Shown here piece by piece: positions 1 through 64,000 of a stretch of DNA of 64,000 bases. Origin of the DNA: Deferrivibrio essentukiensis (GTDB lineage: Bacteria > Chrysiogenota > Deferribacteres > Deferribacterales > Deferrivibrionaceae); assembly GCF_020480685.1 (NCBI RefSeq), contig NZ_JAJAFU010000014.1, positions 1 to 64,000 on the forward strand, written 5' to 3'. How positions within the stretch are numbered: position 1 is the first letter of the stretch; every line of letters starts with the position of its first letter. Both the position numbers and the translations under genes were made by a program. The notes below the pieces were generated by a model. It saw only the letters and a list, made by a program, of their open reading frames with translations. It did not search any database and was not told the DNA's origin.

Positions 1-243
1 TTTGTAGAGCAAGAAGTGGTTAAGCATTTCTTGGTTGCCAATATGGATTCCATAAAGCAGCAATTAAATGACAAAGGGATAGTCATAGATAATATGGACT
101 TTATGTTTATGGGTGATTATCAAAACCAGCAAGAGTTTAAAGAGGCAAAGAATCAAAATAACAATCACTTTAAAACGGGCGTTAAAATTGAACAGCTTGA
201 GATCATTGAAAAAGATAAAACAGTCAGTGGGATATATGCTTAA
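1..243 (+). CDS. fliK: FliK C-terminal fragment (flagellar hook-length control), 5' end outside window
   Basis: The reading frame is open from base 1, so the gene enters from the left edge; a GTG at 16 is inside the gene and not a real start. The visible 80 residues look like the end of the FliK C-terminal domain: a helix followed by a strand (VKHFLVANMDSIKQQLNDKG, then IVIDNMDF), then a polar Asn/Gln-rich tail. FliK measures hook length and switches export specificity at FlhB. Its place directly before flgD and flgE, 20 bases upstream, supports the call, because fliK-flgD-flgE is a common order. The fragment is short and the family diverges quickly, so the call rests partly on context. Confidence 0.7.
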   Translation, partial: FVEQEVVKHFLVANMDSIKQQLNDKGIVIDNMDFMFMGDYQNQQEFKEAKNQNNNHFKTGVKIEQLEIIEKDKTVSGIYA

Positions 244-263
244 GGGTACAATAGGAGGATATT

Positions 264-941
264 ATGTTAACTTCAAATGAAGTGTCAAGTCAATATGGTG
301 TAACAAGCTCAACGAGAGCTGAGCCCAAAAAAGAGTTGAATAAAGATGATTTTTTAAATTTGATGGTTACACAACTTAAAAATCAAGACCCCTTAAACCC
401 TTTGGATAATAATGAGTTTATCAGTCAGACTACTCAATTTTCTTCTCTTGAACAGCTAATAAATATAGGGGAAAGTATAAAAGAATTAGCTGAAAGTCAA
501 ACCAATGGCAGTATGAATAATAACTTGTACTCAGCGTCAAACTTTATTGGCAAAGAAGTGAAATATTTCAGTGATACAATAAACCTAAATGAGGACGGTG
601 CTTTGATTGGTTATGAGCTTGATGATATACCAGCAAGTTTGTCACTAAAGATAATAGATGAAAACGGTAATGCGGTTGCAAATATAGTTCCTTCTTCGAC
701 ATCATACGGGATGAATGAGATTAATTGGGACGGATTAAACGCAAATTGGGATAAACTTCCAAATGGTAAGTATAAGGTGGTAGTTGATGCGTTAGATGCT
801 TCAGGCAGTCAAATCCCATATAGAACTTATACCAGTGGAATAGCAAGTGGTGTGAGCATGCTTAATGGCAATCTTAAGTTTAATTTGGATAGTAATGAAG
901 TATCTTCAGACAGTATCTTTGCTGTATATGAAAATAAGTAA
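264..941 (+). CDS. flgD: Flagellar hook assembly (capping) protein FlgD
   Basis: The 225-residue protein has the family's N-terminal signature, DFLNLMVTQLKNQDPLNP, near residues 29-46, followed by a polar helix (TTQFSSLEQL). Next comes a beta-rich FlgD Ig-like/tudor region (about 90-210) with the typical phrase about an Asn-Trp-Asp-Gly turn (INWDGLNANWDKLPNGKY). FlgD caps the growing hook and guides polymerisation of FlgE outside the cell. The ATG is preceded by a strong AGGAGG site at a good distance. The gene sits between fliK and flgE in one transcription unit. Length and motifs are normal for the family. Confidence 0.95.
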   Translation: MLTSNEVSSQYGVTSSTRAEPKKELNKDDFLNLMVTQLKNQDPLNPLDNNEFISQTTQFSSLEQLINIGESIKELAESQTNGSMNNNLYSASNFIGKEVKYFSDTINLNEDGALIGYELDDIPASLSLKIIDENGNAVANIVPSSTSYGMNEINWDGLNANWDKLPNGKYKVVVDALDASGSQIPYRTYTSGIASGVSMLNGNLKFNLDSNEVSSDSIFAVYENK

Positions 942-954
942 ATAGGAGGCATAT

Positions 955-3366
955 ATGCTAAGGTCGCTTTATGCCGGTGTAACCGGTTTGCAGCAGCACC
1001 AAAAAAGTATGGATGTGGTTGGTAATAACATCGCCAATGTAAATACGGTTGGATATAAAGGGAGCAGAGTAGTTTTTTCTGATTTGATGAGCCAGACGTT
1101 GTCTGTGGCAAAAGCTCCAGGTGATGGTACCGGTGGTTTAAATGCTAAACAGATTGGCTTAGGTAGTAAGCTTGGTGCTATTGATGTAAATTTTAATCAA
1201 GGGACATTGCAGACAACAGGGGTGACTACCGACCTTGCACTTCAAGGGGATGGATTTTTCGTGGTCAAATCTTCAAACACTGAGCAAGCATATTATACAA
1301 GAGCGGGTAATTTTACGTTTGACAAGAGTGGATATTTGGTTACACCGTCCGGTTTGATAGTACAAGGGTGGTTGAGAGATTTAGAGAATAATACCCTTTC
1401 AGCAAATGGACCTGCCGGGGATATTAGGATAGATGAGAGCTACAAAGTAATTGAACCAAGAGCCACTACTGAGGTAAAGATTGCTGGCAATATAAGTACA
1501 GAGGCGAGCCCGACAATTTTATCCTATCAGACACTTTTGTCTTCACTTGATGATGCTGATACAGATTTGAGCAATACTTTTGGATATGGTGGTGAAAGGT
1601 TTAGTATGCTTACAGGGGAGACTGTCAGAATAAAAGCTGATGCAAATCTTAATACTCAAGTCAGCAATTTATACAATGAGATTGATCAAAATTTGGGGTT
1701 GGAAGGAGCGACTATACAAATATTTGCTAATGGCAGTTCTGGAAGTGTTAATATAGCTTCAACAGACACTTTGAATAATGTTGTTACAAAAATCAATAAT
1801 GAGTTTACAGCACTTGGTGCCAGCCTTACCTTAGGGCTTGGTTCAAATGGTCTGTTACAACTGTCAGGTACAGGAACGGTTAGTTTTGCAGGAGGTACAA
1901 GATTTATAAACTATTTGAGTGAGATAGATGGGACATTAAATAGTGAAACAAAAACTGCCAACACCAAGCTTATCGCCGAGAAAGAGCTTGTATATGGTGA
2001 AGACATAAAAGAGATTTCTCAGATGATAGATGAGATAAATTCTCTAATCCAGAATAATATTTCTTCAGGATTTCAAGCTTCTTTTGATTCCACAACAGGG
2101 AAAATATCTTATGATAATTCTGCTGGGTCAGCTGGAATTACAGGCTTTACCATCGAAAAGTCTTTTTCAAGTGATGTTTTTAGTAAGACTTTTGATACAT
2201 TTGACAGTCTAACTAACGGCTCAACTACAAATTCTGAAACCATATACAGATATGCAAAAGATACTGATACGTTAAATAATCTCTATTCAGAGACAGGGGA
2301 ATATTTAAATATTAGTTCTTTCCCGGTAGAAGTAAGTGCTGTGATAGGTGGAGTAGATGTGGCAGCAGCTCAAACAGTGCAGTCAACTGATACTTTACAG
2401 GATTTGATGGCAGTTATTGAAAATGAGGTGTTAGGTTTTAGAGATGATACTACCAGTTTAAATTTTGTATCTCTTGAAAATGGGGTTATCACAGTTAAAG
2501 GTGAAAAAGGTATCCCTAACAGCATTGATAATCTTATAATAAAAAATGGTGATAACACGACTTTTAATAATTATATGCAGTATAGTACCGTTCAAAATGC
2601 TGATGGTGGGCAGCTTATTACAAGCCAATCTATTTACGATTCTCAGGGGAATGAGCATATTGTTAATTATCAGTTTGATTTGTATGATGAGAGTAGAAAT
2701 ATTTGGAAGCTTTCTGTTCTTCCGGCGTTAAGTGATGAAAATGTTGTTCTTAAAAATGGCCAAAATGTGCTTGATAATTTATACTTGCAGTTTAATCCGG
2801 ACGGCTCTTTTAACAAATATATGTCCATAGACTTGGCTGGTAATGAAACTGTTATTACAAATGCAGCTTTTGATTTGGTGCATAATACAGGTGCTTACAC
2901 TGTTTCAGATGTTAATATAAGACTTGGAACCACTGATAACTTTGACGGTTTAACATTAACCTCAAGACCAACTACAATCACCCAACTTGAGCAAGACGGT
3001 TATAAACAGGGGACACTTGAGGGTTTAAGTATCAATAGAAGCGGTGAAATATTAGGTACTTATGACAATGGTGAGGTTATTGAGATAGGGATAGTCGGTA
3101 TTGCAAGATTTAATAATAATGAAGGCTTATTAAAAATGGGTGATTCACTTTTTGCTGAAACTGTAAACTCAGGTACAGCTGTTATGGGTAAAGCCGGTTT
3201 AGGTGGAAGAGGGGTTGTTGAAGCAGGAGCCCTTGAAAATTCAAATGTTGATTTAGCACAGGAATTTGTTACAATGATAACCACACAAAGGGGTTATCAG
3301 GCAAATTCAAGGGTGATAACCACAAGTGATGAGATGCTGCAAGAATTAATGAGTTTGAAAAGGTAA
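955..3366 (+). CDS. flgE: Flagellar hook protein FlgE, unusually long (803 aa)
   Basis: The N-terminus (SLYAGVTGLQQHQKSMDVVG, then NNIANVNTVGYKG) and the C-terminus (DLAQEFVTMITTQRGYQANS) are the conserved flagellar rod/hook helices that form the D0 core. A FlgE-type D1 segment follows the N-terminal helix (LALQGDGFFVV). The hook subunit polymerises outside the cell to form the universal joint. Most FlgE proteins have about 400-450 residues; this one has 803, and the extra length lies in the middle (about residues 150-650), rich in Ser, Thr, Asn and Gly, consistent with added surface domains. The start has a GGAGG site 6 bases upstream. It follows flgD by 13 bases. Confidence 0.93.
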   Translation: MLRSLYAGVTGLQQHQKSMDVVGNNIANVNTVGYKGSRVVFSDLMSQTLSVAKAPGDGTGGLNAKQIGLGSKLGAIDVNFNQGTLQTTGVTTDLALQGDGFFVVKSSNTEQAYYTRAGNFTFDKSGYLVTPSGLIVQGWLRDLENNTLSANGPAGDIRIDESYKVIEPRATTEVKIAGNISTEASPTILSYQTLLSSLDDADTDLSNTFGYGGERFSMLTGETVRIKADANLNTQVSNLYNEIDQNLGLEGATIQIFANGSSGSVNIASTDTLNNVVTKINNEFTALGASLTLGLGSNGLLQLSGTGTVSFAGGTRFINYLSEIDGTLNSETKTANTKLIAEKELVYGEDIKEISQMIDEINSLIQNNISSGFQASFDSTTGKISYDNSAGSAGITGFTIEKSFSSDVFSKTFDTFDSLTNGSTTNSETIYRYAKDTDTLNNLYSETGEYLNISSFPVEVSAVIGGVDVAAAQTVQSTDTLQDLMAVIENEVLGFRDDTTSLNFVSLENGVITVKGEKGIPNSIDNLIIKNGDNTTFNNYMQYSTVQNADGGQLITSQSIYDSQGNEHIVNYQFDLYDESRNIWKLSVLPALSDENVVLKNGQNVLDNLYLQFNPDGSFNKYMSIDLAGNETVITNAAFDLVHNTGAYTVSDVNIRLGTTDNFDGLTLTSRPTTITQLEQDGYKQGTLEGLSINRSGEILGTYDNGEVIEIGIVGIARFNNNEGLLKMGDSLFAETVNSGTAVMGKAGLGGRGVVEAGALENSNVDLAQEFVTMITTQRGYQANSRVITTSDEMLQELMSLKR

Positions 3367-3373
3367 AATAAAT

Positions 3374-3414
3374 TAAAGAAAACTATTTGAATTGTCGATA
3401 AGATAGATTATAAT
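3374..3414 (+). promoter_or_regulatory. Candidate motA promoter: overlapping sigma-28-like and sigma-70-like elements
   Basis: Between flgE and motA two promoter types overlap. A sigma-28 (FliA)-like pair reads TAAA (3374-3377) and GTCGATAA (3394-3401), one mismatch from GCCGATAA, with a 16-base spacer where 15 is usual. A sigma-70-like pair reads TTGAAT (3387-3392) and TATAAT (3409-3414) with 16 bases between. In many bacteria motAB belong to the late, FliA-dependent class, which makes the first reading attractive. Sequence alone does not decide which is used. Confidence 0.45.
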
Positions 3415-3417
3415 ATG

Positions 3418-3449
3418 TTGGCAGGTAAGGCTAAACCTTTATCTGCCAA
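3418..3449 (+). terminator. Stem-loop between flgE and motA
   Basis: The arms TTGGCAG and CTGCCAA begin a long stem that continues through a G-T pair and four to six more pairs, with a short loop (CTAAA). The following bases are AT-rich (TTTAAAATTTT) but not a pure T run. It could end flgE transcripts or form a structured 5' leader on the motA message, since it lies just after the candidate promoter. Confidence 0.5.
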
Positions 3450-3491
3450 TTTAAAATTTTAAAAGCTACAGAGAAAGGTTCAGGAGACTTT

Positions 3492-4259
3492 ATGGATATT
3501 GCTACGCTGATAGGTATTATTCTTGCATATATTCTTGTTTTTGCTGCTCTTTTAATGGGCCCCGGTGTAGGGGTTTATATTGATATCCCTTCAGTGCTTA
3601 TCGTAATTGGGGGTACGGCTGGTATCATTCTGATGAGTTGGCCTCTTAATAAGGTTTTGAATGTTATGACAATCGTTATGAAAACTTTTCTGTTTAAACT
3701 GGAAAGTCCGGCTGATTTGATTGGAAAATTAGTGGATTTTTCTCAACGGGCAAGAAGGGATGGTATCTTAGCTCTTGAATCAGCTGAAGATGAAATTAGT
3801 GACGAGTTCTTAAAAAAAGGGATAAGGCTTGCTGTTGACGGCACCGAGCCTGAAGTTATTAGAACAATTCTTGAAACAGATCTTTCATATATGCAAGAGA
3901 GACATAAAGAGGGCGCAGCAATTTTAACGAGTATGTCGACTTTCGCTCCTGCTATGGGGATGATTGGAACGTTAATCGGTTTGGTTGCGATGTTGCAGAC
4001 AATGAGTGATCCAAGCTCAATTGGTCCTGCGATGGCTGTTGCACTTTTGACAACATTTTATGGTGCTATTATTGCTAACCTTTTTGCAGCACCTCTGGCT
4101 GAGAAGTTAAAAACCAGATCAGCTGAGGAGACTATGTTAAGAGAGATTATGATAGCAGGTATTATGGCTATTCAGGCAGGAGATAACCCAAGGATAGTTG
4201 AACAGAAATTAAATGCATACTTACCGCCAAAATTAAGGATATCACAGTTTGATAAATAA
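3492..4259 (+). CDS. motA: Flagellar motor stator protein MotA
   Basis: The 255-residue protein has four predicted membrane segments: near residues 5-23 and 30-50 at the N-terminus, and near 150-172 and 182-202 further on, with a large cytoplasmic loop between the two pairs. The conserved block with PAMGMIGTLIGLVAML and the following Pro-rich turn are typical of MotA. With MotB it forms the ion-conducting stator that drives flagellar rotation. Nothing in the sequence decides H+ versus Na+ safely. A GGAG site lies upstream of the ATG. motB follows after 8 bases. Confidence 0.95.
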   Translation: MDIATLIGIILAYILVFAALLMGPGVGVYIDIPSVLIVIGGTAGIILMSWPLNKVLNVMTIVMKTFLFKLESPADLIGKLVDFSQRARRDGILALESAEDEISDEFLKKGIRLAVDGTEPEVIRTILETDLSYMQERHKEGAAILTSMSTFAPAMGMIGTLIGLVAMLQTMSDPSSIGPAMAVALLTTFYGAIIANLFAAPLAEKLKTRSAEETMLREIMIAGIMAIQAGDNPRIVEQKLNAYLPPKLRISQFDK

Positions 4260-4267
4260 GAGGGTAT

Positions 4268-5017
4268 ATGGCTGATAAAAAATGTCCTGAATGTAAAGCC
4301 GGTGCTCCGGAGTGGATGGTTACCTTTTCCGATATGACTACGTTGCTTTTGACATTTTTTGTTTTACTTCTTTCTATGGCTTCTCTTGACCAAAAGAAGA
4401 TAAAAGAGGCTTTGGGTTCGTTGCAGGGCGCTTTGGGAGTCCTTGAAGCTGGACAAAAATCTGAGATGGGTAAAGAAGAAATTTTGTCAAGGATGGACTT
4501 TGTTTCCAAAGCAAAACAAACAGAAAGTAGATTATTAAGCGGAGTTAGAAATTATATAGAGCAGGCAAATTTGTCTTCGACTATTTCTGTTGTCAAAACA
4601 GAAAAAGGGATTTCAGTCAGGATAATGGATTCTATACTATTTGGTCCTGGTGATGCAGATTTGCAGGATGCTGCAAAACCTATTTTGGAAAAGTTGGCAG
4701 GTGTGATAAAGGATTCACCTTACAATATAATGGTTGAAGGGCATACGGATGATATCCCTATATCAACTCCACGCTTTCCCTCAAATTGGGAGCTTTCTAC
4801 AGCAAGGGCAGTAAGCGTGGCAAAATATTTTATATCTGTCGGGGTAAAGCCTGATATCTTATCTGTGGCAGGTTATGCACAGTATCATCCGGTTGTGCCT
4901 AATATCACTCCTGAGAATAGAGCTAAAAATAGAAGAGTTGAAATAAATTTTGTAAGCCCTGAGCTTGCTGAAGCAAATAAAAATATTTTTGAAGATACAG
5001 AATCCGGAGGGTTATAA
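4268..5017 (+). CDS. motB: Flagellar motor stator protein MotB (OmpA-like peptidoglycan anchor)
   Basis: The short cytoplasmic N-terminus, with a C6-P-E-C9 pair, leads into one membrane segment starting at FSDMTTLLLTFFVLLLS. Asp22 in this segment is the expected ion-carrying residue. The C-terminal half (about 120-240) is an OmpA-like domain with the peptidoglycan-binding phrase VEGHTDDIP and a later NRRVEI. MotB anchors the MotA/B stator to the cell wall. The 249-residue length is normal. The stop codon overlaps the fliL start by one base (TAATG), suggesting translational coupling. Confidence 0.95.
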   Translation: MADKKCPECKAGAPEWMVTFSDMTTLLLTFFVLLLSMASLDQKKIKEALGSLQGALGVLEAGQKSEMGKEEILSRMDFVSKAKQTESRLLSGVRNYIEQANLSSTISVVKTEKGISVRIMDSILFGPGDADLQDAAKPILEKLAGVIKDSPYNIMVEGHTDDIPISTPRFPSNWELSTARAVSVAKYFISVGVKPDILSVAGYAQYHPVVPNITPENRAKNRRVEINFVSPELAEANKNIFEDTESGGL

Positions 5018-5529
5018 TGGCAGAAGAAAAAGAAGTTACAGAACAGGAACAGCCGAAAAAGAAATCTAAGTTTAAGCTAATATTAATTATTTTAATTGTT
5101 TTGGTACTTGCAGGTGGTGGAGCAGCTGCTTATTTTTTAATTTTTGCTAAAAAGCCTGCTGATACAAATGCAGAGCAAATGGCTGCAGGCACTGCACCTA
5201 AAAAACCAAAAGCTGATGCTTCTACGATCGGTCCATTGTACTCTTTTGATAGCTTTATTGTTAATTTGGCTGACCCGGGTGGGACAAGATATCTGAAGGT
5301 TAGTATGCAAGCGGAGCTTGATTCAGATAAATTGGCTGATGAGATAGAAAAAAGAAAGCCTCAAATAAGAGATATAATATTAACAGTACTCTCTTCGAAA
5401 ACCTACGCGGAAGTCAGCACAGCGCAGGGGAAATTGGCCTTAAAGCAGGAGATAATGAGAAGAATAAATTTAACTTTGACCAGTGGAGCAATAAGAAGTA
5501 TATATTTTACAGAATTTGTTTCACAATAG
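5017..5529 (+). CDS. fliL: Flagellar basal body-associated protein FliL
   Basis: The protein has 170 residues: a charged cytoplasmic N-terminus rich in Lys and Glu, one membrane segment near residues 22-45 (Ile/Leu/Val-rich, then GGGAAAYFLIF), an Ala/Lys/Pro linker, and a periplasmic FliL domain starting near YSFDSFIVNLADPGGTRYLK. FliL surrounds or stabilises the stator units. It starts on the last base of motB. Family length and location are normal. Confidence 0.92.
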   Translation: MAEEKEVTEQEQPKKKSKFKLILIILIVLVLAGGGAAAYFLIFAKKPADTNAEQMAAGTAPKKPKADASTIGPLYSFDSFIVNLADPGGTRYLKVSMQAELDSDKLADEIEKRKPQIRDIILTVLSSKTYAEVSTAQGKLALKQEIMRRINLTLTSGAIRSIYFTEFVSQ

Positions 5530-5536
5530 GGGTGAT

Positions 5537-5824
5537 ATGATAGATCTGGAAAATGTTTTAAACAGATACGGAAACGTCTTGCTTAATGTTGATGTGGAAT
5601 TGGGTAGAAAGTTGGTAAGTATTGGTGAAATGTTAAGTTGGGAAAACGGGACGATAATCAAATTATCCAAGACCTCCGGCGAATCTGTTGACTTTTTGGT
5701 AAATAAAAAACCTGTAGCCGTTGGAGAAGTAATGGTCATCGATGAAAAGTTTGCTATCAGGATAACTGATGTTTTGACAAAAGCAATACTTTTTGAATTA
5801 AGTAAAGATGGGTTGTATGATTAA
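5537..5824 (+). CDS. fliN: Flagellar switch protein FliN (single SpoA domain)
   Basis: I start this gene at the ATG at 5537 because a GGGGTG site lies just before it; an in-frame ATG at 5516 lies inside fliL and has no ribosome site. The resulting 95 residues form one SpoA/FliN C-terminal domain (LLNVDVELGRKLVSIGEML, then VDFLVNKKPVAVGEVMV and a final strand pair). FliN builds the cytoplasmic C-ring with FliM and FliG. No fliM gene is seen next to it, although fliM often lies between fliL and fliN. It could be a FliN-type paralogue, but position and length fit FliN. Confidence 0.85.
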   Translation: MIDLENVLNRYGNVLLNVDVELGRKLVSIGEMLSWENGTIIKLSKTSGESVDFLVNKKPVAVGEVMVIDEKFAIRITDVLTKAILFELSKDGLYD

Positions 5825-6563
5825 AAAAGTAATACTTTTTTTACTTTTTTCAGTTTTGGCTTTTACTTCACAATATAAGCTTGACCTTAGTGATGACCAT
5901 ATAAAGCTTGTTATTCCTGCAAACTCTAACTTATTTGTATCTGATTCTTTGCAAGAAAATGTATATTCTCTTGTACTAAAAGGGAATATTTCTGTAAATG
6001 AGGATATTTGGGGGTATAACATATCAAAAATTACTTCTCAGTATGACGGGAAAAATACAAAATTGGATTTTTATTTTGAAAAAAAAGGGTTAAAGCCAGA
6101 AATAGAATATAAAAACGGAAAAATGGAAATTGATTTTATATTTTCAAGTGTGCCAAATAAAGAAAAAAGTGTATACTTGAGAATGTTTTTAGGCATACTG
6201 ATAATTCTTGTCTTGATTCTGGTACTTTATTGGTTTTTAAAACTTATGCTAAAAAGAAATATCTCTTCTGATATACCTGGGATAGGTAGGCTACTTGGAA
6301 AAGTGGATATTATGCCTGGCAAAACGCTTGCGTTTTATGAGTTACTTAATACTATTTATCTTATTGGTATTACTACGGATAATATTACTTTGTTAGATAA
6401 AATTGAGGATGAAATAGTGTGTGATAGGATAAAGGAAGGATTTTCAAGAAAAAAAGACTTCTCAAGTTATTTAAAGTTTTTTGGAAAAGAGATAGATAGC
6501 ACTGAGATTGATATGACGCAAGAAATTATTAAAGAGAAGGTGGAAAAATTAAAAAGAAAATAG
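5817..6563 (+). CDS. fliO: FliO-like flagellar export assembly protein with large N-terminal domain
   Basis: The likely start is the ATG at 5817, overlapping fliN by 8 bases, with GATGGG just upstream; an ATG at 5808 is less well placed. The 248 residues begin with a signal-type hydrophobic stretch (KKVILFLLFSVLAF), continue with an AMIN-like beta-rich domain of about 100 residues, then one membrane segment near 128-146. The cytoplasmic end carries the FliO pattern GKTLAFYELLNTIYLIGITT. FliO chaperones FliP during assembly of the export gate. FliO is poorly conserved; the call relies on the last domain and on fliP next door. Confidence 0.8.
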   Translation: MIKKVILFLLFSVLAFTSQYKLDLSDDHIKLVIPANSNLFVSDSLQENVYSLVLKGNISVNEDIWGYNISKITSQYDGKNTKLDFYFEKKGLKPEIEYKNGKMEIDFIFSSVPNKEKSVYLRMFLGILIILVLILVLYWFLKLMLKRNISSDIPGIGRLLGKVDIMPGKTLAFYELLNTIYLIGITTDNITLLDKIEDEIVCDRIKEGFSRKKDFSSYLKFFGKEIDSTEIDMTQEIIKEKVEKLKRK

Positions 6564-7291
6564 TATTTTTTCTTCTTTTCTGTTTACCTATTTTTGCCTT
6601 GGCTGCTGATTCTATACCTTTGCCTACAATCAATATAGGTGTAGGGCAGGCTCAATCACCTCAAGACGTATCTGTAACTTTACAAATAATTTTTTTACTA
6701 ACTATTCTTTCACTTGCTCCTGCTATTCTAATTTTGCTTACATCTTTTACAAGAATTATAATAGTATTTTCCTTTCTAAGGAATGCAATGGGGACACAGC
6801 AAATGCCTCCAAATCAAGTATTGGTTGGCCTTGCTCTCTTTTTGACATTTTTTATAATGTCACCTGTATTTACTGAAATTAATGAAAAGGCACTTGCTCC
6901 TTATTTAAATAATAAGGTTAATTTTACAACCGCTTTGGCGGAGGCTAAGAAGCCTTTGCGGAAATTTCTTTTGTCAAATACAAGGAAGAAAGATGTCCTA
7001 ATGTTTTTGGAGATTTCAAAATATGAAAGGCCGAAGACCTCTGATGACATCCCTGACCTTGTATTAGTACCTGCTTTTGTAGTCAGTGAGCTTCAGACCG
7101 CTTTTGAGATGGGTTTTTTGCTATTTTTGCCGTTCTTGATAATAGACTTTGTTGTGGCCAGTGTTTTGTTGTCAATGGGGATGATGATGTTACCCCCTGT
7201 TATGATTTCTTTGCCGTTTAAAATTTTGCTTTTTGTTCTTGTTGACGGATGGTCTTTGATAATTGGTTCGATTGTAAAAAGTTTTATGTAA
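6548..7291 (+). CDS. fliP: Flagellar type III export gate protein FliP, apparent ATT start
   Basis: FliP forms the core of the export gate in the inner membrane. The family phrases are clear: LTSFTRIIIVFSFLRNAMG, a loop with PAFVVSELQTAFEMGF, and the hydrophobic end. FliP normally carries a cleaved signal peptide. Here the frame upstream of the first standard start (a TTG at 6599 without a ribosome site) encodes a perfect one: KKKIVFFLLFCLPIFALA then ADS. No ATG, GTG or TTG precedes it in frame. The best initiation point is ATT at 6548, four bases after AAGGTGG, giving 247 residues and a 16-base overlap with fliO. The start is inferred; the identity is secure. Confidence 0.9.
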   Translation: MKKKIVFFLLFCLPIFALAADSIPLPTINIGVGQAQSPQDVSVTLQIIFLLTILSLAPAILILLTSFTRIIIVFSFLRNAMGTQQMPPNQVLVGLALFLTFFIMSPVFTEINEKALAPYLNNKVNFTTALAEAKKPLRKFLLSNTRKKDVLMFLEISKYERPKTSDDIPDLVLVPAFVVSELQTAFEMGFLLFLPFLIIDFVVASVLLSMGMMMLPPVMISLPFKILLFVLVDGWSLIIGSIVKSFM

Positions 7292-7300
7292 GGAGGGGTT

Positions 7301-7573
7301 ATGTCTCCTGACTTTGTAGTAAGCATTACGACCAAAGCTCTTGAGATTTCGCTGCTTGTGGCTGCTCCCATGCTTTTATTTGGGCTTGCTGCAGGATTGA
7401 TAATAAGTATTTTTCAAGCAGTTACACAGATACAGGAGATGACTTTAACATTTATTCCTAAAATTTTAGCAGTTGTTGCAGGTCTTATTATATTTTTTCC
7501 ATGGATGATGGACATGGTTATCAACTTTACAGTAAATCTTTTTATGAATCTAAATCAGTATATAGGCAAATAA
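7301..7573 (+). CDS. fliQ: Flagellar type III export gate protein FliQ
   Basis: The 90-residue protein has two membrane hairpin segments (about 15-38 and 50-72) and the family phrase ISIFQAVTQIQEMTLTFIPK between them. FliQ joins FliP and FliR in the export gate. The ATG follows a strong AAGGAGG site nine bases after fliP. The flagellar operon stops here: the expected fliR and flhB are not in the window, and a convergent TRAP permease gene follows. Confidence 0.95.
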   Translation: MSPDFVVSITTKALEISLLVAAPMLLFGLAAGLIISIFQAVTQIQEMTLTFIPKILAVVAGLIIFFPWMMDMVINFTVNLFMNLNQYIGK

Positions 7574-7577
7574 AAAA

Positions 7578-7593
7578 GGGGGCAAATGCCCCC
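7578..7593 (-). terminator. Terminator between convergent fliQ and TRAP permease genes
   Basis: The stem GGGGGC/GCCCCC closes a four-base loop. On the minus strand it is followed by a run of six T residues, as expected for a factor-independent terminator of the TRAP permease gene. On the plus strand the tail is weaker (AGATAATTT), so it may also help to end fliQ transcripts. Confidence 0.85.
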
Positions 7594-7614
7594 AGATAAT
7601 TTGTAAGTAAACTA

Positions 7615-9666
7615 TCATACAATCTCTAACTTCTTTACTCTCATCTTTTGCATGAAGTAGACTATTGTTACAAGTATTATTGGCACTACTATAAAGAAAT
7701 ATTTGTGCGCTTCATCCGTATTTATATGGAAGAAGTTTGAAATAATCGCTGGACGGTAGAAAAATAAGCTTGAAGCTAAAAGCAAGATAGTTTCAAGTAT
7801 ATTATTTTTTGTTACAAACCATCCTTGTACTGCACTTGCAAACATCAACGCGCCAAGTGTGGCTATTATAAATATAAATATTCCAAAACTCCAAGATGTT
7901 ACCCCATCTAATATTAGGTCATGGTTAAATATAAACATGAACGGAATAATCGCTGTTCTAATATCGTACATAAATCCTTGGACACCTGTTTTTATAGGAG
8001 GGGAATCAGCTATAGCTGCAGCAGCATAAGCTGCAAGGCCAACAGGTGGCGTATCGTCTGCTAATATGCCAAAGAAGAATACAAACATATGAGCTGCCAT
8101 CAAAGGTACTATAAAACCGTAAGCGGTACCAAGCTTAACTATTAATGGAGCTGTTAATGAAGCCATTACAATGTAATTAGCTGTTGTTGGAAGCCCCATA
8201 CCAAGAAGCAAGCTTGCCCCGGCAGTGACAAATAGTAAAATATAAATATTTCCATTTGCTATAGTGTCTACTATTTCATTTATCATTCCACCAATACCAA
8301 GTGATACCATTCCTACTACTACACCGGCAGCTGCTGTAGCAAGGGCAACGCCTACCATACTTTTTGCACCAGTTACAAATCCATCAAACGTAAGTTTTAT
8401 AGAGTTTTTTATTCCTTCAGAAAAGCTTGATTTGTTCTTAAGGGCATTTTTGATTTCTTGATAAAAAATTACCGCTATAAGCAGTAATACTGTCCTGTAC
8501 GCAGCCATTTGTGGCGTATGTCTTAATACCACGAGTTCAACTAGTAACCAAGTAATAGGAATAAGATAATGTATTCCTGATAAAAGAGTTTTCATAAAAC
8601 CAGGCAATTTATCTTTAGGCAAACCTTGTATTCCAAGTTTGCATGCTTCAAGGTGTGTAATATATAAAAGTGCAAGGTAAGAAGTAAAGGCAGGAATTAT
8701 TGCCGCTTTTACTACCTGAATGTAAGGTACGTTTACATATTCTGCAATAATAAATGCTGCCGCACCCATAATCGGCGGCATAAGCTGACCATTTGTACTT
8801 GCTGCAACTTCAACAGCTGCAGCTTTTTCACCAGGGTAACCAACACTTTTCATAAGGGGTATTGTGAAGGTTCCAGTAGTAACTACGTTAGCAATACTTG
8901 AGCCTGATACCATTCCGCTAAGACCACTTGCTATTACTGCAGCCTTTGCAGGACCACCCCTAAACCCACCTAAAAGGGATACCGCAAGGTTTATAAAATA
9001 TTTTCCTGCTCCGGCCTTATCAAGCATGGCTCCCATAAGTACGAAAAGAAATACAATATTAGCAGACACGCCAATAGGTATTCCGAAAATACCTTCAGTA
9101 GAAAGAGCAATTTGGTTTATGTATTTGCTTAGAGATACACTTTTAAATGCAATTAGATCAGGCATGTTTTCGGCAAAAAAACCATAAAGTGAAAATACTG
9201 CAGCAATTATTGCAAGAGGTGTGCCTATAGATCTTCTTGTAGCCTCAAGTGTCAGAGCTATTATCAAAAGGCCTATTACGATATCTCTCTGAATAGGCAC
9301 CCCGGCACGCATTGAAAGACCTTCCCAGTCCCATACCAGGTACGTTGCACACACTATCCCTGCAATGGCAAAAATATAATCATGAATAGCAATCTTGTTC
9401 ATAGGTGCAATTGTCTTGCCAAAGCTTGTTTTAGGATATTTAAACATTGGTAAACTTAGATAAGCAAGAGCAAGTGCAAAGGCGAGGTGAATTGATCTGA
9501 TATATGTACTATTTAATGTCAGCACAGAGGGTAAAAGCATTTGAAATATTGTCCAAGACAATGCCACAAAATTGATTATATATTTTTCAAACGGTCTTAC
9601 TTCTCTGAGTTCGCCACTTTCTTCCTTCAAAAAGTCTTCAGCTGATCTTTCAAACTTACTTGCCAT
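7615..9666 (-). CDS. TRAP transporter permease, fused small and large subunits (TAXI type)
   Basis: This 683-residue membrane protein joins the four-segment DctQ-like and the DctM-like large permease in one chain, the arrangement usual for TAXI-type TRAP systems. The large-subunit phrases include SGLSGMVSGSSIANVVTTG and VAASTNGQLMPPIMGAAAF, and later GMGLPTTANYIVMASL. TRAP transporters import carboxylates or amino acids using an ion gradient. I start at the ATG at 9666 because GAGG lies six bases before it; an in-frame ATG four codons earlier has no site. The binding protein gene lies upstream on the same strand, with a terminator hairpin between. The substrate is not predictable. Confidence 0.93.
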   Translation of the reverse strand: MASKFERSAEDFLKEESGELREVRPFEKYIINFVALSWTIFQMLLPSVLTLNSTYIRSIHLAFALALAYLSLPMFKYPKTSFGKTIAPMNKIAIHDYIFAIAGIVCATYLVWDWEGLSMRAGVPIQRDIVIGLLIIALTLEATRRSIGTPLAIIAAVFSLYGFFAENMPDLIAFKSVSLSKYINQIALSTEGIFGIPIGVSANIVFLFVLMGAMLDKAGAGKYFINLAVSLLGGFRGGPAKAAVIASGLSGMVSGSSIANVVTTGTFTIPLMKSVGYPGEKAAAVEVAASTNGQLMPPIMGAAAFIIAEYVNVPYIQVVKAAIIPAFTSYLALLYITHLEACKLGIQGLPKDKLPGFMKTLLSGIHYLIPITWLLVELVVLRHTPQMAAYRTVLLLIAVIFYQEIKNALKNKSSFSEGIKNSIKLTFDGFVTGAKSMVGVALATAAAGVVVGMVSLGIGGMINEIVDTIANGNIYILLFVTAGASLLLGMGLPTTANYIVMASLTAPLIVKLGTAYGFIVPLMAAHMFVFFFGILADDTPPVGLAAYAAAAIADSPPIKTGVQGFMYDIRTAIIPFMFIFNHDLILDGVTSWSFGIFIFIIATLGALMFASAVQGWFVTKNNILETILLLASSLFFYRPAIISNFFHINTDEAHKYFFIVVPIILVTIVYFMQKMRVKKLEIV

Positions 9667-9696
9667 ATTAATCCTCATAACTTTTTTATAAAAAAC

Positions 9697-9729
9697 AAAG
9701 CTCTCTTAACTTGAAATTAAGAGAGCTTT
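9697..9729 (-). terminator. Intercistronic terminator between TAXI binding protein and permease
   Basis: A 13-bp perfect stem (AAAGCTCTCTTAA and its complement) closes a seven-base loop and is followed on the minus strand by GTTTTTTAT. This lies between two genes of one transporter. Partial termination here would make more binding protein than permease. Confidence 0.88.
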
Positions 9730-9754
9730 AAAGTTCTAAATAATTGTTAATAAA

Positions 9755-10750
9755 TTACTTGATTAACTCAGGGTTGATATATTTAACAAGTCCTGCTTCT
9801 TTGTAGTATTTCAATGCACCAGGGTGAATAGGAGCTGAAAGTCCCTGCAACATATCTTCTTTTGTCAATACAGAGTAAGCAGGGTGAAGAGTCTTAAATT
9901 CGTCAAAATTTTCAAAAACTTCTTTGGTAATTGCATATACAATATCATCAGATACTTTAGCGCTTGTCACAAGTGTTGCTTTAACGCCAATTGAGTTTAC
10001 AGTGTCAGCGTCAGCATTTGCAGCATTAGGGTAATTTTTCATATCTATTTTGCCAAGAGCATAGTATGGTTTTTCTTTAATAAGCTTTTCAATACCAGCT
10101 CCTTCAATAGGAACTATATTAACTTTTACTCTTCCGGAAGTGGCCTCTTTTATGTTACCATTTGGGTGACCAACTGTGTAGAAGAAACCGTCAATTCTTC
10201 CATCCTGAATAAGACCAGGTGCTTCAACAGCTTTTACATAAAACGCCTGAACATCGTTTTCAGTAAGACCTACTGCTTCAAGTACGTCTTTTGAGTTTTG
10301 AAGCTGACCTGACCCAGGGTTACCAAGATTTATCTTTTTGCCCTTAATGTCGTTAATTGATTTGATACCGGCATCAGCAGAAGCGATAAGAGTAATTGCT
10401 TCTGGGTGAATAGAAAATACGGCTCTTAAATCTTTTTGAGGCTTGCCATCCCACTCAGCAATTCCTTGATATGCCTGATACTGCCTGTCAGACTGTGCGA
10501 TTCCAAATTCAAGGTCGCCGCTCATAACAGCGTTAATATTAAACACAGACCCGCCTGTTGATTCAACAGTAGCTTTAAGTCCGTACTCTTTTGATTTTTT
10601 GTTAACCATCTTAGCAATGGCTCCACCAGTCGGGTAGTAAACCCCGGTTACTCCACCTGTCCCAATAGTTACAAATTTTTTAGCTTGAGCAGGTGCCACA
10701 ACAAAAAGAAAAGCTGCAAACACTGCCATAAGAGTTAAAAACTTCTTCAT
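9755..10750 (-). CDS. TAXI family TRAP transporter substrate-binding protein
   Basis: The 331-residue protein starts with a signal peptide (MKKFLTLMAVFAAFLFVVAP then AQA) and the mature part opens with the TAXI pattern TIGTGGVTGVYYPTGGAIAK. Further family features are the ESTGGSVFNINAVMSGDLEF segment and the FAIAQSDR-like continuation (GIAQSDRQYQAYQG). It captures the solute in the periplasm and hands it to the fused permease downstream. AGGAGG precedes the ATG, and a good sigma-70 promoter lies upstream. The ligand (possibly glutamate, succinate or similar in known members) cannot be inferred. Confidence 0.95.
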   Translation of the reverse strand: MKKFLTLMAVFAAFLFVVAPAQAKKFVTIGTGGVTGVYYPTGGAIAKMVNKKSKEYGLKATVESTGGSVFNINAVMSGDLEFGIAQSDRQYQAYQGIAEWDGKPQKDLRAVFSIHPEAITLIASADAGIKSINDIKGKKINLGNPGSGQLQNSKDVLEAVGLTENDVQAFYVKAVEAPGLIQDGRIDGFFYTVGHPNGNIKEATSGRVKVNIVPIEGAGIEKLIKEKPYYALGKIDMKNYPNAANADADTVNSIGVKATLVTSAKVSDDIVYAITKEVFENFDEFKTLHPAYSVLTKEDMLQGLSAPIHPGALKYYKEAGLVKYINPELIK

Positions 10751-10782
10751 ATATTTCCTCCTAAATTTTTTGATGCGTATAT

Positions 10783-10811
10783 ATAGTATATCAAAATAGA
10801 TGATGTGTCAA
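10783..10811 (-). promoter_or_regulatory. Sigma-70 promoter for the TAXI TRAP operon
   Basis: On the minus strand TTGACA (10806-10811) and TACTAT (10783-10788) are separated by 17 bases, about 30 bases ahead of the binding-protein ribosome site. A shifted -10 reading, TATACT with 15 bases, is also possible. Confidence 0.7.
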
Positions 10812-10981
10812 CGGTAAGTTAATTAAATTATAGTTAGACGTCTTTATATTTTATTAATAAATAAATGAAAATTGCATTAAGTAAAACTTAACACCTTTAA
10901 GATTAAAAAATAGTTAAAGCTCGGCTAAACTTTTTTAAGCAGGACATATGTTTTTCCTAACAAAATAAGGCACAAATATCC

Positions 10982-11461
10982 TCAATCCATAGGTACAAAA
11001 GCATAACCCTGATTTTGATAACCAATTATGGAAATGTAGCCGTTTTCTATCACATTTATAATATCATACACTTCATCAGGCTCAATACCTGCAAATTTAA
11101 GGGCAATAGTGCATTGCTCAAGTGTTGCATTGTAGTCATTTTTTAGAATATTAAGAATACTATAAATTTTTTCTTTGATACCGATATCATCCTTTTTTAT
11201 ATGCTCATTGTTTTTTGTAACAAAGTTGGAAGCCTTTCCTCGAAATGCCACGACAGCTTTATAATCATTGTATTTTGAAAGACCATCAAGCGTTTCTTTT
11301 ATAAGAGTGAGCCTTGTAAGAAGTAGTTTTGCATCACCTATGTTAACATCAAATATTACTCTGGACGTTTTTACGTCATTTAATGAAGAAGACCTGTTTT
11401 GGGCAAAAGCAGAAATACAGACAACAAGCAAGATGAGTGTAAATATAAAAATTTTTTTCAT
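10982..11461 (-). CDS. Secreted DsrE/DsrF-like protein
   Basis: The protein has 159 residues with a signal peptide (KKIFIFTLILLVVCISAFAQ). The mature part resembles periplasmic DsrE-like proteins: an FDVN.. first strand, the VVAFRGKASNFV strand-turn, a single Cys in LEQCTIALKFAGI, and the closing IIGYQNQGYAFVP typical of the family. DsrE-type proteins carry or relay sulfur on a Cys in the cytoplasm; roles of exported versions are not established. It stands alone between the TRAP binding protein and a flavin reductase-like gene. A GGGGG site precedes the ATG. Family assignment is by pattern and moderately sure; function is inferred. Confidence 0.7.
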   Translation of the reverse strand: MKKIFIFTLILLVVCISAFAQNRSSSLNDVKTSRVIFDVNIGDAKLLLTRLTLIKETLDGLSKYNDYKAVVAFRGKASNFVTKNNEHIKKDDIGIKEKIYSILNILKNDYNATLEQCTIALKFAGIEPDEVYDIINVIENGYISIIGYQNQGYAFVPMD

Positions 11462-11520
11462 AAAAATCCCCCTTATGATTTCTTTAAATTATAACTGCCG
11501 GGGGAAGAGATTGCAAATAA

Positions 11521-12021
11521 TTATTCAGACTTAACCCTTATTATTTCGCCGATATATAGTTTGTGATAATCTTTTTTAGGGTATAGCTTTTCAATTTCAT
11601 TGTCTAAAAAATTGTCAGGATTGAAATCGGTAAAATATAGTTTTTTACAGAAAATAGAAAGACTGCACTCTTTATAATAAATAAACTCATCTTCTATAAT
11701 CGGTGTCAGTCCTGTTTCTTTTATTTTATTAATATCACGGCCGGATTTTGAGCCGCATAGGTTTAAAATTTTCCTATATTTTTCTTCGAAAAATGTTAGG
11801 GAAAAGTTATCCGTCTTTTCAATTAGCTCATAAGTATAACGTGTAGGCCTTATTACAATATAAACAACATTTTTATGCCACATTATACCAAAACCGCCCC
11901 AGCTTGCTGTCATAGGATTAATAATCCCTTCGCTGTTTGATGGGGTGATGAGCATCCACTTCTTGCCAATTGCTTCAAAGGCATTTTCTGTTAAATCTTC
12001 AGGTTTTATATTTTTAAACAT
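11521..12021 (-). CDS. Flavin reductase-like, FMN-binding split-barrel protein
   Basis: The 166-residue protein fits the flavin reductase/FMN split-barrel family: an early WMLITP strand, then NPMTASWGGFGIMWHKNVVY with the nucleotide-contacting turn, an IRPTRYTYELIEKTDNFSL segment, and CGSKSGRD later on. Such proteins bind FMN and often act as flavin reductases or electron carriers in anaerobes. I use the ATG at 12021, preceded by GGAGG, and not a TTG four codons upstream. It follows mazG on the same strand by 18 bases, so the two are probably co-transcribed. No substrate can be named. Confidence 0.8.
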   Translation of the reverse strand: MFKNIKPEDLTENAFEAIGKKWMLITPSNSEGIINPMTASWGGFGIMWHKNVVYIVIRPTRYTYELIEKTDNFSLTFFEEKYRKILNLCGSKSGRDINKIKETGLTPIIEDEFIYYKECSLSIFCKKLYFTDFNPDNFLDNEIEKLYPKKDYHKLYIGEIIRVKSE

Positions 12022-12039
12022 TTTGACCTCCAATAAAAT

Positions 12040-12813
12040 TTATTTGAATGTATTTTTCGCTTTTTGCCAGTATCTTTCCAATAATTCAATGGATGCTTCC
12101 TCAAATGAGATACCGTTTTTTGCAAGTTCATCTTCGATAAACCGAAATCGGCTTTTGAATTTTTCGTTGGTTTTTTGCAAGGCACTGTCAGCATTGATAT
12201 TTAGAAACCTTGAAAGGTTTAAGATAGAAAATAGCAAATCACCCATTTCCTCTTCAATTTCATTAACATCCTTTAACTTTATTGCTTGTTTAAATTCTGT
12301 GAATTCTTCTTCAACCTTTCTCAGACAGTCCTCACCGCTTTCCCAGTCAAAGCCTACCTTTCTTGCCTTTTCTTGCAATTTGTATGCCTTCTGGATAGAA
12401 GGCAAGCCTTTGGGGATTCCGTCCAGTATGTATTTTCTGTCCTTTTTTTCCTTACTTTTAATCTTTTCCCAATTAACAAGGACGTCATCTACCGAATCTG
12501 TTTTTTCACCTCCAAAAACGTGCGGGTGCCTTCTTATGAGTTTTTCAGAAATTGTTTTCATTACGTCTGTTAGTGTAAAAAGATTATCTTCTGCCGCAAT
12601 AACCGAATGCATAATTACGTGTAAAAGCAAATCCCCCAGCTCTTCCTTGATGTTTTCAATATCTTTATTATCTATTGCTTCCACAAGCTCAAAGGTTTCC
12701 TCAATAAGCTGGTCACGTAAGGAATATAGAGTCTGCTCCCTGTCCCAGGGGCAGCCGTCAGGAGCTCTTAATTTTTCAATAATTTTTACAAGCTTGTTAA
12801 ACTCTTTTTCCAT
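12040..12813 (-). CDS. mazG: Nucleoside triphosphate pyrophosphohydrolase MazG
   Basis: The 257-residue protein holds two MazG helical domains. The first has the signature LRAPDGCPWDREQT followed by metal-binding E..E..E..D helices (EETFELVEAID, then EELGDLLLHV). The second repeats them (EEFTEFKQAI, EEMGDLLFSIL). MazG hydrolyses nucleoside triphosphates to monophosphates and pyrophosphate and lowers ppGpp and damaged-nucleotide levels. Length and motifs are normal. Its start lies about 85 bases from the divergent chemoreceptor gene. Confidence 0.95.
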   Translation of the reverse strand: MEKEFNKLVKIIEKLRAPDGCPWDREQTLYSLRDQLIEETFELVEAIDNKDIENIKEELGDLLLHVIMHSVIAAEDNLFTLTDVMKTISEKLIRRHPHVFGGEKTDSVDDVLVNWEKIKSKEKKDRKYILDGIPKGLPSIQKAYKLQEKARKVGFDWESGEDCLRKVEEEFTEFKQAIKLKDVNEIEEEMGDLLFSILNLSRFLNINADSALQKTNEKFKSRFRFIEDELAKNGISFEEASIELLERYWQKAKNTFK

Positions 12814-12862
12814 GAGGTCGATTATATGTTAAAAAATGTTTTTGAAAAGTGTTTTTTTGTGT

Positions 12863-12868
12863 TATAAT
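12863..12868 (+). promoter_or_regulatory. -10 element ahead of chemoreceptor gene
   Basis: TATAAT lies 31 bases before the chemoreceptor start. Possible -35 boxes are TTGAAA with 15 bases or TTTTTG with 18 bases between, neither ideal. A flagellar sigma-28 promoter was looked for and not seen. Confidence 0.4.
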
Positions 12869-12899
12869 ATTTTTATAAATTTAATTTTGGAGGATTTTG

Positions 12900-15152
12900 A
12901 TGTCAATTAAGTTAAAAGTTATTATAGGCTCTATAATTGGAGTAATTCTTATTATTTTAGCGTCACTTTATTTTGATTACAGTATGCTCAGCCAATCTAT
13001 TGAAAGTATTAGGGAAGAAAAGTTTCACAATATGAAACAAGCACTTGACAAAAATCTTGAAGATGAGTTTCACACACTTGATATTACCACAAAGATTATT
13101 GCAGAGGATTCTCTTTCAAACACGCTTTTTCAAACAGGGGACAGAATAAGTCTATATGAAACAAAAAAGGAACTTTTTAAGGAATTAAAAGAAAATTATG
13201 GTGTCAAACAGTTTCAATATCATCTGCCACCTGCGACTGCATTTTTAAGATTGCATAAGCCTGAAAAATTTGGAGATGATTTAAGTGGGTTTAGAAAAAC
13301 TGTCGTGGAATGTAACAAAACGCAGAAAAAGGTTGTAGGTGTGGAAGTGGGAGTAGCAGGGCTTGGTCTAAGGGTTGTTTATCCCGTATTTTTAAATGGT
13401 GAGCATATAGGAAGCGTAGAGCTTGGGGGCTCATATGAAGATATACTAAATAATATTAAAGATAGTTTTGATGTAGGGTTTGCGATTGGTATTAATGAAG
13501 ATATTTATAATTCTTTAATTAAAAAACCTATCGAAGGGCAGGTCAAAAAAGGAAACTTTGTATATAGAAAGCTTACAGAAGATATAAGAAAATATCTTGA
13601 TAAAGTGGATGAAAATACAAGAAATATAGGGAATGTGTATTTTTACAGAATTCCTATTAAAGACTATTCAGGTGCAGTTATAGGGCAATTGCTTTTTTCT
13701 CATGATTTTACTCATGAAATACAGATGCACAAATCTGCCTTTTACAAAAAGGTCGGAGTAATATTATTTTTAGGTGTTCTTCTTATTGCCGGGCTTTCTT
13801 TTTTACTTACCGTTGCTTTAAAGCCCATAAAAACAATAACTAATATGCTAAGAAATATTTCAGAAGGTGAAGGGGATTTATCTCAAAGAATAGAGGTTAA
13901 ATCCAAAGATGAAATAGCAGATCTGTCAAATTATTTTAATAAATTTATAGAAAATCTTGAAAATGACTTTTTGGATACAATGTATAAAATTTCAAACTCA
14001 ATTGAAAAGAGTAACAGTCTGTATCACTCTCTTGTAAAAGTAAGTGATGTGGCTGAAAAAACGGGGGATATGGCAAACCAGGTAGCTACAGCCAGTGAAG
14101 AGATGAGCTCTACAATTATGGAGATTGCAAGAAGCGCTCAGGATTCGGCTAGCAAGGCACAGCAAACTGTTGAAGTGGCACAAAAAGGTGGAGAAATTAT
14201 TGATCAGGTTGCAAGTTACGCCGAATCCACAAAAGTCACTATTACAAATCTTAAAAATTCCATTGCTCAGTTAACGGACGATGCTAAGAAGATTGGCAAT
14301 ATTATTAACGTAATCAATGATATAGCAGACCAGACAAATCTTTTGGCTCTTAATGCTGCAATAGAAGCGGCACGTGCAGGTGAGCACGGCAGAGGGTTTG
14401 CCGTGGTGGCTGATGAGGTGAGAAAATTAGCCGAAAAAACTCAACAGTCTACCAAAGAGATTGAAACAATGATTAAGCAGATTCAGGTTAATGTAAAAGA
14501 GTCTTACAATAATGCGGAAAATGTAGTTGAAGCGGTGGATAAGCAGACTTTACTTTCCCAAAATACGAAGGACAATTTTGGCGAGATTTTGGATGCTATT
14601 GACGAGCTAAATTCTTTGATATTAGGTATTTCTTCAGCTGTAGAGGAGCAGTCTTCAGCTACTGAAGAGATTGCTCAAAGTGTAGTAAGTGTATCTGAAA
14701 TGGGTGAGATATCTAAATCCGAAGTGGCAGTGCTTCAGAAGGATATAGATACTTTTATTAATGAATTGTCTGTAGCAATTGAAAACTTTTACAAATTTAA
14801 ATTTTCTAAAAAAGGGAGCATCTTTGTTAAAGCAAAATTTGATCATATTAAATTTATGAACAGAATATTTGACTGTCTGATTAACGGTAGATGCAATTTT
14901 AATGTAGTAGACCATAAAAACTGTAACTTTGGTAAGTTTTATTACTCCCCTGACGGTCAATATTTTAAAGTCGATTCAGAGTTTAATGCCATAGAGCATC
15001 CACATGTTGATGTGCATAAGATTGGAATGGAGATTACAAATTTGATTAAGCAGGGTAGAGTAGATGATGCAAGAAAAATGATTGAGGATATGCTTTCTGA
15101 TACTGAAAAGATTGTGACTTATTTAGACCAATTAATGGAGAAGTATAAATAA
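12900..15152 (+). CDS. Methyl-accepting chemotaxis protein, dCache sensor and C-terminal zinc-binding (CZB) domain
   Basis: The 750-residue receptor has a membrane segment near 5-27, an extracytoplasmic domain resembling dCache_3 (with [20 protein letters not shown]), a second segment near 280-300, and HAMP. A signalling hairpin with the conserved tip [19 protein letters not shown] follows. The last 120 residues fit a CZB domain: [24 protein letters not shown] and HPHVDVH supply the expected His and Cys ligands. CZB domains sense zinc or HOCl in known receptors. No CheR-binding tail is seen. ATG at 12900 follows GGAGG well; the TTG one codon earlier is not needed. A stand-alone gene, ligand unknown. 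Confidence 0.93.
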
Positions 15153-15174
15153 TTTACTTTAAAGGGGTAAAAGT

Positions 15175-15888
15175 ATGGGTAGAAACATTTTAATAACAGG
15201 GGCAAGCAAAGGGATAGGGTTTGAGCTTGCAAAAATTTTACTTGGTAAGGGAGATAACCTTGTACTTGTATCAAGAAATATTGAAAACTCAGAAAATGTA
15301 AATGAGCTAAAAAAAATATCTGATAACTTTTATCTATTAAACTGTGATGTTTCAAAAAGTGAAGATATAGATAAATTACACGATTTTACAAAGTCAAAGC
15401 TTGGAAAAATAGATGTGTTAGTAAATAATGCGGGCAGGGGGATTTTTGCACCTGTGGGGACTGAAACCGCTCAGTCAATTAAAGAAATTATCGATTTAAA
15501 CGTTTTTGGGCTGATATATCTTACAAATAAATTTGTGGATGACATTGTGGAAAATAAAGGAAGTATAGTAAATATTGCTTCTGTTGCCGGGAGAAAAGGA
15601 TTTGCGGGGCTTTCAACATATTGTGCTACAAAGTGGGCTGTAGTTGGATTTTCTGAAAGTATCAGGGATGAGCTATGCGCAAAAGGGGTTAGGGTGATAA
15701 ATATTGAGCCTGGGCTTGTGGATACTGATTGGGGAGAAAATCTTCCTGAAGCATTTCAACAGTATAAGAAAAGCGTTGATATGCTAAGGCCTGAAGATAT
15801 TGCCAAGCTGATAGGTTTTGCCCTTGATGCACCGCAGCATATCTCTTTGAATGAGGTGTTAATCAGGCCTACAAATCAGCCGAGATAA
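15175..15888 (+). CDS. Short-chain dehydrogenase/reductase
   Basis: This classical SDR has 237 residues. The cofactor site TGASKGIGFELA is near the N-terminus, LVNNAGRG follows in the middle, and the catalytic part shows Ser in IVNIASVAGRKG and the YxxxK pair in STYCATKWAV. The residue after the second strand (SRN) would suit NADP(H). It is 22 bases after the chemoreceptor and only 9 bases before a glycerate 2-kinase gene, so it probably shares a transcript with the kinase. That hints at hydroxyacid or sugar-acid metabolism, but the substrate is not shown by the sequence. Confidence 0.88.
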   Translation: MGRNILITGASKGIGFELAKILLGKGDNLVLVSRNIENSENVNELKKISDNFYLLNCDVSKSEDIDKLHDFTKSKLGKIDVLVNNAGRGIFAPVGTETAQSIKEIIDLNVFGLIYLTNKFVDDIVENKGSIVNIASVAGRKGFAGLSTYCATKWAVVGFSESIRDELCAKGVRVINIEPGLVDTDWGENLPEAFQQYKKSVDMLRPEDIAKLIGFALDAPQHISLNEVLIRPTNQPR

Positions 15889-15897
15889 TATATAAGG

Positions 15898-17229
15898 ATG
15901 AAGGATAAGAGAGAGAGTAATTTAGATAACCTTATAGAAATATTTAAAAGTGCTGTCTCTTCAGTCGACCCTTACAAACTGATTAATGAAAAAGTAAAGG
16001 TCGACTTTCCATACCTTTATATTGAAGATATAAGGATTACTGAAAAAATTAATCTAAACATTTATAGCAAGATTATTGTGATTGCCATCGGCAAAGCAAG
16101 TGCCAAAATGGCTAAGGCAATCGAAAATATATTTGTAAATATAGATTTTAAAGGATTGGTTGTTACAAAATATGGTCATACAGAAGATTTACAAAGATTT
16201 GAAATGATTGAAGCAGGCCATCCTATTCCTGATGATAACAGTATTAAAGCTGCAGAAAAGATTATAAATTTATTACAAATTGCTGATGAGAAGACATTGG
16301 TTATCACGCTTATTTCAGGAGGAGGCTCGGCACTTGTTGCTGCTCCTGTAGAAGGGTTTATTTTGACAGATAAACAGAATGTTACAAAAAAATTACTTGA
16401 AAGTGGAGCAACAATTAATGAAATAAATTGTGTAAGAAAGCATCTTTCAAAGCTAAAGGGCGGCGGATTTCTAAGGTATCTAAACGGTGCTGAAAGTGTT
16501 AATTTAATACTGTCTGATGTAATTGGAGACAGACTTGACACAATTGCAAGCGGGCTTACATATTTTGATAGTACAACTTTTACTGATGCAGTTTCAATAT
16601 GTCAAAAATATGGTATTAGTGATGAAAAGATATTGTCATATTTTCAAAAAGGGGTAGCAGGTCAAGTAGAAGAAACTTTAAAGAAAAATGATATTGAGAA
16701 GATTAAGCTTAAAAATATAATAGTTGGCTCAAATTACCACGCCCTTGTGGGTGCCAAGAAAAAAGCGGAAGAGCTTGGGTTTAGACCTTTTGTTTTTACT
16801 GATGAGCTTTTTGGCGAGGCAAAAGAGGTGGCAAAGTCTATTTTGGCTATTGCAAGAGGGTTTAGGAAAAATAAAAAGGAATATAATTGCCTAATATTTG
16901 GCGGTGAAACAACTGTAACAATACAGGGTAACGGAAAAGGTGGACGGAATCAGGAGATGGCGTTGTCATTTTTAAATGAGATGGATGAGTCTGATAAAGG
17001 TATATATTTTTTATCGGGCGGGACTGATGGAAATGATGGGCCTACGGATGCTGCCGGAGCAGTGGCAAGCTATGAAATAAGAGAAAAAGCAACACATTAT
17101 GGTATTAAACCTTTTGATTTTTTAAGAAATAATGATGCTTACAATTTTTTTGGCAAAGTTGATGCTTTGGTAAAAACAGGGCCTACCAACACCAATGTTT
17201 GTGATATTCAGATTGTGATTTCGGAGTAG
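15898..17229 (+). CDS. Glycerate 2-kinase (DUF4147/MOFRL family)
   Basis: The 443-residue protein has the two-domain plan of the GckA/TtuD family. The N-terminal DUF4147 part carries VIAIGKASAKMAKAIE and SGGGSALVAAPVEG; the C-terminal MOFRL part carries FGGETTVTIQGNGKGGRNQE and a TDGNDGPTDAAG loop. Known members phosphorylate glycerate to 2-phosphoglycerate in serine-cycle, glycolate or hexonate breakdown. It lies 9 bases after an SDR gene, which might supply or use the hydroxyacid. The start follows a weak AAGGATG sequence. Length is normal. Confidence 0.9.
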   Translation: MKDKRESNLDNLIEIFKSAVSSVDPYKLINEKVKVDFPYLYIEDIRITEKINLNIYSKIIVIAIGKASAKMAKAIENIFVNIDFKGLVVTKYGHTEDLQRFEMIEAGHPIPDDNSIKAAEKIINLLQIADEKTLVITLISGGGSALVAAPVEGFILTDKQNVTKKLLESGATINEINCVRKHLSKLKGGGFLRYLNGAESVNLILSDVIGDRLDTIASGLTYFDSTTFTDAVSICQKYGISDEKILSYFQKGVAGQVEETLKKNDIEKIKLKNIIVGSNYHALVGAKKKAEELGFRPFVFTDELFGEAKEVAKSILAIARGFRKNKKEYNCLIFGGETTVTIQGNGKGGRNQEMALSFLNEMDESDKGIYFLSGGTDGNDGPTDAAGAVASYEIREKATHYGIKPFDFLRNNDAYNFFGKVDALVKTGPTNTNVCDIQIVISE

Positions 17230-17262
17230 CTGTGGTCTTATTATTAATTTACAGACTTAAAA

Positions 17263-19089
17263 ATGAGCATTAGAAAAATTTTCCTTTATACAACGATTTT
17301 GGGTATTATATTATCTGGCTATTTTATACTTTTAAGTTATGGTTTTGACAGGTATAAAAGCTATCTTTTGTCTCTTATTAAAATCCCTGATATAGAAGTA
17401 AATAATGACACAACAACGACAAAATTAAAAGTATATTCCGCAAATGGCAAATTGATTTTTGAAAAGTTTACTTCTTACGGAGGGCAAATTTTATTTGACA
17501 AGGATTTTAAAGAGTTTGACCAATTTTATGCTGAGTTTGTTAAAGTTAAAGGGGGTGACCCTTTAAAAGAGGAGCTATGGAAAGAATTTTACAAAAAGCA
17601 TGAAAATATTAAATTTAGTTTTTATTTTATAGATTTTTTTAAAAACTCTTTTATGAAAGAGCTTGAGCAAAAGTATAGTGTTTCTCAAATATATGAATCT
17701 GTTTTGAATAATTTTATTTTTGATAACGGGATAAAAGGGGTAAACGGTTATTCTGTTTATCTTTTTTCGAAAGATTTTGGCAATTTGACATTTAAGGAAA
17801 AAGTTTTTTTGGCACTTTCTACTATAGAAAATATAGGTAGCCCTGAAGGTAGATATGAGTATCTTTCCGATTTGGCAGGTTTAATCACAGGTGATGATAA
17901 AAAGATTACCTTTAATACCCCAAAAATTAATATTTTGTATCCTGATTATGTTGATGGTGTACTTGAAGAGCTTGAAAAATTAAACTTACAATATAACAAG
18001 CATAGTTATGACGTATATACTAATCTTGATGAATACAATTACAACAATATTAAAAGCGTGCTGAGAAGTTCGTTAAAAGAATTTAAAGGTGTGGAAGCCT
18101 CTTTCGTATTAATTGATTATGTGAATAATAAAAGTCTATTATCAATTGGCACTATAAATGATGATTATAATAAAAATAGGGCTCTAAAAATCAAAAGAGA
18201 GGTGGGCTCCGTTTTTAAGCCGGTGACCTTTTTGACGGCATTTAAATATGGGTACAGACCGTCATTTGTATTGGAAGATAAACCTTATTCCTTTAGAGAT
18301 GGGAAATATTGGTATCGACCCAAAAATTATGAAGATTTTTATATGGGTAGGACAAATATAAGAAACGGTCTGATATATTCTTTAAACAATCTTACAATAA
18401 AACTTGCAGAGACAGTTGGTTTGAGAAGAGTATCAAATATGGCAACACTTTTAGGGTATGAAAATGTGAGACCTTTTTATGCTATGCCACTCGGCTCAAT
18501 TCCGCAAACACCCTTTGCCGTAGCTAATTCATATGCTGCTATTGCCAGCTATGGTGAAAAATGCAATGTCAGGTTTATAGATAAAGTTGTAAATGAAACA
18601 GGGAGACAGTTATATCTTAAAAATGAATGCGAAAAGGTTGTAGATGAAAAGAGTGTATACCAGACAATATATTTGATGAAAAAAGTTGTTGATTATGGAA
18701 CTGCACGGGGGAAAGGTTTGATTCCTGGCACTGCTGGCAAAACGGGGACTACAAATGACAGTAAAGATGTGTGGTTTGTCGCCATATTTCCGCCGTATGT
18801 GGGAGTTTTATGGGTAGGTTATGATGACTTTAAATCGTTAGGGGATGATGCTTCCGGAGGTAAAATAGCAGCACCAATTATGGCAGAAATAGAACGTAAA
18901 TTGCTGCCGGGTGTGACCAATATTCAGTTTAAAGTCCCAGAAGGTATACGTATGGTCAAAGTGGTAAAAGGTGAAGATAAACTGTTTGATTCAGGGTGTG
19001 GCTCATTTTATTATGAAATGCTCAATAAAAACAATCTGCCGGATGTATGCATAGCTGATAGTCTAAATGTTGCCACAAAAGAAGATTAG
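17263..19089 (+). CDS. Penicillin-binding protein: intact transpeptidase, degenerate glycosyltransferase domain
   Basis: This 608-residue protein has one membrane anchor (about 5-27). The C-terminal half is a class A-type transpeptidase with all three motifs: S316-V-F-K, S373-L-N and K493-T-G-T. The part before it (about 55-215) is recognisable as a GT51 glycosyltransferase only at its end: QKYSVSQIYESVLNNFIFDN lines up with the usual RYSKDEILELYLN..YFGN helix. The EDxxFxxHxG and GGSTITQQ catalytic blocks are absent; the aligned stretch reads FVKVKGGDP and NIKFSFYF. It probably cross-links peptidoglycan and cannot polymerise glycan. The frame is intact, so this is divergence and not a recent frameshift. 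Confidence 0.88.
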   Translation: MSIRKIFLYTTILGIILSGYFILLSYGFDRYKSYLLSLIKIPDIEVNNDTTTTKLKVYSANGKLIFEKFTSYGGQILFDKDFKEFDQFYAEFVKVKGGDPLKEELWKEFYKKHENIKFSFYFIDFFKNSFMKELEQKYSVSQIYESVLNNFIFDNGIKGVNGYSVYLFSKDFGNLTFKEKVFLALSTIENIGSPEGRYEYLSDLAGLITGDDKKITFNTPKINILYPDYVDGVLEELEKLNLQYNKHSYDVYTNLDEYNYNNIKSVLRSSLKEFKGVEASFVLIDYVNNKSLLSIGTINDDYNKNRALKIKREVGSVFKPVTFLTAFKYGYRPSFVLEDKPYSFRDGKYWYRPKNYEDFYMGRTNIRNGLIYSLNNLTIKLAETVGLRRVSNMATLLGYENVRPFYAMPLGSIPQTPFAVANSYAAIASYGEKCNVRFIDKVVNETGRQLYLKNECEKVVDEKSVYQTIYLMKKVVDYGTARGKGLIPGTAGKTGTTNDSKDVWFVAIFPPYVGVLWVGYDDFKSLGDDASGGKIAAPIMAEIERKLLPGVTNIQFKVPEGIRMVKVVKGEDKLFDSGCGSFYYEMLNKNNLPDVCIADSLNVATKED

Positions 19090-19106
19090 TAAGCCAAAAG
19101 GTATTT

Positions 19107-20291
19107 TCAAATCAATACATTTTTAAAATTATTGTACTTAGCAATAACCTCATTGTGAAGAGATTTGCTGATATATTGTATCTCGTCTATGTTTTCTTTA
19201 AGGATATCTAAAATATTACAATCTATTTTTCCATTTTTTGCAAAAGTTTCAAGAATAGATAAGGTTTTATCTATTTTCATCCCTTTTCTGTATGGTCTAT
19301 CTTCGGTAAGGGCTGTAAAAATATCAGCAATAGTCATCAATCTGCATCCTGTGGTAAGCCTGTCTGCTTTTAAATGGAATGGATATCCCGTGCCGTCAAG
19401 GTATTCATGATGAAAGGCTGCCATATATTTAAGATCATCAAAGATTTCCAGTGAAGTGAGTATATAGTAAGTATAATAAGTATGTTTACGCATTTCCGCC
19501 ATTTCATCAATAGTTAATGGACCATTTTTGTTTATTATGTAAGGGTCGATTCCAAGCTTTCCAATATCGTGAAGATAGCCTGCAATTTCCACTTCTTTTT
19601 GTTTTTGTTCATCAAATCCGCAATATCTTGAAAGGGTGGCTGCAGTGTTTGCTACCCTGGCAGAATGGGTTGCGGTAAATGAACACCTGAAGTCTATCAA
19701 TTGCCCGATAAATTTTGTAAATTCCAAGATATTATTCATATTAAGTTCATAAATGTCATATTGTATATATTTTCTTAAAATTTTATCTTTGTTGGGCATA
19801 TCGAGTTCAAGCCAGAAATACTCTTTGTCTTTGAATTTGAGAAATGCTTCCACATGTTCGGGCTTAAACATTTTGCCGGATTCCGAAGAAATAATGTCAC
19901 AGATTTTATCCTTCTGGTAATAAGAAGCCTTATTCCTGTCAAGCAAGATATCAATCCTGTCAGCAAGAAAAATCATTAAGGGCTCATCTTCTATGTCAGG
20001 ATAGTCTTTATATTTAAAGTGGTGTTTCTCTATTATATCTGATAGTTCTTGAAAAAATGATACCTCTTTTAATAAATATGAGCCGATTTTTGAGTGGGAT
20101 AATTTGCCATCATCTCCAATATCAAATGTTGATAAGTTTTTGACTTCACTTGTTACCATTAACCCTATGTCATGAAGAAGGGCAGCTAATGTTGTATTCT
20201 TGATTCTGCTCAGATTAAGACCATATTCAGCAGCAATGGCCGTAGCTATGTATGCAACCCTATGATGATGTTGGGTAAGATTTTTATTCAT
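19107..20291 (-). CDS. Tandem HD / HD-GYP domain protein, start uncertain
   Basis: Two HD folds are present. The first has HHHRVAYIA and LLHDIGL and an HHFKYKDYPD loop; the second is a proper HD-GYP domain with LHDIGKLGID and HHEYLDGTGYP. HD-GYP proteins break down cyclic di-GMP. The given start is the first ATG, at 20291, but no ribosome site precedes it, and the same frame continues upstream with sequence that belongs to the domain (SFDLAYNLSKIIDF) as far as a stop at 20415-20417. No ATG, GTG or TTG occurs in those 41 codons. Either a rare start is used or the 5' end is damaged. A diguanylate cyclase gene lies divergently next to it. Confidence 0.85.
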   Translation of the reverse strand: MNKNLTQHHHRVAYIATAIAAEYGLNLSRIKNTTLAALLHDIGLMVTSEVKNLSTFDIGDDGKLSHSKIGSYLLKEVSFFQELSDIIEKHHFKYKDYPDIEDEPLMIFLADRIDILLDRNKASYYQKDKICDIISSESGKMFKPEHVEAFLKFKDKEYFWLELDMPNKDKILRKYIQYDIYELNMNNILEFTKFIGQLIDFRCSFTATHSARVANTAATLSRYCGFDEQKQKEVEIAGYLHDIGKLGIDPYIINKNGPLTIDEMAEMRKHTYYTYYILTSLEIFDDLKYMAAFHHEYLDGTGYPFHLKADRLTTGCRLMTIADIFTALTEDRPYRKGMKIDKTLSILETFAKNGKIDCNILDILKENIDEIQYISKSLHNEVIAKYNNFKNVLI

Positions 20292-20745
20292 AAAATCTAT
20301 TATCTTGGAAAGATTGTAAGCAAGATCGAAAGATGTAATAAGAAAAGACCCACTCAGGATACCAAAATTTTCATTTATATTAGTTCTAACCGGTTGACGA
20401 AGATACTTTAATTTCTACAGATTGGAAATTGTTTGCTAAAAAACTTAAAGAAAGACTTGATAGTCGATAAATATGTAGATTTTACTGGTATTTTAGGAAG
20501 GGTATTTTGGTATTACTCAACCGTCCTATGTATATACAATTGAAGTTGAGTTTAAGGAAATAGAATCATATACTATATAAATAGTATGAATTAATGGTAG
20601 TTATTTAGCTGTAAATATGGTAGAAACTTTTAACTTATAAGTAATATCCACGTTTATGGTCAGGATTTATGAATTGGATAATAAAAAATTATACAAAAGT
20701 TCATTTTTTAATATACTACTGTGAAGAAATAAAGAGGTAGAAAAT
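20292..20745. other. 454-base gap between HD-GYP and diguanylate cyclase genes
   Basis: No complete gene is seen. The first 123 bases continue the HD-GYP frame on the minus strand without a start codon. The rest is AT-rich with stops in all frames. A small inverted repeat, ATACTAT with ATAGTAT around four bases, lies near 20569-20586. The region probably holds the divergent promoters, but I cannot point to a convincing one. Confidence 0.5.
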
Positions 20746-22887
20746 ATGGAAAATAGAAAATTCTATCATGAGCTAAACTGGTTATGGAGAGGAATCAAGT
20801 TAACAATAGGTCAAAAAACTGTCATTTCTTTCTTTTTTGTACTTATGATACCGGTAGCGGGTATGTATTATTTTTTAAACGTTTCATTTAAAGACTATTT
20901 TACTAAAGAGTACGTAAATGAGGTTGGTAACCAGATAAATTCTATACACAGAATATTTGAAAGTGAATTACTTTATCCTGGGCATATTTTTGAGTTTTTA
21001 GTAAAAAATCCTACTTTTCTGGAATTGGTAAAAAAAGATGACCCGATACTTTCTGCTAGGCTTTCTATGGTTTCAAGTGAGGTGGAAGGGGTTAATATAT
21101 CTTTTATCTACAATTATCTATCAAAAGAAACAATTACATCAAATAATAAAAATTTTAACTTTGAAAGAATGTTTAATGACCTGGAGACTCAAACTTTATC
21201 TAACTCTTTTTCGAAAAGTTATGAAATTATCCCATTTGACAAATCTATATTTAGTGAAGAAGAGCTTATAAGGCTTGGAAATATATCAGATAATGAGCTT
21301 GTGGTTTTTCTTGCCATTTTACCATTTACTATTGAAGGTAAAAAATATCTAATTGGTAATTTGACTGTTTTAAATAACAATAGAGACTTAATGGATAAAC
21401 TCTACAATACTTTTACATACAACACAGCACTTTTTAGTGCTTTAAGCTTTAGCAATAAAATTGTTGCAACGAATTCAACTCCCAAAAATATTTTCTTTTT
21501 AAATCTAAACCTTCCTGTAGAATTTATAAATGAGCTTAATATGGGTAAAATAGTAAAAGGTATTTATAATATTGATAATGAACCTATTGCTATAGCTTCA
21601 ATTCCCTTGAAGTCTTTATCTGAAAAAGTGATTGGAGGATTAAGTATTGCATCAAATATGAATAAACTGAACATTCTAATTTTTGAATTCAATAAAATAA
21701 TAAAAATTGTTATATTTTTCAGCAGTATAATAATTATTTTTATAGGCGCAGTGGTTTATAATGATACTAAAAGACCTATCTGGGGAATTAAAAAAGCGCT
21801 TCAAGAAATCAGGAATAAAAATTTCGATGTAAAACTCAATTACAAAACTTTTGATGACTTCGAAGATATTGCAAATAGTATTAATGACATGGCAATCAGT
21901 CTTAATCAATACACCACAACTCTTAACAGGTTTAACCAACTAAACCAAATTATTACTTCTACATTAAGTGTTGATGAAGTTTTAAGTACAGCAACAAACA
22001 AAATATTAGAATATACATCTTCACAACTTGCGGTTGTCTACCTTTATAATCGTGACAAGGACATACTGGAACCTTATTTTGTAAAAAATGCCGATAAGTC
22101 CTCATTAAAGGATGTAAAAATGGGGGATGGAATTGTGGGAGAGGTAGCAAAAACAAAAACATATTTTTGTATTACTGATATCACCCCGGATAACTTCCTT
22201 CTGGATACAGGGATTTCAAATATAAAGCCAAAAGAAATTGCAGCATTTCCTATTGCTATTAAAGATAGTCTGTTAGGGGTAATGGTTGTAGGTTCGATTA
22301 AACTGCATAGCAAAGAGGAGCTTGATTTAGTAAATAACCTGCTGACTCAAGTTGCAATTGTCGTGGATAACTGTATAACACACTCAAAAATAACTGAGCT
22401 TTCCATTAAGGATGAGCTTACAAATATTTACAACAGAAGGTATTTATTGCAATCTCTTGAGACAGAGATTTTAAAGTCAAAAAGATTAAAATCACCACTA
22501 TCTATTGGAATTTTTGATATCGATAACTTTAAAAAAATCAATGATACATATGGTCACCCTACCGGAGATATTGTCTTGAAAAAATTTGCGGATATCATAA
22601 ACACACATAAAAGGTCTTATGATATATTTGGCAGGTTTGGTGGTGAAGAATTTCTTTTAATTTTACCTGGTACAGGGGATGATGAAATATTTGTTGTTTT
22701 AGACAGGTTAAGGAAATTTATAGAAAAAGATTTAGTAAAATTTGTAGGATTTAGTGTTACCTGTAGTATAGGTGGTGCAAGTATTAAGGATTTTTCAAAA
22801 TGCAATATTGAGTCATTAATAATAAAAGCTGACGAAAATTTATATAAAGCAAAAGAAACAGGTAAAAACAAAGTTATTGTATCTTAA
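20746..22887 (+). CDS. Membrane diguanylate cyclase with HAMP, GAF and GGDEF domains
   Basis: The 713-residue protein has membrane segments near 27-47 and 318-340 that flank an extracytoplasmic sensor domain. A HAMP-like segment follows (about 341-395), then a GAF domain (about 405-550) and a GGDEF domain (about 555-713). The active site GGEEF is intact, and RSYD five residues before it matches the RxxD inhibitory site, so an active, product-inhibited cyclase is expected. It makes cyclic di-GMP; the neighbouring HD-GYP gene on the other strand would degrade it. The signal for the sensor or GAF part is unknown. AGAGGT precedes the start. Confidence 0.92.
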   Translation: MENRKFYHELNWLWRGIKLTIGQKTVISFFFVLMIPVAGMYYFLNVSFKDYFTKEYVNEVGNQINSIHRIFESELLYPGHIFEFLVKNPTFLELVKKDDPILSARLSMVSSEVEGVNISFIYNYLSKETITSNNKNFNFERMFNDLETQTLSNSFSKSYEIIPFDKSIFSEEELIRLGNISDNELVVFLAILPFTIEGKKYLIGNLTVLNNNRDLMDKLYNTFTYNTALFSALSFSNKIVATNSTPKNIFFLNLNLPVEFINELNMGKIVKGIYNIDNEPIAIASIPLKSLSEKVIGGLSIASNMNKLNILIFEFNKIIKIVIFFSSIIIIFIGAVVYNDTKRPIWGIKKALQEIRNKNFDVKLNYKTFDDFEDIANSINDMAISLNQYTTTLNRFNQLNQIITSTLSVDEVLSTATNKILEYTSSQLAVVYLYNRDKDILEPYFVKNADKSSLKDVKMGDGIVGEVAKTKTYFCITDITPDNFLLDTGISNIKPKEIAAFPIAIKDSLLGVMVVGSIKLHSKEELDLVNNLLTQVAIVVDNCITHSKITELSIKDELTNIYNRRYLLQSLETEILKSKRLKSPLSIGIFDIDNFKKINDTYGHPTGDIVLKKFADIINTHKRSYDIFGRFGGEEFLLILPGTGDDEIFVVLDRLRKFIEKDLVKFVGFSVTCSIGGASIKDFSKCNIESLIIKADENLYKAKETGKNKVIVS

Positions 22888-22893
22888 ATATCG

Positions 22894-22915
22894 GTCTGCC
22901 TTTTTACAAGCAGAC
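22894..22915 (+). terminator. Terminator candidate after the diguanylate cyclase
   Basis: The arms GTCTGC and GCAGAC enclose a loop of ten bases and are followed by TTATTGTTTAAAA. It is a weak factor-independent terminator by eye, six bases after the cyclase stop. Confidence 0.45.
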
Positions 22916-22979
22916 TTATTGTTTAAAACAGGCTGTAATTAGCGATAAAATAAATGCCTGTCCTTTTTAAAAGAAATAA

Positions 22980-22993
22980 GCCCTGCGCAGGGC
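22980..22993. repeat. 14-bp perfect palindrome GCCCTGCGCAGGGC
   Basis: A G+C-rich perfect palindrome stands in very AT-rich DNA ahead of the pRiA4b ORF-3-like gene. CAGGG is repeated straight after it. No T run follows, so it is not a standard terminator; it may be a protein-binding site. A second inverted repeat, AGTATA-AAA-TATACT, lies a few bases downstream. Confidence 0.5.
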
Positions 22994-23099
22994 AGGGTAA
23001 GAGTATAAAATATACTTTTGCTTTAAAAAAATATTGTAAATAAAAAAAAGATATATAAAAAGCGTATATCATATAATTATTAAATAGGAGTGATTAGTT

Positions 23100-23558
23100 A
23101 TGGAAAATGTTTATTTATTTAGAGTTGTTCAAAATAGGTACTTTGACTACCCAAAAATTAGAGGAATGCCCACTATAGAAATTTCAATACCAGAAAATTA
23201 TTCCTTATCTGAGCTAGCTGATATTATATTGGAAGCATTTGGATTTACGCGAGATCATCTTATAGGATTTTATGATAATTGGAAAAGCTATACAAATTCT
23301 AACGAAATTTACGAAGAAAGAGATTTTGATTTTTTCCCAAACAATAGTAAAGGTTTAAAGGCAAAGATAAAAAAAGTCTTTAATGAGCCAAATAAAAGGA
23401 TGTTAATGATATTTGATTATGGTGACATGTGGCATTTTTTAATAGATTTTAAAGGTATAAAAAAGGTAAGTACTGTTGAGAATAAACAAATAGTCGTAAG
23501 TAGGAAGGGTAATCCATTTTCTCAGTATTCAGATTATGATGAGGGCTATGAAGACTAA
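23100..23558 (+). CDS. Plasmid pRiA4b ORF-3-like protein
   Basis: The 152-residue protein matches the pRiA4b ORF-3 fold: an N-terminal strand (YLFRVVQNRYF), a helix (LSELADIILEAFGFTRDHLI) followed by a FYD turn, and the signature FDYGDMWHFLIDF near residue 115. The family is widespread, often on plasmids or near mobile DNA, and has no well-established biochemical role. It is a single gene flanked by long AT-rich spacers and a G+C-rich palindrome, unlike the packed operons around it, which would fit past transfer but does not prove it. The start has a GGAG site eight bases upstream. Confidence 0.8.
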   Translation: MENVYLFRVVQNRYFDYPKIRGMPTIEISIPENYSLSELADIILEAFGFTRDHLIGFYDNWKSYTNSNEIYEERDFDFFPNNSKGLKAKIKKVFNEPNKRMLMIFDYGDMWHFLIDFKGIKKVSTVENKQIVVSRKGNPFSQYSDYDEGYED

Positions 23559-23726
23559 GAAGGTAAATTTTATTTAAAGATATTCCTGTTTTTTGATAAA
23601 CTAATGATTCTATGATATGCTTTTGTAGATGATTTACTCAGTCTTAGTAAAAGAGCCAATTTGTAAAATATTTTTACTTCTTTTTAAAGCTTAATAAAAT
23701 TGGATGATGCCAAATTGGCAAACAAC

Positions 23727-23754
23727 TTGAAAAAAATATATTTATAGCTATATT
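23727..23754 (+). promoter_or_regulatory. Candidate sigma-70 promoter for hslVU
   Basis: TTGAAA (23727-23732) and TATATT (23749-23754) are 16 bases apart, about 32 bases before the hslV start. A short palindrome, GCCAA-A-TTGGC, lies just upstream at 23709-23719 and could be an operator. Confidence 0.45.
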
Positions 23755-23785
23755 TGTCTTCTGTTTAAAAAGAAGAGGTGTTTAA

Positions 23786-24316
23786 ATGTTTAAAGGGACT
23801 ACCGTACTTGCGGTAAAACGCGATTCAAAGGTTGCAATAGGAGCCGATGGGCAGGTGACATTTGGCCATACTGTGTTAAAGCCAAATGCCAAGAAGATTA
23901 GAAAACTGATGAATGGTAGTATCATATGTGGATTTGCCGGGTCAACTGCTGACGCATTTACGCTTATGGAGAGATTTGAAAAGAAATTGGAGCAATATTC
24001 AGGTCAGCTTTTGCGTGCTGCTGTTGAGTTGGCAAAAGATTGGAGGACTGACAAATACTTAAGAAATTTAGAGGCGATGATGATAGTAGCTGATAAGGAT
24101 AATTTGTATCTTTTAACAGGTAACGGGGATGTGGTAGAACCTGTTAATGGAATAGCTGCTATTGGCTCAGGGGGGCCATATGCTCACGCTGCTGCACTTG
24201 CTTTGGTCGAAAATACTGATTTAGACTCAAAGAGCATTGTGGAAAAAGCATTAACAATTGCCGGGAATATTTGTATTTACACAAATACACAACTTACAAT
24301 AGAGGTGATAGAGTAA
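23786..24316 (+). CDS. hslV: ATP-dependent protease peptidase subunit HslV (ClpQ)
   Basis: The 176-residue protein aligns with HslV from [20 protein letters not shown] onward. The catalytic nucleophile is expected to be Thr5 (in MFKG-TT), exposed by removal of a four-residue leader. [16 protein letters not shown] and the later [11 protein letters not shown] segment are also typical. HslV forms the double-hexamer protease chamber that degrades unfolded proteins fed by HslU. An AGAAGAGG site precedes the ATG. Its stop codon overlaps the hslU start by one base. Confidence 0.96.
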
Positions 24317-25650
24317 TGGAACTTTCAATGGAAAATTTAACTCCCAAACAGATTGTAAATATTTTGGATAAATACATTGTAGGTCAAAAAAATGCCAAAA
24401 AGGCCGTAGCGGTTGCTTTGAGAAACAGATATCGTAGGATGCAATTACCCAAGGGATTGCAGGAAGAGATTTCTCCTAAAAATATAATTATGATTGGGCC
24501 TACAGGTGTGGGGAAAACAGAGATAGCAAGAAGGTTGGCAAAACTTACAAAATCCCCATTTTTAAAAATTGAAGCCAGCAAATTTACTGAAGTGGGATAT
24601 GTCGGACGTGATGTGGAGTCCATGATAAGAGATTTAGTAGAGATTTCTATCAATATGGTAAAGCAAGAGATGAAACAGAGAGTACAAGAAAAGGCTGAAA
24701 GACAAGCTCAGGAAAGACTCCTTGATATTCTTTTGCCAAGACCAACAGGCTTTGCAGAAGAAAAAAATGAATCAGAAACCAGGGAAAAATTTAGAAAGAT
24801 GCTTGAAATAGGAACTCTTGATGACAGAGAGGTGGAAATAGACGTGGATGAGTTAGGGCCTCAGATTGAGGTGTTGACAAATGTAGGGATGGAAGATTTT
24901 GGTTCAAGTCTACAGGAAATGTTTAAAAATATCATGCCTCAAAAGAAAAAAAGAAGAAAGATGAAAGTCAAGGAAGCAAAGACTATTTTAGTGCAGCAAG
25001 AAGCCAATAGGCTTATAGATATGGATGAAGTCAAAAAGGAAGCACTAAAGAGGGCAGAACATTCAGGGATTATCTTTTTGGATGAAATTGATAAAATCTG
25101 CTCTAAAGACTCTGGCAGCCGAGGTGTAGATGTTTCAAGAGAGGGTGTGCAAAGGGATTTGCTTCCTATAATTGAAGGCTCAACAGTGATGACTAAATAT
25201 GGAATGGTGAAAACCGACCATATTTTATTTATTGCAGCTGGTGCTTTTCATGTTTCAAAACCTTCTGATTTAATACCGGAGTTGCAAGGCAGATTTCCAA
25301 TAAGGGTAGAGCTTGAGTCTTTGTCAAAAGAAGATTTTATAAGGATATTAAAAGAGCCTGAAAATTCTCTTACAAAACAATACACTGAGCTTTTGAAAGC
25401 TGATGGCATTCAAATTCAGTTTACCGATGATGGAATAGAAGAGATGGCTTCAATTGCTGCTGAAGTAAATAAAACAAATGAAAATATTGGAGCAAGAAGA
25501 CTCCATACTATTATTGAAAGGGTCTTAGAAGAGATTTCATTTGAAGCTCCTGATACAGATGAGAAAATTGTGGTGGTTAATAGGGATTATGTTAATAATA
25601 AACTTTCCAATATTATTGAAAATCAGGATTTGAGTAGATATATATTATAA
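24316..25650 (+). CDS. hslU: HslUV unfoldase ATPase subunit HslU (ClpY)
   Basis: This AAA+ ATPase has Walker [12 protein letters not shown], Walker [11 protein letters not shown], an inserted charged I-domain (about 110-230) and the C-terminal helical part with the [17 protein letters not shown] sensor-2 region. It unfolds substrates and threads them into HslV. I place the start at the ATG at 24316 (444 residues), which overlaps the hslV stop as TAATG and has AGAGGTGA upstream; an earlier in-frame ATG at 24271 lies within hslV. Length is normal. Confidence 0.96.
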
Positions 25651-25652
25651 CA

Positions 25653-25682
25653 GCTTTTGCCCTCTAAAATGGAGGGCAAAGC
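25653..25682 (+). terminator. Terminator after hslVU
   Basis: The arms GCTTTTGCCCTC and GAGGGCAAAGC pair with one bulged base around a seven-base loop and are followed by ATTTTAG. It lies directly after the hslU stop. Confidence 0.75.
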
Positions 25683-25750
25683 ATTTTAGATATAATTAGA
25701 ATAATTCAAATACTCCTTGAACTTTTCCAAATATCATCTATCTTTGACTT

Positions 25751-26770
25751 ATGAGAAAATTTATATTTATAATAATAACAATTTTTATGTTTTCGGGGTT
25801 ATCTATGGCTAAGGTTTATGAGAAGGCTACTTTTGCAGGTGGTTGTTTTTGGTGTATTGAAGAGGCATTTGAAAAAATTGATGGAGTAATAGAAGCAGTT
25901 TCAGGTTATACGGGTGGGCATGTTGAAAATCCTACATATAGAGATGTGTCAAGTGGATACACCGGTCATTTTGAGGCAGTCGAAGTTACATATGATCCTC
26001 TAAAGGTTAGTTATGAAGACCTATTGAATGTATTTTGGCAAAATGTAGACCCTACGGATGACGGCGGTCAATTTGTAGACAGAGGTAGTCAATATCATAC
26101 TGCAATATTTTATCATAACGATACTCAAAAAAGACTTGCAAAAGAATCAAAGAACAGAATTGCAAATTCAGGTAGATTTGACAAACCGATAGCAACCCAG
26201 ATACTTGAAGCGAAAAAGTTTTATAAAGCTGAAGATTATCACCAGGATTATTATAAAAAAGATAAATTCAACTACAAAATGTATAAACTTAATTCAGGTA
26301 GGATGACATATTTAAATAAAGTGTGGAAAAATGACAAAGAGAAAAAAGAAGAGCTTAAAAAGAGATTGACCCCATTGCAATATAAGGTGACACAGGAAAA
26401 TAGCACTGAGCCTGCATTTAAAAATGAATATTGGAACAATAAAAAAGCCGGTATTTATGTTGACGTAGTTTCAGGTGAGCCCCTTTTTAGCTCAACCGAT
26501 AAGTTTGACTCAGGCACAGGCTGGCCGAGTTTTACTAAGCCTATTACTGATGATGCGGTCTATACAAAAGAAGATATAAGCTTTTTTATGGTAAGAAATG
26601 AAGTTAGGAGTAAAAAAGCCGATTCTCATTTGGGGCATGTTTTTACTGACGGGCCAAAGCCGACAGGACTTAGATATTGCATAAATTCCGCATCTTTAAG
26701 ATTTATTCCGGTTGAAGATATGGAAAAAGAGGGTTATGGAGAATATCTTTATCTCTTTAATCAAAAATAA
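25751..26770 (+). CDS. msrAB: Secreted bifunctional methionine sulfoxide reductase MsrA-MsrB
   Basis: The 339-residue protein has a signal peptide ([18 protein letters not shown]), an MsrA domain with the active site G30-G-C-F-W-C, and an MsrB domain ending in [12 protein letters not shown] with its catalytic Cys. It repairs both stereoisomers of methionine sulfoxide in envelope proteins. Compared with zinc-type MsrB, the CxxC zinc pairs are missing (SGEPLF and [10 protein letters not shown] stand there), and SGTGWPSF has Thr where many family members have the resolving Cys. A thiol partner or another Cys must recycle the MsrB site. The gene follows the hslVU terminator and stands alone. Confidence 0.93.
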
Positions 26771-26853
26771 ATGCTTGCTTTCATTTGACTGATTTTAACA
26801 AAATTAAATAACTGACACTATTTATCATTGACTTTTTTCTCAAAATAAGTAAA

Positions 26854-26868
26854 TGTCGACAATCGACA
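26854..26868. repeat. Inverted repeat TGTCGA-CAA-TCGACA ahead of the aminotransferase gene
   Basis: Six-base arms surround three bases, ending 18 bases before the start codon. A -35-like TTGACT (near 26828) lies upstream, so the repeat would overlap the downstream part of a promoter and could be an operator. No regulator is known for it. Confidence 0.4.
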
Positions 26869-26886
26869 ATTTAAAAGGAGATTACA

Positions 26887-28173
26887 ATGGGGCTATCAAA
26901 CATCAATCTTAATTTAAATGTAAGAGGTTTGCCTGTATCGGCAACTCTTGATATTAATGAAAAGAGTAATAAACTCTTGGCAGAAGGGAAACAGATTTAC
27001 AAATTTGGACTGGGTCAATCGCCATTTCCCGTTCCTCAGGTTGTTGTAAACGAGCTGAGAAATAATGCACACCAAAAAGATTATCTTCCTGTGAGAGGGT
27101 ATCAGCCCTTAAGAGAAGCTATCGCAAACTATTTAAATAACGCTCATAATCTAACTTTCTCAGGGGATGATATAATTGTAGGGCCGGGCTCGAAAGAGCT
27201 AATGTTTATAATACAGCTTGTGTATTATGGGGATTTGCTTATCCCTACTCCAAGTTGGGTATCTTATGCTCCTCAAGCTGAAATTATTGGAAGGCATGTT
27301 TATTGGCTTAAGACTTCTGAAGATAATAAATGGCTTTTAACTGCTGAAGAGTTGGATAAGTTTTGCAGTAGTGATGCTACAAAACCAAGAATATTGATAC
27401 TAAACTATCCAAATAACCCTACTGGTTTGACATATACTAAAGATGAACTCAAATCTATTGCTGAGGTTGCAAGAAAATATGGCATTATTGTTTTATCTGA
27501 TGAAATTTACGGTGAGACTCACCATGATGGGAATCATTACTCAATTGCAAAGTATTATCCAGAAGGCACTATAATTAGTACAGGTTTGAGCAAATGGTGT
27601 GGTGCCGGAGGTTGGAGACTTGGCACATTTGCTTTTCCTAAAAATTTAAGATGGCTTCTTGATGCTATGGCCGTTGTTGCAAGTGAGACATTTACTTCAA
27701 CTTCTGCTCCTATTCAATATGCTGCTGTGAGAGCATTTCAGGGTGGTATAGAAATAGAAAGATATCTTTGGAATTCAAGGAGAATTTTAAAAGCTATCGG
27801 GAGTTATATGCATGAAAAGTTTATAAGTACAGGGATATCTGTAGATAAGCCTGAGGGTGCTTTCTATATGTTTCCAAGTTTTAAAAACTTTGCGGACAAA
27901 TTAAAAAGTAGATCTATTTTAAATAGCAGTCAGATGTGTTCGCAAATTCTTGAAGACACAGGTGTAGCAATATTACCGGGCTCTGCTTTTGGCAGACCAT
28001 CTGAAGAATATACTGCAAGGCTTGCCTATGTTGACTTTGACGGGGCAAAGGCGATAGCTTCCGTAGAAGTATTGGCTAAGGATAAAGAGCTTGATATAGA
28101 ATTTTTAGAAAAAAATTGTGAAAAAGTTATAATTGCAACAGAAAGACTTTGCGACTGGTTTAAAAGTCTTTAA
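26887..28173 (+). CDS. PLP-dependent class I/II aminotransferase
   Basis: The 428-residue enzyme shows the fold type I pattern: NYPNNPTG contacting the cofactor, SDEIYGE with the ring-binding Asp and Tyr, and the Schiff-base Lys in [17 protein letters not shown] final Arg in the [10 protein letters not shown] region would bind the substrate carboxylate. It is somewhat longer than aspartate aminotransferases, and the GAGGWRLG wording suggests a subgroup of uncertain specificity. AAGGAG precedes the ATG. Its 3' end overlaps the convergent rlpA gene by four bases. Confidence 0.9.
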
Positions 28174-28901
28174 TCAGCCACAATAAATGCTTGAGGGTAC
28201 TTGTAAGATAATGTTCTTAAGGTATCCTCAGCTTTTTTTCTGCTGTTGAAACTTCCTACCCAAACTCTATAAAAGTTATCATTATTAACAAAAGCCTTTC
28301 TTATTACGGCAGAATCAAAGTTATTCTTTGATCTTAAAGCATTTTTATAATTTTTAAATGAGCCGACTTGTATGTAAAAAGTCCCTTTATCAAGGTCTAC
28401 TGATTTGCCGTGATAAACATAATTATTAGGATTTTCACTTAGAAGCTCAATTTTTACTTTTGCAAGCCCTTTTCCTGCAAAACCAAGCTCTTCAGCACCT
28501 TTATATGACAAATCAATTATTCTACCTTTGATAAAAGGGCCTCTGTCGTTAATTCTCACAACAAGCTCTTTACCATTTTCAAGATTTTTAACTAATACCA
28601 TCGAACCTAATGGTAGTGTTTTGTGTGCCGCAGTGAGGTCGTACATATTAAATTTTTCTCCTGTTGCGGTAAGTTTACCATGCTCCTCTTTACCATACCA
28701 TGAAGCAAGTCCATATTGTTCAAACTCTTTAACTTTTTGCAAAGGGTAATATTTCACCCCTCTTATGACATATGGTCTGCCGTAAACTGCCCCTTCATAA
28801 TCGCTTCTTGGCGGAGTTTTTTGAACCTTTGTGGCACATGCTACAAAGTTAAGCAACAGAGTGAAAATTATTAATTTCTTTATAAAGTTTAATAAGTTCA
28901 T
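28170..28901 (-). CDS. rlpA: RlpA-family septal lytic transglycosylase lipoprotein with SPOR domain
   Basis: The protein has a lipoprotein signal ([13 protein letters not shown]), a double-psi beta-barrel domain ([19 protein letters not shown], later [19 protein letters not shown]) and a C-terminal SPOR domain ([16 protein letters not shown]). RlpA cleaves glycan strands lacking stem peptides at the septum, where SPOR binds. The ATG at 28901, with GAGGG eight bases upstream, gives 243 residues; a TTG five codons earlier is an alternative. The start lies inside the end of the tRNA 2-selenouridine synthase gene, overlapping it by 53 bases. Confidence 0.92.
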
Positions 28902-29910
28902 TTGCCGTACCCTCAATATTTGAAAGCTTTATTTGGTAATCAAAATTTTCTTTAATACCGTTTTTATAAAGTGGGTCATAATAATTTATCATTATTTCTT
29001 TGGTAAAGGCTTCAAAGTTTTTCTGGTTTAAAAAACTTGTCAAATTTTCAAATGTCTTTTTTTCCAGATATCTTTTAATATTCTGCAGTGAGTTTAATAT
29101 CTCCTTTTCGTACAGCTGAGGCTTGTATGTTTCTATAGCAAAATTTACCCTAAAATTTATGTCAGCATCAATATAGATTTTGTATGCACTTTTAATTTTA
29201 TCAAATAGACTGTTTGGAATAGTTACTTTGCCTATTTTCTTACTTTCACCTTCCACAAAATATAGATTACTTTTATTGTTATACATACTGTAAAATATCT
29301 CTGATTCAAACTTTTTTTGTGTTATAAAAGGGTAGCCATCCTCCCCTATATGTCCAAAGGCTGAGCCCTTATGCCTTGCACACTCTTCAAAATTTATCAC
29401 AGGATACCCTTTTTGACTGATACATTTTAAAATTTCCGTTTTTCCTGAACAAGTAGGGCCAAAGAGTGTAATAAACTTAATGTTTTCGTCTATATTGATA
29501 AAATATTCTGAAACAAATTTTCTAAAAGACTTGTAGCCGCCGACAAGCTTTGATACTGAAATGCCTGCAAGTCTTGCGAATGTAACTGAAGCTTCACTTC
29601 TAAGCCCTCCGCGCCAACAGTAAATGACTACAGGCTTTTTGAGTTGATACACTTTATGTATTGTTTTTATAAATTCTGGAAGTTTTGGTGAGACAATCTC
29701 TACTCCTCTAAGCTTAGCCTTATCAGGCCCTTCATTTTTGTAAATTATCCCAATCTCTTTCCTTTCCTCATTATCCAACAAAGGTATATTTATTGCGTTT
29801 GGAATGTGGTCTTCCAAGAACTCTCCGGGAGATCTGACATCAATAAGGCTAAAATTATCAAGGTCTTTTTCTAAAATTTCATCTATTGTTAATTGTCCTT
29901 TAACTCCCAT
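28849..29910 (-). CDS. mnmH: tRNA 2-selenouridine synthase
   Basis: The 353-residue protein combines an N-terminal rhodanese domain, with the active-site Cys in [14 protein letters not shown], and a P-loop domain with GPTCSGKTE. MnmH (SelU) replaces sulfur by selenium in the wobble 2-thiouridine of tRNA Lys, Glu and Gln, using selenophosphate. Its presence implies a SelD-type supply elsewhere in the genome. The ATG overlaps the stop of a LysR-type regulator by one base (TAATG), so the two are probably translationally coupled. Length and motifs are normal. Confidence 0.93.
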
Positions 29911-30803
29911 TAATTTTTATCTTTTAATGCAAAATCAATAAATTGCTTAAGTAGTTTTTTATTAGATTTTTTCTTACTGTATACGAGGAAAATATCCTTT
30001 TCTACCATAAGGTCGGTTATGGTTATCCCTTTTATTTCATTTGAACAAATCTCTTTTTGTATAGCCATTTCACTCATAAAGCCGATACCTAATTTACTTT
30101 TTATCCCTTGAATTACCGCATGTGTTGTTCTGAATGTGGCTACAGAATTCAGACTGTCAAAGTCATACCCTTTTTGTTTTAGAGCTAATTCCACTGCTGC
30201 TCTTGTTCCTGAACCTATATCTCTTACAATGAAAGGCTCGCCCATAATTTCGTCTAAAAATATACTATCCCTTGTGTAGAAAGGGTGCCCTTGGTAGACA
30301 CCAAGTACTATTTTATCTTTTATAAATAATTTATATTCCAAATCTTTTTTAGGTATTTTTCTTGTGACAAGGGCAAGATCCAATACCCCGTCAGCAACCC
30401 TTTGAACCATAGTATGAGAGTTTCCAACATCGAAAGTATAGTATGTCTTTGGAAATTCTTTTTTAAATTCACTCAATATCTTAGGTATTACTATTTCGGA
30501 TATAATTGTGCTTGAGCCAATCCTAAGGCTTCCACTTACTTCATTTAAAAATTCTTTAACAGCTTCATGAGATCTTTCCCTCAAGTCCATCATATCGACC
30601 GCATAGGGGAATAAAACCTGTCCTACTTCAGTCAAAACAACCTCTTTTGAAAGCCTGTCAAAAAGTTTCACGTTGAGCTCTTCTTCAAGAGTGTTTATAT
30701 GGGTTGAGATTGTAGGCTGGCTTAATAGTAATTTTTCCGCCGCTTTTGAGAAAGATTTATACTTTGCTACATATACAAAGGCTTCAATTTGTTTAAAATC
30801 CAT
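29910..30803 (-). CDS. LysR-type regulator, probably linked to selenium metabolism
   Basis: The 297-residue protein begins with the LysR winged helix (MDFKQIEAFVYVAKYKSFSK, then LSQPTISTHINTLEEEL) and continues with a periplasmic-binding-protein-like effector domain. The ATG at 30803 follows AAGGGGG; an in-frame ATG 16 codons earlier has no site. It is fused by a one-base overlap to the selenouridine synthase gene, and its N-terminus reads like the selenium-associated LysR group known beside selenium genes. Sensing of selenium or a sulfur/selenium metabolite is inference. Confidence 0.85.
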   Translation of the reverse strand: MDFKQIEAFVYVAKYKSFSKAAEKLLLSQPTISTHINTLEEELNVKLFDRLSKEVVLTEVGQVLFPYAVDMMDLRERSHEAVKEFLNEVSGSLRIGSSTIISEIVIPKILSEFKKEFPKTYYTFDVGNSHTMVQRVADGVLDLALVTRKIPKKDLEYKLFIKDKIVLGVYQGHPFYTRDSIFLDEIMGEPFIVRDIGSGTRAAVELALKQKGYDFDSLNSVATFRTTHAVIQGIKSKLGIGFMSEMAIQKEICSNEIKGITITDLMVEKDIFLVYSKKKSNKKLLKQFIDFALKDKN

Positions 30804-31204
30804 AAGCGCCCCCTTTTGAATGAGGATATAATAGATTATTGAAAAAATCAATAACAGAGTTTTCTGCCATCACCCCTGAGTTTTTTCTACTCTATACTTT
30901 AGTTATAAGTGTTGAGTATTAAGTGTTAAGCCTCTGAAATCTTTAAACCCTTATAACCTTTATAGCTTATGTTTACACAATTTATTCCTTATAAAGAATC
31001 ACCATTCACTGCTCCCTGTTCAATTTACAAGATTTTACTTATAAACGGTCAAAATCAATTAAAAATCAACATCCAAATTTAGAACTATGTAAACAGGTGG
31101 GATGTAAAAAATCGTTTTTGACATAAGTATGACAGAAAAGTGGACGTGGCTGATAAAGGCTCATGTGAAATTATACACAGGGGCTAATCAGCCACCATAT
31201 TTAT
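30804..31204. other. 401-base spacer between pepA and the LysR gene
   Basis: No gene is supported here. The part nearest the LysR gene should hold its promoter, though only weak boxes are visible. AAGTGTT occurs twice, 14 bases apart, at 30907 and 30921, within a low-complexity stretch. The part nearest pepA holds the inverted repeat listed separately. Any small open frame (up to about 37 codons) lacks a ribosome site. Confidence 0.6.
31146..31195 (-). terminator. Inverted repeat downstream of pepA
   Basis: The arms GTGGCTGAT (31146-31154) and ATCAGCCAC (31187-31195) enclose 32 bases. The element lies ten bases after the pepA stop on the minus strand. The loop is long and no clear T run follows, so it may be a weak or factor-assisted terminator. 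Confidence 0.4.
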
Positions 31205-32686
31205 TTAATTAATGTTATCCAAAAAATCATAAAGTAGTCTGATACCAAACCCGGAAGCACCTTCACCATAAAAAGGATGCTTTTCTTCAATAAATGCAGT
31301 ACCAGCAATATCAAGGTGAACCCATGGAGTATTTTCAACAAATTCATTTAAAAACAGAGCTCCAATAATTGTCCCTGCTTCACCCTTTCTGGTAGAGATA
31401 TTTTGTAAATCAGCTATTTTACTTTTTATTCTTTTTTTATAATCTTTATAAAGGGGTAGCATCCAGACATCTTCACCTGTATATTCCGATGATTCCATTA
31501 TACTTTCTGCAAGCTCATCATCGTTTGCAAAAAAAGCCGCACAATGACTTCCCAAAGCTACAACACAAGCTCCCGTTAATGTAGCAAGGTCAATAATTGT
31601 GTCAGGTTTTTCTTCAACAGCTACACTCAATGCATCGGCCAAAATAAGTCTACCTTCCGCATCAGTATTTAACACTTCCACAGTCTTACCTGATTTAGAC
31701 TTTATTATATCCCCCGGTCTGTATGCAGAATAGCCGATGGTATTCTCAACAAGAGGGATATAAAAACTTACGTTGATCTTTTTATTAAGTTCATTTAAAA
31801 GTTTGGCTATTCCAAGAGCAGTGGCAGCTCCTGCCATATCTGTTTTCATGGTTTCAATATGTCCTGTAGGCTTAAGGTTTGTACCGCCAGAGTCAAAAGT
31901 AACACCTTTGCCAACTATTGCAATGTGGTTATTACTTTTTGAGTTGCCCTTGTAGTATATCTTAAGGAGTGCAGGTCTGTTTTTACTCCCTGCACCTACG
32001 GTATATATAAGGTTCAGACCTTCTTTTTTTAAATCTTCATCTTTAATTATTGTTATTGTACACTTATCTAAATTTAGCTTTTGAGCTACCTGGCAAAATA
32101 TTTCAGGGGTGAGCTCATTTGCCGGCGTATTTATTAAGTCTCTCGCAACATAGATAGAGCTAATTATTTTTTCTACTTCATTTAGCATTGATGATATTTC
32201 TTCGTTATCCCTTTTAATTCTCGTATAAATATTGATTTGGACGTTTTTATATTCAAATTCAGGTTTTGATTTATAAGTGTTAAAGCTATATAAACCGTAC
32301 CCCGTCCCTTCGAGAAGAAGTTTTGTAAATTCTGTATAGTTTTTCTTGCCAAGAGTATCTTCAATCATAACAAAAGAAGATGTATTCATTTTGTTTGATT
32401 TTATATATTCGCCGTACAGAAACCCTAATTTCAAAAGATCTTGGACTTCAAAAAGCTTGGGTAGAGTGCCTAAAACAAGCTTTATAGGACGTTTATTTTT
32501 GGTCAAAATTATTTCTTTTATCTTAGGTTCGTCGTTTGATAAGAGTTCATCTGAAAGTAGAGTTTTGATTGTTTCGCAATCTTTTTTGTTAAAATATTTG
32601 TTTATTATCTCAAAGTTATCTATAACAGTTAAGAATACAGCTTCACAGGCTGCAAAAGAATTTTTATCAATTATGTTAAATTTCAT
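31205..32686 (-). CDS. pepA: Leucyl aminopeptidase (M17 family, PepA)
   Basis: The 493-residue enzyme carries the M17 metal and active-site blocks: IVGKGVTFDSGGTNLKP, MKTDMAGAA and the signature NTDAEGRLILADAL. The less conserved N-terminal domain covers about residues 1-165. It removes N-terminal residues from peptides in the cytoplasm, usually as a hexamer with two metal ions. GGAGGAG precedes the ATG. It is the last gene of the rplU-rpmA-obg-dciA-def-pepA run and may support peptide recycling after deformylation. Confidence 0.95.
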   Translation of the reverse strand: MKFNIIDKNSFAACEAVFLTVIDNFEIINKYFNKKDCETIKTLLSDELLSNDEPKIKEIILTKNKRPIKLVLGTLPKLFEVQDLLKLGFLYGEYIKSNKMNTSSFVMIEDTLGKKNYTEFTKLLLEGTGYGLYSFNTYKSKPEFEYKNVQINIYTRIKRDNEEISSMLNEVEKIISSIYVARDLINTPANELTPEIFCQVAQKLNLDKCTITIIKDEDLKKEGLNLIYTVGAGSKNRPALLKIYYKGNSKSNNHIAIVGKGVTFDSGGTNLKPTGHIETMKTDMAGAATALGIAKLLNELNKKINVSFYIPLVENTIGYSAYRPGDIIKSKSGKTVEVLNTDAEGRLILADALSVAVEEKPDTIIDLATLTGACVVALGSHCAAFFANDDELAESIMESSEYTGEDVWMLPLYKDYKKRIKSKIADLQNISTRKGEAGTIIGALFLNEFVENTPWVHLDIAGTAFIEEKHPFYGEGASGFGIRLLYDFLDNIN

Positions 32687-32701
32687 ATCTCCTCCAATTT
32701 A

Positions 32702-33211
32702 TTAACTATTTTGCATCTTTAATTTTTTCTTTATTCGCTTTTTTATAAATTCACGCTTTAAAGGACTTATTTTATCTATAAAAAGCACGCCGTCAAGGTG
32801 GTCGATTTCATGTTGAAATGCCCTTGCAAGTAATCCGTCTGCTTCCAATATCTGCTCTCTACCATCCGCATCAAGAAATTTTACAGTAATTTTTTCAGCT
32901 CTTTTAACGTCAGCATATTCTTGAGGCACACTCAAGCACCCTTCTTCACCTTCGCATTCCCCTTCCATATGTATAATTTCAGGGTTGACTATTTTTAAAA
33001 GCCCACTTCTTTCTTCAGGCCCGGTTATGTCTATCACTATAACTCTTTTATTAACTCCAACCTGAGGTGCAGCAAGACCAATCCCAGGTGCTTCATACAT
33101 AGTCTCTGCCATATCATCAAGGAGTTTTTTAATCTTATCATCAATTTCTTTTACAGGCGTACTTTTTTTCCTTAAAACTTCGTCAGGAAAAGTTTTTATT
33201 TCAAGAATCAT
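32702..33211 (-). CDS. def: Peptide deformylase
   Basis: The 169-residue protein has the three deformylase motifs: GIGLAAPQVG, EGCLSVP with the metal-binding Cys, and QHEIDHLDG with the HExxH pair. It removes the formyl group from new protein N-termini. GGAGG lies upstream of the ATG. It stands 15 bases upstream of pepA on the same strand, a sensible pairing for N-terminal processing. Confidence 0.96.
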   Translation of the reverse strand: MILEIKTFPDEVLRKKSTPVKEIDDKIKKLLDDMAETMYEAPGIGLAAPQVGVNKRVIVIDITGPEERSGLLKIVNPEIIHMEGECEGEEGCLSVPQEYADVKRAEKITVKFLDADGREQILEADGLLARAFQHEIDHLDGVLFIDKISPLKREFIKKRIKKKLKMQNS

Positions 33212-33251
33212 TATTTACCTCCACTTTAAACAGTATATAGCTAAATTAGAA

Positions 33252-33686
33252 TTATTCAAGAAATAAGCTTTCTTCATAAGAATAATTCTTAAAATATGCA
33301 GTCAGTGTATTTTTTATTTTTTCTTTTAGTTCATTGTCTTCAATGCTGTTTACAATCCTTTCTATTATCTTGTTTTCTTTATCAGTTAGCTCTCTAAAAG
33401 ATTTTTCTTCTTTTTCAAACTTCTTATACTGTACAAAGAATTTTATGTCCATTATGCCAAATTTTTCAGGAATCTTCTCTAAAATATCATCTTTAAAAAA
33501 ACTTAGCTCATGTTGCCACATCGGGTCAAACACCATGACATTTAATATTTTTTTGTTAAGTCTTACAGGTAACGTTATTTTTGATATCTGCTCACCAACA
33601 ATCTTTTTCCACAGACTATTTAGTTCAATAATAGTATTTACATTTTTAGAAAAAGTATTATCGAAAAACTCAGACAGTCTCTTCAT
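33252..33686 (-). CDS. DciA-like protein (DUF721)
   Basis: The 144-residue protein matches the DUF721/DciA pattern: a helical start, then LWKKIVGEQISKITLPVRLN and the strand LNVMVFDPMWQHELSF. DciA proteins help to load the replicative helicase in bacteria that lack DnaC or DnaI. The sequence diverges in its C-terminal 45 residues. The start lies inside the end of obg (17-base overlap), indicating co-transcription. Function is inferred from family and not from specific residues. Confidence 0.75.
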   Translation of the reverse strand: MKRLSEFFDNTFSKNVNTIIELNSLWKKIVGEQISKITLPVRLNKKILNVMVFDPMWQHELSFFKDDILEKIPEKFGIMDIKFFVQYKKFEKEEKSFRELTDKENKIIERIVNSIEDNELKEKIKNTLTAYFKNYSYEESLFLE

Positions 33687-34686
33687 TATTGAAATTTATA
33701 ATATTTTCCTCGATTAATGCAATAAGATTATCAGTGTGTTTACGAGTTATCGAAGATATTTCCACATAATTGTTATCTAACTTGTTATCTTTGATAAATT
33801 TCTTAAACTCTTTAAGGTTTTCCTCGTTGACGGCATCAATTTTAGTAGCAACAATGACCTCTTTTTTTTGGAAAAGTTCCATAGAATATTTTTTAATTTC
33901 ATTTCGTATTATTTTGTATCTCTCAATCATAGACTGTTCGTCAGATGAGTCAACAAAGTGGACAAGTAGCTTAGTTCTTTCCATATGTTTTAAAAATCTT
34001 ATTCCAAGTCCTACCCCTTCATGCGCACCTTCAATAAGCCCCGGCATATCAGCCACCACAAATGAATGTAATTTCTTGCCTCTTACAACTCCAAGATTCG
34101 GATGAAGCGTAGTAAATGGGTAATCAGCTACTTTTGGTTTTGCAGCTGAAACTACTGAAATAAAAGTTGATTTACCGGCATTAGGAAACCCTATAATACC
34201 AACGTCGGCAATAAGTTTTAATTCTAAAATAAGTGAAAGTTCCTCACCTTTTTCACCGTCTTCAGCATATCTCGGTGCTCTTTGAGTTGGGGTAACAAAT
34301 GCCATATTTCCCCTGCCGCCTCTTCCACCTTTGGCAATAATTTCTCTCTGGCCGTCGAGTGTAATATCAGCGAGGATTTCATCAGTTTCCATATTTTTTA
34401 TTAAAGTGCCAAGTGGTACTTTGATAATGAGGTCTTGACCATTTTTGCCGTTTTGATCTTTTCCTCTACCGTGTTCGCCTCTTTCTGCTTTGTAAATATG
34501 AAGATAGTTCAGGTCAAAAAGGGTGTGTTTTGATTTATCCCCTTCAAAAATTATATTTCCTCCGTTGCCTCCATGCCCGCCATCCGGACCGCCGCGGGGG
34601 ACATACTTTTCTCTACGAAAACTAACACAACCGTTCCCGCCATCTCCACCTTTTACTTTGATTTTAATTTCATCGATAAATTTCAT
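33670..34686 (-). CDS. obg: GTPase Obg (ribosome assembly)
   Basis: The 338-residue protein has the glycine-rich Obg fold at the N-terminus (VKGGDGGNGCVSFRREKYVP, then GGPDGGHGG) and a GTPase domain with GFPNAGKSTF, the G2/G3 region DYPFTTLHPNLG and DMPGLIEGA, and ATKID. It acts in 50S maturation and stress control. The start at 34686 fits the family N-terminus MKFIDEIKIKV and has GGAAG upstream; an earlier in-frame ATG lies across the terminator hairpin. The extra C-terminal domain found in some Obg proteins is missing. Confidence 0.95.
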   Translation of the reverse strand: MKFIDEIKIKVKGGDGGNGCVSFRREKYVPRGGPDGGHGGNGGNIIFEGDKSKHTLFDLNYLHIYKAERGEHGRGKDQNGKNGQDLIIKVPLGTLIKNMETDEILADITLDGQREIIAKGGRGGRGNMAFVTPTQRAPRYAEDGEKGEELSLILELKLIADVGIIGFPNAGKSTFISVVSAAKPKVADYPFTTLHPNLGVVRGKKLHSFVVADMPGLIEGAHEGVGLGIRFLKHMERTKLLVHFVDSSDEQSMIERYKIIRNEIKKYSMELFQKKEVIVATKIDAVNEENLKEFKKFIKDNKLDNNYVEISSITRKHTDNLIALIEENIINFNNEETV

Positions 34687-34703
34687 ACTTCCTACTATAA
34701 CAA

Positions 34704-34731
34704 AAAACCCCTCTTTGAAAAGAGGGGTTTT
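34704..34731 (-). terminator. Strong terminator between rpmA and obg
   Basis: A 12-bp perfect stem (AAAACCCCTCTT and its complement) closes a four-base loop and is followed on the minus strand by TTGTTATAG. It would end most rplU-rpmA transcripts before obg, so obg and the genes after it depend on read-through or on a promoter I could not identify. Confidence 0.9.
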
Positions 34732-34755
34732 CAAATTTTAGATTAATTTAAACTA

Positions 34756-35019
34756 TTAATTAGCAGCTTCAGTGTAAACAGATATAAATTTACCCTTTCT
34801 GCCTTTATCTTCAAATTTTACAAGCCCATCTGTAAGTGCAAATAGTGTGTAATCTTTTCCACAGCCTACATTTACGCCAGGTTTAAATTTTGTTCCTCTT
34901 TGCCTTACAAGGATATTACCGGCTTTAACAACTTGTCCCTCAAATCTTTTTACACCAAGTCGTTTACTATTACTGTCTCTACCGTTTCTGGTACTACCAC
35001 CAGCTTTCTTATGAGCCAT
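34756..35019 (-). CDS. rpmA: 50S ribosomal protein L27
   Basis: The 87-residue protein begins [20 protein letters not shown], the L27 N-terminus that reaches the peptidyl transferase centre, and continues with the [20 protein letters not shown] core. There is no Firmicutes-type cleaved leader. It lies ten bases after rplU, the usual arrangement. A GGAGG site precedes the start. Confidence 0.97.
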
Positions 35020-35029
35020 TTATATCCTC

Positions 35030-35344
35030 CTAACCAACTTTAATATCTTTTATTCTAACTTTTGTAAGATACTGTCTGTGCCCCTGTTTCTTTTTATAAT
35101 CTTTTCTTCTTTTTCTCTTGAAAACAATTATCTTTTCCCCTCTTGTTTGTTCGATTACTTCAGCCTCTACCAAAGCACCTTCAACAACAGGATTTCCAAG
35201 CACAAGTTCACCATCTTTTGAAACAGCAAGTACATCACTAAAGTTAACAGCAGCACCTTTTTCTGCTTCTAACTTCTCTACCTTAATAATATCGCCAGGT
35301 TTAACAGTAAACTGTTTCCCGCCGGTTTTTACTATCGCAAACAT
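35030..35344 (-). CDS. rplU: 50S ribosomal protein L21
   Basis: The 104-residue protein begins [18 protein letters not shown] and contains the C-terminal [19 protein letters not shown] signature of L21. The ATG at 35344 has GGAGG five bases upstream; in-frame codons further up are not needed. It is the first gene of the rplU-rpmA unit, with a clear sigma-70 promoter upstream. Confidence 0.97.
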
Positions 35345-35383
35345 TTTCGACCTCCAATTTAAGCACAATCTTAGGGAAGAAGT

Positions 35384-35412
35384 CATATAACAGCATTAGA
35401 TGCCTAAGTCAA
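35384..35412 (-). promoter_or_regulatory. Sigma-70 promoter for rplU-rpmA
   Basis: On the minus strand TTGACT (35407-35412) and TATATG (35384-35389) are 17 bases apart, about 40 bases before the rplU start. It is arranged back to back with the promoter of the yceD-fab run. Confidence 0.75.
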
Positions 35413-35445
35413 CAAAAAAGTTGCCTTTATTCAAAAAATCCGTTA

Positions 35446-35474
35446 TTGACAATTACTGTACATTTAATTATAGT
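35446..35474 (+). promoter_or_regulatory. Sigma-70 promoter for the yceD-rpmF-plsX-fab run
   Basis: TTGACA (35446-35451) and TATAGT (35469-35474) are separated by exactly 17 bases, about 28 bases before the yceD start codon. A small hairpin, AGTGC-TTC-GCACT followed by T residues, overlaps the predicted start point and could attenuate early transcription. Confidence 0.8.
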
Positions 35475-35502
35475 GCTTCGCACTTTTTTCTAAGGTGGAT
35501 TA

Positions 35503-36009
35503 ATGCGTATTTACTTTGAACAGATCCCTGAAGAGGGTAAGAAATTTAGTTTTGAAAAGAGATTTAGTGTTGATGATACAGATTATGTTGTTGAGTCTTT
35601 TGAAGGTGTTATATACCCTGCAGGGGATGGTTACCTGTTGGATTCAACTTTAAAGATTAAAATAAGTGATATATGTGATAGGTGTCTTGAGAGGTTTGAA
35701 GAGTCTTTTGACGAGAGAATTACCCTTGAGATTGTAAAAAGCAAGAATAATGATGAGGAAAAAGAGGTTGAGCTTAGTGACGAAGACGTTGGTTTTTATA
35801 TTGTCGAGGAAAATATTATTGACCTTGAGCATATAGTTATGCAAGAGTCGGTTTTGCTGAGGCCTGTAAAAAGGGTGTGCGGTGAAGATTGCAAGGGTAT
35901 TTGTTCAGGGTGTGGTGCAAATTTAAACATTGAAAGTTGTGAATGCAAAGAAGATATTGATGATAGATGGAAAGCGTTGGCTGACCTGATGCAGAAGAAG
36001 CAAAAATAA
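35503..36009 (+). CDS. YceD/DUF177 family protein
   Basis: The 168-residue protein fits DUF177: a Cys pair in SDICDRCLERFEES near residue 53, the strand with ERITLEIVKS, and C-terminal zinc-type Cys motifs in CGEDCKGICSGCGANLN. Members are linked to 23S rRNA accumulation in bacteria and plants. The gene sits directly before rpmF, its standard neighbour. AAGGTGGA precedes the ATG. Family call is firm; molecular activity is not known. Confidence 0.88.
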   Translation: MRIYFEQIPEEGKKFSFEKRFSVDDTDYVVESFEGVIYPAGDGYLLDSTLKIKISDICDRCLERFEESFDERITLEIVKSKNNDEEKEVELSDEDVGFYIVEENIIDLEHIVMQESVLLRPVKRVCGEDCKGICSGCGANLNIESCECKEDIDDRWKALADLMQKKQK

Positions 36010-36035
36010 GTTACATATAATAAAGGAGAGATAAT

Positions 36036-36218
36036 ATGCCAAATCCAAAGGGAAAAAGTTCAAGATCAAAAAGAGGCGCAAGAAGAAGCCATATCAAGGC
36101 TACAGTGATGGGGTTTGCAAAATGTGATAATTGTGGTGAGTTGAAGCTTACTCACAGGGTTTGCCCATCATGTGGACACTATTCTAAAAAACAAGTTTTA
36201 AAAACAGAAGAAATTTAA
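36036..36218 (+). CDS. rpmF: 50S ribosomal protein L32
   Basis: The 60-residue protein starts MPNPKGKSSRSKRGARRSHI and has the zinc-ribbon Cys pairs CDNCGELKLTHRVCPSCG of zinc-type L32. It has a GGAGAG site. plsX begins five bases later; rpmF-plsX coupling links ribosome and lipid synthesis in many bacteria. Confidence 0.97.
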   Translation: MPNPKGKSSRSKRGARRSHIKATVMGFAKCDNCGELKLTHRVCPSCGHYSKKQVLKTEEI

Positions 36219-36223
36219 TCTGA

Positions 36224-37306
36224 ATGAGAATTGTTGTTGATGCAATGGGGGGCGATTTTGCCCCCACTGAAGTGATTAGCGGAGCCGTTGAATCCATAAG
36301 GCAGTACGGGTACAATATTGTACTCGTAGGTGATGAAAGGCTTATAAATAAAGAGTTGTCTAAATACTCAAAATCAGATAGGGACAAGATATTTGTTGTT
36401 CATACTGAAGAGGCTGTGACCATGGAAGACAGCCCTTCGCAGGTAGTCAGAGGAAAGAGAAACTCATCCATTCACATAGCGTTAAAGATGCTTAAAAATG
36501 GGGAAGCCTCAGGTTTTTTCAGTGCCGGCAACACCGGCGCCATTATGGCTATCTCCAAACTTTTTTTACGAACTATTGAGGGGGTCGATAGGCCGGCAAT
36601 AGGGGCAGTCCTTCCTACAATGAAAGGGCATACTGTAATGCTCGATGTTGGGGCAAATGTGGATTGCAAACCGATACATTTTCTCCAGTTTGCAATTATG
36701 GGTTCTGCTTATGCAAAAATAGTACTTAATATTGATGACCCGACTGTAAAATTGCTTAGTATCGGTGAAGAAGACGTAAAAGGGAATGAGCTTACAAAAT
36801 CAGTTTTCAAACTTTTACAAAATTCTGAAGGTATAAATTTTAGAGGAAATGTTGAAGGTAAGGAGATTTTTAAAGGTGTTTGTGATGTAATTGTGTGCGA
36901 TGGTTTTGCTGGCAACATTGCTTTAAAGGCAAGCGAATCTGCTGCAGGATACATTTCAAAACTTTTAAAAGAGGAGTTGACAAGGAATTTTGTTTCCAAA
37001 ATAGGTGCGCTCCTGGCAAAAGGAGCTTTTGATAGAATAAAAAAACATGCCGATTATACAGAATACGGTGGTGCACCCCTTCTTGGGGTAAACGGTGTGG
37101 TTATTATAGGTCATGGTAGCTCAAATTCAAACGCCGTTAAGAATGGAATTAGGGTTGCTCATGAACTTGCCGAGCAAAAACTTACTGCTGTTATTGAAAA
37201 AAATATTAGAGATGGCTATTCAGCAATGAAAGTTGACAAAGGTGAAAGTTTCTGGAACAATATCAAAGAAAAATTAAAAAAGCTTAATAAAACCGAAGAC
37301 GATTAA
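36224..37306 (+). CDS. plsX: Phosphate acyltransferase PlsX
   Basis: The 360-residue enzyme starts with RIVVDAMGGDFAPTEVI and has the family's SAGNTGAIMA, DVGANVDCKP and CDGFAGNIALK blocks. PlsX converts acyl-ACP to acyl phosphate for phospholipid synthesis, working at the membrane surface. It lies five bases after rpmF and ahead of fabH in the fatty acid run. The protein has normal length. Confidence 0.96.
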   Translation: MRIVVDAMGGDFAPTEVISGAVESIRQYGYNIVLVGDERLINKELSKYSKSDRDKIFVVHTEEAVTMEDSPSQVVRGKRNSSIHIALKMLKNGEASGFFSAGNTGAIMAISKLFLRTIEGVDRPAIGAVLPTMKGHTVMLDVGANVDCKPIHFLQFAIMGSAYAKIVLNIDDPTVKLLSIGEEDVKGNELTKSVFKLLQNSEGINFRGNVEGKEIFKGVCDVIVCDGFAGNIALKASESAAGYISKLLKEELTRNFVSKIGALLAKGAFDRIKKHADYTEYGGAPLLGVNGVVIIGHGSSNSNAVKNGIRVAHELAEQKLTAVIEKNIRDGYSAMKVDKGESFWNNIKEKLKKLNKTEDD

Positions 37307-37320
37307 GTAAGAAGGTGTTT

Positions 37321-38295
37321 ATGGTCTACTCTAGAATTACCGGTACGGGATCTTATTTTCCTGAAAAGGTCCTTACAAATGCTGAATTGGAAAAGTTTGT
37401 GGATACCTCTGATGAATGGATTACATCAAGAACGGGGATTAAAGAAAGAAGAATTTCCGAGGGTGAAACCACAAGTGATATGGCCTATAATGCTTCTATC
37501 GAGGCGATTAAGTCAGCAGGTATTTCAATTAGTGATATTGATGGTGTAATACTTGCAACATGCACTCCGGATTATCTAATCCCTTCTGCCGCGTGTGTTC
37601 TTGCTTCAAAACTTGGAGTCAAAACTCCTTATTCTTTTGATATTAATGCTGCCTGTTCTGGTTTTATTTATGCATTAGGAATAGCAGATTCTTTAATAAA
37701 GAATAATTTGGGTAAAAACATTTTGGTAGTAGGTGCCGAAAGATTAAGCTCTATAATAAATTGGGAAGATAGAAATACTTGTATATTATTGGGTGACGGT
37801 GCTGGTGCCGTTGTGTTGTCAAAAAGTGATGAGCCGGGCATACGCTCTATTTGTATGCAGGCTGATGGTGAATATGCCGAAATCTTAACTTGTAAAGCAG
37901 GTGGTAGCAATGCTCTTTATGAACGAGATAGTTTTGATATAGAGTCAAACCTTTTTACTATGAAAGGGAATGAAGTATTTAAGATTGCAGTGAGGTCTAT
38001 GGCAGAAATAGCTGTTGAGGCTGTAGAGAAAAGTGGTTTATCTTTTAACGATATAGACTTTTTTATCCCTCATCAGGCTAATGTGAGGATTATAGATGCT
38101 GCTGCCAAGAGACTTAATCTTGATCATGATAAGGTTATAATAACTTTAGATAAATATGGTAATACATCTGCTGCATCAATACCCACTGCTTTGGATTTGT
38201 GTGTGAAGTCAAATAAAATAAAAAGAGGGGACAATGTTGTTTCTGCTGCATTTGGCGGCGGGCTGACATGGGCCTCAACATTTTTTACTTTTTAG
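37321..38295 (+). CDS. fabH: 3-oxoacyl-ACP synthase III FabH
   Basis: The enzyme has 324 residues and the FabH triad: Cys in DINAACSGFIYAL, His in PHQANVRI, and Asn in GNTSAASIP. It starts fatty acid synthesis by condensing acetyl-CoA with malonyl-ACP. The ATG at 37321 follows GAAGGTG; a GTG two codons earlier is part of that ribosome site. It lies 14 bases after plsX and 7 before fabD. Confidence 0.96.
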   Translation: MVYSRITGTGSYFPEKVLTNAELEKFVDTSDEWITSRTGIKERRISEGETTSDMAYNASIEAIKSAGISISDIDGVILATCTPDYLIPSAACVLASKLGVKTPYSFDINAACSGFIYALGIADSLIKNNLGKNILVVGAERLSSIINWEDRNTCILLGDGAGAVVLSKSDEPGIRSICMQADGEYAEILTCKAGGSNALYERDSFDIESNLFTMKGNEVFKIAVRSMAEIAVEAVEKSGLSFNDIDFFIPHQANVRIIDAAAKRLNLDHDKVIITLDKYGNTSAASIPTALDLCVKSNKIKRGDNVVSAAFGGGLTWASTFFTF

Positions 38296-38302
38296 GTGAT
38301 TT

Positions 38303-39223
38303 ATGAAATTGGCTGTAATATTTCCGGGACAGGGGTCACAATACGTTGGTATGGCAAAGGATTTTTATGAGAAGTTTGATAAATCTAAATATATAATTGA
38401 TAGGGCAAATACTGCTCTTGAGTACGACTTGAAAAAGATAATGTTTGAAGGTCCGGAAGAGGAATTGAAAATTACTTACAATACTCAGCCGGCATTGCTA
38501 ACAGGTAGTATAGCTATATGGGAAGTGATAAAGGATAAACTTAATCCTGTGGCTTTTGCAGGGCATTCTTTGGGTGAATACACTGCACTTGTAGCAGCGG
38601 GAAGTATTAGTTTTGAGGATGCCGTGAGAGCCGTTCATAATAGAGGAAAATTTATGCAGGAAGCTGTCCCTGTTGGTGTGGGGGCTATGGCAGCTGTTCT
38701 TGGTGGAGATGTTGATAAGATTGAGAATCTTTGTAGAGCCATATCAGTGGACGAAAAAGTAGTGGAGCCAGCCAATTATAACTGTGATGGGCAGCTTGTT
38801 GTGGCAGGTCATGCAGGTGCTGTTGATGAATTTATTTCTAAGATAAAAGAAACCGGAGCAAAAAGAGCTGTAAAACTTCCTGTAAGTGCACCTTTTCACT
38901 GCTCATTAATGAAACCTGCTCAGGAGAAGATGAGAGATTATCTTGAAACTGTTTGTATAAAAGATATAGATGTGCCTGTTTATAATAATGTTGATGCTGA
39001 GAAAGAAAATAAAATGGAAGTTATTAAGGATGCACTGATAAGACAGGTTTCTGGAGCTGTTAGGTGGACAAGACTTATTGAAAATATGATAGAAGATGGT
39101 GTAGATACATTTGTAGAAGTAGGAGCTGGTTCTGTTTTGACCGGACTTGTGAAAAAAATTAATAAGAATGTTAGCGTCTTTAACATTTCTACCGTTGAAG
39201 ATTTAAATAAACTGGAGAGTTAA
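38303..39223 (+). CDS. fabD: Malonyl-CoA:ACP transacylase FabD
   Basis: The 306-residue enzyme has IFPGQGSQYVGM at the N-terminus, the nucleophile Ser in AGHSLGEYTA, and the catalytic His in PVSAPFHCSLM. It loads malonyl groups onto ACP. It is followed at once by fabG, with no spacer. Confidence 0.96.
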   Translation: MKLAVIFPGQGSQYVGMAKDFYEKFDKSKYIIDRANTALEYDLKKIMFEGPEEELKITYNTQPALLTGSIAIWEVIKDKLNPVAFAGHSLGEYTALVAAGSISFEDAVRAVHNRGKFMQEAVPVGVGAMAAVLGGDVDKIENLCRAISVDEKVVEPANYNCDGQLVVAGHAGAVDEFISKIKETGAKRAVKLPVSAPFHCSLMKPAQEKMRDYLETVCIKDIDVPVYNNVDAEKENKMEVIKDALIRQVSGAVRWTRLIENMIEDGVDTFVEVGAGSVLTGLVKKINKNVSVFNISTVEDLNKLES

Positions 39224-39967
39224 ATGTTTAAAGATAAAATAGTTCTTGTGACGGGAGCTTCCCGTGGTATAGGAAGGCAAATTGCCATCGATTTTGGAAA
39301 GCTTGGGGCTAAGGTCTGCGTAAATTATTCGTCAAATGAGGGCAAAGCTCTTGAAGTTGTCGAATATATTACAAAAGAGGGTGGCATAGCAAAGGCTTTT
39401 AAAGCAAATGTTGCCATAGAAGAAGAAGTTATGTCCATGTTCAAGGCTATCAAGGCAGAGTTTGGCCCAGTAGAGATTCTTGTGAATAACGCAGGTATCA
39501 CTCGTGATGGACTTTTTATGAGGATGAGCGAGAAGGATTTTGATGATGTTATAGATATTAATTTAAAAGGTACTTTTTTGTGTTGTAAAGCAGCAGCAAG
39601 AGATATGATGAAAAACAGGTATGGAAAAATTATAAATGTTTCAAGTGTGGTTGGCTTTATAGGTAATATCGGGCAGGCTAACTATGTTTCAAGTAAAAGT
39701 GGCATAACCGGGCTTACAAAATCTTTGGCATTGGAGCTGTCGTCAAGAGGGGTGAGAGTAAACGCTGTTGCTCCTGGTTTTATTGATACCGATATGACTA
39801 CTGAGCTTGCAGAAGATGTAAAAAAAGAGATGTTAAACAGAATACCTCTTGGTTATTTTGGTAAGGTTGAAGATGTATCAAGAGCTGTTTTGTTTTTAGC
39901 TTCAAGTGATTCTGACTATATTACAGGTCAGACAATTCATGTGAATGGCGGCATGTTTTTCAATTAA
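39224..39967 (+). CDS. fabG: 3-oxoacyl-ACP reductase FabG
   Basis: The 247-residue SDR has the cofactor motif TGASRGIGRQIA, NNAGITRDGLFMRM, catalytic Ser in INVSSVVG and YxxxK in NYVSSKSG. The phrases around VAPGFIDTDMT and GQTIHVNGGM are typical of FabG. It performs the NADPH-dependent reduction step in fatty acid elongation. The start codon follows the fabD stop directly. Confidence 0.96.
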   Translation: MFKDKIVLVTGASRGIGRQIAIDFGKLGAKVCVNYSSNEGKALEVVEYITKEGGIAKAFKANVAIEEEVMSMFKAIKAEFGPVEILVNNAGITRDGLFMRMSEKDFDDVIDINLKGTFLCCKAAARDMMKNRYGKIINVSSVVGFIGNIGQANYVSSKSGITGLTKSLALELSSRGVRVNAVAPGFIDTDMTTELAEDVKKEMLNRIPLGYFGKVEDVSRAVLFLASSDSDYITGQTIHVNGGMFFN

Positions 39968-39997
39968 ATAAATTAAGAAGAAGACTAGGAGGAAGAA

Positions 39998-40234
39998 ATG
40001 GCAGATATTGAAAAGAGAGTAAAAGAGATTATTGCAGAGCAGTTAAGTATTGATGTTGAAGAGGTTAAACCTGAGGCTTCATTTATAGATGACCTTGGTG
40101 CTGACTCTCTTGACACAGTTGAACTTATCATGGCTTTCGAAGAGGAATTTGACCTTGAGATTCCTGATGAGGAAGCTGAAAAAATCAAAACCGTTGCCGA
40201 TGCAATAGAACACATTAAAAAACACGTTGGCTAA
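39998..40234 (+). CDS. acpP: Acyl carrier protein
   Basis: The 78-residue acidic protein has the phosphopantetheine attachment site [12 protein letters not shown] strong AGGAGG site precedes the start. A hairpin just after the gene may limit read-through into fabF, which would fit the higher demand for ACP. Confidence 0.97.
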
Positions 40235-40241
40235 TTTTTTG

Positions 40242-40258
40242 GAGGGCTAAATGCCCTC
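40242..40258 (+). terminator. Attenuator-type hairpin between acpP and fabF
   Basis: GAGGGC and GCCCTC pair around five bases; the tail TAAAATAATTT has few T residues in a row. It is more likely a partial terminator or RNA-processing site than a full stop, as fabF follows within 22 bases with its own ribosome site. Confidence 0.6.
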
Positions 40259-40279
40259 TAAAATAATTTGGAGGACTTA

Positions 40280-41518
40280 GTGAAGAGAAGAGTTGTAATA
40301 ACCGGCATAGGGTTACTGACACCCATTGGAGCGGGAATCGATGAAAACTGGGAAAGCATAAGAAATGGTAAGAGCGGTATTGGAACAATTACAAAGTTTG
40401 ATACTTCGGAATTCCCAGTTCACATAGCAGGTGAAATAAAAGAATTTGATCTAAATGAGTATGTAGATAAAAAAGAGGCAAAAAAATTTGACGATTTTAT
40501 AGTTTTTGCACTTGTTGCTGCGGAACTTGCAGTTAGGGATTCAAATATTGACTTTTCCAAAATCGACTCAAACAGAGCAGGGGTGATTGTAGGGTCAGGT
40601 ATTGGTGGTTTTAAAACAATTGAGGATACCCATACTGTTTATGTGGAAAAAGGTAACAGGAGAATTTCACCATTCTTTATTCCTTCAGCAATCATTAATA
40701 TGGGTAGTGGTGCGATATCTATAAGATATGGTTTGAAAGGTCCAAACAGTAGCGTGGTTACAGCATGTGCTACAGGCACCCATGCACTTGGAGATGCCTT
40801 CAAAATAATTCAAAGAGGCGATGCCGATTTAATGTTTGCAGGCGGCAGTGAGAGTGCTATTACACCTCTTGCGCTTGGAGGCTTTGCAAATATGAAAGCA
40901 CTTTCAAGAAGAAATGAAGAGCCTGAAAAAGCGAGCAGACCTTTTGACAAAGACAGGGATGGATTTGTAATGGGTGAAGGTGCAGGTATAATGATTCTTG
41001 AGGAGCTTGAGCATGCAAAGAGCAGAGGTGCAAAAATATATGCCGAAGTTGTTGGGTATGGGTTGACAGGTGATGCATACCACATAACCGCTCCTGATGA
41101 AACAGGTGATGGCGCAAAAAGATGTATGCTCATGGCAATCAATGATGCCGGGTTGAAGCCTGAAGATGTTGACTATATAAATGCCCATGGTACTTCTACA
41201 CCATACAATGATATTATTGAAACAAGAGCAATTAAAAAGGTATTTGGCGAACATGCCTATAAATTGCTTGTCAGCTCTACAAAGTCTATGACAGGTCACA
41301 TGTTAGGAGCAGCAGGAAGCGTTGAGGCAGCATATACGGCTCTTGCAATATATAATGGGGAGATTCCTCCTACAATAAACTTAGACGAGCCGGATGATGG
41401 CTGTGACCTTAACTATGTGCCAAATAAAATGATTAAAAAGGAGATAAAAGTAGGTCTTTCCAATTCTCTTGGATTTGGGGGGACAAATGCTTCAATAATA
41501 GTGAAAAAATATGAATGA
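40280..41518 (+). CDS. fabF: 3-oxoacyl-ACP synthase II FabF, GTG start
   Basis: The 412-residue condensing enzyme has the nucleophile Cys in [12 protein letters not shown], His in [11 protein letters not shown] and the second His in [12 protein letters not shown], with the GFGGTNAS end. It elongates fatty acids. I choose GTG at 40280, five bases after GGAGG, because the family starts with KRRVVITG; a TTG four codons upstream is part of the ribosome site. Its stop overlaps the rnc start by eight bases. Confidence 0.96.
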
Positions 41519-42194
41519 TTATAGTTTTTTGGAGGAGCTCCTAGACTATAAATTTAGTGATAAGGGGCTTCTTTTGGAAGCTTTAACACACAAATCGTAT
41601 TCTCATGAGCACAAGCTAAGCCGTAATTACGAAAGGCTTGAGTTTTTGGGTGATGCAGTCCTACAGCTGATAGTTACGGAATATCTTGTTGCCAAATATA
41701 AGCAGTTTGATGAAGGTATCCTTTCCAAGTATCGTGGATATTTTGTCAGTGAACAGTTTCTCAGTGAGATGGCAAAAGAGATTAAGCTGGGAGATTTTGT
41801 AAGACTTGGAAAAGGTGAGGAGCAAAGCGGAGGGAAGGATAAAAGCTCTTTACTATGTGATATTTTTGAATCTCTTGTGGCTGCCCTTTATATCGATGGT
41901 GGCTATAACTGTGCAAGAAGCGTTGTAATAAACTTGTCGTCAGATAGAATTGATGAAACTATAGATGGCAACAGATTTATTGATGGGAAGACGGAGCTAC
42001 AAAAGTTGACTCAAAAAAACTTTGAACAGTTGCCAGAGTACAGAATAGTTTCTGAAAGTGGTCCTGAGCATGATAAAGTCTTTGTAGTTGAAGTAATTAT
42101 AAATGGTAAATCTATTGCTATGGGTAAAGGTAAAAGTAAGAAAAAGGCAGAGCAGGATGCCGCTAAAAAGGCACTGTATTATTTGCAGAAATAA
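41511..42194 (+). CDS. rnc: Ribonuclease III
   Basis: The 227-residue enzyme has the nuclease signature [20 protein letters not shown], the second acidic site [11 protein letters not shown], and a C-terminal double-stranded-RNA-binding domain (TELQKLTQ... through [18 protein letters not shown]). It processes rRNA precursors and structured RNA. acpP-fabF-rnc is a common order. The next gene starts on the base after its stop. Confidence 0.96.
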
Positions 42195-43232
42195 ATGCCG
42201 AAGATTCTTCCGGTTTTTATCCCATTTTCTGGCTGTAAAAGCAAATGTGTTTACTGCAATCAGAATATAATTTCCGGTCAAAAAATTGATAATTTGAAGA
42301 ATGATGTTTTAAAACAGATAGAGTTTCACTTTAATATTTGCTCTGACTGGGATGAGATTTCTTACTTTGGTGGCAGCTTTTCCTGTCTCTCTGAAAGTAC
42401 GAGAAATTTACTTTATAATATTGCAAAGGAAAAAGGCTTTAAAACTCTTAGATTTTCCACACGTCCGGATTGTTTAAAAGATGAAATGATTGATGAATTC
42501 AAGAAAAATTATGTTAAAACAATAGAGCTTGGCGTACAGTCGCTATCTGATGAGGTTTTGGTTAAAAATAATAGGCCCTATAGTGCTTCGACAACTATTG
42601 AGTGGATTGATAAATTGCATACTGCCGGGTTTAACGTTGTAGCTCAAATAATGGTAGGGATGTATGGAGAAAACTGGGATGATTTCAAATTCACCGTCGA
42701 TACAATTGCTGAAAAAAAAGTTAACGGGGTAAGAATTTACCCTACTGTTGTCCTGAATAATACAATGCTAAAAAATCTTTATGATAGCAAAGAGTTTATT
42801 CCGCTTGGTTATGAGGATGTTTTTTCAAGACTTATTTACGCATTTGTAAAATTTTCAGCAAAAGGTATAGAAATTTTACGAATAGGTCTTCAGGATAGTG
42901 AATCTTTAAAAAAGGATATCGCAGCAGGCTTATATTATCCGGCTTTTGGAGATATGGTAAAAACATTGATAATAATCTGTTATATCAAACAGTTTGGTAA
43001 ACTTTCGGTCAGAGAGGAAGATATCAAGAAATTGCCAAATTATAAAGGTATTTTAAAAAAATACTTTTCTGATAGAATTTTTTCTGTTAAGAATGAAAAA
43101 ATCTTTTCTATTAGCAGAATATGTAGAAGTTTGGAGAGTGGGCTAAGTGAGAATAACCGGGGGCAGCTTGAAAGGGAGGTTGTTAGTTTCGCCAAAGAGG
43201 TCTGGGGTAAGACCTACGACAGACAGACTTAG
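42195..43232 (+). CDS. Radical SAM protein, Elp3-related family without acetyltransferase domain
   Basis: The 345-residue protein has the cluster motif C14-K-S-K-C18-V-Y-C21 in IPFSGCKSKCVYCNQNIISG, then YFGGSFSCL and ELGVQSLSDEVLVKNNRPYS, features shared with the Elp3-type radical SAM core (COG1243). No GNAT domain follows. Similar short forms occur beside rnc in other bacteria, with no settled role; tRNA or rRNA modification is a guess. The last 86 bases overlap rsmD in another frame, which is unusually long for this compact region. Confidence 0.75.
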   Translation: MPKILPVFIPFSGCKSKCVYCNQNIISGQKIDNLKNDVLKQIEFHFNICSDWDEISYFGGSFSCLSESTRNLLYNIAKEKGFKTLRFSTRPDCLKDEMIDEFKKNYVKTIELGVQSLSDEVLVKNNRPYSASTTIEWIDKLHTAGFNVVAQIMVGMYGENWDDFKFTVDTIAEKKVNGVRIYPTVVLNNTMLKNLYDSKEFIPLGYEDVFSRLIYAFVKFSAKGIEILRIGLQDSESLKKDIAAGLYYPAFGDMVKTLIIICYIKQFGKLSVREEDIKKLPNYKGILKKYFSDRIFSVKNEKIFSISRICRSLESGLSENNRGQLEREVVSFAKEVWGKTYDRQT

Positions 43233-43677
43233 AAGCTCAGTTTTTTCTATTCTTGGCAGTAAAATACCTGATTCATACGTTTTAGATTTATTTGCCGGTA
43301 CCGGGGCGTTTGGTATAGAAGCCTTAAGCAGAGGTGCAAAATTTGTAGCCTTCCTTGATAAAGACACTTCTTGCCTAAAGCAAAGCCTAACCAGCTTAAA
43401 CTTAAGGGATAACGTAAAGATTTTTACGGGTGATTATAAATCAATATTAAAGAAGATAAGTCTTGACTTTGATATAATTTTTATAGACCCGCCGTATGAA
43501 AAATATAAGCCTTCTGAAATACTAAACAGTGTCAAGCATCTGTGCAGAGATAAGACTTTAGTTGTCTATGAAGAAAGAAAATCTTTAGAATTTTCTGATG
43601 TGGATGATTTTTTCAAAGAAGTGGACAAAAGAGACTATTCAGATACACAAATAAGGATATATGAGGTTTTGATATGA
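43147..43677 (+). CDS. rsmD: 16S rRNA (guanine-N2)-methyltransferase RsmD
   Basis: The 176-residue enzyme opens with RITGGSLKGRLLVSPKRSG and RPTTDRLRSSVFSIL, the usual RsmD start, and has the SAM site LDLFAGTGAFGIEAL and the catalytic motif FIDPPYEKY. It methylates G966 of 16S rRNA. The start is GTG at 43147, inside the upstream radical SAM gene. Its stop overlaps the coaD start as ATGA. Neighbouring coaD is the classical partner. Confidence 0.93.
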   Translation: MRITGGSLKGRLLVSPKRSGVRPTTDRLRSSVFSILGSKIPDSYVLDLFAGTGAFGIEALSRGAKFVAFLDKDTSCLKQSLTSLNLRDNVKIFTGDYKSILKKISLDFDIIFIDPPYEKYKPSEILNSVKHLCRDKTLVVYEERKSLEFSDVDDFFKEVDKRDYSDTQIRIYEVLI

Positions 43678-44159
43678 AAGCAATTTATCCGGGCACATTT
43701 GACCCTATGACTAATGGCCATCTTGATATTGTTGAAAGAGGGGTGATAATGTTTGACTCCCTTATAATAGGTGTTGCTGAGAATAAAAGAAAAAAGCCAA
43801 TGTTTTCAATTGATGAGAGAGTTGAGATGATAAAAAAGTCTGTTTCGCACCTAAAAAATGTTGAAGTCAAGCCTTTCAGTAATCTTCTTGTAGATTTTAT
43901 GAAAAGCGAGAGGGCCAATATAGTTTTGAGGGGTTTAAGAGCCGTATCGGATTTTGAATTTGAACTTCAGCTCGCCCTTATGAATAGAAAGCTTAATCCT
44001 GAATGTGAAACTGTATTTTTGATGCCCAATAAAAAATATATATTTTTAAGTTCCAGTATGATAAGGGAGATAGCAATGTTAGGTGGTGATGTTTGTGAAT
44101 TAGTCCCGCCTAAAGTAAAAGAATATATTGATATAAAATGTAAAAATGGGTGTATATGA
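43674..44159 (+). CDS. coaD: Phosphopantetheine adenylyltransferase
   Basis: The 161-residue enzyme begins AIYPGTFDPMTNGHLDIVER with the nucleotidyltransferase TxGH-type site, and later has LRGLRAVSDFEFELQLALMN and the SSSMIREIA signature. It performs the fourth step of coenzyme A synthesis. The start overlaps the rsmD stop by four bases. It closes this housekeeping run. Confidence 0.96.
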   Translation: MKAIYPGTFDPMTNGHLDIVERGVIMFDSLIIGVAENKRKKPMFSIDERVEMIKKSVSHLKNVEVKPFSNLLVDFMKSERANIVLRGLRAVSDFEFELQLALMNRKLNPECETVFLMPNKKYIFLSSSMIREIAMLGGDVCELVPPKVKEYIDIKCKNGCI

Positions 44160-44332
44160 TTGTCAAAATTATTAGTTTTTTTATTGATAATGTTTTTTTT
44201 ACGTGGTAATATTTTAAATATGTTTGAAATTTGATTTTTATGGTTATATAATTGGTTTGAAGCAACTTTTGCTTTTAAATGTAGTGTTAATTTTGATACG
44301 GTATAAAAGATTTTTATTTCGGGAGTTTTATT

Positions 44333-45580
44333 ATGATTAAGGTTCTTGCGGTTGACGACAGCCCTACAATGCATAGGCTCTTTAAAATGATTTTTAGCAC
44401 GGATGAATATGAGCTCAGGCTTGCCGATAATGGTGAAGAGGGGCTTAGAATTGTAAAGGAGTTTTCACCTGATTTAATTTTACTCGACTTTATCATGCCT
44501 AAAATGAACGGTTTTCAATTTTGTAAAATTTTGAGAGAGGATTATGGATTTAATGAAATTCCTGTCCTTTTGATTACAAGTAAGGCTGAAGATGTCGGAG
44601 ATAAGTTTATCGAAAAGTTTAAGTGTATTGATTATATTGCAAAGCCGTTTCAACCTGATGAGTTGATTGAAAAAGTTAATGAGGTTGTAAATAAGTGTGA
44701 AAATGGTGTGCAAGATGACGGCGAAATTGATCAGCTACTTGATATTGAAGCCAAAAGTTTTGAAGATAATGTTGAGCATCAGTTTGCTGATGTCAAAGTA
44801 GAACAAAATAAAGAATATTCTTCAAGCTCCGTAGTGGATGAAATAATCTCAAAGGTTGAAAAAGACGTATTACCCACACTAAGAAAGTCTATTGAAAAAT
44901 TTCTTAAATTTGAAACAGGTTATATGATTAGCGATATCAAAGGTGAGTCAATAAATATTGAGAAACTAACTGATATTATGACAAAGTTTGATGGTGAACT
45001 CACTGTTTTTAATAATGAGATTGACTACCATTTTTATGTGTCAGGTGGATATATTTCTTATTGTTATAAGGGGGACGATAAGGTCGAAGATTTTTTTGAG
45101 CTATTGCAGGATGTGACAGGTACTTGTCTTTTAGAGGTTGATAATTTTGTTTCTTTATATGCTCAGGTGAGAAATTTGGGGTTTGAAGACAGCCTTATAA
45201 AGAGATGTTTTATATTCTATGTAGCAAATATGCTTTGCGAGGCATTTGACCTTAGTGGTAGCAGATATTATGTAGATTTGATTGATGTGGATGATAATTT
45301 TAAAAGCAAGAATTGGGTTTCATATAGTGATTTAGATAAAGTTGTGTCAGATTTTAAAGAAGAGAAGGTTGAGATAAATAAAATAATATATGATGAAAAT
45401 CTTGTCCCGCAGAGGATTACGGAGCAACCTGATAGTCTGAAAGCTTTTGAGGTTAGATTATTTGAACTTTGTGACGGGAAAAGGACAGTTGGTGAGATTT
45501 TGAGATTTTTTGGTAACAACAGGCAGTACGTGAAGAATATAATAGGTACTTTAGTATTGACAGGATATTTAAAAATTTAA
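44333..45580 (+). CDS. Response regulator with PatA/DUF4388-like output region
   Basis: The 415-residue protein starts with a receiver domain: D8, D9 and phospho-acceptor D52 (LLDFIMPKMNG), with Lys in AKPF. A variable linker (about 120-165) leads to an alpha/beta effector region and ends with a winged-helix-like piece, FELCDGKRTVGEILRFFG. This end resembles DUF4388/PATAN-type outputs, though the family fit is loose. It is first in a seven-gene chemosensory operon, where PatA- or PilG-type regulators usually sit, so control of type IV pili or surface behaviour is a reasonable guess. About 170 bases upstream are free of genes and should hold the promoter. Confidence 0.75.
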   Translation: MIKVLAVDDSPTMHRLFKMIFSTDEYELRLADNGEEGLRIVKEFSPDLILLDFIMPKMNGFQFCKILREDYGFNEIPVLLITSKAEDVGDKFIEKFKCIDYIAKPFQPDELIEKVNEVVNKCENGVQDDGEIDQLLDIEAKSFEDNVEHQFADVKVEQNKEYSSSSVVDEIISKVEKDVLPTLRKSIEKFLKFETGYMISDIKGESINIEKLTDIMTKFDGELTVFNNEIDYHFYVSGGYISYCYKGDDKVEDFFELLQDVTGTCLLEVDNFVSLYAQVRNLGFEDSLIKRCFIFYVANMLCEAFDLSGSRYYVDLIDVDDNFKSKNWVSYSDLDKVVSDFKEEKVEINKIIYDENLVPQRITEQPDSLKAFEVRLFELCDGKRTVGEILRFFGNNRQYVKNIIGTLVLTGYLKI

Positions 45581-45594
45581 TTTAGGGGGTATAT

Positions 45595-45957
45595 ATGGCT
45601 AAAATTTTGGTAGTAGATGATAGTTTAACCGAAAGGGAAATTATAAAAAAAGCACTTGAGGCTGAAGGGTATAGTGTAGTGTTAGCTAATGATGGTGAAG
45701 CGGGACTGAAGGCACTTGATGGTGAAAAGTTTGACTGTGTGCTGCTCGATGTGGTAATGCCCGGAAAAAACGGATATCAGATTTGTAGAGAGATTAAAAA
45801 GAGTGACTTTACTAAAGATATTCCGGTTATATTAGTAACATCTAAAGGACAGGATAGTGATAAATTTTGGGGCAAAAAGCAGGGGGCCGATGATTACATT
45901 GTTAAGCCTTTTCAAATTGAAGAACTTATTCAGACTGTCAAGAGGTTTGTTAAGTGA
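45595..45957 (+). CDS. CheY/PilH-like single-domain response regulator
   Basis: The 120-residue protein is one receiver domain with D8-D9, phospho-acceptor D52 in LLDVVMPGKNGYQI, the Ser/Thr switch in ILVTSKG and Lys in IVKPFQ. It has no output domain, so it should act by binding a partner or as a phosphate sink for the CheA encoded downstream. A GGGGG-type site precedes the ATG. The stop overlaps the next gene by four bases (GTGA). Confidence 0.93.
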   Translation: MAKILVVDDSLTEREIIKKALEAEGYSVVLANDGEAGLKALDGEKFDCVLLDVVMPGKNGYQICREIKKSDFTKDIPVILVTSKGQDSDKFWGKKQGADDYIVKPFQIEELIQTVKRFVK

Positions 45958-46433
45958 TAAAACAAGTCTTGTTAAAAAAGGCAAAGGGCTTACCTGTTGT
46001 AGAAAAACCAGTTGGACTAAAAAAGTTCGTAGTATGTATGGTTGGTTCTAAAAAATTTTTGATTGAGCTTGACAAAGTCAGAGAGCTTGTTCCGTTAACT
46101 ACAATTGCAAATATCCCTGGAACTGATCATAAAATTTTAGGAGCATTATATCTTAGAGGGGAAATAGTTGTAATAATTGATCTTCGTGAGAAGCTTAACG
46201 TAAGCGAGGTGAAGAAAACTATTGCAAGCAGATTTGTTATTGTTGATGTTGAGGGTGAATTATTAGGTATTTTTGTGGATGAAGCTCAACAAATTATAGA
46301 AGTAGGTAAGGAACAGATTGCCAAGGAAGTTGAAGAAAAAGAAGATTTTTTTTACGAATATGTTGATGTTGACGGCCTATTGGTAGGTGTTTTGGATTTA
46401 AGTAAAATTTATTTTGATTATAAAATTAAGTGA
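45954..46433 (+). CDS. CheW/PilI-like coupling protein
   Basis: The 159-residue protein is a CheW domain: [20 protein letters not shown], then [26 protein letters not shown], and [10 protein letters not shown]. CheW links receptor and kinase in the array. The start is GTG at 45954, overlapping the upstream stop; the first 24 residues precede the domain. It ends in an overlap zone with the receptor gene's ribosome site. Confidence 0.92.
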
Positions 46434-46441
46434 GGTTGGTT

Positions 46442-48598
46442 ATGGCAGAAAGAGGTGTTAAGTTTAGTTTGTTGTCCAAGATTGTTTTGTTATTGCTTGT
46501 TGTTATTGCTCTTGTTTCTTTTACTGCGAGTTACATCGTTTACTCAAATTCTGTTAAGACTGAAGTTAAAAACATCCTTGAAGATTTAACTACAAGGGTT
46601 GATGGGACATTTAAAAGGATTGAAGATAAGGACAAAGAGGTGGGTAGTATTATTAGGACTTTTACCATATCACCACTTTTAAAAACGGCTTTACAAGGTA
46701 AAGTTAAGCAAAGTGTGATTACTGGTGAGATGGATAGATTTTTAAGCACATACACAGATGTGTCCTCTGTTTATCTTGTAGATTTGGATTATAATATTAT
46801 CGGTGAAGCTTCCAAAAAAGAGATTAAGTTGCCGCCTCTTGATGAAATTATATATTATGAAGACCTAAAGCTTAACGAATATTATGTCGAGTCGTATTTG
46901 ACTAAAGAGACCCCTTATGTTGTATATTACTCACCTGTAGGGGATGAAAATGGTATTTACGGGGCACTTGTGGCAGTTGTGGATGGTAATTATCTGCTCG
47001 GTTTTGCTAACTCTGAGTTTACAAAAATGAAGTTTCATGAAGCCCAGAGAAGTTGTGCTAATTGCCATACCAAGGAAGAAGGGCTTATTAATTACGGTTT
47101 TACGGTTGTTTATGACGCTGACGGAAACTTAGTTCTTAATCCTCTGTTTGGTGACAGAATGCTTTATGAAAAGAAGCCTGAATTTACCGCACTTTTCAAT
47201 GAAATAAAGCCTGTTTTGAAAGTGGATAAGTTCATAGAAAAAGAGGTTATTGTTCAAGGACAGCCATTTTTTGCATCTTTTGGTAAGTTGAGTTTTAAGA
47301 AAACTGAGTTTTACGTAGGTATGCTTAAAAATAAAAATTATAAACTTGCCAGTATTCAAAAAGGTGGTTTGTTCTCTATAGGCATTACGGCAGTTTTGGC
47401 GCTCATAATTTTCTTGGTAACTATAGTGCTTATGAGGAGATCTTTATCCCCTGTTTTTGAGCTTAACAATGCTATGCAAAGGGTAATGGAAGGGGAATAT
47501 GATATTAGGGTTGCTTCAAAAACATCAGATGAGCTTGGAAGTCTTGCGGAAGGTTTTAATGAGATGCTTGACAGGATTTCAGGTTATATTCAAACAGATG
47601 AAGATAGAAAACGCCTGCAAAACCAAGCAATAAATCTAATGGATGTAGTTTCTGAGGCTGCTGAAGGTAACTTGACTGTTGAAGCGGAAGTAACTGCTGA
47701 TGAACTTGGCGCGGTTGCAGATGCATTTAATATGATGACAGGCAATATTAGGGAGCTTATTAACGATATTAAGAGTGCGGGTGACTCCATTGTTGATGCT
47801 ACCGAAAAGTTGCTTATGGCAGCTGAAAAAACAAGTGAAGGTGCGAATATTCAGATTGAAGAATTGAATAAGACTTATGAGGTCATTACGGTATTTAAGA
47901 AAAATAGCCAGGCTTCTGCTACAAAGTCTGAAGAAACGGTTGAAGTTACGGCAAGTGCTTCTGAAGCAGCAGAAAAAGGGCTTGCTATGCTTGATGAAAC
48001 AGTTGATGCAATGTTGAATGTTAAGAGGTATTCTCAGCTTGCTTCTAAAAAGGTTAAGAGCCTTGGCGAAAGGTCTCTTGAGATTGGTGATATTACAAAT
48101 GTTATTAGTGAAATTTCCAACCAGACAAACCTTCTTGCACTTAATGCTGCTATAGAGGCTGCAAGGGCTGGAGAATATGGCCATGGTTTTGCGGTTGTTG
48201 CAGATGAGATTAGAAAGCTTGCAGAAAGAAGTACGAAGGCTACTAAGGAGATTGCTGAGCTTATTAAATCTATTCAGGTAGAAACATCCGAGACAGTAAA
48301 ACTTGTTGAGGAGAGTACGGTAAATATCGAGCATAGTTCTGATTTGGCTGAAAAAGCAGGTAACTCATTGAAAGATATCAATGAAGCATTAGTAAGGGCA
48401 AGGGATTCGATTAGAGAGATTTCTCTTGAAATTATTAACCAGGCTGAAGAGGCAAACAATGTAGCTGTATCAATTGAAAAGGTTAGGGAGATTGCAGAAG
48501 GCACAGTTGAAGGTGTGAAACAGACAAATATGATTGTTGCAACTCTGTCTCAATTGGCTGAAATGTTTAAGGAAGCAGTAGATAAATTTAGAGTATAA
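46442..48598 (+). CDS. Chemoreceptor with extracytoplasmic CxxCH (heme c) sensor domain
   Basis: The 718-residue receptor has membrane segments near 12-36 and 305-328 and a sensor domain between them containing C205-A-N-C208-H209, a standard heme c attachment motif. Two HAMP units follow ([18 protein letters not shown] and [19 protein letters not shown] regions), as in PilJ-type receptors, then the signalling tip [18 protein letters not shown]. Covalent heme would be added outside the membrane by the cytochrome c maturation system, so redox or gas sensing is likely. Geobacter heme-c receptors give precedent, with a different sensor fold. ATG at 46442 has GAGG upstream; a GTG four codons earlier is less good. 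Confidence 0.93.
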
Positions 48599-48600
48599 AA

Positions 48601-50949
48601 ATGGCTAAAATTAACAAGCAGGAACTGATTGAGTTTTTCTTGATGGAAAGTGAAGAGCACTTTGAGACCATTTTAAATGGTCTCTTGGTGCTTGAGCAGA
48701 ATCCTGAAAATTGGTCTATAATTGATGAGATGTTTCGCAGCACCCATACTATCAAAGGTTCTGCTGCAATGGTGGGCTTTATCAATGTATCGAGTGTGGC
48801 ACATAAATTGGAAGATTTTTTAGATGAATTTAGAACCGGGAAAAGAAAAATTGATCAGGGGATAACGACTACTTTAGTGGAAATTTTTGAAAAATTTAAC
48901 AATGAGGTTAAGTCGAAAAAGGATGACTTAGGTCAAAGTTTGTATGAAGAACTTTTGGCTAAAATTGATAATATTTCAAAAATAGCTCCTTTATCTGTTA
49001 ATGAAAATTTGTCAGAATCCCCCACTGTTAAAAAACAGACTAAGATAAAACCTTCAAGAACAGAGATACTGGAAAGAGCTGATGAAAATTTTACTCAAAT
49101 TGGCGAGCAGGCGTTTGACAGTTATATAAGGGTAAAGCTGAATAAAATTGATAGTTTATTAAACTTGGCAGGGGAGCTTATTACCAATAAAAACAGGCAG
49201 AATGAAAGGGTAAAAGCAATCCAAGACTTAAGTAGTAATCTTGAATACACAAAAAATAGGCTTGTTCAGATTATTAGGGAATTTGAAGACAAGTACTCAT
49301 ATACATTATCTTCTGAAAATGAGTTGGCTAAAAGTTATTCTGAAGAACTCTTAGATGGTTTTTCAGAGGGTGAATTTGATAGGTATGACCACTTTAATAT
49401 ACTTTCAAGACGTCTTCAGGAGATTGGTAATGATATCGTAATGAGTATTGATGAAATTTTTAAGAATTTTGAATCTTTTTCCGAAGAAATTAGTTATGTA
49501 AACAGAGTAACAGATAGTATTCAGAAAGGGTTAACATCAATAAGACTTGTTCCGATTGATAGACTTTTCAGTGCAGCTACAAGAGCGGCAAGAAGTGCGG
49601 CGATTGCAGAAAATAAGAAAGTTAAAGTACATATTATAGGAGAGAAAGTTGAGCTTGATAAGACACTTATTGATGCTCTGACAGAATCTTTTATTCATAT
49701 AGTAAGGAATTCTATTTCTCACGGTATAGAAAACTCTGATATTAGAAAACAAAAGGAGAAGGATGAAGAAGGTAACATCTATCTAAAGGCAAAACGTGAG
49801 GGGAGATATGTTATTTTGGAAGTTGAAGATGATGGCAGTGGGCTAAATCTTGAGCTTATAAGGGAAAAAGTAATCCAGAAGGGTTTATTGCCAGAATATG
49901 AAGCCAAAAATATGAGGGCAGATAAACTGCTTAATTATATATTTTTACCTGGTTTTTCTACAAAAGAAGGATCATCTGAAATTTCAGGGCGTGGTGTAGG
50001 GCTTGATGTTGTAAAAAAACAAGTAGAAAGTCTTGATGGTAATATATCTGTTATAAATAAAGAAGGCAAAGGACTATGTATACAACTTAGTGTGCCTGTT
50101 ACTCTTTTGATTTCAGAATATCTTTTATTGCGGGAAAACTCTCAGGCATTTTCTATCCCCATCATTTCGGTTTATGAATCTTTTAATATAGATACATCAA
50201 ATGTAAAAAAGATAGGCGGACGTTTTTTTTATAAAATACGGGACGAAATACATGAAATTCACGATCTTGGTGTGTTATTAAAGCAGGTTGAAAATGCCCA
50301 GTTTGAGGACGGTAGTGTAGGAATAATTGTTGAAGGTATAAAAAAACCTTACATAATTACAGTAGATGAAATCATCGGAAGAGAAACTGCTGTAACAAAA
50401 AAGTTGGGTAGAATAGTTGAAGGTTTAAAACATATAACCGGTGCAACTATAAGTCCAAGTGGTGAGGTAAGGCTGATTATTGATCCTATAAGGCTTATAG
50501 AAGAAAAAACAGAAGGAACTCTAAATTATAGCAAAACCACAACAGACCAGCCAAAAAGTACAGGGAAAACATATATTCCTAATAGTGTATTAATTGTGGA
50601 TGATTCTATCAGTATTAGGAAGTTTTTAAGTTCTATCATTTCTGACATGAACTTGGCGGTGGACGAAGCTTACGATGGTGCCAATGCACTTGAAAAACTT
50701 GAAAAGAGGAGATATGATTTAATAATAACCGACTTGGAGATGCCTGTGCTGAACGGTTATGAACTAATTGATAAGATTAGGAATTACTATCGTGATAATT
50801 CTACTTCAATATTTGTTTTAACATCAAGGGCTACAGAAAAACATAAAAATAAGGCCTTTGAACTTGGGGCAAACGATTTTTTAATTAAACCGTTAAATGA
50901 AGATAAAATTAAAGAAAAAATAAGAGAGGTAATTTTTGAAAGGGCTTAA
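48601..50949 (+). CDS. Hybrid CheA histidine kinase with receiver domain (ChpA/PilL-like)
   Basis: The 782-residue protein has a single Hpt domain with the phospho-accepting H49 in FRSTHTIKGSAAMVG and a dimer helix region near 175-290. The ATPase domain shows an N-box (HIVRNSISHGIE), EVEDDGSGLN and GRGVGLDVVKKQ. A CheW-like domain (about 490-635) and a C-terminal receiver (about 660-782, TDLEMPVLNGYEL) follow. No separate P2 domain is obvious. This layout is that of CheA-REC kinases of pilus or alternative chemosensory systems. It begins three bases after the receptor gene. Confidence 0.94.
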   Translation: MAKINKQELIEFFLMESEEHFETILNGLLVLEQNPENWSIIDEMFRSTHTIKGSAAMVGFINVSSVAHKLEDFLDEFRTGKRKIDQGITTTLVEIFEKFNNEVKSKKDDLGQSLYEELLAKIDNISKIAPLSVNENLSESPTVKKQTKIKPSRTEILERADENFTQIGEQAFDSYIRVKLNKIDSLLNLAGELITNKNRQNERVKAIQDLSSNLEYTKNRLVQIIREFEDKYSYTLSSENELAKSYSEELLDGFSEGEFDRYDHFNILSRRLQEIGNDIVMSIDEIFKNFESFSEEISYVNRVTDSIQKGLTSIRLVPIDRLFSAATRAARSAAIAENKKVKVHIIGEKVELDKTLIDALTESFIHIVRNSISHGIENSDIRKQKEKDEEGNIYLKAKREGRYVILEVEDDGSGLNLELIREKVIQKGLLPEYEAKNMRADKLLNYIFLPGFSTKEGSSEISGRGVGLDVVKKQVESLDGNISVINKEGKGLCIQLSVPVTLLISEYLLLRENSQAFSIPIISVYESFNIDTSNVKKIGGRFFYKIRDEIHEIHDLGVLLKQVENAQFEDGSVGIIVEGIKKPYIITVDEIIGRETAVTKKLGRIVEGLKHITGATISPSGEVRLIIDPIRLIEEKTEGTLNYSKTTTDQPKSTGKTYIPNSVLIVDDSISIRKFLSSIISDMNLAVDEAYDGANALEKLEKRRYDLIITDLEMPVLNGYELIDKIRNYYRDNSTSIFVLTSRATEKHKNKAFELGANDFLIKPLNEDKIKEKIREVIFERA

Positions 50950-51310
50950 ATTTAAACAAGGAGATTTTCATTTTATAGTTGATGTAAGAGATATTCTCCA
51001 CGTTGCCAGCAGAAAAGATGTAAAAGATGACCTGAAGGAGATTAAAAATCTTGATTTTAAGAAGCTTCTTAATGTGGGGAATTCATCTGAAGAGGTTATT
51101 TTTATTGGACGGGATGATAAAATAATGGGATTATTGGTTGAAAAAGTTATTGAAGTATCTGAAATAGGCGAAGTATTCCCTTTTGAAAAAGAAATTTTTG
51201 TGATAGAGTTTATTAAGGGGATGGTTAAGTACAATGATGTGATATATTACTTAATAGATTTTGACAAAATAATAGAGGTAGATTATGAAGAAAAAAGTCC
51301 TTCTTATTGA
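50936..51310 (+). CDS. Small divergent CheW-like protein, TTG start
   Basis: The 124-residue protein has the strand order of a CheW domain (FHFIVDVRDILHV, EEVIFIGRDDKIMGLLVEKV, then the closing VIYYLIDFDKII) but lacks most consensus positions. The start is TTG at 50936, overlapping the CheA end by 14 bases, with GAGAGG six bases upstream. By position it matches ChpC-type accessory CheW proteins. It could be a second adaptor that directs another receptor or the acidic regulator encoded next. Confidence 0.75.
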   Translation: MKGLKFKQGDFHFIVDVRDILHVASRKDVKDDLKEIKNLDFKKLLNVGNSSEEVIFIGRDDKIMGLLVEKVIEVSEIGEVFPFEKEIFVIEFIKGMVKYNDVIYYLIDFDKIIEVDYEEKSPSY

Positions 51311-52661
51311 CGACAGCATGACTATTCACAGGGTAATTGATTTGTCTGTAGATGAGGAAAAGTATGAAGTAGAGAAGGTGTTTTCTGCTGAAGATGCCGA
51401 AGGGAAGATAAAAAGTTTTAATCCCGATATAGTTCTTCTTGATAATAAACTTGAAGGGATAAAGCTTAATGAATATGTTTCCAGGTTAAAGTCAGAAACC
51501 GGTGCATCTGTTATCCTTTTAGTGGGGGCTTTTGACCATTTTAATGAGAGTAATTTAAGTGCTACAAATGCTGATGACTTTATTGTTAAGCCTTTTAACT
51601 CTTCCTTGCTTGAAGAAAAATTGGAAAAGTTTGGGCAGGCGGTTGCAGCAGAGGTAGAAGGGTCAAACAATGAGGTTGAGCCTTCAGTTGAAAAAGATAG
51701 TGCAGTTGAAGAATTGCTGGCATCAATTGATTCTGAAGAGACTGTTGAGAAAGAGACTCAGTTTGAAGACTTTGATGATTTGTTGGCTGAAAATGCTCCT
51801 TCAGAAGATTTAGTCGAAGATAAAAAGCAGGATGTTGAGCTTGAAGAGTCATTAGAGTCAAGTGAGTCTGTTGAATTGGAAGATATTTTTGATGATGTAA
51901 AAACGGAAGATAAAACTGAAGAAGATCTTTTTGACGCTGTATTGACAGAAGAAAAGGGGAGTGAAGACTTAACAGCAAGTGAATCAATTTCTGAGGATAT
52001 ATTATCAGATTTAGTTGAAGAAAGCAGTACTAAAGAAGATGAAGAGCTCGAGATAATTTCGGAAGAAGCTACTACTGAACAAAAAGAAGATTCTGATTTA
52101 AGTGATATTTTTGGTGAACTTGAAGATGTAAAAGATGATGAAGATAAAGACTTACTGGAAGAAGTGCCTGCAAGTGAAGCTGATGAAGGTGTTGTTGACT
52201 CATTACAAGAGCTTGTAGAAGAAGAGAAAGTTTTAGATGAAGATTTTGATGAATCTTTTGACAAAACATTTGTTGATGAAGAAAAGAGCGATGTTAATAT
52301 TGATGAAAATATTGATGCACAGGATGTAGCTGACGAGCTGACAGTCGATATGCCTGATGAGGTAGAGTTTGGGGCAGAGTTGGAAGAAAAGGATTCGTTG
52401 ACAGAGGATACTGAAATTCAATTTACTGAAGAGGATGTTGCCAAAGAAGATTTTTTAGAGAGTGTTGAAGGGGAAAAGCTGCATATAGATAAAGAGATGA
52501 TTAAGAAAGTTATAGAAGATTCAATAGATTTAGATTTTCTTCGTGACGTGGTAAGAGAAGTGATTTCAAAAAATTTGGAAAAGGTGATTTGGGAAATAGT
52601 TCCTGATATGGCAGAAAAATTAATCATAGAGGAAATTGAAAAGCTTAAAAAAGGTGAGTAA
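51285..52661 (+). CDS. Receiver-domain protein with long acidic tail and PopZ-like C-terminal helix
   Basis: The 458-residue protein begins with a receiver domain (D9, D10 and D53; VLLIDDSMTIHRVI), though the turn after Asp53 reads NKLEGIK and not the usual MPxxxG. Residues about 125-405 are extremely rich in Glu, Asp and Ser and probably disordered. The last 60 residues are predicted helical, with FLRDVVREVISKNLEKVIWE and IVPDMAEKLIIEEIEKL. This plan of acidic linker plus C-terminal oligomerising helix recalls PopZ (DUF2497) and certain Geobacter/myxobacterial proteins. A role as a localisation hub for the chemosensory array is inference. It overlaps the preceding gene by 26 bases. Confidence 0.8.
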   Translation: MKKKVLLIDDSMTIHRVIDLSVDEEKYEVEKVFSAEDAEGKIKSFNPDIVLLDNKLEGIKLNEYVSRLKSETGASVILLVGAFDHFNESNLSATNADDFIVKPFNSSLLEEKLEKFGQAVAAEVEGSNNEVEPSVEKDSAVEELLASIDSEETVEKETQFEDFDDLLAENAPSEDLVEDKKQDVELEESLESSESVELEDIFDDVKTEDKTEEDLFDAVLTEEKGSEDLTASESISEDILSDLVEESSTKEDEELEIISEEATTEQKEDSDLSDIFGELEDVKDDEDKDLLEEVPASEADEGVVDSLQELVEEEKVLDEDFDESFDKTFVDEEKSDVNIDENIDAQDVADELTVDMPDEVEFGAELEEKDSLTEDTEIQFTEEDVAKEDFLESVEGEKLHIDKEMIKKVIEDSIDLDFLRDVVREVISKNLEKVIWEIVPDMAEKLIIEEIEKLKKGE

Positions 52662-52666
52662 TACCA

Positions 52667-53704
52667 ATGAACAAAAAAATAAAATACAATGATGCAGGCG
52701 TCAATATTGATGAGGGGAATCTTTTTGTTAATAAAATAAAAGGGATTGTTGCTTCCACTTTTGATGAAAATGTTCCGGAAGGCATTGGTGGTTTTGCCGG
52801 ATTTTACGCTATCCCTTTTGCAAAGAATATGGAATATCCCATGCTTGTGTCTTCAACAGATGGTGTTGGGACCAAATTAAAAGTGGCTATAGAATCAGGA
52901 ATATTAGATACGGTTGGCATTGACCTTGTGGCAATGTGTGTAAATGACTTAATAGTGACAGGGGCAAGGCCTCTGTTTTTTTTGGATTATATTGCAACAG
53001 GGAAGTTAAGTGCAGATAAATCAGTGAAGGTTTTAGAGGGTATTGTTGAAGGGTGCAAGCAGGCTAATGCTTCGCTTTTAGGCGGGGAAACTGCTGAAAT
53101 GCCTGATATGTATCAGGATGGTGATTTTGATTTGGCAGGTTTTGCTGTAGGTGTTGTTGATAAGCCTAAAATAATTAATGGTAAAGGTATAAAAGAGGGT
53201 GATTGGCTTTTGGGTTTATCATCAAGTGGATTCCATAGTAACGGCTACTCCCTTTTAAGGAAAATATTTTTTAAAGAGTTAAAAATGAAAGGGGATGAAG
53301 AAGTTGCCCCCGGTGTTACTTTGAATGAATTATTGTTAACACCTACAAAAATTTATGTAAAAGAAATTCTTAATCTTATTGAAACATGTGCTAAAATAAA
53401 AGGTATGGTGCATATAACCGGTGGTGGTTTTTATGAAAATATACCACGTGTGATGCCAAACGGATTGTCAGCAAAGATTTATCCGGGAAATATGCCAAAC
53501 TTGCTCCATTACGATTATCTAAAATCCCTAAATCTTGTTGAAGAAAAAGAGTTGTTCAGAGTCTTTAATATGGGTATAGGGTTTGTGTTAATTGTTGACC
53601 CTTTTGAAGGGGAAAAGTTGTTAAGTGGCAATAATAATAATATTTTCAAGATAGGTGAAGTGTATAAAGGTAATGAAGTGGTAGTCAAAGGGGTAGACTT
53701 TTGA
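52667..53704 (+). CDS. purM: Phosphoribosylformylglycinamidine cyclo-ligase
   Basis: The 345-residue enzyme has the AIR synthetase blocks: IKYNDAGVNIDEGN, SSTDGVGTKLKVAIESG, DLVAMCVNDLIVTGARPLFF and LLGGETAEMPDMY. It makes aminoimidazole ribotide in purine synthesis. It begins five bases after the chemosensory operon and may be read through from it. purN overlaps its stop by four bases. Confidence 0.96.
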   Translation: MNKKIKYNDAGVNIDEGNLFVNKIKGIVASTFDENVPEGIGGFAGFYAIPFAKNMEYPMLVSSTDGVGTKLKVAIESGILDTVGIDLVAMCVNDLIVTGARPLFFLDYIATGKLSADKSVKVLEGIVEGCKQANASLLGGETAEMPDMYQDGDFDLAGFAVGVVDKPKIINGKGIKEGDWLLGLSSSGFHSNGYSLLRKIFFKELKMKGDEEVAPGVTLNELLLTPTKIYVKEILNLIETCAKIKGMVHITGGGFYENIPRVMPNGLSAKIYPGNMPNLLHYDYLKSLNLVEEKELFRVFNMGIGFVLIVDPFEGEKLLSGNNNNIFKIGEVYKGNEVVVKGVDF

Positions 53705-54309
53705 AGAGAATTGCCATCTTATTGAGTGGTCGAGGAAGCAATTTCAAGGCTATATATGAAGCTATAAACTCAGGTTTTATTAAAGATGCTGAGATATCAG
53801 TAGTAATAAGCGATAAAAAAGAGGCTAAAGGTCTTGAATTTGCAAGAGATAATGGACTTAATGCAATATTTGTAAATCCAAAAGATTTTGGTGATAGAAA
53901 AGGTTATGATTTAGAGCTTGTTAAAATTTTGAAAAATGCAAATGTAGATATTATTTGCCTTGCAGGTTTTATGCGAATTATTAGCGAAGAATTTGTAAAT
54001 GCTTTTGAAAACAAAATTATTAATATTCATCCTTCTCTTTTGCCAAGCTTTCCCGGATTGAATGCACAAAAGCAAGCTCTTGAATATGGAGTAAAGTTTA
54101 CTGGCTGTACGGTGCACTTTGTTGACGCCAAGGTCGATAACGGACCTATTATATTGCAGGCTGTTGTTGAAGTTAAGCAAGACGACACTGTGGAAACTCT
54201 TTCAGATAGAATTTTAAAATATGAACACAAAATATATCCAATGGCTGTAAAACTTTTGGTAGAAGATAAAATAAAAGTTGAAGGCAGAAAAGTTATTATT
54301 TTCGATTGA
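53701..54309 (+). CDS. purN: Phosphoribosylglycinamide formyltransferase, TTG start
   Basis: The 202-residue enzyme shows IAILLSGRGSNFKAIYEAI at the start, the catalytic core NIHPSLLPSFPG with Asn and His, and the Asp in HFVDAKVDNGPII. It transfers a formyl group in purine synthesis. The start is TTG at 53701, overlapping the purM stop; no ATG lies in a suitable place. purM-purN pairing is common. Confidence 0.95.
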   Translation: MKRIAILLSGRGSNFKAIYEAINSGFIKDAEISVVISDKKEAKGLEFARDNGLNAIFVNPKDFGDRKGYDLELVKILKNANVDIICLAGFMRIISEEFVNAFENKIINIHPSLLPSFPGLNAQKQALEYGVKFTGCTVHFVDAKVDNGPIILQAVVEVKQDDTVETLSDRILKYEHKIYPMAVKLLVEDKIKVEGRKVIIFD

Positions 54310-54362
54310 ACTCTTTAAGGTTGTTTCTAATCTTTTTGATAAATTGCAAAAAAGGATGCACT

Positions 54363-55631
54363 ATGAAAAAGTTGTTTTTAATAATATTTCTATTATGTTT
54401 TAAAATTTTGTTTGCTGGTGAGGTGGTTATGCTTGATAATGGCGGGAAGTTTGTGACAATTGAAAGGGGTTATACGGATACTATTACCATATCAATGTTT
54501 ATTAAGGGAGGATTATTTAGGGAAACTTCTGAAGATAATGGTATAGGTAATCTTTTTTCTGATGTTTGGGTAAAAAGCAGTAAATTACTTGATAAAGTGG
54601 AATTTTATGGTGGTTCTATTGGTGCCTCAGTTACAAATGACTATTTAGAGTTTTCTCTTTCCGTTCCTTATGAAAATCTTAGCCTTGTATTTGAAGAGCT
54701 GGATGAATTTATTAATTCTCCTAACTTTGATATTAAAATTTTTAATGTAGAAAAGGAGTTAATTTTAAAATCTATCGAAAGCATTAAAGATAATCCTAAC
54801 AGTTTGGCAATGAAAGGGTTTAATAGACTTTCCTATGAAGGTTTTACTTATTCTATGGACAGCCTTGGGACGACTGAGTCTGTTGGCAAGTTGAATATTG
54901 ATGATGTTAAAAAATACTATGAGAAAAACATTGTTGCTTCAGATATGGTTGTAAGTGTAGCTGGCAAGTTTAATGGGCAGGATGTCAAGAAAATTAAAAA
55001 AATATTTACTAAGCTTCCTAAAGGGGAAAAAATAACAATAGATTGCTCTGCTTCAAAAATTAATGAAGACAGATTTATGGAAGAAACTGATGATAAAATT
55101 CAACAAGCTAAGTTATTTATTGGTTTTGATGCCCCCAATGCTTTGAGCAGCCAGTATATTTCCCTTAAAATATTATCTGACTTAATGGGTGGGGGGATGA
55201 GCTCCGTATATTTTGAAAAGCTTAGAAAAGAAAAAGGGTATGCATATTCTGTTGGAGCTTTTTACCCATCAAGGATTTGCAATTCAAGGTGGGTTGGCTT
55301 TATAGGTTTGGATTATTCTAACGTCAAGGATAGTATAGATACAATGAAAAATTTACTTGGTCAGGTTAATGATATTGTTGATAATGAAAAACTGGAAAGT
55401 GTTAAAAATTATGTAATAGGTAGAATTTTAAATGAGTCTCAGACAAACTCCAAAGTGGCATGGTATTCATCTTTTTTTGAAACTGTTGGCCTTGGTTATG
55501 ACTTTATGGACAAATATATTGATTTGCTAAGAAGTGTCAGTAAGAATGATATACTAAAGGCTGCGGATACACTTTTGAAAAGCCACACTGCAACATATAT
55601 TTTAAAACCAAAGGGTAGTGTCAAAAAATAA
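54363..55631 (+). CDS. Secreted M16-family (insulinase-fold) protein without the zinc motif
   Basis: The 422-residue protein has a signal peptide (KKLFLIIFLLCFKILFAG) and an M16-type two-domain body: MLDNGGKFVTIERGYTDTIT at the start, then SIFIKGG-like strand, YEGFTYSMDSLGT, and in the second half FEKLRKEKGYAYSVGAF. The HxxEH catalytic motif expected around residue 60 is replaced (GIGNLFSDVWVKS), so peptidase activity is unlikely. Inactive M16 partners usually pair with an active subunit; none is next to it. The ATG at 54363 gives the signal peptide directly; an earlier ATG at 54306 overlaps purN. Confidence 0.85.
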   Translation: MKKLFLIIFLLCFKILFAGEVVMLDNGGKFVTIERGYTDTITISMFIKGGLFRETSEDNGIGNLFSDVWVKSSKLLDKVEFYGGSIGASVTNDYLEFSLSVPYENLSLVFEELDEFINSPNFDIKIFNVEKELILKSIESIKDNPNSLAMKGFNRLSYEGFTYSMDSLGTTESVGKLNIDDVKKYYEKNIVASDMVVSVAGKFNGQDVKKIKKIFTKLPKGEKITIDCSASKINEDRFMEETDDKIQQAKLFIGFDAPNALSSQYISLKILSDLMGGGMSSVYFEKLRKEKGYAYSVGAFYPSRICNSRWVGFIGLDYSNVKDSIDTMKNLLGQVNDIVDNEKLESVKNYVIGRILNESQTNSKVAWYSSFFETVGLGYDFMDKYIDLLRSVSKNDILKAADTLLKSHTATYILKPKGSVKK

Positions 55632-55650
55632 AATTAAGTATAAAAAATAC

Positions 55651-55679
55651 TTGAAATATAAATTAAATTATATTATATA
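55651..55679 (+). promoter_or_regulatory. Candidate promoter for the tRNA-Ser pair
   Basis: TTGAAA (55651-55656) and TATATA (55674-55679) are separated by 17 bases, 20 bases before the first tRNA. The region is so AT-rich that chance matches are possible. Confidence 0.4.
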
Positions 55680-55699
55680 AACTTTCCGCAGAAATTAGC

Positions 55700-55792
55700 G
55701 GAGGGATGGCCGAGTCTGGCTTAAGGCGGCGGTCTTGAAAACCGTTGTAGGGTAGCCCCCTACCGTGGGTTCGAATCCTACTCCCTCCGCCA
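55700..55792 (+). tRNA. tRNA-Ser (anticodon TGA), CCA encoded
   Basis: Acceptor arms GGAGGGA and TCCCTCC pair fully, with G as discriminator and CCA in the DNA. The anticodon arm GCGGT-CTTGAAA-ACCGT gives TGA. A long variable arm (TGTAGGGTAG... CCTACC) and TTCGAAT in the T loop are proper for tRNA-Ser. A run of T residues follows. Confidence 0.95.
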
Positions 55793-55801
55793 TTTTTTTT
55801 A

Positions 55802-55893
55802 GGAGAGATGGCCGAGTATGGTCGAAGGCGCTCGCCTGCTAAGCGAGTGTACCGTTAATCGCGGTACCGAGGGTTCAAATCCCTCTCTCTCCG
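55802..55893 (+). tRNA. tRNA-Ser (anticodon GCT), CCA not encoded
   Basis: Acceptor arms GGAGAGA and TCTCTCC pair fully, followed by discriminator G and then TTTA, so CCA must be added. The anticodon arm CTCGC-CTGCTAA-GCGAG gives GCT. A long variable arm and TTCAAAT T loop confirm tRNA-Ser. It lies nine bases after the first tRNA, probably in one transcript. Confidence 0.95.
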
Positions 55894-56020
55894 TTTATTA
55901 AATTACTAACACCTTGTTAAACTTCATTTTTTAAAATCCATTTTAAGCTTGGGGCCGTGAGAGGGACGTAAAATGTCTGATATAGTCCATCATATTCGAA
56001 CATAGCAGAACAAGATAATA

Positions 56021-56067
56021 AATTTTTATAGATACCCCCGGATTTACCCGTGGGTATCTATAAATTT
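56021..56067 (-). terminator. Terminator after the TorD-like gene
   Basis: TATAGATACCC and GGGTATCTATA pair, with further A/T pairs outside, around a loop of 14 bases. On the minus strand the tail is AAAAATTTA. It lies six bases after the TorD-like gene, at the end of the molybdoenzyme operon. It may also serve the tRNA transcript from the other side. Confidence 0.7.
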
Positions 56068-56072
56068 ACTTA

Positions 56073-56636
56073 TCAAGTATACGAGACTAACCTAATGTCA
56101 TCTGCAAGTTTTTCGGTTAACTTAGCTATTTTTTTATATACTATTGTGTCTGCATTTTCATACATTGCTTTACTGAATTTTGTAATCCATGGATAGAAAT
56201 ATTTTTCTAAAAATATATTTAATTTCTCTTTATCCTTAGAATTCTTGATATATTCAAGAATAGCAACTAAATGGTCTTCTCCATATTTAAAATTATCTGA
56301 TAATATAAAATTATCTTCAATATATTCAAATTTTATTTCTTCTGTTATTTTAGAGACAACAGTTTTGTTTTCACTTAAATGGTATGAAGCAATTGGAAAT
56401 GTATTGAAATCCTTTGGATGAGTAAAAAGTTTAACATAGTCAAAATTAAGTTCTTCTTCTACTACTTCAGCAGAATTTTGGCCTATGTATAACAAAATTT
56501 CTTTAATATCATCATCACAAACATCATCTAAAGGTATCTTTTTTAAGTCATTAATAATTTCGCTATTTAAATTATTTTTCAAAAATAATTGAAGGAAATC
56601 TATAATAAAAATTGTTTCTTCATTTAAGAACTGCAT
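56073..56636 (-). CDS. TorD/DmsD-type molybdoenzyme maturation chaperone
   Basis: The 187-residue, mainly helical protein has the TorD features: YVKLFTHPKDFNTFPIASYH (family pattern Y..LF..P......P.ESY), GEDHLVAILEYIK (the p.DH..EL helix), and YPWITKFSKAMYENADTIVYKK near the end. Such chaperones bind the Tat signal of a DMSO reductase family enzyme and help cofactor insertion before export. It follows the catalytic subunit gene, and is its probable partner. Sequence divergence from named members is large. Confidence 0.85.
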   Translation of the reverse strand: MQFLNEETIFIIDFLQLFLKNNLNSEIINDLKKIPLDDVCDDDIKEILLYIGQNSAEVVEEELNFDYVKLFTHPKDFNTFPIASYHLSENKTVVSKITEEIKFEYIEDNFILSDNFKYGEDHLVAILEYIKNSKDKEKLNIFLEKYFYPWITKFSKAMYENADTIVYKKIAKLTEKLADDIRLVSYT

Positions 56637-56662
56637 CTATGCCTCCATAAAAATATAAGGGG

Positions 56663-56681
56663 GGGCAGCCTTAAACTGCCC
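56663..56681 (-). terminator. Intercistronic hairpin between molybdoenzyme and chaperone genes
   Basis: GGGCAG and CTGCCC pair around a seven-base loop, with a TTATATTTTT tail on the minus strand after three extra C residues. It would lower chaperone expression relative to the enzyme. Confidence 0.55.
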
Positions 56682-56692
56682 TCAATTAAATT

Positions 56693-59530
56693 TTATACTT
56701 TCTTTATCCTAGCAATCATATCTGCAAACGTAGGAAATCCCATAATAGGTGACCTTCCATTTGGATCAGTCATTAGGTTAGCCAAAGGGGTAGTCCCTTT
56801 AACTTTGTAAAGAGGACCAATTTCCTTAACAAACCTACCACCAGTGCCAAATGCAATTTTAATAACTTTTGGTCTTATTCCACCTGATGCAAATATTTTG
56901 CCTCTTGTTGAAAAACCAAGGGGATTTTCAATTTCAACCAAATCACCTGTTTTTAAGTTTAGCTCTTTTGCATCATCTTCATTCATCCATATTGTGCCAA
57001 CTGAATAACTGTTTTTCTCAAATACTTGTTCTTTAGCTTTATATTTAGCTCCAGGTAAAACATCTACAGTTATGTCTTTAATTTCATCATTTAGCGGTTG
57101 CCATGTACCCTCAACTTTTATCTCAGATAGAAATGTTGCCATTTGAGTACCTGTCATAGCATGGTGAACTCGGCCATTTATAACCTGGAATGGATACTCA
57201 TTTTCAAATCTTTTGTATTTCAAATTAGTGTAAGGATTCCAAATAGTTTCAAACCAGTAAAATGTTTTTGGAAACTTTTCTAAGCCTATCTCTTTTAGCC
57301 CTGCTGGTATAACTTTTGATTCCTCAATACGCTTATTGTACTTAGAGTATCTTCCTTTTCTCTTTCCACTATCCTCATAATCCCAAACAAACTCAATTAG
57401 TTTAGAATCTGTCTTTGGAAAAGCTTTGTTAGGTTCATCGCTACCAACTTTTTTATACCTGTAATAGCTCATTGGCCATACAGCTACGCCTTTATTCTTT
57501 CTCAGCCATTCAACTGTGAGGGGTTTTCCTTTAATTACTTTTTTCTTATGATCTATTTCTACTTCACCTTTTTCTAATGACTCTGGTGTTCCTAAGATTT
57601 TATAACCTTCTGGATACTTAGGATATGGAAGTGGTGTGCCGACATTTAACTTTCCTGGCGAGACTGCTAACATTTCATTCACGAAATCTTCCTCTGAGTT
57701 ATATTTCAGCCAAAAATCTTCTCCTTTTAAATCCTTATCACCAAGTTCCACAAGTCTTTTAGCAAGCATATTCATTATTTCTGTTGGTTTTTTACTTTCA
57801 TAAAGAGGTTTAATAACCTCATCTCTTAAATATAACACAGGGTGTGATGGATAAATATCACTCAACGACATCCTTTCAACAAAACTTGCTTCTGGAAGAA
57901 TTACATCAGCATAAAGTGCACTTTCTAAAAAGATTGAATCTATCACTACAGAAAGTTCAAGTTTATATTCACCATTTGAATCTTTAGCTGTAAATGCTTT
58001 TTTCCAAGCTTCGGGATTAGAAGCGGTTATTAGTGAATTTCCTGTTCTTAAAATATAACCTTTAAATGGATATTTATGCCCTTTAAAAGGTCCATAAGTA
58101 ATGTTTACACCTTTAAATATTCTATCAGGTATATCGGCTACAACATCATCCCATGCTGAAGGGTACTGATCACCATAAGCATCTTTGTGAAGATGTTCGA
58201 CTTCGCCTTCTACCTCTTTGCCATTTATAACTTTTTTTATTTTTCTTTTTTTAAACTGCGCACCTTTGGCACTTCCACCTTTGCTGGCTTTAACTATTTC
58301 TGTATCAATGGCTCCTCCTGGAGCATCAAAGTTACCGGTAATTACATTCAACACCGTACCAATAATTGAGGCACAATATCCATTATAATGGTGCCCAGGA
58401 GATTGCATACCCCATACAAGTGTTGCAGGTTTGGTTATCCCAAAATCATGAGCTAAATTTCTTATCTGGTCTATCGTAAGCCCTGTTCTATCGCTAGCCC
58501 ACTCAAGAGAAAAATAGCTAAGATTATTTATTGGGTCCTTTTTGTTAAACCAGCTTTTAAATTCATCAAAAAATTTATCCCAACCTTTAACATATTTTTT
58601 CATATTCCAGTCGATATATCTTCTATCAGGATTATTAGGGTTATCATTTTCAATAATATATCTTAACATTGCACCGAAAAGGTCACCATCAGTTCCTGCA
58701 CGTGGTGCAAGCCACTGGTCTGCGGCAGTTGCAGTATTGGAATATGAAGGATCAATTACAACAACCTTACATCCATTCTTAAGTTTTGCCTCAACAGTAC
58801 CTCTATTTTCATAGTAAATTCTAGTTGATACAAAAGGGTTCCAACCGTTATAAATTATAAGTTTTGTTTTGTAGTCATAATTTTTAGTCAGATTACCTTT
58901 TTTATCCCTTATTAAGAGAGGTCTCATTATGTCAGGCTGAATTCTTTTACCACCTAAGATAAGTTTTGGACCATGTCTTCTAGGAGTATCACAAATTGCA
59001 CCATGCTCAACACAGTTTGGAGTTCCCCATGCAAAAAACAATCTCCAGTATTGATCTCTGTCCGTTACATCTCCAGTATTCATCATAACAGATTCAGCAC
59101 CATATTCTTTTTTGATTTTGGTAAGTTTTTTTGCAATAAAGTCTATTGCTTCGTCCCAACTAACTTTTTTAAATTGTCCACTTCCTCTTTCGCCTGTTCT
59201 TATCATTGGGTGCTTTATCCTGTAAGGTGAATATACCAGCTGGGGAATAGATGCGGCTTTAGCACAACAAGTTCCATCATTCATAGGAACATCTTTGTTC
59301 CCATAAATCTTCCATAGGTTTCCACCTTTTGACCAAAACTCAAGACCACACTCGGCAGGGCACATAGCATCAGCACTAAAAACTTTTTTATAATTTTTTA
59401 GCTCTTCTTTTATAATTCCGGCTTCTTTTGGGGAGATTTTGGCAAGAACATCTCCAGATTTAGCGTTTATTGCGGCAATAGTAGCAGCTGCTGCGGATGA
59501 TTTTAGAAAATTTCTTCTACTTATTTTCAT
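56693..59530 (-). CDS. Tat-exported molybdopterin oxidoreductase, catalytic subunit (DMSO reductase family)
   Basis: The 945-residue protein begins with a twin-arginine signal (KISRRNFLKSSAAAATIAA). The Fe-S region reads D-A-M-C-P-A-E-C and then, 27 residues on, a Cys in GTCCAK: three of the four usual Cys are present and Asp occupies the first ligand position. The Mo ligand is probably Cys in EHGAICDTP. Domains typical of the family follow (NGWNPFVSTRIYYENRG, VIDPSYSNTATAADQW, and a C-terminal dinucleotide-binding part with LKTGDLVEIEN). The subunit should reduce or oxidise a small oxyanion or sulfur compound in the periplasm. Arsenate, polysulfide, thiosulfate, tetrathionate and selenate enzymes are all possible. 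GGGAGG precedes the ATG. Confidence 0.9.
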   Translation of the reverse strand: MKISRRNFLKSSAAAATIAAINAKSGDVLAKISPKEAGIIKEELKNYKKVFSADAMCPAECGLEFWSKGGNLWKIYGNKDVPMNDGTCCAKAASIPQLVYSPYRIKHPMIRTGERGSGQFKKVSWDEAIDFIAKKLTKIKKEYGAESVMMNTGDVTDRDQYWRLFFAWGTPNCVEHGAICDTPRRHGPKLILGGKRIQPDIMRPLLIRDKKGNLTKNYDYKTKLIIYNGWNPFVSTRIYYENRGTVEAKLKNGCKVVVIDPSYSNTATAADQWLAPRAGTDGDLFGAMLRYIIENDNPNNPDRRYIDWNMKKYVKGWDKFFDEFKSWFNKKDPINNLSYFSLEWASDRTGLTIDQIRNLAHDFGITKPATLVWGMQSPGHHYNGYCASIIGTVLNVITGNFDAPGGAIDTEIVKASKGGSAKGAQFKKRKIKKVINGKEVEGEVEHLHKDAYGDQYPSAWDDVVADIPDRIFKGVNITYGPFKGHKYPFKGYILRTGNSLITASNPEAWKKAFTAKDSNGEYKLELSVVIDSIFLESALYADVILPEASFVERMSLSDIYPSHPVLYLRDEVIKPLYESKKPTEIMNMLAKRLVELGDKDLKGEDFWLKYNSEEDFVNEMLAVSPGKLNVGTPLPYPKYPEGYKILGTPESLEKGEVEIDHKKKVIKGKPLTVEWLRKNKGVAVWPMSYYRYKKVGSDEPNKAFPKTDSKLIEFVWDYEDSGKRKGRYSKYNKRIEESKVIPAGLKEIGLEKFPKTFYWFETIWNPYTNLKYKRFENEYPFQVINGRVHHAMTGTQMATFLSEIKVEGTWQPLNDEIKDITVDVLPGAKYKAKEQVFEKNSYSVGTIWMNEDDAKELNLKTGDLVEIENPLGFSTRGKIFASGGIRPKVIKIAFGTGGRFVKEIGPLYKVKGTTPLANLMTDPNGRSPIMGFPTFADMIARIKKV

Positions 59531-59533
59531 AAC

Positions 59534-60202
59534 CTATACCTCCCTGTTTATTTCTTTGTCAGCTACTTCAAACACCTTAAAGTCTTTAATAAAATATGTC
59601 ACTCTAGGTTTTGTACCAAATTCTTCATTCCATTTAGCACCTTTTACAGTTTTTAATAGCTTTGAAACTGTACTATTAGGGTCATTTAGGTCACCAAAAT
59701 ATCTGGCTTTACCAGGGCAATTTCTTACACACGCAGGTTCTTCAATCCCAGCAGCAATCCTGTGAAAACAGAAATCACATTTATCAATAACAAATAATGA
59801 TTTTTTAGTTTTACCTTTAACCTCTTCCACTTTTGGATATTTTGCTGGGTCATTTTTGATATTAATATTTTTATTTAGGTATCTTGCACCGTATGGACAT
59901 GCATCGGCACATCTTCCGCAACCTAAACAGAGATCTCTGTCAACAACAACTGTTCCATCCTTTCTTTTATAAGTTGCTCCTTTTACCGGACATGGAGATA
60001 AACATGGTGGGTTGTCACAATGATTACAGAGCTTTGGAAAAAAGAATCTTTTAGGTGTAGGATATTTTCCAATGTCTGCATAATCGACTCTTGATCTAAA
60101 AGAGCCAAAAGGAACCTCATTTTCCTGTTTACATGTTACTTGGCAACTGCCGCAACCAACACACTTTCTTAAATCCACAATAAATGCATATTTTTTACTC
60201 AT
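59534..60202 (-). CDS. Four-cluster ferredoxin-type electron transfer subunit of the molybdoenzyme
   Basis: The 222-residue protein has sixteen Cys in four [4Fe-4S] patterns: CVGCGSCQVTCK, CNHCDNPPCLSPCPV, CLGCGRCADACPYG, and CDFCFHRIAAG followed by PACVRNCPG. This is the DmsB/PhsB/PsrB type. It has no signal peptide and should be exported with the Tat-tagged catalytic subunit encoded three bases downstream. ATG at 60202 follows AGGAGG; a GTG two codons earlier is an alternative. No membrane anchor gene is adjacent, so the link to quinones is not explained. Confidence 0.93.
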   Translation of the reverse strand: MSKKYAFIVDLRKCVGCGSCQVTCKQENEVPFGSFRSRVDYADIGKYPTPKRFFFPKLCNHCDNPPCLSPCPVKGATYKRKDGTVVVDRDLCLGCGRCADACPYGARYLNKNINIKNDPAKYPKVEEVKGKTKKSLFVIDKCDFCFHRIAAGIEEPACVRNCPGKARYFGDLNDPNSTVSKLLKTVKGAKWNEEFGTKPRVTYFIKDFKVFEVADKEINREV

Positions 60203-60228
60203 AAGCACCTCCTAAGTTAGAAATTAGG

Positions 60229-60244
60229 AGCAAGTAGTATGCCA
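60229..60244 (-). promoter_or_regulatory. Sigma-54 (-24/-12) promoter of the molybdoenzyme operon
   Basis: On the minus strand TGGCAT-ACTAC-TTGCT matches the sigma-54 consensus, with GG and GC ten bases apart as required. It ends about 27 bases before the ferredoxin subunit start, leaving a short leader with the ribosome site. A sigma-54 activator is encoded directly upstream. Confidence 0.85.
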
Positions 60245-60303
60245 ATGAGTATTTTGCTCAAATCTAGTATTTAAGCGGATTGATTAAAATGATAATTATA
60301 GAT

Positions 60304-60343
60304 TGTTCAAATTGGCAACAGTAAATTGTTATAATAATGAACA
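60304..60343 (-). promoter_or_regulatory. Two 17-bp dyads TGTT-N9-AACA, likely activator-binding sites
   Basis: Two copies of TGTT-N9-AACA lie at 60304-60320 and 60327-60343, centres 23 bp apart, about two helical turns. They are roughly 60-115 bp upstream of the -24 element, where activators of sigma-54 promoters bind. The adjacent NtrC-type regulator is the obvious candidate to bind them. Confidence 0.7.
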
Positions 60344-60349
60344 GTTAGA

Positions 60350-61711
60350 TTAGTCATCTAAACCAAGTAACTTTCTCAATTTATTGCGTGACACTTTAAG
60401 CTTATCTGCTGTTAAAACCTGGTTCTTTCCATATTTAATATAAAAGCTATTTGCTATATTTTCCTCTATTTTCAATATGAAATCATTTAAACCATTACTT
60501 TCTATCAATTCTTCATACTCAGATAACAAAGAAGCAAAAGCCAAATCTTCTTTTTGAGACTCATTGATAATTGCTATATCATCCGCATGAATTACATCTG
60601 AACCATTTATGACTGCTCTTTTAATAATATTTTCCAACTCTCTAATATTCCCAGGGTAATCATATTTAATTAGCTTATCTGCCGCTTTCTGTGTTAATTT
60701 TATCTTCCTGTCAGCATACTTACTCAAGAAGTATTTACATAATGGAATAATATCATCTTTTCTTTCTCTAAGTGGTTTTAAATTTATTTCAAATGTGTTC
60801 AAGCGATAATATAAATCATTTCTAAATAGTTTCAAATTAACAAGTTCTGGTATATTTCTATTTGTAGCTGCAATAAATCTAACATTAATTTTCTTTATTT
60901 TATTACTGCCAAGTTTTACAATTTCTCTCTCCTGTAAAACCCTTAAAATTTTAGCTTGCAAAGTTAAGGGCATATCCCCTATTTCATCCAAAAATACAGT
61001 CCCCCCTTCTGCAAATTCTAGTTTCCCTATATGGTCATTGGAAGCACCAGTAAAAGCCCCCTTTTCATAACCAAAAAGTTCACTTTCAAGAAGATCAGCC
61101 GGAATAGAACTACAATTTATTGCTACAAAATTTTTGTTTCTTCTCTTCGAAAAATTGTGTAAAGCTTTTGCTACTATTTCTTTACCCGTACCTGTTTCAC
61201 CTGTGATTAAAACAGATTCATCTGTCTGAGATATCTTCCCAATCTTTTTGATTGTATCCAACATGTGAGTTGAGTTGCTAATTATCTTTTCATTACAATC
61301 ATTATCATTTTGTACACACAAATAAGTACCAAAGTCTTGTTCTTTATCTTCTTTTAAAATATTTGAAATAATACTGTTGAGCTGGTCACTATCAAAAGGT
61401 TTTAGTATATAATCAAATGCTCCTTTTTTCATTGCATCTATAGCGATATCAGTTTCGTGAAAAGCTGTCATCACAATCACTTTAGTATTTGATTCTGCAA
61501 AATTTGACGATGATAATTTTTCTAAAAGTTCCAAACCATCAATATCAGGGAGCTTCACATCTAAAAAAATTATATCAAAAATATTCCCATAAAAGAGTTT
61601 AAGTCCACTTGTTCCATCATAAGCCAATACTACATGCATTCCCTTTTGTTCAAGTAATCTACGCAATGAATAACAGATTGATTTTTGATCATCTATAACT
61701 AAAACGTTCAT
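60350..61711 (-). CDS. Sigma-54-dependent response regulator (NtrC family)
   Basis: The 453-residue protein has a receiver domain with D7-D8 and phospho-acceptor D51. The AAA+ domain has Walker A GETGTGKE and the sigma-54 contact loop GAFTGA in ELFGYEKGAFTGAS. A Fis-type helix-turn-helix follows at the end (LTADKLKVSRNKLRKLLG). It should activate the -24/-12 promoter directly downstream. Its start overlaps the kinase stop by four bases (ATGA). All functional motifs are intact. Confidence 0.94.
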   Translation of the reverse strand: MNVLVIDDQKSICYSLRRLLEQKGMHVVLAYDGTSGLKLFYGNIFDIIFLDVKLPDIDGLELLEKLSSSNFAESNTKVIVMTAFHETDIAIDAMKKGAFDYILKPFDSDQLNSIISNILKEDKEQDFGTYLCVQNDNDCNEKIISNSTHMLDTIKKIGKISQTDESVLITGETGTGKEIVAKALHNFSKRRNKNFVAINCSSIPADLLESELFGYEKGAFTGASNDHIGKLEFAEGGTVFLDEIGDMPLTLQAKILRVLQEREIVKLGSNKIKKINVRFIAATNRNIPELVNLKLFRNDLYYRLNTFEINLKPLRERKDDIIPLCKYFLSKYADRKIKLTQKAADKLIKYDYPGNIRELENIIKRAVINGSDVIHADDIAIINESQKEDLAFASLLSEYEELIESNGLNDFILKIEENIANSFYIKYGKNQVLTADKLKVSRNKLRKLLGLDD

Positions 61712-63090
61712 ATTGTTCCTCTTAACAATATTCTAAATGAAGTTAAATTGGCTTTGCTTTCCACAGCAATATCACCATAATGGATTTTAACGATGTTGTA
61801 TACTATATAAAGCCCCATCCCTGTTCCATCTTTTTTTGTTGTGAAAAAAGGATCAAAAACTTTACTTAAGTTAACAGTTGAAATGCCTTTTCCGCTATCA
61901 GAAAAAATTATTTCAACACCTTCATCTAGATATTTTGTGCTTATATTTATAAAACCGTTACTTTCAATCGCCTCTAATGAATTTCTAACTAAATTATAAA
62001 AAAGAAGTTCTAAAAGAGGAAAATAACCTTTTATATATTTTATTTCTGAACTCTGATTATAATTAACTGCTACCTTTTTCTGCAAAATAGAGTCTTTAAA
62101 TTCCATCAAAACATTTTCAATAATCTCATGAATATTTACAAAACCTATATCTATTTCTGAAACAACAAACTGCCCAGTAAGCTTTTTTAAAAGTTCTTCT
62201 ATGTTATTAGTTTCATCTCTTATAATAGCTATATCATCGTTTTTTATATTATTCTCGTTAAGTCCACTCACTAATAATTTTATTGAAGTAATGGAGCTTT
62301 TTATTTCATGTAAAATACCTGATTTAAGTGTATTAAAAGCACTTATTTTTTCTGTAAGTAAAAGATTATTAAATGTGTGTTTAAAATTATCATGGTATCT
62401 TTTTAATTCTATAGAAAGGTTATTTAAAGTTTCAATAATTTTTCTTACTTCAAGAGAGCCTGATGGGGTAGTAGTTACACCAAACTCTTTATTCATAAGC
62501 TTATTAGCAAAATGGTACAAATCGCTCAAAGGTTTTGTTAAAAAATTACTTAATAAATAAGACAATATTAATACTATAATTACAATTAAAATAATATATT
62601 GTATAAATTTATCCATAACTCGTTTAAATAAAAATTCAATACTATTTTCAGTAAAACCTAAGTGCATTTCATAATCAAGGTTATCAATAATTTTAACGCC
62701 CACATCATGGATAATTTCTTTTTTATTTTTTAAAAGAACTACATTAGTATCTTTGCCTTCTAAATTATTCCAGGTTTCAATACCAACTGGAATATATTCT
62801 CCGAAAGTTGATACCAGAATATTTCTGTTTTCATCTAAAATATAGATATACTCAATGCCATTATTTGTTTTTTTTATTTTTGAAAGACTCTTTTCAATTT
62901 TAAGTAAGTCAGAAAGGAGAAGGTCATTAGCAATCATATTTGCAGTTACTTTAGCAAAAGATATTGAAATTTTATCAGCCTCTTCCCTCATAGAAATTTT
63001 TGTATAGTTTGAGACCATAAAGAAGATTCCAAATGATATTGCTAAAACTACAAAAAGCATTGATAGAAAAAGCTTTAGTTTAAACTTCAT
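61708..63090 (-). CDS. Membrane sensor histidine kinase
   Basis: The 460-residue kinase has membrane segments near 5-26 and 165-187, an extracytoplasmic domain between them, a HAMP segment, the His in SGILHEIKSS, an N-box in YNLVRNSLEAIE, and the ATP-binding glycine boxes SDSGKGIS and GTGMGLYIVYNIV. It forms a pair with the NtrC-type regulator. Its start overlaps the stop of the PhnD-like lipoprotein gene by four bases, so ligand information probably comes from that protein. The arrangement matches AioX-AioS-AioR. Confidence 0.93.
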   Translation of the reverse strand: MKFKLKLFLSMLFVVLAISFGIFFMVSNYTKISMREEADKISISFAKVTANMIANDLLLSDLLKIEKSLSKIKKTNNGIEYIYILDENRNILVSTFGEYIPVGIETWNNLEGKDTNVVLLKNKKEIIHDVGVKIIDNLDYEMHLGFTENSIEFLFKRVMDKFIQYIILIVIIVLILSYLLSNFLTKPLSDLYHFANKLMNKEFGVTTTPSGSLEVRKIIETLNNLSIELKRYHDNFKHTFNNLLLTEKISAFNTLKSGILHEIKSSITSIKLLVSGLNENNIKNDDIAIIRDETNNIEELLKKLTGQFVVSEIDIGFVNIHEIIENVLMEFKDSILQKKVAVNYNQSSEIKYIKGYFPLLELLFYNLVRNSLEAIESNGFINISTKYLDEGVEIIFSDSGKGISTVNLSKVFDPFFTTKKDGTGMGLYIVYNIVKIHYGDIAVESKANLTSFRILLRGTI

Positions 63091-64000
63091 TTTAGATTGT
63101 AATATTTATTTATTAAAGACATAAGGTCTCCAAACCTAACATTTTCAGCATCTGTAAATCCATTTTCCATTTCCGTAAATTTCCATAAATCACTTTTAAA
63201 GCCATTTTTGGGATTAAATTCCAAAAGAGCAGCTTTTATTATATTTTTTTTAGCTGATGATAAATATGGGGATACACAAACCGTACTTGATGGAAAAGGT
63301 TTTGATAGTTTTACTATATCTAAAATCCCCTCTTCTGCCATCTTAAAAGCTAACTTATCCTGAATTGCACCTGCATCTGCAAACCCATTTACAACTTTGT
63401 TTACCACATCTTTATGAGAGTCTGAAAATTCATATTCCAAATCTTTTAGGTATATTCCTGCATCTTCAAGCATTTTTCTTGGGATAAGGTAACCTTGAGT
63501 TGAATATTTATTACCAAAAACAAATTTTTTGTGTTTAATATCTTTTAAGCTATTTATAGTTTTGTTACCAGCCTTTTTGATTATGGCTCCTTTATAATAA
63601 GGTTGACTTTGACCATTTAGTCCGAAAACGATTGGGTATGAGCCATATTTACTGCCAGATAGTAAACAACTCACTGTCCCCATTAAAGATATATCAATGC
63701 TACCTTTACCTAACATGTGTATATTATCTGGATAGTTTCTAGGTACTTTTATTTTATAGTTAAACCCTGTTTTTGCCTCCAGATATTTTATAAGGGGCAT
63801 ATAAAATGCTACATCTTCTGTAGGTTCCCATCTCAGATCAAATCCAACGTATATTGTATTATTATCAACATTTTTAAGATTTTTATCACTGATGGAAATT
63901 TTTTGGGTTTTTGAAAGATCTATTTCTTTGAAATCTTCATTACCATTACATGCGACAAGAGAAAAAATAATTAAATATAAAAAAAAATAAAAAAAGATAT
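63087..64000 (-). CDS. PhnD-like periplasmic binding lipoprotein, 5' end outside window
   Basis: The frame stays open to the right edge and its first codons lie beyond the window. The visible start reads IFFYFFLYLIIFSLVAC, a lipoprotein signal with the acylated Cys. The body is a PhnD/phosphonate-type binding fold: VGFDLRWEPTEDVAFYMPLI, IDISLMGTVSCLL, then SLKDIKHKKFVFGNKYSTQG and a VSPYLSS hinge. An ATG at 63800 is internal. Relatives such as AioX bind arsenite and signal to a histidine kinase. Overlap with the kinase gene supports the same design here; the ligand is unknown. Confidence 0.85.
   Translation of the reverse strand, partial: IFFYFFLYLIIFSLVACNGNEDFKEIDLSKTQKISISDKNLKNVDNNTIYVGFDLRWEPTEDVAFYMPLIKYLEAKTGFNYKIKVPRNYPDNIHMLGKGSIDISLMGTVSCLLSGSKYGSYPIVFGLNGQSQPYYKGAIIKKAGNKTINSLKDIKHKKFVFGNKYSTQGYLIPRKMLEDAGIYLKDLEYEFSDSHKDVVNKVVNGFADAGAIQDKLAFKMAEEGILDIVKLSKPFPSSTVCVSPYLSSAKKNIIKAALLEFNPKNGFKSDLWKFTEMENGFTDAENVRFGDLMSLINKYYNLK

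Follow-up and report, generated by a model that had tools for sequence, protein, structure and literature searches.

Covalently bound heme in Cache domains is known from the DUF3365/Tll0287 family (PF11845, sCache_heme), which includes GSU0582 and GSU0935 of Geobacter sulfurreducens and consists of single Cache domains of about 135 residues (PMC3460858) in which CxxCH lies between β3 and β4 (PMC12889525). A redox-linked exchange of the distal Met has been proposed as the switch in GSU0582 and GSU0935 (PMC8396549), and one signalling member of the family displays the properties of an NO sensor (PMC12889525, a 2026 preprint). The same preprint, which presents sCache_heme as the first Cache domain known to bear a cofactor covalently, was the only item to come up when a limited collection of papers was searched for dCache domains with heme and CxxCH. 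RomR is composed of a receiver domain, an unstructured linker, and a helical C-terminus in which Glu is abundant and Trp and Pro residues are invariant, and the Deferribacterales are among its holders (PMC3441718).

A chemoreceptor gene encoding CxxCH in an extracytoplasmic sensor lies in a seven-gene cluster of Deferrivibrio essentukiensis (Table 1), within the window analyzed here (the whole 64,000-nucleotide stretch of contig NZ_JAJAFU010000014.1). Our best reading of this locus is that redox state or NO controls RomR/MglA polarity and, with it, type IV pili. As an explanation of the whole, leading from a heme-bearing double-Cache (dCache) receptor through CheA and RomR-like/MglA polarity to type IV pili, it is given a probability of roughly 0.6.

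Translation of the receptor frame and KD hydropathy agree in placing CxxCH between two membrane segments, at about residues 13–36 and 307–331, as the first-pass annotation had described; a GTG at 46430, four codons 5′ of the ATG, is a possible alternative start in the reading frame. Pfam recovers both HAMP units named by that annotation together with an MCP signalling domain. The further designation of the receptor as PilJ-type does not hold: the PilJ model PF13675 has no match in the whole genome, and this assignment of the sensor was ruled out. The entire protein has no cysteines besides C205 and C208, and the sensor no histidines besides H199 and H209.

Table 1. Coordinates of the receptor, its parts, and the surrounding gene cluster (window positions)
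Feature	Position	Strand	Basis
Response regulator, 415 aa, conserved C-terminal region outside Pfam	44333..45580	+	Pfam Response_reg
Single-domain CheY-like regulator	45595..45957	+	Pfam Response_reg
CheW-like coupling protein	45954..46433	+	Pfam CheW
Putative heme c double-Cache chemoreceptor	46442..48598	+	Translation, 718 aa from ATG; Pfam MCPsignal, HAMP ×2, weak dCache_1
Membrane helix 1 (approximate)	46478..46546	+	Hydropathy
Extracytoplasmic sensor, predicted double Cache, residues about 37–304	46550..47353	+	AlphaFold model, Foldseek, Pfam dCache_1
His199, invariant, candidate second axial ligand	47036..47038	+	Sole other sensor His; kept in 11 orthologues
CxxCH predicted heme c attachment motif, C205-A-N-C208-H209, linker 5′ of membrane-proximal module	47054..47068	+	Invariance in 11 orthologues
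Membrane helix 2 (approximate)	47360..47434	+	Hydropathy
First HAMP, best match residues 329–380	47426..47581	+	Pfam, two HAMP stretches
Second HAMP, residues about 396–443		+	Pfam, two stretches; position read by eye
CheA-type kinase, one Hpt and C-terminal receiver	48601..50949	+	Pfam Hpt, H-kinase_dim, HATPase_c, CheW, Response_reg
Second CheW-like protein	50936..51310	+	Pfam CheW, E 2e-4, just under curated cut-off
RomR-like regulator, 458 aa: receiver, long acidic linker, C-terminal helix with conserved Trp and Pro	51285..52661	+	Sequence features in 11 genomes

Orthologues of the receptor were found in 11 of 51 Deferribacterota genomes (the source genome counted), spread over four families. 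The cluster is syntenic in all 11, in the order 415-aa regulator, CheY-like, CheW-like, heme receptor, CheA, CheW-like, RomR-like, flanked by coaD and purM, and the heme receptor is the only receptor that it encodes. Exactly the same 11 genomes hold the 415-aa regulator, whose C-terminal ~250 residues belong to no Pfam family and are confined to them. The domain order of the CheA matches that of ACF-type CheA with a receiver. No CheR, CheB, or flagellar gene lies within the cluster, and the intact Pil-Chp-like operon reported in the first-pass annotation is not borne out. Plasmids were sought and none were found. Elsewhere in the window, the minus strand from 56073 to 63998 encodes a molybdopterin oxidoreductase (945 aa, Tat-type N-terminus) with an Fe–S subunit and a small TorD-like ORF (by eye). 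Next come genes for a sigma54 response regulator, for a sensor kinase, and for a PhnD-like binding protein. NCBIfam matches to PhsA, ArrA, TtrB, and ArrB all fall far below cut-off.

The last gene of the cluster fits the published description of RomR in all 11 genomes, with a receiver, an acidic linker, and a Glu-rich helical C-terminus containing conserved Trp and Pro. We refer to the 458-aa protein as RomR-like, a name assigned from these described features rather than from alignment with Myxococcus xanthus RomR; a PDB sequence search with its C-terminus returned nothing significant. A single RomR-like C-terminus per genome was found in 40 of the 51 genomes, and the cluster gene encodes the only such protein of its genome. 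At nine loci in two related families, f5 and f7 (L123–L131; the C-terminus at L126 falls below the search cut-off, and contig ends truncate L128 and L131), the six chemosensory genes are absent: RomR lies directly between coaD and purM in f5 and beside purM in f7. These RomR-like genes often sit in much longer frames, of up to about 880 aa. A FastTree phylogeny of the flanking genes places f1 and f2 beside f5 and f7, which would favor loss of the block in the latter two families, with weak values at the deciding nodes (0.77 and 0.35) and many gene gaps. Comparison with the site that holds RomR alone is a natural way to see what the chemosensory block contributes.

Elsewhere in the genome, MglA and a roadblock (MglB-like) protein are encoded by neighboring genes, and PilT is present as well; MglA was retrieved with a generic query sequence, and the match was then confirmed by Pfam. 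With a RomR-like gene in the operon and MglA and PilT in the genome, the earlier suggestion of a link to surface behavior gains substance, and movement over surfaces by pili is probably steered through the cluster by respiratory conditions or by a gas such as NO. It is gene order alone that supports surface or polarity control rather than swimming. That the cluster instead steers flagellar swimming, and not pili or polarity, is unlikely: the signalling domain of the receptor is indeed a canonical MCP one, and the genome seems to contain flagellar-type genes (FlgL-like and FliW-like ORFs beside the Ccm genes at L097, by eye), but the operon lacks CheR, CheB, and flagellar genes and ends in a RomR-like regulator at the very site where related families keep RomR on its own. 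Should polarity control be correct, the RomR–MglA module would, in anaerobic respirers, acquire a definite signal from the environment in the form of redox state or NO.

The sensor (residues about 37–304) was modelled and compared by fold. An AlphaFold model built from three sequences (mean pLDDT 65.5) displays a long helix followed by a well predicted five-strand module (strands 73–147, model numbering) and a second five-strand module (strands 185–263, same numbering). CxxCH occupies model residues 171–175, in a poorly predicted linker with pLDDT below 50, the motif helix directly preceding the first strand of the proximal module. The best 50 Foldseek matches in the PDB come almost entirely from the dCache ligand-binding domains that chemoreceptors and histidine kinases carry, with E values of about 1e-9 to 1e-7. 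Whole-chain TM scores reach only about 0.3–0.45, because the packing of the modules is uncertain in the model. When the proximal half was modelled alone, the mean pLDDT was 61.6. On the sensor alone, Pfam dCache_1 (PF02743) gives E 5e-7 over the distal half only, and the receptor's scores of 27.8–29.8 bits are below the gathering cut-off of 45; 8 of the 11 orthologues match weakly. No convincing sequence relative of the sensor was found among solved structures, the best being the sensor histidine kinase 4onx, which matches at E 0.007 over the distal module alone. Given the two five-strand modules and the dCache matches, assignment of the predicted fold to the double Cache class is well supported.

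Conservation is distributed unevenly over this predicted fold, and its distribution bears on whether the heme itself is the sensing element. The heme could be a structural or electron-transfer group in a receptor whose actual stimulus is an ordinary small ligand bound by the distal Cache module, an arrangement for which the redox-type properties of stand-alone sCache_heme proteins (PMC12889525) offer some precedent. The distal module is, however, the less conserved one, and much of the conservation lies in H199, in the heme motif, and where the proximal module begins (G-F...D..G), which makes this alternative rather improbable.

The receptor might also be a diverged sCache_heme protein, akin to GSU0582, GSU0935, and Tll0287, and no separate heme Cache at all. 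Like the two Geobacter receptors, it has an extracytoplasmic sensor of Cache type with CxxCH that feeds HAMP and MCP modules, and PF11845 proteins are common in Deferribacterota. Yet PF11845 matches none of the 11 receptor orthologues at a permissive threshold, and a genome-wide search with this model retrieved three proteins, none of them the receptor. Comparison of the sensor profile with the PF11845 profile aligned a 28-column patch around CxxCH only, at 21–31% probability, and the PDB entries 3b42, 3b47, and 5b82 are absent from the best 50 fold matches. The sensor moreover comprises two predicted modules and about 270 residues in place of one module and about 135, and its motif lies in the inter-module linker, ahead of the second module's first strand, instead of between β3 and β4. 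We consider such a shared identity quite unlikely, and membership in sCache_heme was ruled out on the basis of profile, profile–profile comparison, and motif position; the first-pass annotation was right that the domain differs from the Geobacter heme c type. Because PF11845 is unmatched and the motif is placed differently, the sensor looks like a separately evolved heme Cache, and an origin apart from PF11845 is the simplest reading. The chances are about even for the more far-reaching proposal of a second, independently evolved class of covalent-heme Cache ("dCache_heme"), which would hold heme at the hinge between its modules and serve as a dedicated input to a chemosensory module controlling the RomR–MglA switch. 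If it is true, Cache sensors would have acquired heme c on two or more occasions, and a simple hinge mechanism would suggest itself.

The CxxCH motif is real and not a chance occurrence. About 3e-4 such motifs would be expected in a domain of this size from the composition of the window, and a search for homologues without the motif found none among the 11 orthologues. Outside the genus, sensor identity to the D. essentukiensis receptor is 27–36%, and the invariant columns (24 of 282 ungapped) include both Cys, the motif His, and H199, all kept in 11 of 11. The inner residues of the motif vary (AN, AS, SS, MP, KS, QS, SN), and the codons of its Cys and His differ silently between orthologues, which together with the invariance of these residues is the pattern of a functional heme c site. 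Residue 196, a Met in the D. essentukiensis receptor, is His in families f2 and f4 (HK[FY]H; within L003–L013), placing a second His near the motif there. Relatives with CxxCH were not found outside Deferribacterota, either in 385 genomes selected as relatives, no more than 51 of which belong to Deferribacterota, or in 136 genomes from a single different phylum; one weak outside match (G453, E 8e-7) covers the distal module only, in a frame cut by a contig edge, with no CxxCH in the available part.

The Ccm genes sought in the genome are present as a cluster encoding CcmC, CcmB, an ABC ATPase at the CcmA position, CcmF, CcmE, and a CcdA-like (DsbD_TM-type) protein. A third Cytochrom_C_asm protein (G000:C29:16723-17301, 271 aa frame) possibly belongs to a CcsA-type system besides Ccm. 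From motif conservation and a complete set of Ccm genes, we strongly infer covalent heme c in the extracytoplasmic sensor, as had been suggested at the outset. That CxxCH holds a disulfide or a metal ion such as zinc, with no heme attached, is very improbable: CxxC motifs elsewhere do form disulfides and metal sites, and heme is deduced here from sequence, but in every one of the 11 orthologues the second Cys is immediately followed by His, Ccm is encoded in the genome, and a protein with two cysteines only has no second Cys pair for a four-Cys metal site.

In the mechanism that we infer for redox- or NO-dependent control, comprising heme attachment, signal, axial ligand, phosphotransfer path, and output, Ccm would attach one heme c at C205 and C208 in the linker between the Cache modules, with H209 as the proximal ligand. 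His199, six or seven residues before the first Cys, could serve as the distal ligand, either within its own chain or across to the dimer partner. A change at the iron, whether oxidation or reduction or the binding of NO or CO, possibly accompanied by a ligand swap involving His199 or another distal ligand, would alter the inter-module linker and shift the relative position of the membrane-proximal module. The signal may then pass along helix 2 and through both HAMP units to the operon's own CheA-type kinase, which would act through the CheY-like proteins on the RomR-like regulator, the CheA–RomR link being proposed from gene order only. The RomR-like regulator would in turn act on the MglA/MglB polarity switch and hence on type IV pili.

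Several described systems share parts of this arrangement. DcrA of Desulfovibrio vulgaris is likewise a chemoreceptor with periplasmic heme c and a proposed sensor of redox potential or oxygen (PMC8396549), but it has a cytoplasmic PAS domain. Chemoreceptors of the dCache_1 family (PF02743; PctA, CtaA, Tlp3, and others) resemble the receptor in their double-Cache fold, judged by model and Foldseek, and in its weak PF02743 match. They bind free small molecules, however, and none among the top matches listed is described as a covalent heme protein; the three other PF02743 matches in the same genome are without CxxCH. Like Pil-Chp/PilJ, the cluster combines a two-HAMP receptor and a receiver-bearing CheA with adjacent CheY- and CheW-like genes, whereas a PilJ domain and equivalents of PilK and ChpB are lacking here. 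The cluster looks more like a Frz-type arrangement (CheA with a C-terminal receiver) joined to RomR, without CheR and CheB. The Frz/FrzE–RomR–MglA/MglB system of M. xanthus (PMC3441718) shares with D. essentukiensis the CheA with C-terminal receiver, the RomR-like regulator, MglA, and a roadblock protein. It differs in that FrzCD is not membrane bound, whereas in D. essentukiensis the cluster has no methylation enzymes, RomR is encoded in the operon, and the putative heme receptor is bound to the membrane.

Follow-up and report, generated by a model that had tools for sequence, protein, structure and literature searches.

The intergenic region at 60203-60349 of the window (the whole 64,000-nucleotide stretch of Deferrivibrio essentukiensis DNA analysed in the current study) is very probably a sigma-54 promoter with two upstream predicted operator dyads for R, the NtrC-type activator encoded beside it. 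The data strongly support a wider reading, in which R, the twin dyads, the -24/-12 promoter and the target operon B-A-D would form a single regulatory circuit. The circuit is of a known kind, with AioXSR and ArxXSR as its closest counterparts, and its new aspects are the enzyme clade that it targets and the pocket of its sensor.

The gene cluster and its control region

The features of the region are as follows.

56073..56636, minus strand: D, TorD/DmsD-like maturation chaperone (PF02613)
56693..59530, minus strand: A, Tat-exported molybdopterin catalytic subunit of 945 aa (PF00384, PF01568, PF04879, PF10518)
59534..60202, minus strand: B, ferredoxin-type Fe-S subunit, encoded first in the target operon (Fer4 domains)
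60208..60213, minus strand: ribosome-binding site AGGAGG, 5' of B (from the sequence)
60217..60218, minus strand: predicted transcription start, 12-13 nt past the -12 GC (from the promoter position)
60229..60245, minus strand: sigma-54 -24/-12 promoter TTGGCATACTACTTGCT, perfect match to TTGGCAY-N5-TTGCW
60304..60320, minus strand: proximal dyad TGTTGCCAATTTGAACA, TGTT-N9-AACA, centre at about -94 relative to the predicted start
60327..60343, minus strand: distal dyad TGTTCATTATTATAACA, TGTT-N9-AACA, centre at about -117 relative to the predicted start
60350..61711, minus strand: R, NtrC-family response regulator with an AAA+ sigma-54 interaction domain (PF00072, PF00158)
61708..63090, minus strand: S, membrane sensor histidine kinase (HATPase_c; AtoS/ZraS-like, below the cut-offs of these families)
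63087..64000, minus strand: X, PhnD-like substrate-binding lipoprotein and candidate signal receptor (PF12974, 132 bits)

The start codon of X lies outside the window, with candidates at contig positions 64055 and 64091, and the nearest solved relatives of the protein include phosphite- and phosphonate-binding proteins as well as ArrX (6x6b). R is 46% identical to its orthologue in another genome of the phylum (G017), and the GAFTGA loop and the D51 region are conserved in the alignment. The best NCBIfam scores of B were 180 bits for TtrB (cut-off 416) and 172 for ArrB (cut-off 450). A G+C-rich hairpin at 56661-56683, between the A and D genes, is perhaps a processing or attenuation point. No promoter or dyads were found 5' of X in the window's contig or in locus L033.

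The promoter and both dyads sit between R, whose stop codon is at 60350, and the ATG of B at 60202. Read on the minus strand from 60245 to 60229, the promoter has GG at 60243-60242, ten bases, and GC at 60231-60230, so that the exact GG-N10-GC spacing claimed in the original prediction holds. The two 17-bp dyads of the same pattern that it had described are likewise read directly at 60343-60327 and 60320-60304, with a start-to-start distance of 23 bp. The activator gene does adjoin the nearer dyad as had been stated, but the gap between the end of the R ORF and the distal dyad is six bases and not seven. The perfect TTGGCAY-N5-TTGCW sequence (no mismatch) occurs five times in the 2.36 Mb genome of the organism (G000), which also carries an RpoN gene (G000:C9:8303-9646; 416 bits, cut-off 277); rpoN was present in all eight genomes tested.

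Conservation of the control region in two phyla

Among 50 genomes of the phylum, A was found in two, namely the organism's own and G017 (75% identical), and a close X in three (own, G017 and G008). The G017 locus contains the full X-S-R-B-A-D cluster, with dyads 18 bp apart and the promoter ATGGCACCTCTCTTGCT. In G008, the contig breaks off within B, so that only the beginning of this gene follows X-S-R, and here the dyads are 23 bp apart and the promoter is CTGGCATAGATTATGCT. The three Deferribacterota-type loci thus share gene order and twin dyads, while the spacing and interior of the dyads vary among their intergenic regions. In a further genome (G027; L124 5379-13520), an X-S-R-like module adjoins a TtrA-like molybdoenzyme (554 bits, cut-off 1750), and no dyads or sigma-54 element were found upstream of the B-like gene beside this enzyme.

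A wider search found G309, in a second phylum, where 38 of 395 genomes matched A. The matches comprise 14 close full-length copies, a longer class, and a single paralogue; the loci examined were those of all 14 close copies and seven of the longer class (L143, L174-L193). The close loci all contain A, B and D (B of L183 is 60% identical). X was seen in 12 of them and R in 12, with one or the other at every locus, and where X or R is missing, its place lies on the border of the examined stretch or outside it. R of the second phylum is 42-45% identical to that of the window and has GAFTGA in all 12 cases.

A joint motif was defined as GG-N10-GC with at least seven of eight further matches, preceded 30-90 nt upstream by two TGYWC-N7-GWRCA dyads with at most three mismatches over both sites. 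In this test, which was devised after the sites had been seen, the motif was present at 14 of 17 B starts, and the 270 remaining ORF starts of the same 21 loci all lacked it; in the window it occurred at one of 73 ORF starts, that of B. The three failures were L182, which lacks the GG, L183, which lacks the C of the GC, and L185, in which a perfect promoter lies 375 nt upstream of B and a convincing dyad pair is absent. The elements stay with B where the gene order changes: L177 and L184 carry X and S on the downstream side of B-A-D, and other genes separate R from B in L143, L176 and L186. For the dyad pair alone, 12 of the 17 loci were matched by at most one of 1000 shuffles, and L174, L176, L182, L185 and L186 by 7-22 of 1000.

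At homologues without an adjacent X-S-R the joint elements were found in none of seven cases (six B-A fusions and the G599 paralogue, the latter on a contig that also carries a regular B-A-D and an R). In the fusion loci (L187-L193 except L191), B and A are seemingly joined in one protein of 1079-1120 aa; X-S-R and the promoter motif are absent, and several of these loci adjoin genes that by eye resemble those of aromatic amino-acid biosynthesis.

The original prediction had made its case depend on conservation of the dyads in related genomes, and the promoter and twin dyads are indeed conserved at orthologous B genes in two phyla. Its broader statement, that signal protein, kinase, activator, twin sites, promoter and target operon all lie in one stretch, is supported by the protein domains, the GAFTGA loop, the presence of rpoN and this conservation.

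Specificity of the dyad pair

TGTT-N9-AACA had also been put forward as a search pattern for the rest of the regulon. The single dyad failed in this use and was rejected as a regulon probe, with 80 places in the organism's own genome compared with 113 for the reversed control pattern, and only the pair is usable. In the window the single dyad was observed five times (2.57 expected), and the full palindrome TGTTC-N7-GAACA showed no enrichment in the own genome (two occurrences, control two).

The pair occurred at one place in the own genome. A blind search for it among the 50 phylum genomes matched five (reversed control: three), and three of the five places fall between an R and a B gene, in the own genome, G017 and G008. 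In dinucleotide shuffles of the three intergenic regions (20,000 each) the pair never appeared. A pattern that combined dyad and promoter gave matches in 13 of 50 genomes, with none of 50 in the control direction; those inspected were the three B loci and the other own-genome match. In the own genome this pattern marks B and one other pair of an NtrC-type gene and a cytochrome gene.

Among the 395 genomes of the second phylum, the 36-bp twin pattern was recovered blind in 18 with at most three mismatches, compared with one for the reversed control. With at most two mismatches it was found at 15 distinct places, 13 of them upstream of a B gene. The twin sites in G449 and G625 accompany a sigma-54 element and B genes 63-65% identical to that of the window, and both genomes were absent from the protein search matches. 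In G524 the pattern lies inside a coding region.

Two other units were observed with this kind of site. In L212 (second phylum; G398:C23, about 44.7 kb), a twin dyad and then a sigma-54 element lie between an NtrC-type gene and the gene of a multihaem cytochrome; this twin site is another of the 15 places. L144 4270-7647 (G000:C2, about 90.3-93.6 kb) has the same layout of activator, site, promoter and multihaem cytochrome, with a second NtrC-type activator gene and then one TGTT-N9-AACA, which precedes a perfect sigma-54 promoter and the gene of a 641-aa multihaem cytochrome c. From these units, the TGTT/AACA arms may therefore be common to several NtrC-type proteins.

Over all loci the dyad is better expressed as TGYWC-N7-GWRCA. 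The dyad-to-dyad spacing varies (23, 18, 23 and mostly 19 bp), and because it differs among loci the two dyads do not share one common helical phase. NtrC enhancer sites have the form TGCAC-N7-GTGCA. The dyads resemble sites of this type in that they are paired upstream palindromes of 17 bp whose 5-base arms are separated by 7 bases, but their arms favour TGTTC/GAACA, and the second phylum mixes in TGCAC-like arms.

With these data, a chance origin of promoter and dyads in AT-rich DNA can be practically dismissed: the single dyad occurs no more often than its reversed control, which fits chance, but pair and promoter recur jointly at orthologous genes in two phyla and were recovered blind. A less extreme though still quite improbable alternative is that the dyads serve another regulator, which might be a different activator of the NtrC type or might repress R or B, and that the adjacent R acts elsewhere. 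The cytochrome units lend themselves to this explanation, with a second NtrC-type gene ahead of a dyad and a perfect sigma-54 promoter in the own genome, and ahead of a twin site and sigma-54 promoter in G398. It is opposed by the company that the sites keep, since among the phylum genomes a close X is found in exactly those with the twin site at B, every close second-phylum locus has X or R, and the elements are missing from all seven homologues that lack X-S-R. R as the protein that would bind the dyads remains the preferred reading.

Relation to known XSR systems

Control of aioBA by AioXSR and RpoN has been described in Agrobacterium, Rhizobium NT-26 and Herminiimonas (PMC5908839, PMC5335332). 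The present cluster has in common with the system of these accounts a PhnD-like X, a kinase S, an AtoC/NtrC-type R and an RpoN promoter before a molybdoenzyme operon (PMC5908839, PMC5335332), together with a palindromic predicted R site with GTT/AAC arms (PMC5335332, PMC5908839). Unlike the AioR site reported as GTT-N10-AAC (footprint GTTCGGATTTCCGAAC; PMC5335332), the site here is GTT-N9-AAC and paired. X here also differs in being a predicted lipoprotein with Gly and Gln in place of Cys106 and Ser163, and the enzyme is not AioA.

ArxXSR/arxB'AB of Alkalilimnicola is similar in its XSR genes, its AAA+ R and a putative RpoN promoter before the enzyme genes, as given in PMC5908839; the pocket residues differ, and A scored far below the related ArrA model (the scan listed no ArxA model of its own). 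The likeness to ArrXSR/arrAB (Chrysiogenes arsenatis and Epsilonproteobacteria) lies in the relationship of X to ArrX and in B and A subunits without a C gene in the immediate cluster; from X to D, in the window as in L033, no gene was found for a membrane-anchor C subunit like that of PhsA/PsrA clusters. By contrast, ArrR of Chrysiogenes is described as CitB-like and without AAA+ (PMC5908839), and A is far below the ArrA cut-off. According to the same account, Deferribacteres lack arrXSR (PMC5908839).

The hallmarks of an XSR system found here are adjacent X, S and R genes, a sigma-54 interaction domain in R, and an RpoN promoter and palindrome before a molybdoenzyme operon. The GTT-N10-AAC spacing of AioR and the full arsenic-oxyanion pocket are absent. 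X-S-R in combination with the clade of A was described in none of the titles or displayed abstracts of the open-licence PMC papers that the literature searches listed.

Sensor pocket and enzyme identity

The arsenic-oxyanion pocket of AioX is reported to consist of Tyr88, Cys106, Tyr131, Ser161, Ser163, His192 and Asp210 (PMC5908839), and these residues were mapped onto X by way of an ArrX alignment. All 15 X proteins have the lipobox Cys and keep the positions of Tyr88, Ser161, His192 and Asp210. The position of Cys106 is Gly and that of Ser163 is Gln, again in 15 of 15, and the position of Tyr131 is occupied by Y, F, E or R. The Gly and Gln are evidence that speaks against arsenite as the likely ligand and for another oxyanion.

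A was below every NCBIfam cut-off, with 241 bits for PhsA (NF012032; cut-off 694), 117 for ArrA (1600), 72 for TtrA (NF011567; 1750) and 51 for arsenite oxidase (359). The cut-offs of the Arr models NF041714/NF041715 were reached neither by A (117, cut-off 1600) nor by B (172, cut-off 450), and the orthologue of A in L174 had a PhsA score of 238 (cut-off 694). Members of the clade of A scored at least 801 bits, and the next protein of the tested set 118. Judged from these scores, A is a member of an uncharacterised clade outside Aio, Arx and Arr. A plasmid search with A gave no match, and a scan of named genomes gave 59 loci, all distant (best-segment identity 20-36%) and none in the clade.

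The enzyme could on this evidence be an arsenate reductase or arsenite oxidase (Arr/Arx) under an ordinary arsenic-sensing XSR module, which is unlikely. XSR modules accompany Aio, Arx and Arr according to PMC5908839, ArrX is among the sequence relatives of X, and an ArrA-like gene (1083 bits, under the 1600 cut-off) stands beside B-A-D in L179. Both the enzyme and the sensor argue the other way, the former by scores of A that are small fractions of the ArrA and arsenite oxidase cut-offs, and the latter by the uniform replacement of Ser163 and of the arsenic-coordinating Cys106. A more plausible alternative, though still only tentative, is that B-A-D is a sulfur enzyme of the MOLY type (MolyA, MolyB and a TorD-like MolyC), in which case the signal for X would be a sulfur oxyanion. 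The MOLY cluster is a candidate for sulfur disproportionation (PMC12998232), and as set out there it has the same three-gene content of catalytic subunit, Fe-S subunit and TorD-like chaperone without a membrane anchor; the top family score of A, moreover, is that of thiosulfate reductase PhsA. The likeness is one of gene content; the full cluster is reported in Desulfobacterota only, and the available part of PMC12998232 makes no mention of X-S-R or sigma-54.

In L179 (3370-15939; G599), it was also seen that the ArrA-like gene and a B-like gene adjoin B-A-D and that B-A-D is preceded by a second, paralogous B-A pair, whose A is 45% identical.

Proposed mechanism

In the pathway favoured here, the lipoprotein X would bind an oxyanion outside the inner membrane and signal to kinase S, which would phosphorylate R. 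Phosphorylated R would bind both 17-bp dyads (TGYWC-N7-GWRCA, here TGTT-N9-AACA) at about -117 and -94, form an AAA+ ring and loop to RNA polymerase-sigma54 at the -24/-12 element. The looped activator would then turn on B-A-D, a predicted Tat-exported Fe-S/molybdopterin oxidoreductase with its own chaperone. B-A may be a respiratory enzyme for the oxyanion that X senses, or for a related one.

Possible mobility and significance of the cluster

Two genomes of the same genus lack A, and their similarity to the window's flank stops at 55894 and 55896. Both positions fall at the 3' end of tRNA-Ser(gct) (55802-55893), and the X-S-R-B-A-D region begins right after. From this stop in similarity, the cluster therefore looks like an island inserted at tRNA-Ser(gct) in the window's genome. 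The G017 copy has transposase-like ORFs, identified by eye, on both sides. An M16-type peptidase gene that adjoins the island has one in-frame TAG in G012 (L214; G012:C1:1333561-1334823).

There is about an even chance that X-S-R-B-A-D is a self-contained cassette that moves horizontally, occurs in both Deferribacterota and the second phylum, and entered the window's genome at tRNA-Ser. Such a cassette would equip a respiratory or sulfur-disproportionating molybdoenzyme not described before with a non-arsenic oxyanion receptor and an operator pair of its own; if so, ligand binding by the receptor X could name the substrate of the enzyme. Copies of the cassette can be located from DNA alone by the paired operator, which is specific enough for this even in broken assemblies. 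XSR-plus-sigma-54 control, known for arsenic enzymes, would gain as a further target a molybdoenzyme clade that is uncharacterised and spans two phyla, with a sensor whose pocket is missing the arsenic-binding cysteine. X is a small binding protein, so that simple ligand screening can reveal the inducer and probably the enzyme substrate too.
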